A stretch of 23,603 bases of DNA. Source: a virus. Positions 1 to 23,603 of this stretch are shown here, piece after piece; position 1 is the stretch's first letter, and each line of letters starts with the position of its first letter. The notes under the pieces are model-generated. The model saw only the letters and a list, made by a program, of their open reading frames with translations, was not told where the DNA came from and did not search any database. Location: IMG/VR virus record IMGVR_UViG_3300025118_000155, positions 1-23,603 of that record; one strand, 5' to 3'. The translations under genes and the position numbers were made by a program.

Positions 1-3000
1 ATTCTTTAGAAGATATATCAAAATTAATATCTGAATGAGTAATTGTAGGCTTGATACCTCCAGACCTAAAGCCAATTATCTTACCACTATCATCGAATCT
101 CACCATATCGGGATGAGTTCCTATCATGCTCATCGCCATTAGATAAGCATTTTTAGATAAGAACATTTCTCCATCAACAACAGACTTTGTTGCATCGCCA
201 ATCAAGGCTATATTTTGATCATATGTTGGCTGATCTATTTCATTCTTATTAAATCTTTCATCTAAATCAATTTTAAGCCTTTCAAGTGAGTCGAATATAT
301 TAGCTATAGGATTATCATTTGCATCTACCAATTTAGATTCATCATCTATAGATAGTGTTTTTAATTTTCTATAATTACCATCTGCATCAGGAGATAGCCA
401 CCCATCCCTACTTAAAGTTTGATATATCTTCCTATGCAAATCTGAATCAGAGTTTTTGTAGAGATTTATAAATCTACCCATATTTTTATTAGTTGGTACA
501 AATCCATTTTTAGTTTCAACCAATGATGAACGCTTGAACATATCTTTAATAAATGCATGATCTAAATCTACACCATCAGTAGAAACTACTTTATCTATAG
601 CATGTGGTAGGTCTAGTAATAATCTGGTCAATTTAACCGCTTCAACTACATCCACATCTGTTTTAGCTTCTCTTATCTTTGTCAATAAATCTAGTACTCC
701 TCGTTTAGATTCTTGGGTCAAATCTCCATCCATAGCAGCCAATAGCATCTTATATAGCTCTCCATCTTTCCCAAATTGAGCTTGTATTTGCTGATGGATA
801 CCTCCCCTACCTCCATCTACACGAATAATTAAAGATGTCTTTTCATTCATAGGAACAACTCTATATCTAGCTTTAATTTCAGGGCCTCTTAAATCTCTAT
901 CTTTTAAGGTAGTAGGATCTCCATGCCTATAAAAGTCAGCCTTACCAGCCGGAGTGCTTAATTCCATATTCCCGGAATTTAATGCTCCATTTAAAGTCGT
1001 CAATTCCCATCCATTAATATCTCTTATAGTACTACCATCTTTATTTATTCCCGAAGTTTCAGCTAGATATATATTTTTTTGCCCTTTATCTAAGTAGTTT
1101 ATAAGACCCATTAGTCCACGAGAATGAATATCTCCTACAACCTTTTTACCTAAAATCAATGTATTGTTATTAAGATTTACTTTTAATGTCTTAACAGGGA
1201 CTTTAGAAAAATAAGAAGATGTAATTGAATATAAGTCTGCAGCCATAACATCAGAGCTTACCCTTCTATTCTCTGGTAATTTATCCATTTCAATCTTCAT
1301 TGCAAGCTTTAAAGGCTTGACTACAAAATTATTGAAATTAACATCAGTAAGCTCTACATCTCTAGTAGTAGATTTTAAAGTCCTAATAGCTGTATTAACT
1401 TCATCTCTTAATGCGGGATTTTTAACCTCACTAGGCATCTCCCAATGGTCACCGAATAAATGTTTGGCAAAAGCCTGTATATCTTTTGCACTTTTTGTAG
1501 TACTTCTATCCATGCTAAATACATCATCTATATATTTATGATTTATATTATATTTAACTTGAAACTGGGATGATGTTATTCGCATAGAATTATCTTGCAA
1601 ATCTCTATCTGGAATATCATCATTATATCTAGAAAGTTCTGTTTTAATCAGCTCTTTTATTGATTCATCTTTTATAATAGTTCTCTGAGCATCTAATTCT
1701 ATCTCTTTTTCAAGCTTAACTAACTCTGTTAAATATTTATTTCTATCAGAATCATATGGATTACGTGCTAACAAATCTAAAACTCTTTGTATATCACCTT
1801 CTTTCCTTGCAACACCATCTAATAAAGGCTTATTTCGTTCCATTAAACCTCTTTTAATCAGTTCAGCAAAATTACTAGTAACTTCCCTGCTAGCATTTAA
1901 AGCCTCTAATTGTGCCTTAATATCGATACGAATAGCGTCGTCCAAGATATCAACACCAGCACCTATATGCTCATGCAACATATTCTCTCTATCTGCTAAA
2001 TTTTCCAGTAAATCAGCCATTTGTCTAGATTTATCAGTAGAAAAAATATCTATTTTATCTTTACCTTCAACAAGAGATCTTGTTAAAGCCTTTATCCAAG
2101 CTCCTTCTTTATCTGGCTTGACAAGTCCCGGTTCAAATATAACAGGAAATCTTGCAGCTTCTATATTATCAACAATAAAATTATAGTGATCGAGTAATTC
2201 AGTATAAGCTTCTTTACTTATTTTGTCAGCATTTTTAGCAGTTAATAGCTCTCCCATAATCCTATCTCTGGTTGGCAGTATCATCCTAGGGCCATCAGTT
2301 TGCTGATTAAAGTCTACATTATTTCTAAGAGAAAGTATACTAGCTTTGACATCAACACCTGAAGGAATATCATTTAAACCTAATCTGTCCAAAGATTTGT
2401 TAAATATATAAGCTTTAAATTCTTTGAAAGAATCAGGATTAGACATTACATCTCCCATCATAGAATTAACTTTTTCCATTAAAGAGCTTGCTTCTTCTGC
2501 TTTTATAGCAGATCTACCAGTTTGAGTGATACTTGGATGTAAAGCTACTACCGTGCTATGTAAATTGTCTATAAAATAATTTAATTCACCATAGTCATAA
2601 GTTCCAGTTGCATCTTCTACAATTTCAGGTTTCCTCCTAAATCGTATAAGCTCATCTATAGAGTCTAATAAATCAGTAGCTTCTTGTTTTGTAGCATTAT
2701 GCTTAGAGCCCTCAGTAAATATCTCATATGCATTCCTTCTTTGCTCATGACGTAAATAGCTATCATATGTCATATGCCAAGCATCATTAGTAAGTATTAA
2801 TGGATCAATATCAATACGGCCTTTCCAATCATTACCATGAACATGATTCATCATTCTTTCATTCATATTATCATGAACATTTTTTAAGCCACCCTGAATT
2901 TCTCCATCAATAGCTATTTGATCTCTCCTAAGAATACTTCCAGGATCTATCCAGTTATTTTTAATGCCTCTATTATATATTGTATGAAAAATAGTTTTCA

Positions 3001-5230
3001 CTGTACTATCTCCAAAATCAATATTTTCAATACTAGGAGCTTTTATAACCCCAAATTCATTTATTTCAACGCCTTCAATACCTAAGGCCTTATAGATATT
3101 TACCATATAATCCTTAAGTAATTCTTGTGGTTCTTTAATAGCGTCACTAACAGATTTTTCAGCCCATGACTTTAATTGCTCAGGATATCTAGCTTTATCT
3201 AATATCTCTCCATCAAACCTAATATTACTTAACTTTGTTACTAAATCATAGGCTGTATCAGGGGATACATTAGATAGGTTGAATTGATTAGGAGAATTAT
3301 TATTATAAGTTTCAAGTATCTTTTCAGCTACTAATAATTGCTCATATAAAGGCCCAGTTTCCTCTGGCGTTAGTTCTCCATTTTTAATAAGTTCTTGTAT
3401 TTTCTTAGCAAATGATATCTTGAAATCAGCACCATTAACTTCAGCTTTTCCTTCAAGTGGAGACAGAACTTGCTTTACCTCATTTAACTCAGGAGATCTA
3501 TCAATTGCTCTTTTAATAGCTGTTTCTCCAGCATCTTCCATATGATCCTCTAAAGTTCTCCTATCATAAGCACTTACTACACCCATTAATTTGTCTCTAT
3601 CAACTCCAAATGTATTTAATCCTCCAAGCATTTTTCTTAACTTAGACGCCTTCCCTCCATAATATTCTCTAATCTTTCCTGTCTGAAAGGCTTTATTGAA
3701 AGTTGCGGAAGTTGTCTCAGTATGAAAACTATGAGGTTTTTTTGTAAAATACATTGCGGTAAATATATTAGCAGCTATTTCTGGAGCGGTTCCTCCCATG
3801 GCATTTTGAAATGATTCAGTACTAAAGCCATCTCTTGAAAATGCCATAGCTACCTGTGGAGCATGCATAGCGACAACGCCTGAAGCCATTCTTGGTAGCG
3901 AATAAAATACATCTTGGCTAAATTCTTTTGCCCAATGATATGGAGCTTTTGTTACATATTCACTTCTTATCTGCCCAAGATATTTTCTCATTAGTTTAGT
4001 ATCTGCATCAGTTTTAGCTCCTTTCCACCACTTAACACCTAGCTTTTCAAATTCCTTACCCCTTCCTATGCTCAAATATCCTCCAGCTATTTCATCCATA
4101 GCTGTCAATTGAGCTCTAAGTTCTACATTGGTATATTTATGTAAAGGCTTCCAATAGGCCTTAGAAGCTTTATGTATATAATTAGCTAATCTTTTACCAT
4201 GACCACCAACGCTACCACCTCTTACAAATTGAGCAAGACCCATTGGAGCAAACATTGCAGCATCTAAAGCTGCATTATACATCCAATTTTTTCCAACCCT
4301 ACCAAGATCAAAGGAATAATGATCATCAAGTCTTTTCATTTCTCCATATTCATCTGGAGCAACGTTCCACCATGAGCGTTGAAGTTCCTGTATCCCTGTA
4401 CGCATTGTACCCAATACACCACCAATAACAGCATCATATCCCATTGCACCAGCCACCAAGGTTGCTTTTGGATTCCCTTTAAATGGCCTAAGTGAGCCAA
4501 GCTTCATTGTTATTAATGAAAATGCATCATCAGGATTGTTTTTAGTTATAATATCAAATGTAGATTTTGCAACACCTTCTAATATCTCATCATCAGCTAT
4601 ATTTAAAACTTTACCAATATTCCCTTTTAGCCCATCTACCATGGCTCTTTCATATAGCTCTGAAGATAATGTTCCTTCTAACTGTCCAATAGCATTTGCA
4701 CCTTGAGATAGCTTATAGGCATCATCTACAATACTAGTAGCAACATCATCAGTAACGCTTTTAGCTAAATTAATAGTCGCCTTCTTTGTTGGCATTTTAG
4801 ATGCCTGTTCTACAAGTTCTTTAGCAGACTTCTTAACAGCCATTTTAACGCCCGCCCCAGTAGCTTTACCGGCACCTTTTATAAGTCCTTGAGTGAACAT
4901 CCCTCCCATCCAAAAGCTTGGTATTTGGCCTAATGCTGCTCCTGCTGCATAACCTCCTTTAGCCCAATCAGATAACTCTTCCCAAGAGCCTGCCTGACTG
5001 CCAAGTCCTCCAGCTATCATCTCTTCCCATGTATCAGCAGCATCCCCTTTATATGCTTTATTTACAGCATCAGCAACTCCTAAAGACCCAACAAGAGCTT
5101 GATCTGTAAAGCCCCATGCAAATTGGCCTACAGCATCCCAAACACTACCTTCATAATTAGAAACATTAGGATCAAGCCTTTGTCTTTCATCTTCTAGATA
5201 TTGTAAAAATCGTTCTCTTTCATTAGTCAT
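1..5230 (-). CDS. Giant virion/ejection-type protein, partial (C-terminus beyond left edge)
   Basis: An uninterrupted reading frame runs from an ATG at 5230 to the window edge: 1743 codons with no stop, and the left-edge codons are in frame with that ATG. The ATG overlaps the stop of the preceding gene as ATGA, with AGGA about 8 bases upstream. I recognise no enzyme: there is no HExxH zincin motif and no clear polymerase motif. Residues 1-90 are acidic and Trp/Gly-rich. Gly/Ala-rich hydrophobic patches lie near residues 92-128, 253-277, 320-340 and 445-500. Beyond about residue 550 it is mainly charged, helix-rich sequence. Very large proteins encoded last in a podovirus-like internal-protein block are commonly carried in the head and ejected with the DNA, for example N4 virion RNA polymerase, T7 gp16 and polyvalent proteins. 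That role is inferred from size, position and the hydrophobic N-terminal third. Catalytic domains may lie in the missing C-terminus. Confidence 0.85.
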   Translation of the reverse strand, partial: MTNERERFLQYLEDERQRLDPNVSNYEGSVWDAVGQFAWGFTDQALVGSLGVADAVNKAYKGDAADTWEEMIAGGLGSQAGSWEELSDWAKGGYAAGAALGQIPSFWMGGMFTQGLIKGAGKATGAGVKMAVKKSAKELVEQASKMPTKKATINLAKSVTDDVATSIVDDAYKLSQGANAIGQLEGTLSSELYERAMVDGLKGNIGKVLNIADDEILEGVAKSTFDIITKNNPDDAFSLITMKLGSLRPFKGNPKATLVAGAMGYDAVIGGVLGTMRTGIQELQRSWWNVAPDEYGEMKRLDDHYSFDLGRVGKNWMYNAALDAAMFAPMGLAQFVRGGSVGGHGKRLANYIHKASKAYWKPLHKYTNVELRAQLTAMDEIAGGYLSIGRGKEFEKLGVKWWKGAKTDADTKLMRKYLGQIRSEYVTKAPYHWAKEFSQDVFYSLPRMASGVVAMHAPQVAMAFSRDGFSTESFQNAMGGTAPEIAANIFTAMYFTKKPHSFHTETTSATFNKAFQTGKIREYYGGKASKLRKMLGGLNTFGVDRDKLMGVVSAYDRRTLEDHMEDAGETAIKRAIDRSPELNEVKQVLSPLEGKAEVNGADFKISFAKKIQELIKNGELTPEETGPLYEQLLVAEKILETYNNNSPNQFNLSNVSPDTAYDLVTKLSNIRFDGEILDKARYPEQLKSWAEKSVSDAIKEPQELLKDYMVNIYKALGIEGVEINEFGVIKAPSIENIDFGDSTVKTIFHTIYNRGIKNNWIDPGSILRRDQIAIDGEIQGGLKNVHDNMNERMMNHVHGNDWKGRIDIDPLILTNDAWHMTYDSYLRHEQRRNAYEIFTEGSKHNATKQEATDLLDSIDELIRFRRKPEIVEDATGTYDYGELNYFIDNLHSTVVALHPSITQTGRSAIKAEEASSLMEKVNSMMGDVMSNPDSFKEFKAYIFNKSLDRLGLNDIPSGVDVKASILSLRNNVDFNQQTDGPRMILPTRDRIMGELLTAKNADKISKEAYTELLDHYNFIVDNIEAARFPVIFEPGLVKPDKEGAWIKALTRSLVEGKDKIDIFSTDKSRQMADLLENLADRENMLHEHIGAGVDILDDAIRIDIKAQLEALNASREVTSNFAELIKRGLMERNKPLLDGVARKEGDIQRVLDLLARNPYDSDRNKYLTELVKLEKEIELDAQRTIIKDESIKELIKTELSRYNDDIPDRDLQDNSMRITSSQFQVKYNINHKYIDDVFSMDRSTTKSAKDIQAFAKHLFGDHWEMPSEVKNPALRDEVNTAIRTLKSTTRDVELTDVNFNNFVVKPLKLAMKIEMDKLPENRRVSSDVMAADLYSITSSYFSKVPVKTLKVNLNNNTLILGKKVVGDIHSRGLMGLINYLDKGQKNIYLAETSGINKDGSTIRDINGWELTTLNGALNSGNMELSTPAGKADFYRHGDPTTLKDRDLRGPEIKARYRVVPMNEKTSLIIRVDGGRGGIHQQIQAQFGKDGELYKMLLAAMDGDLTQESKRGVLDLLTKIREAKTDVDVVEAVKLTRLLLDLPHAIDKVVSTDGVDLDHAFIKDMFKRSSLVETKNGFVPTNKNMGRFINLYKNSDSDLHRKIYQTLSRDGWLSPDADGNYRKLKTLSIDDESKLVDANDNPIANIFDSLERLKIDLDERFNKNEIDQPTYDQNIALIGDATKSVVDGEMFLSKNAYLMAMSMIGTHPDMVRFDDSGKIIGFRSGGIKPTITHSDINFDISSKE

Positions 5231-6153
5231 CTTAATAATCCTTTTAAGGTCTCTATATCTGCATAATTCATAGCCTCATCTATAGCTGTCTTATGAAGCT
5301 TTTTTTCTCTTTCACTGGCGGAAGTCAATGTCTTATCTAATTCGTCATATTTAGTATCAAAGCCTACCCATTTATCCTTTAAATCAGCCTCTTCATCATA
5401 TACAGCTTCTAATTTTGATTGCTCTTTAGATATTTCAGGGCCCGGGCCAAATCTTTTCTCTTCTGGATCATAAGTCAATCTTCTATTTTCAACCCTCTCT
5501 AGTCCTTCTTTTCGGAATAGATCTGTCCACCCTGCAGTAAGCTGCATAAGATATTTAGAAGCTGTATTTAATCCTGGTATAATCATTGTTGGTGCTAAAG
5601 TGCTAAAATGACCAACTCTATCATCAAATTCTTCCCTTAAAGTTTTTATATTATCTCTATAAGATTCTTTGTCTTCTTTTATGGGAGAAAATTCAGAATG
5701 CTTTAAGGCCATTAGGGATCTAAATGCAGGAGTACCTTTAACTATAGTTCCATCCATAACATCAGAATATTTTTTAGTAACCGGATTATCTTTATCTGTA
5801 TTATCTATAAATTCTAAATCTTTAATCTGATCTGCAAGCTCTGGGTCTATATCAATAGAAAAGTCTTGAAGATATCTTTTATTTGCATCTTGTAATTTAA
5901 TATTACGAAGTATTTCAGAATTAGACATTTCTTTAGAAAATGAAAATGCATCACTTAATGTGTCTCCATGCTCAGTCATAAGATTTGTAATCATAAGAGC
6001 ATCTACTTTAGTCTTTAATTCAGGAACAGCTTCAAATATACGATCTTTATATGGATGGGTTTGAATAAAATTGTCTTGCTCTTCAAATGTATTATATTGA
6101 TTTAGTTCTGAAAAAAACTTATCTTCTATCTTTTTAGACTTATCGCTGCTCAT
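5227..6153 (-). CDS. Internal virion protein candidate, 308 aa
   Basis: A 308-aa highly charged, predicted mostly helical protein of unknown function. Residues 1-130 are acidic and hydrophilic. One hydrophobic stretch, near residues 185-205 (LAPTMIIPGLNTASKYLM), is too polar to call a membrane segment with confidence. The C-terminal 70 residues are rich in Glu and Lys and look coiled-coil-like. GGAGG lies upstream of the ATG. The start lies inside the end of the 440-aa gene (14-base overlap), and the stop overlaps the giant gene's start, so the three are probably translationally coupled. The position between other internal-protein candidates suggests an internal core or ejection protein, but no family is recognised. 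Confidence 0.85.
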   Translation of the reverse strand: MSSDKSKKIEDKFFSELNQYNTFEEQDNFIQTHPYKDRIFEAVPELKTKVDALMITNLMTEHGDTLSDAFSFSKEMSNSEILRNIKLQDANKRYLQDFSIDIDPELADQIKDLEFIDNTDKDNPVTKKYSDVMDGTIVKGTPAFRSLMALKHSEFSPIKEDKESYRDNIKTLREEFDDRVGHFSTLAPTMIIPGLNTASKYLMQLTAGWTDLFRKEGLERVENRRLTYDPEEKRFGPGPEISKEQSKLEAVYDEEADLKDKWVGFDTKYDELDKTLTSASEREKKLHKTAIDEAMNYADIETLKGLLR

Positions 6154-7462
6154 CTAATAAATCCTCCCATTCAGTATCATTATCTGTATTAATAATAATA
6201 TTATCATTAACACCGGTAGTATCAACAGGAGTACTAATCAAACCATTGCTGCCTAATGAAGCTAGAAAAGTCTTGCTATATTGATCTCCAATATCGGCTG
6301 CAAATTGCGTAAGGCTAACTCCGGGTTGCATACCAAAATATTTCTGTGCTAATTCAGTCAATATTTTAGCTTTTTCTGAATCATCAGATTGAATAGCTGC
6401 TACATATTCTTTAGCAGCCTCATCTACATAGCCCTTAAAAACACTCCAGTTGCCATACGCTGTTTTACCCATAAGAGAGGCTGCATCACCAGATCCGAGA
6501 TTAATCATCTCTATATATTCTTGAGTAATATCAGGATAATCTCCTGGATCTGCATCCATTCCAATCAACCTTGAAAAATCTTCACCTATAGATTTATATA
6601 TAGCAAATTGCCCTTTTTCATTAGCTTCTCTTGTAGCTTCCATTCCTTCTGAAGTATCAGTAGGATCATATCCTGATGCAGCTAGTTGTAATGCTTCTAA
6701 ATTCTGAATGCCAGATGTTTTCTTAGATGAATTAACAAGCGTACCAAATAGTAATTCTGCCTTATCATTTTCTGATTGTACCTTGCTTGATTCAGTTTTC
6801 TTTTCATAATATTCTACCTTCTGATCCGTTAAGGCAAAAGCTTTTTCTGTCTTCATAAGCTTTGTTAAACTTTCATTCATTGTAGCTGTATTATTCTTGA
6901 ATAAAGATTGTATAGTAGGACTTGCCTCTCCATACTCAAGCTCATATGCAACAATTCCAATATCTCCTAGATCCCATTTATCTTCAGCTACTCCGCCTCT
7001 AAAGCCTCCCCCTCCAGCCATTATATTCTCTGCTTTTTTAATATCTCCATAAAGAGTTTCCTGAAGAGTTTTTATTTGACCTTTAACTTGATTAGCATTA
7101 TTTAATGCCCATTCAGCTCTAGCATTATAATTGGTAGCCTCTCCTTCATATAAATCACGAACTACTTCATTACCAGCAGCTTTATATAACCCTCCTAATG
7201 AGTCAACATCACCTACAGCTTTACTATATTGAGTTTCTAATACGTTAAGAGCTTCCTGAGCATCTGAATATATTTTCATATTCTCATTATACATGCTTTT
7301 ACTAGCTTCTATTTCATATGCTCTTTCTGTAAGATCCTCCTTCATCTCCATACCAAGAAGAGCTAAAGCCAGATCTTGTGAACGTTCCTCCTTTCTCTCC
7401 TCAATAGCTTGCTGTTGTTGTATTAGTGAAAATGCTGCTGCTAAATCTGATGCTAATGCCAT
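6140..7462 (-). CDS. Coiled-coil internal virion protein candidate, 440 aa
   Basis: A 440-aa Ala/Glu/Lys-rich protein. Residues 1-130 form long heptad-like helices, beginning with an Ala-rich segment and a Gln run (IQQQQ near residues 14-18). A glycine-rich linker (MAGGGGFRGG) lies near residues 148-157, followed by another predicted helical region to about residue 260 and a less regular C-terminus with an Asn/Asp-rich end. There is no signal peptide or catalytic motif. AAGGAG lies about 5 bases before the ATG, and the upstream 533-aa gene stops 9 bases away. The architecture and location fit an internal core or ejection protein, comparable in position to T7 gp15/gp16-type genes; this is inference from context, not recognised homology. 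Confidence 0.87.
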   Translation of the reverse strand: MALASDLAAAFSLIQQQQAIEERKEERSQDLALALLGMEMKEDLTERAYEIEASKSMYNENMKIYSDAQEALNVLETQYSKAVGDVDSLGGLYKAAGNEVVRDLYEGEATNYNARAEWALNNANQVKGQIKTLQETLYGDIKKAENIMAGGGGFRGGVAEDKWDLGDIGIVAYELEYGEASPTIQSLFKNNTATMNESLTKLMKTEKAFALTDQKVEYYEKKTESSKVQSENDKAELLFGTLVNSSKKTSGIQNLEALQLAASGYDPTDTSEGMEATREANEKGQFAIYKSIGEDFSRLIGMDADPGDYPDITQEYIEMINLGSGDAASLMGKTAYGNWSVFKGYVDEAAKEYVAAIQSDDSEKAKILTELAQKYFGMQPGVSLTQFAADIGDQYSKTFLASLGSNGLISTPVDTTGVNDNIIINTDNDTEWEDLLDEQR

Positions 7463-7471
7463 CTTGTCTCC

Positions 7472-9073
7472 TTAACTAAATAAACCTTCCATAACTGTTG
7501 TTGGTACTGATTCTAATTCTGTTAATCTATTTTGAAATGCTTCTTCTGCTGACATTTGACCACTTCTATATGCAAGATCTGCTTCATTAATACTAAGATC
7601 CCTTTCCTTCCCTGCAAATGCTCTTGTATCAACCAATTTTTTCATATCACTTTGATATTGTGCCATTACATTACCACCCTGTGTATCAACTTGTTGATCA
7701 ATAGTTCCTGATGTAGCTAAGCCAGATTGAGAATAGGCTTTATCACCAAAAGCTTGAATATTACGAAGCTGCATATTTGTTGCCATACCAATATTTTCTT
7801 GCCCAGATTGAAATTGACTTTCAGCAACCTCCATTCCTAAGTTTGCCCCGCTAACAGCTACACCCCTCTTTTCAGTTAATAGCCCTAATTGATCCTGATA
7901 CATTTGCCCTGCTGCTGCTTTTGCAGTGTCAATATCATCTTTATTTTGTGTTGCTTGGTAGCCTTTATATAGAGAGCTACCTATTGAGAATGCTGTCGCT
8001 AATGCCCCTAAAAAATATTCCTTCTTTCCAGTAATAGGATTTATTGTTCCACCCATAGCCAGGTTTTTAATATCTTCTGGTGACATATACTTCTCTAATT
8101 TCGAATTTATATGAGCTAGCTCACCATCAATCACTTTCATAGCATCATCACCATAACGACCATATTTGGCTTCATCATGATCAGATTTACCTTCCTTAGG
8201 TGGCAACGGCTCAACGATTACCCTTTCACGACCACCAGGATTATCTCCAACTAAAATCTTTTGTGGCCCGTTAGTTATGAAATCACCACCTTTAGCATAT
8301 GCATTCATTCTGTATTGATTCATAGCATCATAACCTTTAAGCGATTGATTCTTAAACTTATTTACATTAGAGCTCTGTATGTCCCATAAATTTTCTTGTT
8401 CTTTAGAGCTCTGTATGTCCCATAAATTTTCTTGTTCTTTCTTAATACCTACTTCCTCAGAAGACATTGCATGTAAAGGTCGATTCATTTCAGGTATTTG
8501 AGGGCCTTCTTGAATTTTCTTTGGAGTAAAATCTAGAGAACGTTTCGATTTACGTATTTCCCTATCCACTACAGGGCTATTATCATAGCCTGATAAGTTA
8601 ACTAACTCTTCTGCAGAATATATATGCGGCTGCGTAGATGGTGCAGTCCCAAGACCGGGTGCTAATCTTCCAGGAGCTGTTCTTCTCAAATATTTCGACC
8701 GCTGTTCATCAGAAAGCATAGAAGCTGCATCACTACCTAAAAAACTGCCTGCCTTCCTAATATCCTTCCTACCATACATTTTGTCACCTATCCTCACTTC
8801 ACCTTCAGGCAATCCTGTCTTTCCTCCCGGCAATATCTGCTGTGCAGTTCGTTTGAAAAATCCAGGCTTTTCAATGTTTGCAGGATCTCCACCCATCTCC
8901 TTATAGCCAGCTTCATATTCATCCCAAGCAGTACTAGCTTTCTTTGCCTGACTTGCTCCAAAAGCAGCTATAGTTGCACCTGTGCCTAGAGCACCTGAAA
9001 CTACATTGGTTGCCTTTTTACGCTTAATAATATTTCTTCTTGCCTTGCCTAATGCTGCTATTCCATTTGCCAT
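7472..9073 (-). CDS. Internal/ejection virion protein with GDNPGGRE-type motif, 533 aa
   Basis: A 533-aa basic protein. Residues 1-50 are Lys/Arg-rich followed by a Gly/Ala segment (VVSGALGTGATIAAFGAS) that could insert in membranes. Residues about 200-225 hold a perfect tandem repeat of ENLWDIQSSKEQ. Residues about 262-286 contain a GGDFITNGPQ...VGDNPGGRERV stretch; I recall similar GxNPGGxE segments in many phage tail and internal proteins. A second hydrophobic patch (FLGALATAFSIGSSLY) lies near residue 350. The C-terminal 170 residues are an Ala/Gln/Ser-rich, predicted helical region. The N-terminal glycine-zipper-like segment plus helical C-terminus resembles small ejection proteins of the T7 gp14 type. 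The ribosome site AGAGGATAAG overlaps the stop of the 62-aa gene, so coupling is likely. Function is inferred from composition and context. Confidence 0.87.
   Translation of the reverse strand: MANGIAALGKARRNIIKRKKATNVVSGALGTGATIAAFGASQAKKASTAWDEYEAGYKEMGGDPANIEKPGFFKRTAQQILPGGKTGLPEGEVRIGDKMYGRKDIRKAGSFLGSDAASMLSDEQRSKYLRRTAPGRLAPGLGTAPSTQPHIYSAEELVNLSGYDNSPVVDREIRKSKRSLDFTPKKIQEGPQIPEMNRPLHAMSSEEVGIKKEQENLWDIQSSKEQENLWDIQSSNVNKFKNQSLKGYDAMNQYRMNAYAKGGDFITNGPQKILVGDNPGGRERVIVEPLPPKEGKSDHDEAKYGRYGDDAMKVIDGELAHINSKLEKYMSPEDIKNLAMGGTINPITGKKEYFLGALATAFSIGSSLYKGYQATQNKDDIDTAKAAAGQMYQDQLGLLTEKRGVAVSGANLGMEVAESQFQSGQENIGMATNMQLRNIQAFGDKAYSQSGLATSGTIDQQVDTQGGNVMAQYQSDMKKLVDTRAFAGKERDLSINEADLAYRSGQMSAEEAFQNRLTELESVPTTVMEGLFS
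8367..8438. repeat. Perfect 36-bp tandem duplication inside the 533-aa gene
   Basis: Two head-to-tail copies of a 36-base unit occupy 8367-8402 and 8403-8438, and identity extends about 2 bases further. The unit is a multiple of three, so the frame is kept and the protein gains a second ENLWDIQSSKEQ-like dodecapeptide. The lack of any mismatch between copies suggests a recent slippage or duplication event. Confidence 0.95.
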
Positions 9074-9077
9074 AATC

Positions 9078-9266
9078 TTATCCTCTATCTAATACTTTCT
9101 TATGCAATACTCCATTATGCCTTATATATTCTACCACACCTTCTGACGTAGATCTAAGTACAGGTACACCTTCCTTTAAATCAGAAACAGCAGGAGCACC
9201 CTCCTTGACCTGTAATCTCTCCTGCTTCTTATGTAAAGCTATTCTTTCTTGTCTTGTCATTCCCAT
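9078..9266 (-). CDS. Small conserved-type phage protein, 62 aa
   Basis: A 62-aa basic protein with a helical, charged N-terminus (TRQERIALHKKQERLQ) and a C-terminal beta-like part (VLRSTSEGVVEYIRHNGVLH). The phrase 'GxPVLRSTxEGxxEYIRxNGVLxKK' is a pattern I associate with short proteins beside marine phage virion genes; the usual interpretation is a small virion component, but no function is established to my knowledge. The first ATG overlaps the 830-aa gene's stop as TAATG, and a second in-frame ATG two codons later is also possible. AAAGGG lies about 9 bases upstream of the first ATG. Confidence 0.85.
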   Translation of the reverse strand: MGMTRQERIALHKKQERLQVKEGAPAVSDLKEGVPVLRSTSEGVVEYIRHNGVLHKKVLDRG

Positions 9267-11758
9267 TATCTTTGCCCTTTCAATCTAAAAACTATTGTAG
9301 CATCATTAATTTCAAAAGCAGTCTTACCTGTGCCACTAAATCTTAATTGAAAACTATAGCACTCTACTGGAGAAGATAATGTTAAGGTAGCTTCATTCTG
9401 TCCTGATGAAGCAATTAAGGGCTCACCAGAAGCAAATCCATTCCAACCATTATCTCCATTTATCTGGTAATCAACATCAACACTAAGACTTGATACTCCA
9501 GTATATGTAACATATACTTTGTATATCTTTTTCTTTTGTGCTGGTTGTCCAAAGTCTATATCTTTAGTCTGTATTACGAAATCTGTTGAATCTTCACCTG
9601 CATCATCCCACTTAACTAGAGTACCAGCCGTATGAGCATATACTAAATCACCATTCCAATCTGTAATAAAGTTTGTTTTAGCTTGATCAGGATCAGTAAT
9701 AGTAGCAGCAGCCCCTTTAACCCAAGATTGCGTTACTATATCATATAAATAGGCAGCACCATCTCCGGTTGTAGTGATATCATCTGCAACAATTATCTGT
9801 CTTTTTTTCGGAAGATATCCAATCATAGGTTCATCTACAAAATCACTCCACACACTCTCTTTTATTATTTGTCTACCTTGTTTCTCAAGTAAGTTATTTA
9901 CTTTCTGTCCATCATATAGATAGCATCCCTTTTCATTCACCCATGCTATACCAAAGTCAGTCTTGCAAGTAGCAGCTGGATGAGATACTCCCTTATGCAT
10001 AAATGTATCTTCTAGAAACTCCACCTCTTGAGATATGTTTACTAGTTCTAATTTATTCTTTTTGAATATTAAAAGTCTATCTGCATAAGCTTCAAGCTTT
10101 ACTATTGAATCTCCATCATTAACAGAAGCTTCAAGCTTTCTAGAAGCTGGAAAGCTATCAAACTTATTAACTTCAGATTTTAACACTCTATCTCCATAGA
10201 CTATACCATCCTGCTTTACATGGCCTATATAAGCCATCCTATTCGCAACTACAGCAGTTTTATACCCTTCTACAGTATGGGTCTCACCAACTTCATATGG
10301 ATACTTTGTTAAAGATGGGAAGGGGAAATCATCGCCAACACTTTTATCACCAAAATATGCCATAGTAGTATCAACAAAAGATCCAAGCCACTGTATAAAG
10401 CTATCCTGATGCTCTGCGATTCTTATACCATCCGCTATACTAACTTCACATAATAAAGCATAATCGCTAGTAGAATTAGAACTACTAGATCTTCTGACAT
10501 ATATTTTAAAGCCTGTAACTCTTGGATATGTAGATCCAAAAGTATTAGCAGCAGAACAAAATACGTGAACATCTATAAGTGGAGAATTTAGATCTAAATA
10601 ATGATTATCACTAGTATCCCCAAGCATTATATCTGCAAGTGCTATTCTTGTGCCAAATTCAGCTAGGGCTGATTCCTGATTTCCATCATATATAGTTGAC
10701 ATAGCAAACTGTAAGTATCTTTCATTTGTATCATCACTCCACCAATGCATACGAGATAAATTTGCAATGTGGACAATAGTACTTGTATCATCTGTAGCAA
10801 TACCTCCAGGAACTGTAATTACAGAAGCGGTTACAGCAGTTACAGCAGCTATAACATTAGCATTGCCAGCTTTATCTGTATCGCCCATTATTAAAAAGTC
10901 TCCAGGCTTACAAAATAAAGTAAAATTATCCTCTGTGGAGTCTACCATTGTTATCGTATCAGAAACCGCATTCACATTACAAGTAGCACGAATAACTTGA
11001 GTCGTTGAACTAATACTCTGTGTAGTACCTGCAATATTAATAAAATATGGATAAACAGCACCAGCAGCTTTAATTGATAACCTGACAGGCTTATTAATAT
11101 CAGGTGCAGCTCCGGCAGCATCACGAGTAGTTATAGATTTCATAGGAAGTGCTGTCAGATTCTGATCTTGTGATATCCATTGATCATATAATTTACCACC
11201 AGTTAAGCCAGTAAAAGCATCAACTCCATTAGTACCATCGCCAAATTGCATTCTATAAATATATCCATACCACTTATTAGCATTATTAGCACCAAAGTTT
11301 CCATCACTTACTCTTAATGCACCATCTACAGCATAGAAAGTTGGTTTTACTCCTGTTGTTCCAGTTCCGTCAGTATATAAATCTATAACAGCAGTTGGAG
11401 AGCCACCCCATGCAGTTTCACCAGCACTGCTTTCATAAATAAAAAACTGAGTATCAGTATCAGTATCAGCTAATACTAAATAATCAGCTCCAGTTTCAGC
11501 TACATCAGCAGCACCAGCATCATTCCCTTCTAATCTATCATGGCTAAAATAAAATAATCCATAACCAGGATTAATAACAGCAGTAACAGAAGCACCAGCA
11601 GCATGCGCTACAACACCACCCATCATTCTAATCTTACCCAACTCATCCACCATGACATCAGTAGCTTCAGATAGCTCATTCTCAGCTATATCCCTAGCAT
11701 CTGAATTATTATTCAAACCTCCATGAAACTGAGTAATCTTGTATAATTGTTTAGGCAT
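9266..11758 (-). CDS. Large virion protein, probable tail nozzle/hub or DNA-stabilisation (propeller-like), 830 aa
   Basis: An 830-aa Gly/Asp/Thr-rich, predicted beta-rich protein. Residues about 12-48 carry the motif GGLNNNSDARDIAENELSEA followed by a 'DVMVDELGKIRMMGG' segment, a start typical of phage proteins that line up repeated blades ('we expect N columns/variables with this offset'). Residues about 555-640 contain blade-like repeats: DRLLIFKKNKLELVN, then IAWVNEKGCYLYDGQK, then a third motif with VADD/YLYDIVTQSWV. This recalls the propeller of P22 gp10-type DNA-stabilisation proteins and T7 gp12-type nozzles. The C-terminal 150 residues look like a beta-sandwich ending in FRLKGQR. A good AAAGGA site precedes the ATG. 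It follows the structured intergenic element at 11775-11863 and is the first gene of the internal-protein block. The assignment rests on motif resemblance and position; a generic structural protein remains possible. Confidence 0.85.
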   Translation of the reverse strand: MPKQLYKITQFHGGLNNNSDARDIAENELSEATDVMVDELGKIRMMGGVVAHAAGASVTAVINPGYGLFYFSHDRLEGNDAGAADVAETGADYLVLADTDTDTQFFIYESSAGETAWGGSPTAVIDLYTDGTGTTGVKPTFYAVDGALRVSDGNFGANNANKWYGYIYRMQFGDGTNGVDAFTGLTGGKLYDQWISQDQNLTALPMKSITTRDAAGAAPDINKPVRLSIKAAGAVYPYFINIAGTTQSISSTTQVIRATCNVNAVSDTITMVDSTEDNFTLFCKPGDFLIMGDTDKAGNANVIAAVTAVTASVITVPGGIATDDTSTIVHIANLSRMHWWSDDTNERYLQFAMSTIYDGNQESALAEFGTRIALADIMLGDTSDNHYLDLNSPLIDVHVFCSAANTFGSTYPRVTGFKIYVRRSSSSNSTSDYALLCEVSIADGIRIAEHQDSFIQWLGSFVDTTMAYFGDKSVGDDFPFPSLTKYPYEVGETHTVEGYKTAVVANRMAYIGHVKQDGIVYGDRVLKSEVNKFDSFPASRKLEASVNDGDSIVKLEAYADRLLIFKKNKLELVNISQEVEFLEDTFMHKGVSHPAATCKTDFGIAWVNEKGCYLYDGQKVNNLLEKQGRQIIKESVWSDFVDEPMIGYLPKKRQIIVADDITTTGDGAAYLYDIVTQSWVKGAAATITDPDQAKTNFITDWNGDLVYAHTAGTLVKWDDAGEDSTDFVIQTKDIDFGQPAQKKKIYKVYVTYTGVSSLSVDVDYQINGDNGWNGFASGEPLIASSGQNEATLTLSSPVECYSFQLRFSGTGKTAFEINDATIVFRLKGQR
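11451..11468. repeat. Hexanucleotide repeat (GTATCA x3) in the 830-aa gene
   Basis: Three consecutive copies of GTATCA on the plus strand, encoding a short Asp-Thr repeat near residue 100 of the 830-aa protein. Length changes by one unit would keep the frame. Confidence 0.9.
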
Positions 11759-11774
11759 TATCTTCCTTTAAATC

Positions 11775-11863
11775 ATTGGGAGAGATGTACACAACAGTAA
11801 GCGAACCGTCTGAACATACGAGCCGAGAGAACCAAGGAGGAGCAGTGTAGTCCCTCTCCCAAT
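11775..11863 (-). ncRNA. Structured RNA candidate in intergenic gap (89 nt, inverted-repeat closed)
   Basis: The arms 11775-11784 and 11854-11863 are perfect 10-base inverted repeats (ATTGGGAGAG / CTCTCCCAAT) enclosing 69 bases. A second inner helix of 5 bp pairs 11788-11792 with 11845-11849, separated from the outer stem by a 3x4 internal loop. I count 45 G or C in 89 bases, about 50%, in an otherwise strongly AT-rich genome. No ORF fits. It lies between the 64-aa gene's stop and the ribosome site of the 830-aa gene, in the direction of transcription. It is not a tRNA: there is no TTCRA T-loop adjacent to the 3' arm and no CCA. Possible roles are a leader controlling the 830-aa gene, a processing or attenuation site, or a small phage RNA. 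A DNA-level role (packaging or integration site) cannot be excluded. Confidence 0.5.
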
Positions 11864-11871
11864 CGTAATTG

Positions 11872-12066
11872 TTAACCTTTATTGATTGCATCTTTAAGAA
11901 CCTCCTCTACTGACGAGTATATAGCATCTATGATTCTACCTTCTGCCTTTTCTCCAATAAAAGGTATATCAATATTTTTATTCAATGCTCTAACTATATT
12001 TCCTTTCATCTGATCATTAAATAGATATTCAATAACAGCCTGCTTTATAGCTTGTTCTATACTCAT
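11872..12066 (-). CDS. Small helical protein, 64 aa
   Basis: A 64-aa protein starting MSIEQAIKQAVIEYL. It is mostly amphipathic helix, with conserved-looking 'IPFIGEKAEGRIIDAI' in the middle and an acidic C-terminal helix ending in NKG. I chose the ATG at 12066 rather than an in-frame ATG at 12093: the inner start overlaps the previous stop as TAATG and has a strong AAAGGAG 5 bases upstream, whereas the longer version lies inside the 77-aa gene. Function unknown. It is the last gene of the small-protein cluster next to the membrane proteins, so a lysis or virion accessory role is possible but unsupported. Confidence 0.75.
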   Translation of the reverse strand: MSIEQAIKQAVIEYLFNDQMKGNIVRALNKNIDIPFIGEKAEGRIIDAIYSSVEEVLKDAINKG

Positions 12067-12299
12067 TATTTCTCCTTTATTTTCCTGTTGCAATCTTCAC
12101 ATCTCACAAACTCTCTCGGTTCATGAGAAACTTCATCTAGTACTTTTAATCGTCTTTTAATATCAAACACATCTAATTCTAACTCATCAATTCTTTCGTC
12201 AGCATCATTAGGATCTTCTACATAAGCAAGAATCTTATCAAGCTTAAACTGCTTGGCTATTAGCTTAACAGCTGATTGAGCTAGAATCGCTGGAATCAT
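12066..12299 (-). CDS. Small coiled-coil protein with C-terminal CxxC, 77 aa
   Basis: A 77-aa protein. Residues 1-30 are a mildly hydrophobic helix (IPAILAQSAVKLIAKQF). Residues about 30-58 are acidic and heptad-like (DERIDELELDVFDIKRRLKVL). The C-terminus carries PREFVRCEDCNRKIKEK with a single CxxC (Cys67, Cys70). One CxxC could bind metal only as part of a dimer or with a partner. I recall short phage proteins of this layout (membrane-like helix, coiled coil, PP/R-x-F-V-x-C tail) next to holin-like genes, but their role is not established. It begins inside the stop of the 47-aa gene as ATGA. Confidence 0.8.
   Translation of the reverse strand: MIPAILAQSAVKLIAKQFKLDKILAYVEDPNDADERIDELELDVFDIKRRLKVLDEVSHEPREFVRCEDCNRKIKEK
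12072..12078 (-). promoter_or_regulatory. Ribosome binding site that fixes the 64-aa gene start
   Basis: AAAGGAG on the minus strand ends 5 bases before the ATG at 12066. It lies within the end of the 77-aa gene and favours the 64-residue product over a 73-residue reading from 12093. Confidence 0.8.
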
Positions 12300-12439
12300 T
12301 TCCCAGCTACTTTGTAAAGTGCTTTCTTAACTGTTGTCCAAATAAGATCATCCCATTTACTAGGACTTAATGCTACAGCCTTATCTGCACACAATATAAG
12401 TATTAACATTAATTCCCAATTACTTGCAATCCATCCCAT
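12296..12439 (-). CDS. Short single-helix membrane-type protein, 47 aa
   Basis: A 47-codon frame begins ATG at 12439: MGWIASNWELMLILILCADK, then a Lys/Trp-containing stretch (LSPSKWDDLIWTTVKKAL). A hydrophobic segment spans about residues 8-25, a plausible single membrane helix, followed by a positively charged amphipathic C-terminus. Evidence it is real: AAGGAG with 9-base spacing, a start 2 bases after the 88-aa gene's stop, and an ATGA overlap with the 77-aa gene. It resembles short proteins next to holin-like genes in other phages; a holin or antiholin role is possible and untested. Confidence 0.75.
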   Translation of the reverse strand: MGWIASNWELMLILILCADKAVALSPSKWDDLIWTTVKKALYKVAGK

Positions 12440-12441
12440 CT

Positions 12442-12708
12442 TTATTTCTCCTTTTTATTAAATAATCGTTGTATTATATCTACAATGGCTTTATAGCTAG
12501 CTTTTAGCTCTTTTATATCCATTGTATGTTTCTTTAAGGCATTTATCAATCCTATCACAATTCCTTCCAGTCTAGAGAACGACTCCCTCATTTCTTTCTG
12601 AAGTTCGTTCTGTATGAACTGATTTTGCTTCCAGATAAAATATCCGAAAGCTATGCACATAGCTACTGGAACGCCAACACGTTCTATTATTTGTACAAAT
12701 GTCTCCAT
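12442..12708 (-). CDS. Holin-like single-membrane-helix protein with coiled coil, 88 aa
   Basis: An 88-aa protein. The N-terminal hydrophobic segment (residues about 9-26, RVGVPVAMCIAFGYFIWKQ) is followed by a charged, heptad-like region to residue 80 and a basic tail (NKKEK). One N-terminal membrane helix with a cytoplasmic coiled coil matches the layout of BhlA/UviB-type and similar holin-like proteins; the family match is by layout only. The ATG overlaps the phosphoesterase stop as TAATG, and GAGGG just upstream acts as ribosome site. It heads a run of three short genes with 2-base gaps or overlaps, so stoichiometric coupling is likely. Confidence 0.8.
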   Translation of the reverse strand: METFVQIIERVGVPVAMCIAFGYFIWKQNQFIQNELQKEMRESFSRLEGIVIGLINALKKHTMDIKELKASYKAIVDIIQRLFNKKEK

Positions 12709-13487
12709 TAACCCTCAATTAAATCACCCCATAAAGAAGTCTTGCCATTTATTATTTGTATTACATGCACTGTAAACAATCCTCTTTTATAAAAATCAAC
12801 TATAGCAAATGCATGTGCCCAATTGATATTCCTATTTTCAAGCCAATCATTAGCCTTTGGCTTCATGTCCTTCAAGCATCCTATGCTCCATGCAGCTTTA
12901 GGCCCATCCATATGAGTAACAGTCATATGCTGTAAATCATGCCAATGCCCATACATAATATTACATCCTAGTTTCCTAAGATGATTCGCTGTGTGATATT
13001 GGCCACCATATTGATGACCATGGTAAAAGTAAAGCTTCCCTAACTTGAGATGCTTACCGAAAGGATAATATTTATATCCTCTTTCTTTTAGCTTAACAGC
13101 ATTGGCAAACTTAAATCTTGGTAAATAAGGATAAACTTCTACACATAAATTAAGCCAGTTATCATGATTTCCCTCAGTAAAATATTTCTCTTTACATCCG
13201 GCTTTATCTAGGGACTCATCTATCATGTCCATTCCCTTATTTACATCCTTCACATCCTGTGCAAAATCATCTATCAAATACTCCAAAGGAGGTTTCTGCT
13301 TTCTTTTAAACTTCCATGCACTAAAGGCATTAAACTCTCCCACATCTCCCAAATCTACATAAGCATCTGGTCTCACTATTTCAATCGCCTTATTCAAACA
13401 GTTTATTGCTTTCTGGTCATGTAAGGGGAAGTGCTTGTCTGGTGTTACTATTATTCTCTTAACAACCCCTCTGTCAACTTTGGGCAT
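12708..13487 (-). CDS. Calcineurin-like metallophosphoesterase, 259 aa
   Basis: A 259-aa enzyme with the ordered metal-site motifs of the calcineurin-like phosphoesterase superfamily: DKH near residues 17-19, GDVGE at 47-51 (standard is GDxxD/E), GNHDNW at 106-111, HGHQYGG at 156-162 and GHWH at 180-183. The key Asp, Asn and His residues for a two-metal centre are all present, so it is probably active on a phosphate mono- or diester; the substrate cannot be read from sequence. There is no signal peptide, so it is probably cytoplasmic. GGGAGG precedes the ATG. It sits among small membrane proteins and fibre genes, not among replication genes. Candidate roles include nucleotide or signalling-nucleotide hydrolysis during infection, end processing of nucleic acid, or a virion-associated activity; none is shown. 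Confidence 0.93.
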   Translation of the reverse strand: MPKVDRGVVKRIIVTPDKHFPLHDQKAINCLNKAIEIVRPDAYVDLGDVGEFNAFSAWKFKRKQKPPLEYLIDDFAQDVKDVNKGMDMIDESLDKAGCKEKYFTEGNHDNWLNLCVEVYPYLPRFKFANAVKLKERGYKYYPFGKHLKLGKLYFYHGHQYGGQYHTANHLRKLGCNIMYGHWHDLQHMTVTHMDGPKAAWSIGCLKDMKPKANDWLENRNINWAHAFAIVDFYKRGLFTVHVIQIINGKTSLWGDLIEG

Positions 13488-13500
13488 ACTGTCCTCCCTA

Positions 13501-13650
13501 TTAAGTTCTCAGTTCCTTCTTGATCTTTATTATAAGATAAACCAATGTAGCTATTCCTACTCCTAGACTTACCATTTCAGGAAACCAACCACTAATTGAT
13601 AGCCACCAGCCTCCCATTCCTGCTCCTGTTGTTTTAAGTGTATCTATCAT
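13501..13650 (-). CDS. Holin-like single-membrane-helix protein, 49 aa
   Basis: A 49-codon frame with ATG at 13650 overlapping the 174-aa gene's stop as TGATG. Residues 9-25 are Gly/Trp-rich (GAGMGGWWLSISGWFP). Residues about 26-42 form a hydrophobic helix (VSLGVGIATLVYLIIK), followed by a basic tail (KIKKELRT). The layout fits a small membrane protein with a positively charged cytoplasmic end, as in many holins or holin partners. It explains almost all of what otherwise looks like a 162-base gap. Function is inferred from topology and its neighbour, the 88-aa holin-like gene beyond the phosphoesterase. Confidence 0.8.
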   Translation of the reverse strand: MIDTLKTTGAGMGGWWLSISGWFPEMVSLGVGIATLVYLIIKIKKELRT

Positions 13651-14174
13651 CAAAAATTTGCTCCAAAAAATGTTGCGTTATCTGCTGCTTCTGCTGCTGT
13701 ATATGTTACTTCTACATAAGCCTTTACTACCCTTGCATAAGAGAAGCCAGGGTCTTCAGGACTTGTATTTATATTAAGTCTTAATCCATCTAAATCGCCA
13801 TCAGTCCAAGCACTTGAGCCATCTGATGTTGCTCTTAATGTTCCATAGAAATCTTGTGGATTATAACTATTAAATGCCAATGAGTGATTTTGTGAATATA
13901 AAGCTGTTCCTGAACTATTCTCTAATATAACTTGAACATCTGTAGTTCCACTTCTTGCACGCCATCTATAGCCTCTTATATAATGTCTAATACTGTCAAT
14001 TGTGCCTCCAGAAGAATAATCATCTAATTGAACTATACAGGTTTCATCTATATTAGTTGACTGTATAGCTGTACTATCGTTACTATCATTCAATGAACCA
14101 TGAGCAGTTCCACCTCCTTGAATACCCCATTCGTTTGAAACAGTTGAACTTGGATTCAAATTAACTGTTGCCAT
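13650..14174 (-). CDS. Beta-sandwich virion/fibre-associated protein, 174 aa
   Basis: A 174-aa Ser/Thr/Asn/Gly-rich protein predicted to be all beta. The pattern 'WTDGDLDGLRLNINTSPE...YARVVKAYVEVTY' near residues 123-158 recurs in phage proteins with jelly-roll, carbohydrate-binding-like folds. It starts inside the methyltransferase-like gene's end (14-base overlap) with AAAGGA 5-7 bases upstream. Likely a surface or fibre-associated virion component. There is no signal peptide and no catalytic motif. Confidence 0.83.
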   Translation of the reverse strand: MATVNLNPSSTVSNEWGIQGGGTAHGSLNDSNDSTAIQSTNIDETCIVQLDDYSSGGTIDSIRHYIRGYRWRARSGTTDVQVILENSSGTALYSQNHSLAFNSYNPQDFYGTLRATSDGSSAWTDGDLDGLRLNINTSPEDPGFSYARVVKAYVEVTYTAAEAADNATFFGANF

Positions 14175-14700
14175 AAAATCCTTTTCTCACAAACTGTCTA
14201 TAATCAACGTTATTTAAAGTAAAATCTATTGCACCTTCAAAAGTTTCTCCATAAGCCATATCTGCATTATAAGCATACCATTGGTCTTTTGGCAGTATAT
14301 TTTTCATATGTGCAAAATGACTATCTTCATCTCCAACAGGTTCTCTGTCGTCATAAACTAAGTCAAATGCTTCGCCACCATCATAATCCCAACTAAAGAT
14401 ATTTAGTATCTCTATATCTGTATCGTAATCATCTTTCCAATCTAATGCCATCTGATAGTTCTCTTTATTTGGCTCAAGTATAACATGACGATTAATACCT
14501 TGCTTTTGAAACTCTGAGGCAGTCCAACCTTTTCCAAAGCCAAATTCTAATACTGACTTAGGGTGGAGCTTATCACATAATAGTTTTACACCTTTCTTCA
14601 AATATTTTGTTTCTTTCTTATATAATATATTCATACCTGCTATTGTATAATCTGTTTCAGTTTCTTCAAATGCTCCATCTATCCATTCTTGTAGTTCCAT
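14161..14700 (-). CDS. Class I SAM methyltransferase-like protein, 179 aa
   Basis: A 179-aa Rossmann-type protein. Motif I is VLEFGFGKG (residues 50-58), and the second strand ends in ILEPNKENY with acidic Glu76, the position that usually contacts the SAM ribose. A motif IV-like FDLVYDDREP follows at residues 112-121. It is short for the family, with no obvious target-recognition domain or DPPY/NPPY motif, so it is unlikely to be a typical DNA adenine methylase. A protein, glycan or small-molecule methyltransferase is more plausible, as is a non-catalytic relative. It has no clear ribosome site and starts 1 base after the 423-aa fibre gene ends, so translation is probably coupled to the fibre. 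It sits between two beta-rich virion genes, which hints at modification of a fibre or receptor, but this is inference. Confidence 0.85.
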   Translation of the reverse strand: MELQEWIDGAFEETETDYTIAGMNILYKKETKYLKKGVKLLCDKLHPKSVLEFGFGKGWTASEFQKQGINRHVILEPNKENYQMALDWKDDYDTDIEILNIFSWDYDGGEAFDLVYDDREPVGDEDSHFAHMKNILPKDQWYAYNADMAYGETFEGAIDFTLNNVDYRQFVRKGFYGNS

Positions 14701-14701
14701 A

Positions 14702-15973
14702 TTAAAAATTCTGACTCACTACTGCAAAAGCTGTTTCATTATCTGCATCCCAGTATATTGAAACTATATCTGCCTTATCTGCTGTTGTTGTAAGTGGAGT
14801 TGCAGAACCACCTGCCCATCTTATCGCCCCATCAGTTCCATTTGCAAATGCTACATTCGTAGCCTTAGTCGAACCATCAGATTGATATGCTACCCATGCA
14901 GAAGGATGAATTGTGCGACCTCCAGTCCCATCTTGAGATATAACTAATATAAAGTTACCAGAAACAGCTGGGAATATAAGGTTTAAAAATTCACTTGAAG
15001 CAGCTCCCGCAATAATGTTAGTTAATTCAAGCTCATACTTATTGCTAAGTCTAAAATCTATATCTGTTGAATCATTTGGATCGTCAAGTACCTGAGATGT
15101 GCCAAATGCTCCTGCTAACTTATCAAACCCTACTGCACATCCATCAAACTCAACATGACCACTAGAATCAATAATTATATCACCAGTTCCAGATGTAGCG
15201 AGTTTTAGGTCATAATTAGTCGTTGCACCAAGTATTAATTTAGTACTGCTAAATGCACTCAGATAGCCATGCCGAGTACCATCATTATCAATATAAGTAT
15301 ATCCAGCATCAGCATCTAAGATAATATTACCATCGACATCTAAAGTTAAATGAGCATCATCAGCCCCAGCATCATCAACAGTTGCAATAGTGGTTGCTCC
15401 TGATGCTCCTGTAGATATTTGAAAGTAATCACCTGTATCTGCTGAACTTACTATTCGTAAATCTCGACCCCCATCTTCACAATTTATATATAAGCCATAA
15501 TTAAGAGTACCCCCCTCTACGTTCAACTCCATTCCTGTGGAAACACTGTTTCCATTTGCATGACCCTGAACATCAAGCCTTATGCCTTTAACATACATAT
15601 TTCCAGAATCTTCAGCCAACTGACCAGTCACATCACCATATATACCAAGCATATTAGTAGTACCACCAGTAGATGCTGTACTTGTTGCATTAAACCTTAA
15701 TCCACTTACATAGGCTGAACCAGTTGTTTGGTTTCCCGATCTCTCTATATCAACCTTCTGTCCCCAATAGTTAGCAGCAGCTGTTTCAGTGACATCTCTA
15801 TAAGCATAAAGCTGTGCAGTACTGCCATCTGTTATTCCCTGAGTGCCAACACGAACTTGCCCAGCATCATTAATACTAATACCTTCATCCCCACCATCAT
15901 TTGAGATGTAGTTACCATTCAGCTTCAGATTTCTCCGAAGATTATGATGATCTCTTGTTACGTTACTTGCCAT
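14702..15973 (-). CDS. Tail-fibre-like structural protein, 423 aa
   Basis: A 423-aa Asp/Gly/Thr-rich protein. Residues about 7-34 (RDHHNLRRNLKLNGNYISND, then GDEGISI) form an N-terminal segment I recall from marine phage fibre proteins, likely for attachment. Residues about 40-285 are beta-helix-like repeats with many short Ile/Val strands between GD/NG turns (for example DGNIILDADAGYTYIDNDG, GDIIIDSSGHVEFDG). Residues about 290-423 are a separate, less repetitive beta domain with an ISQDGTGGRTI stretch, plausibly the receptor-binding or trimerising tip. It starts as TAATG on the previous gene's stop without a clear AGGAG site. There is no peptidase S74 chaperone signature. Confidence 0.85.
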   Translation of the reverse strand: MASNVTRDHHNLRRNLKLNGNYISNDGGDEGISINDAGQVRVGTQGITDGSTAQLYAYRDVTETAAANYWGQKVDIERSGNQTTGSAYVSGLRFNATSTASTGGTTNMLGIYGDVTGQLAEDSGNMYVKGIRLDVQGHANGNSVSTGMELNVEGGTLNYGLYINCEDGGRDLRIVSSADTGDYFQISTGASGATTIATVDDAGADDAHLTLDVDGNIILDADAGYTYIDNDGTRHGYLSAFSSTKLILGATTNYDLKLATSGTGDIIIDSSGHVEFDGCAVGFDKLAGAFGTSQVLDDPNDSTDIDFRLSNKYELELTNIIAGAASSEFLNLIFPAVSGNFILVISQDGTGGRTIHPSAWVAYQSDGSTKATNVAFANGTDGAIRWAGGSATPLTTTADKADIVSIYWDADNETAFAVVSQNF

Positions 15974-16359
15974 TAGTAGTATGTTACCACGCTTATATCA
16001 TCGCCACTAACTGTAGATATACAATATAGTAGGGCGGTGGTTGTTATATCAACACTATATACATCACCTGGATAAAGAGCTATTCCTGTGGTAGCTGAAA
16101 CATTACTTGACCCTATATATACTATCCCTGTATTCGCTATAGTAGCCATAATATCAACATGTTTACAGGTACGAGAAGTCAATACAACTGCTGAATCTGT
16201 AACATTTTGCGTAAAGGCAAATATAGCTCCATGCCCTAGAATCTCAACATCACCAATATCAATTGAAGCACCACCAGCTATATTGACATCTAAAGCATTA
16301 CTGGTTACAGCTACCTCATTACCGCTATTATCTGATATTTTGACTTTAGGATGCGGCAT
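15973..16359 (-). CDS. Small beta-rich virion surface protein, 128 aa
   Basis: A 128-aa protein. Residues 1-45 begin PHPKVKISDNSGNEVAV and carry a hydrophilic linker. Residues about 60-128 have a compact beta pattern (VDIMATIANTGIVYIGSSN, ALYPGDVYSVDI, ISVVTYY) typical of small head- or fibre-decorating domains. Overlaps on both sides as TAATG. It sits just upstream of the 423-aa fibre, so a fibre-attachment or head-decoration role is plausible. Confidence 0.83.
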   Translation of the reverse strand: MPHPKVKISDNSGNEVAVTSNALDVNIAGGASIDIGDVEILGHGAIFAFTQNVTDSAVVLTSRTCKHVDIMATIANTGIVYIGSSNVSATTGIALYPGDVYSVDITTTALLYCISTVSGDDISVVTYY

Positions 16360-16727
16360 TACATGCTTTCCGTTACTGAGCTATTGCCTGGATTAAAGAA
16401 AGCTTCTTTCTCATTGAGAACTAAAGCACCAGTTTGACCTTCTATTATCTTCTGCTTTGGATCATTCTCTGGCTCTGAAGCTATCTCTTTAACCTCACCT
16501 GCAAGCATCTTACTATAAAGCTGATCTAAATGCTTGATAAGCGAATGTGTAAACTTCATACCAGTAAACTCTTTAGGATCTGCTGTTGGCTTAGTTCCAA
16601 GACCAGCTTCATCAGTAGTTGGAGTTCTCTGAGCCGGAGTTAATGCCGGCTGAGTAGGAGCTTCTGCCTTTTGAGATGTTCCTAGATCTATATTGTAATA
16701 TAATTGATCAAATAAAGATGGTCTCAT
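16359..16727 (-). CDS. Small phage protein with Pro/Thr-rich linker, 122 aa
   Basis: A 122-aa protein. Residues 1-15 (MRPSLFDQLYYNIDL) are hydrophobic-aromatic and look like a docking peptide. A disordered Pro/Thr/Ala-rich linker spans residues about 18-55, a helical segment follows (FTHSLIKHLDQLYSKMLAG), and the tail is polar. The LxQLYYN start recurs in my memory of marine phage structural operons. AAGGAA lies upstream of the ATG. The function is unknown; its place among virion genes suggests a small structural or assembly protein. Confidence 0.82.
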   Translation of the reverse strand: MRPSLFDQLYYNIDLGTSQKAEAPTQPALTPAQRTPTTDEAGLGTKPTADPKEFTGMKFTHSLIKHLDQLYSKMLAGEVKEIASEPENDPKQKIIEGQTGALVLNEKEAFFNPGNSSVTESM

Positions 16728-16737
16728 TAATTATTCC

Positions 16738-17007
16738 TTATCCTTTATATGCTAATATAGTACCGCTATCAATAGATAATGAATCAAATTGACCATAGAT
16801 AGTCCATCCTTTTTCTATTGTAAAATCTGCAGCATCATCTATATTAGTCGTACATGCACTTATATCTAATACAGCTTCTGTTATAGCAATAAATGCAACA
16901 AATGGGCCAGTATGTTCAGCGGTATCATCAATAAATACACTACCACCTTGCCCTAATTGTGCATTTTGAGCTTCTTGTACTGTTAATCTAGTTAAACTTT
17001 TTGCCAT
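16738..17007 (-). CDS. Small beta-rich virion protein, 89 aa
   Basis: An 89-aa protein. Residues about 1-30 are polar, and the rest alternates beta-like strands: VAFIAITEAVLDISACTTNI, then ADFTIEKGWTIYGQFDSLSI ending in DSGTILAYKG. The 'FTIxKGxTIYGxFxSLxxDSGxxLAY' pattern is one I associate with short marine phage decoration or fibre-knob proteins. A very good AAAGGAG site precedes the ATG, after a 57-base gap with a stem-loop; this is one of only three real non-coding gaps in the window, so this gene may be expressed at its own rate. Confidence 0.84.
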   Translation of the reverse strand: MAKSLTRLTVQEAQNAQLGQGGSVFIDDTAEHTGPFVAFIAITEAVLDISACTTNIDDAADFTIEKGWTIYGQFDSLSIDSGTILAYKG

Positions 17008-17028
17008 TATTTATCTCCTTTCGAGTTT

Positions 17029-17057
17029 CCCCTAAGCACTGGCTGTGCGTGAATGGG
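17029..17057 (-). promoter_or_regulatory. Stem-loop in the 57-base gap upstream of the 89-aa gene
   Basis: GCAC (17036-17039) pairs with GTGC (17045-17048) around a 5-base loop, and flanking CCC(C) at 17029-17032 faces GGG at 17055-17057. The element is GC-richer than its surroundings and ends about 15 bases from the ribosome site. There is no U-run on the transcribed strand, so an intrinsic terminator is not supported. The short stem makes the call weak. Confidence 0.35.
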
Positions 17058-17064
17058 TTTATTA

Positions 17065-18117
17065 TTATCTCATTTCCTTAAAGCCCTGTACAATATAAGG
17101 GCCTCTTTTAAGGGCTCCTGCACCCTTCTCTAGTTGTCTTTTAAATTCTCGCATGAAGAACTCTCTTTTCTCAAAATCTCCTGCGTCTTCGGCTATTTTA
17201 GCCTTTACATAGTAAACTACAGCATTAGCTTGGTATCTGCTAACATCAAGTTCAAATGTTTCAGCAGATTCACCGCTCATTACCTCTACACCTTCATAAA
17301 CAGATATTTGTTCATAGAAGGCATTATACATAACAATTGTATCAGCAGAACCTTTCGTGGTAATTTCTGCGGCTGTTGAACTATAAGCTCCGGTATTATC
17401 ATGAAGTCTTATCTTATTTGCAAAAGAAAGTTGTCCAGTATTAGTATTTGGAGAAAGTGAAAAGAATCCATTATTTGAGATATGTGTAGCACCCTTTATA
17501 AATACATATGGAGTATCCCTATATGCCTGAGCAGCTTTAAAGACTTCTATCTCCAAATCATCAGTAGCAGCATCACTACCATCAAAAATTTCAGTATCTG
17601 TCCATGTTACTTGAATGGCGACTGAAGAAGGTTTTAAATTACATTTAGTCTTTAATTGTAACACTCCTGTGGTTCCGCCAGTAGATTTTACCTGATGCAA
17701 TCCAGACCATCTACCAGATCCAGATATATATATCCAATCATCTGCTGCAAAAAGACTGGATAAATCAGCTACAGTCGTATACATAAATGTAAATAATAAT
17801 AAATAAGTACCATCTGATCCCCATCCTAAAAAACTATGAAAATCAGCTCCTTCTTGACCTGTAGCCTGAAGATTGAATGTTGGACTATAAGCATATTGTA
17901 TCTCAAGACCGCTATTAATACTCGCTACTGGACTTTTATACTGACTATCTTCACTGCTAAAAGCATTCTCAGTCCATGTTCCACCTGCATTTTCACAGGT
18001 AGTTTGATTACTATAGCCAGAAAGACTACAAACTCCTGAGCCTATATTCTCTTCTATTATGGCTATATTGTTGCCTTTTAAGTAGTATGCGTATTTTCTT
18101 TTAGTTGCCATCTTCAT
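17065..18117 (-). CDS. Virion structural protein with short Cys motif, 350 aa
   Basis: A 350-aa protein. Residues 1-25 (ATKRKYAYYLKGNNIAIIE) form a strand-rich start. A small Cys motif follows: Cys30, Cys41 and GGTW at 45-48. The middle, about 65-290, is Gly/Ser/Thr-rich and predicted beta. The last 45 residues form a charged helix (AEDAGDFEKREFFMREFKRQ) and end in GPYIVQGFKEMR. An alternative start is the ATG two codons later at 18111, which gives the more typical MATKRKY... beginning; neither has a clear ribosome site, and both overlap the preceding gene. Likely a neck, tail or fibre-base protein, from location between small proteins and fibre genes; the family is not named. Confidence 0.85.
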   Translation of the reverse strand: MKMATKRKYAYYLKGNNIAIIEENIGSGVCSLSGYSNQTTCENAGGTWTENAFSSEDSQYKSPVASINSGLEIQYAYSPTFNLQATGQEGADFHSFLGWGSDGTYLLLFTFMYTTVADLSSLFAADDWIYISGSGRWSGLHQVKSTGGTTGVLQLKTKCNLKPSSVAIQVTWTDTEIFDGSDAATDDLEIEVFKAAQAYRDTPYVFIKGATHISNNGFFSLSPNTNTGQLSFANKIRLHDNTGAYSSTAAEITTKGSADTIVMYNAFYEQISVYEGVEVMSGESAETFELDVSRYQANAVVYYVKAKIAEDAGDFEKREFFMREFKRQLEKGAGALKRGPYIVQGFKEMR

Positions 18118-18382
18118 CCACTATTGTAGGTTCATATATAGATCTTGGAATGGATCTATATTTACTGTCATCATTATTGTGATGCTTACAACGAATATCA
18201 AGTATCTTTAAGCAATCATTTGGAACACTATAAAAACGTTGGTTTTCATTTATATCCATACGTTGAGTTGTTATATGGGTCTCAGATATGATATTTACCT
18301 CATCTAAAGCATCCTTTATATAGGCTATGGCACGACCTGTTTGAGTCATGCCAGCCCTTTCCATAATTTCTTTAACCTTCAC
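18101..18382 (-). CDS. Small head-tail-region protein (GTG start), 93 aa
   Basis: A 93-aa protein when begun at the GTG at 18382: it reads MKVKEIMERAGMTQTGRAIA, then a helix-strand region with SETHITTQRMDINENQRFYS, PNDCLKILDIRCKHH and a YRSIPRSIYEP tail. The GTG is preferred over an ATG at 18412 because AGAGGAG lies 4 bases upstream and the overlap with the 81-aa gene shrinks to 11 bases. 'GRAIAYIKDALDEVN' plus 'FYSVPNDCLKILDIR' is a pattern I recall in short proteins of marine phages near head-to-tail connector genes; a connector or completion role is plausible but not proven. Confidence 0.8.
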   Translation of the reverse strand: MKVKEIMERAGMTQTGRAIAYIKDALDEVNIISETHITTQRMDINENQRFYSVPNDCLKILDIRCKHHNNDDSKYRSIPRSIYEPTIVDEDGN

Positions 18383-18617
18383 TATTCTCCTCTTCAAGGA
18401 ACAGTTGATCATTAACCTCTATAGTACCCTCTATCTTGCTAGCTCTCTTTGTATGAACTGCTACTAGGTCTATACTTTCTTTATGCTGAATAAGAAGATT
18501 TTCCCTAACCTCTTTCCATTTAGCTTTATAATCAACAGTTTCTTTAGACTTATTTTTAGTATTCATTACATTATTAGTTTCTTTTACTTCCTTAGTTGCT
18601 ACTGTATTATTGCTCAT
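18372..18617 (-). CDS. Small hydrophilic helical protein, 81 aa
   Basis: An 81-aa protein of low complexity at the start (Asn/Lys/Thr/Glu-rich, residues 1-28) followed by a helical stretch (YKAKWKEVRENLLIQHKESI, then a TKRASKIEGTIEVNDQ segment) and an acidic tail. The helical part resembles small phage proteins downstream of fibre genes. The AAGGAGAATA site before ATG is strong. Function unknown; it may be an assembly or scaffolding-type accessory. Confidence 0.8.
   Translation of the reverse strand: MSNNTVATKEVKETNNVMNTKNKSKETVDYKAKWKEVRENLLIQHKESIDLVAVHTKRASKIEGTIEVNDQLFLEEENSEG
18387..18393 (-). promoter_or_regulatory. Ribosome binding site that fixes a GTG start
   Basis: AGAGGAG on the minus strand lies 4 bases before the GTG at 18382. 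It is embedded in the coding end of the 81-aa gene and favours the 93-residue product. Confidence 0.75.
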
Positions 18618-18631
18618 TATTCTCCTTGGTT

Positions 18632-21253
18632 TTAGTTTAGTAATTTTTTATCTAGTAAGCTTATATCGTGGCTATCTAATTTTTTATCTGCCTGCTCTTT
18701 TCCTATAGACTCTACCATAGTCTTATACATAAGTTCTTTGATCTTTTGCATTTCTGTATATAACTGCCATATAGTACTATTATGAAGACGAGTTATTTGT
18801 TGCATATTTAACATCATGTTCGGGCTTCCATCTGGGTCTCTACCTATAATCTTTAAATCAGCTAATTTATCACCATTATATTGGACGAAATCATCCCATT
18901 TATCTTTTATAAATCCAGCATCTAACGAGGTTGCAATTACACCTGTTTTTTCTAAAATATTATGGTGAGCTAAAGCACGACATAACTGAGCGTCATCTTC
19001 TGCATCCGAATCAGGTAAATCCCCAGCAATAGCACCAGTATCAAGCCAGAAAGCTCCATCTCCTTTAAGTAATAATCTTGTAGCATTACCACCATGACCA
19101 TTCCTTATACTAAAAATATTATCATCAGCATCACAACCAGTGAGCTCCCCAATATAAGCTTGAAAATTTATAGCTCCAAAGGAGTCATCAGTAGTGGTAT
19201 CATCATAAGTCCCAGAGTCTGGAATATGCGCTCCAAAATCTAAAACTGAAGAACAAGCACTCACATTTTCCTTAAATCCCTCTATTCTCAACCCTCCCAA
19301 TGTTGCATGTTGGCATCTAATAAATCCATAACAATCAGTATCAATTGAAAACCCTACCGTACCAGGAGTTATGCCATGACCAATACTGTTACGTGTAAAT
19401 GTCATAGCTGGAGCATCTCCACTAGTACTTATATCATAAACATCTAAGAGAGCAGCTGGTGTAGCAGTCCCAATACCAACTCTATTAGTATCACTTTCAA
19501 CAACGAATGTAGTACCATCAACAGCAAAATCATCGCCAGCTCCACCACCCATTCCAACCGTAATTCCCCCAGCAGATGAGTTGAATGCAATAGAATCTGC
19601 ACCTGTGCCCGCAGAAGTAATTCTAAGTCTTTGTGTAGAACCTCCTACTACACTTAAAGTAAGGTCTTTATTTGAGCCAGTAACAGTAATATTAGAATCA
19701 TCAGTTCCATCAACGGAAATTGCAGTTCCATCAATATCAACAGTAGTTGTAGCATTTATATCAACAGCTGCTGCTGAAGTTATATCAACCTCACCAGAAT
19801 TTGAAGAAATAACTTGTGCACCAGTATGACCATCTAAAACAAGAGACCCTGCTGCTGAATCAATTGTGAGATTTCCTGCTGCTGCTGACCAAGTAGCTGC
19901 ACCACCAGAAGTAATAGTAATTGGATTGCCAGCAAGAGTAGCACCAGTTGTTCCATCATGAGTGATAGTGAAATCATTCCCAGCACCAAGTCCCAAAATA
20001 GCATTATCACTATCTAGTTTTAAATCATTGCTAACTAAAACAGCTGTTGATGCATTAATATCTACAGTTGCCTCACCATCAATTCTAAGTACCCCATCAG
20101 AACTTTGTTGAATAAAACTTGCAGCATCTCCAAAGGTTAATGTATTAGTACTAGTTACATTAAGCCCTGTATTGCTAATTGTCACCTTTTCTGTGACAGT
20201 CTCGCCATCTCCACAAGCACCAAACGAAAGAAGAGCAGATTCACCCTCATCTCCACTTTGACCTTTTTGAGCTGAAATATTGCAACCTTCAAATGAAGCA
20301 GCGTCGTGAGGTATATAAAAGCTTATCTTTGGGCCCATTCCTACTGCTAATTCTAAATCTGGCTCATCTTCTACTTCTAATCTAAGAACCTCTAGTGGAG
20401 ATGAGCCAGTAGTAGAAGGTGTTTTTATATGCAAAAGAGCACCTGGGTCAGTCTCCCCAATACCAACTCTACCATGTTGGCTAATACGCATTCTTTCTTG
20501 AGCTGTTGATAGAACGCTGCTAGTGCTAGCAGTGCCAAAAACAAGACCACTTGCATTATTATCACCTGCAAATGTATCTTCTGCAATTCCCCATATAGCT
20601 GCTCCTGGCTGTACTGCGTCAGTACTGCTGGCCTCAATTGGAGCATTGAAGGATATGATTCCTAAAAGGTCTGTAGCTACAATAGTTGTCTCTGCCGTAG
20701 ATAGCCTTAAATGTCCAGCCATAGCTGGAGTAAAACCAGTTCCAGTTGACCCCCTAACCTCAAGTTGTACACTTGGACTTGAGGTTCCAATACCAACCAA
20801 CCCCCCGGATATAGTCATTCGCTCTGAAGGATTTGATGTTTCACCATCACCAGCTACATTAAATACAAGTCTAGTAGCTTCACTACTATCAACATCAGTT
20901 ACTTTTACAGCAGAAATAGCTGCACCTTCATATGATGAGCCATTAGCTGGACTATAAAAACTTAACTTTGGGCCCATTCCCGGCTCTAACTCTGCAGAAG
21001 CTTCTGTCACCTCTAATCTCAATAATTCAAGGGGAGATGAGGGTGAATCTGTAGCATTCTTTTTTATATGTAATTGGACTCCCGGTGCAGCAGTTCCAAT
21101 ACCAACTCTTTCTGTCCCTATTGATAGAGCAGAATCTTCTCCATCTCCATCTTCTATATATTTTGCTGTTGCACCTGCTTCTAGCTCTTCAGATGTTATT
21201 TTTAATAACTGCTTATATGTACTTGCTATTGTTTGTCCTTCTAAACTCGCCAT
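18632..21253 (-). CDS. Large VGIGT-repeat tail-fibre protein, 873 aa
   Basis: An 873-aa fibre. Residues 1-35 (ASLEGQTIASTYKQLLKITS plus YIEDGDG) are an N-terminal attachment-like segment. VGIGT/VGIGE motifs recur at residues 50, 153, 263 and 592, and the block from 50 to about 150 is repeated with divergence at 263-362 (both contain PLELLRLEV-like, GMGPKLSFY-like and AGDGET-like parts). Residues about 365-590 are short-repeat beta-helix-like strands rich in SGG, VDI and LTI. The C-terminal 120 residues change character: IKDKWDDFVQYNGDKLADLK, then helices (QQITRLHNSTIWQLYTEMQ) and a charged tail, consistent with a trimerising coiled coil. No SxxxRLKxNI-type S74 peptidase/chaperone signature is present, although VGIGT repeats often precede one. 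Probably the main host-binding appendage. Confidence 0.9.
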   Translation of the reverse strand: MASLEGQTIASTYKQLLKITSEELEAGATAKYIEDGDGEDSALSIGTERVGIGTAAPGVQLHIKKNATDSPSSPLELLRLEVTEASAELEPGMGPKLSFYSPANGSSYEGAAISAVKVTDVDSSEATRLVFNVAGDGETSNPSERMTISGGLVGIGTSSPSVQLEVRGSTGTGFTPAMAGHLRLSTAETTIVATDLLGIISFNAPIEASSTDAVQPGAAIWGIAEDTFAGDNNASGLVFGTASTSSVLSTAQERMRISQHGRVGIGETDPGALLHIKTPSTTGSSPLEVLRLEVEDEPDLELAVGMGPKISFYIPHDAASFEGCNISAQKGQSGDEGESALLSFGACGDGETVTEKVTISNTGLNVTSTNTLTFGDAASFIQQSSDGVLRIDGEATVDINASTAVLVSNDLKLDSDNAILGLGAGNDFTITHDGTTGATLAGNPITITSGGAATWSAAAGNLTIDSAAGSLVLDGHTGAQVISSNSGEVDITSAAAVDINATTTVDIDGTAISVDGTDDSNITVTGSNKDLTLSVVGGSTQRLRITSAGTGADSIAFNSSAGGITVGMGGGAGDDFAVDGTTFVVESDTNRVGIGTATPAALLDVYDISTSGDAPAMTFTRNSIGHGITPGTVGFSIDTDCYGFIRCQHATLGGLRIEGFKENVSACSSVLDFGAHIPDSGTYDDTTTDDSFGAINFQAYIGELTGCDADDNIFSIRNGHGGNATRLLLKGDGAFWLDTGAIAGDLPDSDAEDDAQLCRALAHHNILEKTGVIATSLDAGFIKDKWDDFVQYNGDKLADLKIIGRDPDGSPNMMLNMQQITRLHNSTIWQLYTEMQKIKELMYKTMVESIGKEQADKKLDSHDISLLDKKLLN

Positions 21254-21275
21254 TTAAGGTATCCTTAATAAATTA

Positions 21276-21788
21276 TTATTTTGCTAAGATATATTCTATT
21301 GTCGTATTATCAGTAACCTTGTTAACCTTTGCGTGCTGTAATTGCAACGTAGAGCCATCACCTCTTAGATGTATACTACCCTGCGGTGGAATATAAATAT
21401 TATAATTGCTTCCATCTAAACTTAACTTTAATCCCTGTGTAGATGAGCTCCCTAAATTCTTTAAATATAAAAATACTAATGCTGTTGAATTAACATCTGA
21501 ATCCGTATTTAAAGAATATGCACCACTAATAGTAATTCCGACATTATTATATGTTTCTCCTGCGTCATCCCAGTTACTTCCATAATCTTCCCAATATTGT
21601 TCTGGATGCTGAAAAGAAGACCATGCTTCTCCCCATTGAGAACCTGTTAGAGTTGCAATACCCTTTCCTCCTAAAGTTCCACTTATCGTCGCATCTCCAT
21701 CTATACTCCATTTTGTTACACCTTCTTCAAGAGAAGCACTTTCTTTTGGTATTATATAAGAACTAAATATGGCTCTTCTAGTTGGCAT
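21276..21788 (-). CDS. Small beta-rich virion protein, 170 aa (paralogue of the 129-aa gene)
   Basis: A 170-aa protein. The N-terminus (RRAIFSSYIIPKESASLEEG, then KWSIDGDATISGTLGGK) and C-terminus (FLYLKNLGSS..., IPPQGSIHL, TIEYILAK) match the 129-aa neighbour in outline. A Trp/Tyr-rich insertion (QWGEAWSSFQHPEQYWEDYG) lies near residues 51-70, absent from the neighbour. The start overlaps the 129-aa stop as TAATG. Probably a fibre-attachment or decoration protein; no enzymatic motif. Confidence 0.83.
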   Translation of the reverse strand: MPTRRAIFSSYIIPKESASLEEGVTKWSIDGDATISGTLGGKGIATLTGSQWGEAWSSFQHPEQYWEDYGSNWDDAGETYNNVGITISGAYSLNTDSDVNSTALVFLYLKNLGSSSTQGLKLSLDGSNYNIYIPPQGSIHLRGDGSTLQLQHAKVNKVTDNTTIEYILAK

Positions 21789-22177
21789 TATGTACCTGCA
21801 ATATATTCATAAGCTGGAGTTCCAGATGCTGTTATGGCAACTGATGTGCTATCTGATGCATTAGAACCTATATCGCTTGCAAAAGATTCTTCCGGCCCAA
21901 GTTTAATTACTGCACCCATACTTCCTATGTTAAGAAGTAAATAATTACTACCACTAGTATCTGTATTTTTAACATATATAAATTTTTTACTTGATAAGCT
22001 TATAGTGGTAGAAAACACTCCAGTCACAAGACTCCCAGTTGTACTAGCTTTGGATTCACATACTCCAGAAAGACTTCTGCCAACGTCACTATCCAAATAC
22101 CATCTATCAGTAGCAGTAGTAAAATCTGCTTGTTCTTGTGGAGTGCAATAATTTTTGTATACTATTTTTTCTGCCAT
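21788..22177 (-). CDS. Small beta-rich virion protein, 129 aa (paralogue of the 170-aa gene)
   Basis: A 129-aa Ser/Thr/Gly-rich protein. Its order is N-terminal KIVYKNYCTPQEQADFTTAT, then WYLDSDVGRSLSG, then a C-terminal FIYVKNTDTSGSNYLLLNI, LGPEESFASDI and a closing YEYIAGT. It looks like a compact beta domain. It lies 5 bases after the adaptor gene, with only a weak ribosome site (AAGATAAG). It shares layout and end motifs with the 170-aa gene, suggesting tandem duplication; likely a structural decoration or fibre-linked protein. Confidence 0.82.
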   Translation of the reverse strand: MAEKIVYKNYCTPQEQADFTTATDRWYLDSDVGRSLSGVCESKASTTGSLVTGVFSTTISLSSKKFIYVKNTDTSGSNYLLLNIGSMGAVIKLGPEESFASDIGSNASDSTSVAITASGTPAYEYIAGT

Positions 22178-22182
22178 ATTTC

Positions 22183-23421
22183 TTATCTTGCCTGATTAGG
22201 AGCTGCTGCTTGCTTAGGCATTGCTATTCCAAAAGCTCCATCATAGTCTTGCTTTAAGGCAATATATTGACCTTGCAACCATTGATATTCAGTAGTTGCT
22301 TCCTGTATATTAGCTTGATATTCCTGAATCTGACTAGCCACATCTGCTTGATATGCAGCTATCTCATTTTGATATCTTTGCAACTTCTTTGCATATTCAT
22401 CTATTTGTTTTTGCTGCTCAAAATCTGCATCCTTCTGAGCCTTAGCTGCTGCAACTTGAAGTTCTTGTAAAGCTTCTTGTACAGTAGACTGGTATTCTAC
22501 ATTTGCATCATTAAAAATATTTAATTGATTTTGCATTGCTTGCCCATAAGCATTAAGATATGTATTGATTTTAGATATTTGAGCTGATGCCAATTCAGAA
22601 TCTTCTTGATCTTCTATATATTGACCAGCAATATTAAACCATTGTTCTGTGTCTGTTTCTGCACTACCAATTGTACCTGCTTCCATCTCTGTTATTTGAT
22701 CTGAAGAAGACTCTAAACTTGGAGCAGTATATGTAGGAGCAGTTCCTAAACTTCCAGCTGTTTGGGCAGAAACTGTTACAGCAGAATAGCTAGGAACAGA
22801 AGGCGTGTCCGGGGGAACAGCTGTAACTGATAATGTAGAAATTGACTTTGATCCCATAACAGCTTGTAACGTTCTCATTGCCGCATAAATCACTACCAAA
22901 TAAACTTTATCTTTTGGAAAATAACCTATAGTAGAATGTCCAGCAGCCAATGCGTCTACTATACCATCTCCCTTAGGCTCGTTATTAACATAATAGACTC
23001 TATATCCATCATTAGTTCCATCTGGAACAGGATAAACATTTACAGCACTATTATTATTAATTATATATACAGGATTATATTTTGATGCATAAAATAAACT
23101 ATCTACATCAACAACTCTTGATCGCATTGATGATGGAACTTTTTTACAAGGTTCCCATGCAGTACTACCATCTGTATCCCCATCAGAACCTGCTTCTCTA
23201 ATGACAGAAACTATATTGGCACCAGAAGTAGCAAATCCATTAGAGGATTGAGTTGAACTTCCTCTAACGAAATCTTCTATATCTTGAGGCCTAATAGCAA
23301 GCCATCTATTAGTAACATCCATAACACCATCTTTTAGAAATTCTGCTAACTCAGCTGTAGAAGGAGTAGTTCCTACAGATAGTGATGTTAATCCCTCTAC
23401 TTGTACTTGAAATGTTGCCAT
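22183..23421 (-). CDS. Probable head-to-tail adaptor/structural protein with C-terminal coiled coil, 412 aa
   Basis: A 412-aa protein in two parts. Residues 1-220 are mixed and include TTPSTAELAEFLKDGVMDVT, RWLAIRPQDIEDF and VYIINNNSAVNVYPVPDG, then VYLVVIYAAMRTLQAVM; this segment resembles the adaptor or neck-type proteins I recall in uncultured marine phages ('QxEGLTSLS...TELxxFLxDGVxDVTNRWL'). Residues about 275-395 are a long Ala/Gln-rich coiled coil (for example QEALQELQVAAAKAQ and IDEYAKKLQRYQNEIAAY). GAGGG lies 5 bases before the ATG, and the 83-base leader carries a stem-loop. A connector role is inferred; a coiled-coil-bearing fibre base is an alternative. Confidence 0.83.
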   Translation of the reverse strand: MATFQVQVEGLTSLSVGTTPSTAELAEFLKDGVMDVTNRWLAIRPQDIEDFVRGSSTQSSNGFATSGANIVSVIREAGSDGDTDGSTAWEPCKKVPSSMRSRVVDVDSLFYASKYNPVYIINNNSAVNVYPVPDGTNDGYRVYYVNNEPKGDGIVDALAAGHSTIGYFPKDKVYLVVIYAAMRTLQAVMGSKSISTLSVTAVPPDTPSVPSYSAVTVSAQTAGSLGTAPTYTAPSLESSSDQITEMEAGTIGSAETDTEQWFNIAGQYIEDQEDSELASAQISKINTYLNAYGQAMQNQLNIFNDANVEYQSTVQEALQELQVAAAKAQKDADFEQQKQIDEYAKKLQRYQNEIAAYQADVASQIQEYQANIQEATTEYQWLQGQYIALKQDYDGAFGIAMPKQAAAPNQAR

Positions 23422-23442
23422 AAATTCCCTCTAAGGTACCCA

Positions 23443-23480
23443 CCCCCTCTAGAAGAGACCCCATATCTCAGCAGAGGGGG
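23443..23480 (-). promoter_or_regulatory. GC-rich stem-loop in the leader of the 412-aa gene
   Basis: CCCCCTCT (23443-23450) and AGAGGGGG (23473-23480) form a perfect 8-bp stem, with an inner 4-bp GAGA/TCTC helix (23455-23458 with 23466-23469). In the transcript the first arm could instead pair with AGAGGG at 23427-23432, the ribosome site of the 412-aa gene, giving mutually exclusive folds. No U-run follows on the transcribed strand, so it is not an obvious terminator. This is a regulatory leader candidate. Confidence 0.5.
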
Positions 23481-23494
23481 CAGGTATATTTTAG

Positions 23495-23512
23495 TTAGTT
23501 ATTCTTAACTAA
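23495..23512 (-). other. AT-rich hairpin at the end of the upstream gene
   Basis: TTAGTTA and TAACTAA form a 7-bp stem with a 4-base loop that overlaps the stop codon at 23505-23507. It has no following U-tract and is AT-only, so it may just be chance in an AT-rich region. Confidence 0.3.
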
Positions 23513-23603
23513 ATGGAGTAGCTGCTGAGCCACTTCCATTAGCTACTGATTTTACAAACCAATAACCATCTTTATTTGCCTGAATAAATACTTCACTACC
23601 AAT
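23505..23603 (-). CDS. C-terminal 32 residues of a virion-region gene, partial
   Basis: The frame opens at the window edge and ends in TAA at 23505. The visible residues are IGSEVFIQANKDGYWFVKSV, then ANGSGSAATPFS. The strand-like FIQANKDGYWFVKSV phrase and Gly/Ser tail are compatible with a small beta virion domain, such as a decoration or head protein. Too little is present to assign a family. The gene precedes the adaptor, so a capsid-region gene is plausible. Confidence 0.7.
   Translation of the reverse strand: MGSEVFIQANKDGYWFVKSVANGSGSAATPFS

Follow-up and report, generated by a model that had tools for sequence, protein, structure and literature searches.

A conserved RNA element embedded in a small gene at the start of an 830-amino-acid protein gene in marine phages

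Results

An open reading frame covers a supposed intergenic gap

The window analyzed here is a stretch of 23,603 nucleotides of viral DNA that comprises positions 1 to 23,603 of IMG/VR record IMGVR_UViG_3300025118_000155. The minus strand carries every annotated-size gene of the window, among them a gene for an 830-amino-acid protein. The initial annotation had placed a possible structured RNA in an intergenic gap just upstream of this gene. When a lower limit on ORF length was applied, a 46-amino-acid ORF that covers the stretch appeared on the minus strand. It shares 20 nt with the end of the preceding ORF and 8 nt with the beginning of the 830-amino-acid gene. Thus, there is no gap, and an intergenic non-coding RNA was discarded as an interpretation because the ORF that covers the stretch is conserved. 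The features of the locus are as follows.

9266–11758, minus strand: 830-amino-acid gene, no family match; N-terminus MPKQxYKI..FHGGLN..SDxRDI conserved beside the element
11751–11891, minus strand: 46-amino-acid ORF, MQSIKVNNYDWERDYTAPPWFSRLVCSDGSLTVVYISPNDLKEDNA; ATG at 11891–11889, stop TAA at 11753–11751
11762–11769, minus strand: Shine-Dalgarno-like AAAGGAAG of the 830-amino-acid gene, ~6–8 nt 3′ of P1
11776–11862, minus strand: whole structured RNA element in mRNA sense, helices P1-P2-P3, wholly inside the 46-amino-acid ORF
11853–11863, minus strand: P1 5′ arm AUUGGGAGAGG, which encodes D/N-W-E-R; GGGAGAGG does not vary among the 22 sequences
11775–11785, minus strand: P1 3′ arm UCUCUCCCAAU, third base of a variable codon and then the S-P codons UCU CCC; CUCUCCC invariant in 22 of 22
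11845–11849, minus strand: P2 5′ arm UACAC; compensated C-G to U-A at two positions
11788–11792, minus strand: P2 3′ arm GUGUA
11833–11842, minus strand: CUCCUCCUUG, without variation in all 22 sequences; it lies in the large 5′ bulge that separates P2 from P3
11805–11810, minus strand: P3 5′ arm GACGGU; compensated pairs occur in L078 and L097, and L064 has a perfect helix of 8 bp
11793–11798, minus strand: P3 3′ arm ACUGUU, directly adjoining the P2 3′ arm
11872–12066, minus strand: preceding small ORF (64 amino acids from the ATG at 12066); other lineages have unrelated small genes in its place

Searches of IMG/VR for relatives, which used both the 830-amino-acid protein and the small protein as well as the N-terminal part of the downstream protein and DNA patterns, yielded 22 distinct sequences. 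Both stem arms were not required for the recovery of 21 of these, and the remaining one (L097) came from a stem pattern only. The small ORF was present in all 22 relatives with the same start and stop architecture. Its product is 45–47 amino acids in every lineage, length differences are multiples of three, and the start codon is located 9–11 codons before the WER motif (10 or 11 codons in 21 sequences; a TTG at 9 codons in L003). At least three unrelated genes precede the ORF across the relatives, and the DNA upstream is unrelated (mean difference 0.51). Since length, start position and the start/stop overlap are kept despite unrelated upstream genes, the ORF very probably is coding and a small protein would be produced from it. 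It is most improbable that the RNA alone matters, as a leader or non-coding element in which the frame is open by chance. The many amino-acid changes among relatives and a pN/pS of only 0.52 in frame (0.84 and 0.68 in the other two frames) would suit this reading, but the start codon holds its in-frame distance in unrelated contexts, the ORF is open throughout, the two alternative frames are closed in 22 and 20 of the 22 relatives, and lengths change in threes. The small protein matched no family in Pfam or PHROG searches. Its predicted structure is a three-strand sheet modeled with low confidence (pLDDT 66), and a fold search with this model returned nothing better than E 1.

A three-helix RNA fold is conserved within the small ORF

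The plus-strand arms ATTGGGAGAG (11775–11784) and CTCTCCCAAT (11854–11863) are exact reverse complements, which bears out the perfect 10-bp outer stem proposed initially. The 5-bp inner helix (TACAC/GTGTA in mRNA sense) and the G+C content of about 50% (45 of 89 bases compared to 36% for the window) also were as described. Perfect 10-bp arms with at least five G/C number two in the window versus 0.2 expected. In the consensus fold in mRNA sense, P1 is formed by GGGAGAG/CUCUCCC with seven invariant pairs and extends to up to 11 pairs, P2 has five pairs, and P3, a helix absent from the earlier description, has six. These ~21 bp are interrupted by a 34-nt bulge in which CUCCUCCUUG supplies codons for A/T-P-P-W/C and includes CCUCCUU, the anti-Shine-Dalgarno heptamer. 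Folding of the window sequence alone provided weak evidence, with z of approximately −2 for the 89-mer and −0.5 to −0.8 when flanks were included, and the 89-mer fold is no outlier within the window after allowing for G+C. Every member's fold closes P1 and most or all of P2. An alternative inner helix, UCGGC/GCUGA, that occurs in several MFE folds was rejected as it is lost in CTT-codon sequences. ARAGORN detected no tRNA or tmRNA, in keeping with the original remark that the layout is not that of a tRNA, and no Rfam covariance model matched the element at the gathering threshold or at E ≤ 5.

Comparison of the relatives showed that the fold just upstream of the 830-amino-acid gene is kept in all 22. 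Over these sequences 97.0% of cells pair, compared to 40–58% in slid registers. Compensated changes are few: both sides changed in four pairs, each in one or two sequences, namely alignment columns 27–84 (L003 and L036), 29–82 (L120), 64–81 (L097) and 65–80 (L078). Under a null model that holds constant the tree and how many changes each column has, the observed pairing was reached in 6 of 2000 runs, the double changes in 66, and both together in one. Thus, pairs are maintained with compensatory changes beyond phylogeny, and the covariation that was anticipated if related phages retain the flanking gene was found for P2 and P3. The P1 core never varies, and covariation therefore is silent on this helix.

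Invariance of the P1 core occurred although synonymous codons were free. Codon choice is fixed at GAG AGG, at UCU CCC and at the final C of codon 26, which switches between I, T and S yet always ends in C; CCC and C-ending codons are rare in this phage genome. In L003 and L036 a Y to C replacement accompanied by a silent V change leaves the base pairs intact. Synonymous divergence (pS) was 0.24 in the element core versus 0.50 in the opening codons of the adjacent gene in the same 20 sequences, and the core had the lower value in 182 of 190 pairs. Fourfold sites showed 4 changes in 8 core columns compared to 12 in 4 columns next door. The MFE was below that of synonymous recodings with genome codon usage in all 20 sequences tested (z −2.3 to −4.7); against codon permutations, which are less decisive, it was unremarkable within several single sequences. 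Overall, comparison of the sequences indicates that the RNA element is under selection separate from that for small-protein coding and that the same stretch of DNA is kept both for the encoded protein and for RNA shape.

It is very unlikely that the protein alone matters, with nucleotide conservation reflecting recent spread of a cassette and the inverted repeat being incidental. High DNA identity across otherwise diverged phages and the sharp climb in conservation at the P1 5′ arm, where the conserved island begins, fit such a spread. However, amino acids change where pairs are kept, synonymous sites in the same few codons evolve at different rates, double changes preserve pairs, and a recombination island would need to start exactly at the stem in all lineages.

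The pairs fit the mRNA sense (407 of 420 cells) better than the antisense (348 of 420), a difference that arises from G-U pairs and that disfavors a plus-strand RNA or a DNA palindrome. This bias and the fixed place of the element in the coding and start-codon architecture favor a cis element of the mRNA. The earlier suggestions of a free small RNA or a packaging site gained no support.

The element adjoins a stop/start overlap

The small ORF and the 830-amino-acid gene lie on the same strand and are joined by the stop/start overlap ATGCCTAA, GTGCCTAA or ATGCCTAG in all 22 relatives, which is the layout of a coupled pair. Among closely spaced genes three overlap motifs are enriched, of which the −8 nt spacing seen here is one (PMC12548453). 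The Shine-Dalgarno sequence of the 830-amino-acid gene is weak or missing in L120 and L018, which still keep the overlap and the hairpin as expected if reinitiation matters. The downstream Shine-Dalgarno sequence is unpaired in most MFE folds, and thus the folds disagree with the simplest unfolding model, in which this site is buried. Sequestration of the site by the CCUCCUU-like bulge was rejected because L120 and L018 keep the bulge without a good Shine-Dalgarno sequence. A pseudoknot between the two probably can be set aside as well, since a linker of 6–8 nt would have to cross ~17 bp. A T7-like promoter with a GGGAGA start also was considered and seems improbable: the bases before GGGAGA are not conserved, and no PF00940 single-subunit RNA polymerase was found in nine related records in a search run without a positive control.

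The phage group and the slot upstream of the 830-amino-acid gene

In each of 18 related records a covariance model of the element (R1) found a single strong copy, in every case in the slot before the 830-amino-acid gene. The same genomes contain no good further copies, and a 23.5-bit match in G001 is a different hairpin. In relatives that lack the element the slot is occupied by other small ORFs, which often show the same overlap. Five of these relatives (L008, L026, L133, L135 and L143) have very short W-rich ORFs such as MIDYEWVSTPSWYWIEVVYA with the ATGCCTAA overlap and no hairpin; these ORFs may encode shortened or remotely related forms of the WER protein. In another clade (L012, L025, L028, L034, L035 and L038) the slot gene is 77–100 amino acids and ends in ...CDLPEHAQ...IEYEEGNA. 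The slot swaps small genes, and the downstream start is conserved.

The related phage G001 encodes a P22-like portal, an SU10-like capsid protein, a terminase and a DnaB-type helicase. Three large genes of the virion region of the window (2–5230, 9266–11758 and 22183–23421) gave no tblastn match in 50,697 isolated-phage records, and the DNA around the element had no match in isolated phages. With three such genes lacking an isolate match, this marine phage group seems to be without sequenced isolates.

Two other hairpins were observed in these phages. A very stable hairpin at 23436–23535 (minus strand), the strongest local fold in the window, is positioned after a capsid-region gene and just before the Shine-Dalgarno sequence of a 412-amino-acid gene. 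It has counterparts at G001:41041–41108 and G011:21416–21484 and in L182 and L184; the outer stem changes on both sides in relatives, the inner GAGAU-GUGGGG-UCUC is kept, and there was no Rfam match. The second, outside the window, is an early-region hairpin of related phages (alignment A5; L200:11202–11300, L199, L201, L202, L204, L206 and L207) composed of UAUAAGGGGGUACGC...CUUGAU...GUGUAUYCACAC...AGCUGCCCCCUUA and situated before or at a gene start. Its inner blocks are invariant, one pair is compensated, and the four copies tested had no Rfam match.

Discussion

The locus described here comprises an RNA element, without a match in the libraries searched, that appears to be embedded in a small coupled gene. 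The reading we favor, tentatively and at somewhat short of an even chance, is that a cis-acting mRNA element in the small upstream gene tunes translation of the 830-amino-acid gene by termination-reinitiation or by low independent entry. A ribosome translating the small gene would cross and open the hairpin and then terminate at the TAA that overlaps the AUG of the 830-amino-acid gene (AUGCCUAA, −8 spacing). The hairpin could re-form directly behind the terminating ribosome. In this manner the element would set in cis the frequency with which the 830-amino-acid gene is translated, either through termination-reinitiation or by keeping independent entry low. Both the coupling and the effect of the hairpin upon it are inferred. 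Phage genes commonly overlap at start and stop codons with no conserved hairpin, and the relatives that have a different slot ORF use the ATGCCTAA overlap in its absence; thus, coupling itself does not need the hairpin.

Translational coupling by termination-reinitiation or by RNA unfolding has been reviewed (PMC12548453). The phage locus resembles the coupled systems in its co-directional ORFs, overlapping stop and start (−8, ATGCCTAA) and RNA structure at the junction, but differs in that the hairpin precedes rather than covers the Shine-Dalgarno sequence and is kept at the level of base pairs across diverged phages. Bacterial leader-peptide attenuators and arrest peptides likewise consist of a short ORF with overlapping RNA structure upstream of a controlled gene. 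Unlike these, the phage element shows no alternative terminator or anti-terminator, and its product of near-constant length in all lineages resembles an ordinary small protein.

The TURBS of caliciviruses are RNA in an upstream ORF that holds the terminating ribosome for reinitiation. They share with the phage element a structured RNA that is within the upstream ORF and precedes an overlapping stop and start by tens of nt, but TURBS use the eukaryotic ribosome and pairing with rRNA, so that the likeness is one of analogy and not of homology. A prokaryotic counterpart, in which the fold in the upstream ORF re-forms and holds or positions the ribosome for restart with CUCCUCCUUG as the contact, would be a long shot.

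T7-type phages possess intercistronic hairpins that are processed by RNase III, and the phage element similarly is an irregular stem just upstream of the ribosome site of a late structural gene, but lies wholly inside a conserved ORF. The hairpin might therefore be an element of mRNA processing or stability, either an RNase III-like site or a protector of a 5′ or 3′ end, that is inside the small gene by chance. The closing helix stops a few nt short of the Shine-Dalgarno sequence, and the two additional conserved hairpins of these phages (23436–23535 and A5) directly precede gene starts, both of which accord with this role. However, an RNase III processing site is a long near-continuous duplex, whereas P1, P2 and P3 are broken by the 34-nt bulge with its invariant bases. 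The processing role also leaves the invariant CUCCUCCUUG unexplained and is considered unlikely. These bases, in the large bulge of a structured context, might instead belong to a candidate operator that is bound by a protein, such as the small protein or the 830-amino-acid structural protein, in translational feedback. That each genome has just one copy, and this at the very start of a structural gene, is in agreement with an operator, but the neighbors that were tested matched no RNA-binding family and the low-confidence model of the small protein had no fold match, which leaves this role distinctly improbable.

Control of the 830-amino-acid gene in cis by the hairpin would provide a natural system in which to understand how bacterial reinitiation is set by RNA structure that precedes a stop/start overlap. 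The locus is a compact case in which one stretch of phage DNA is selected as both a small protein and an RNA fold, and in which relatives suffice to separate the two constraints. More generally, what looks like an intergenic gap in a gapless phage genome can conceal a very short gene that is missed by ORF callers with a 50-amino-acid floor.
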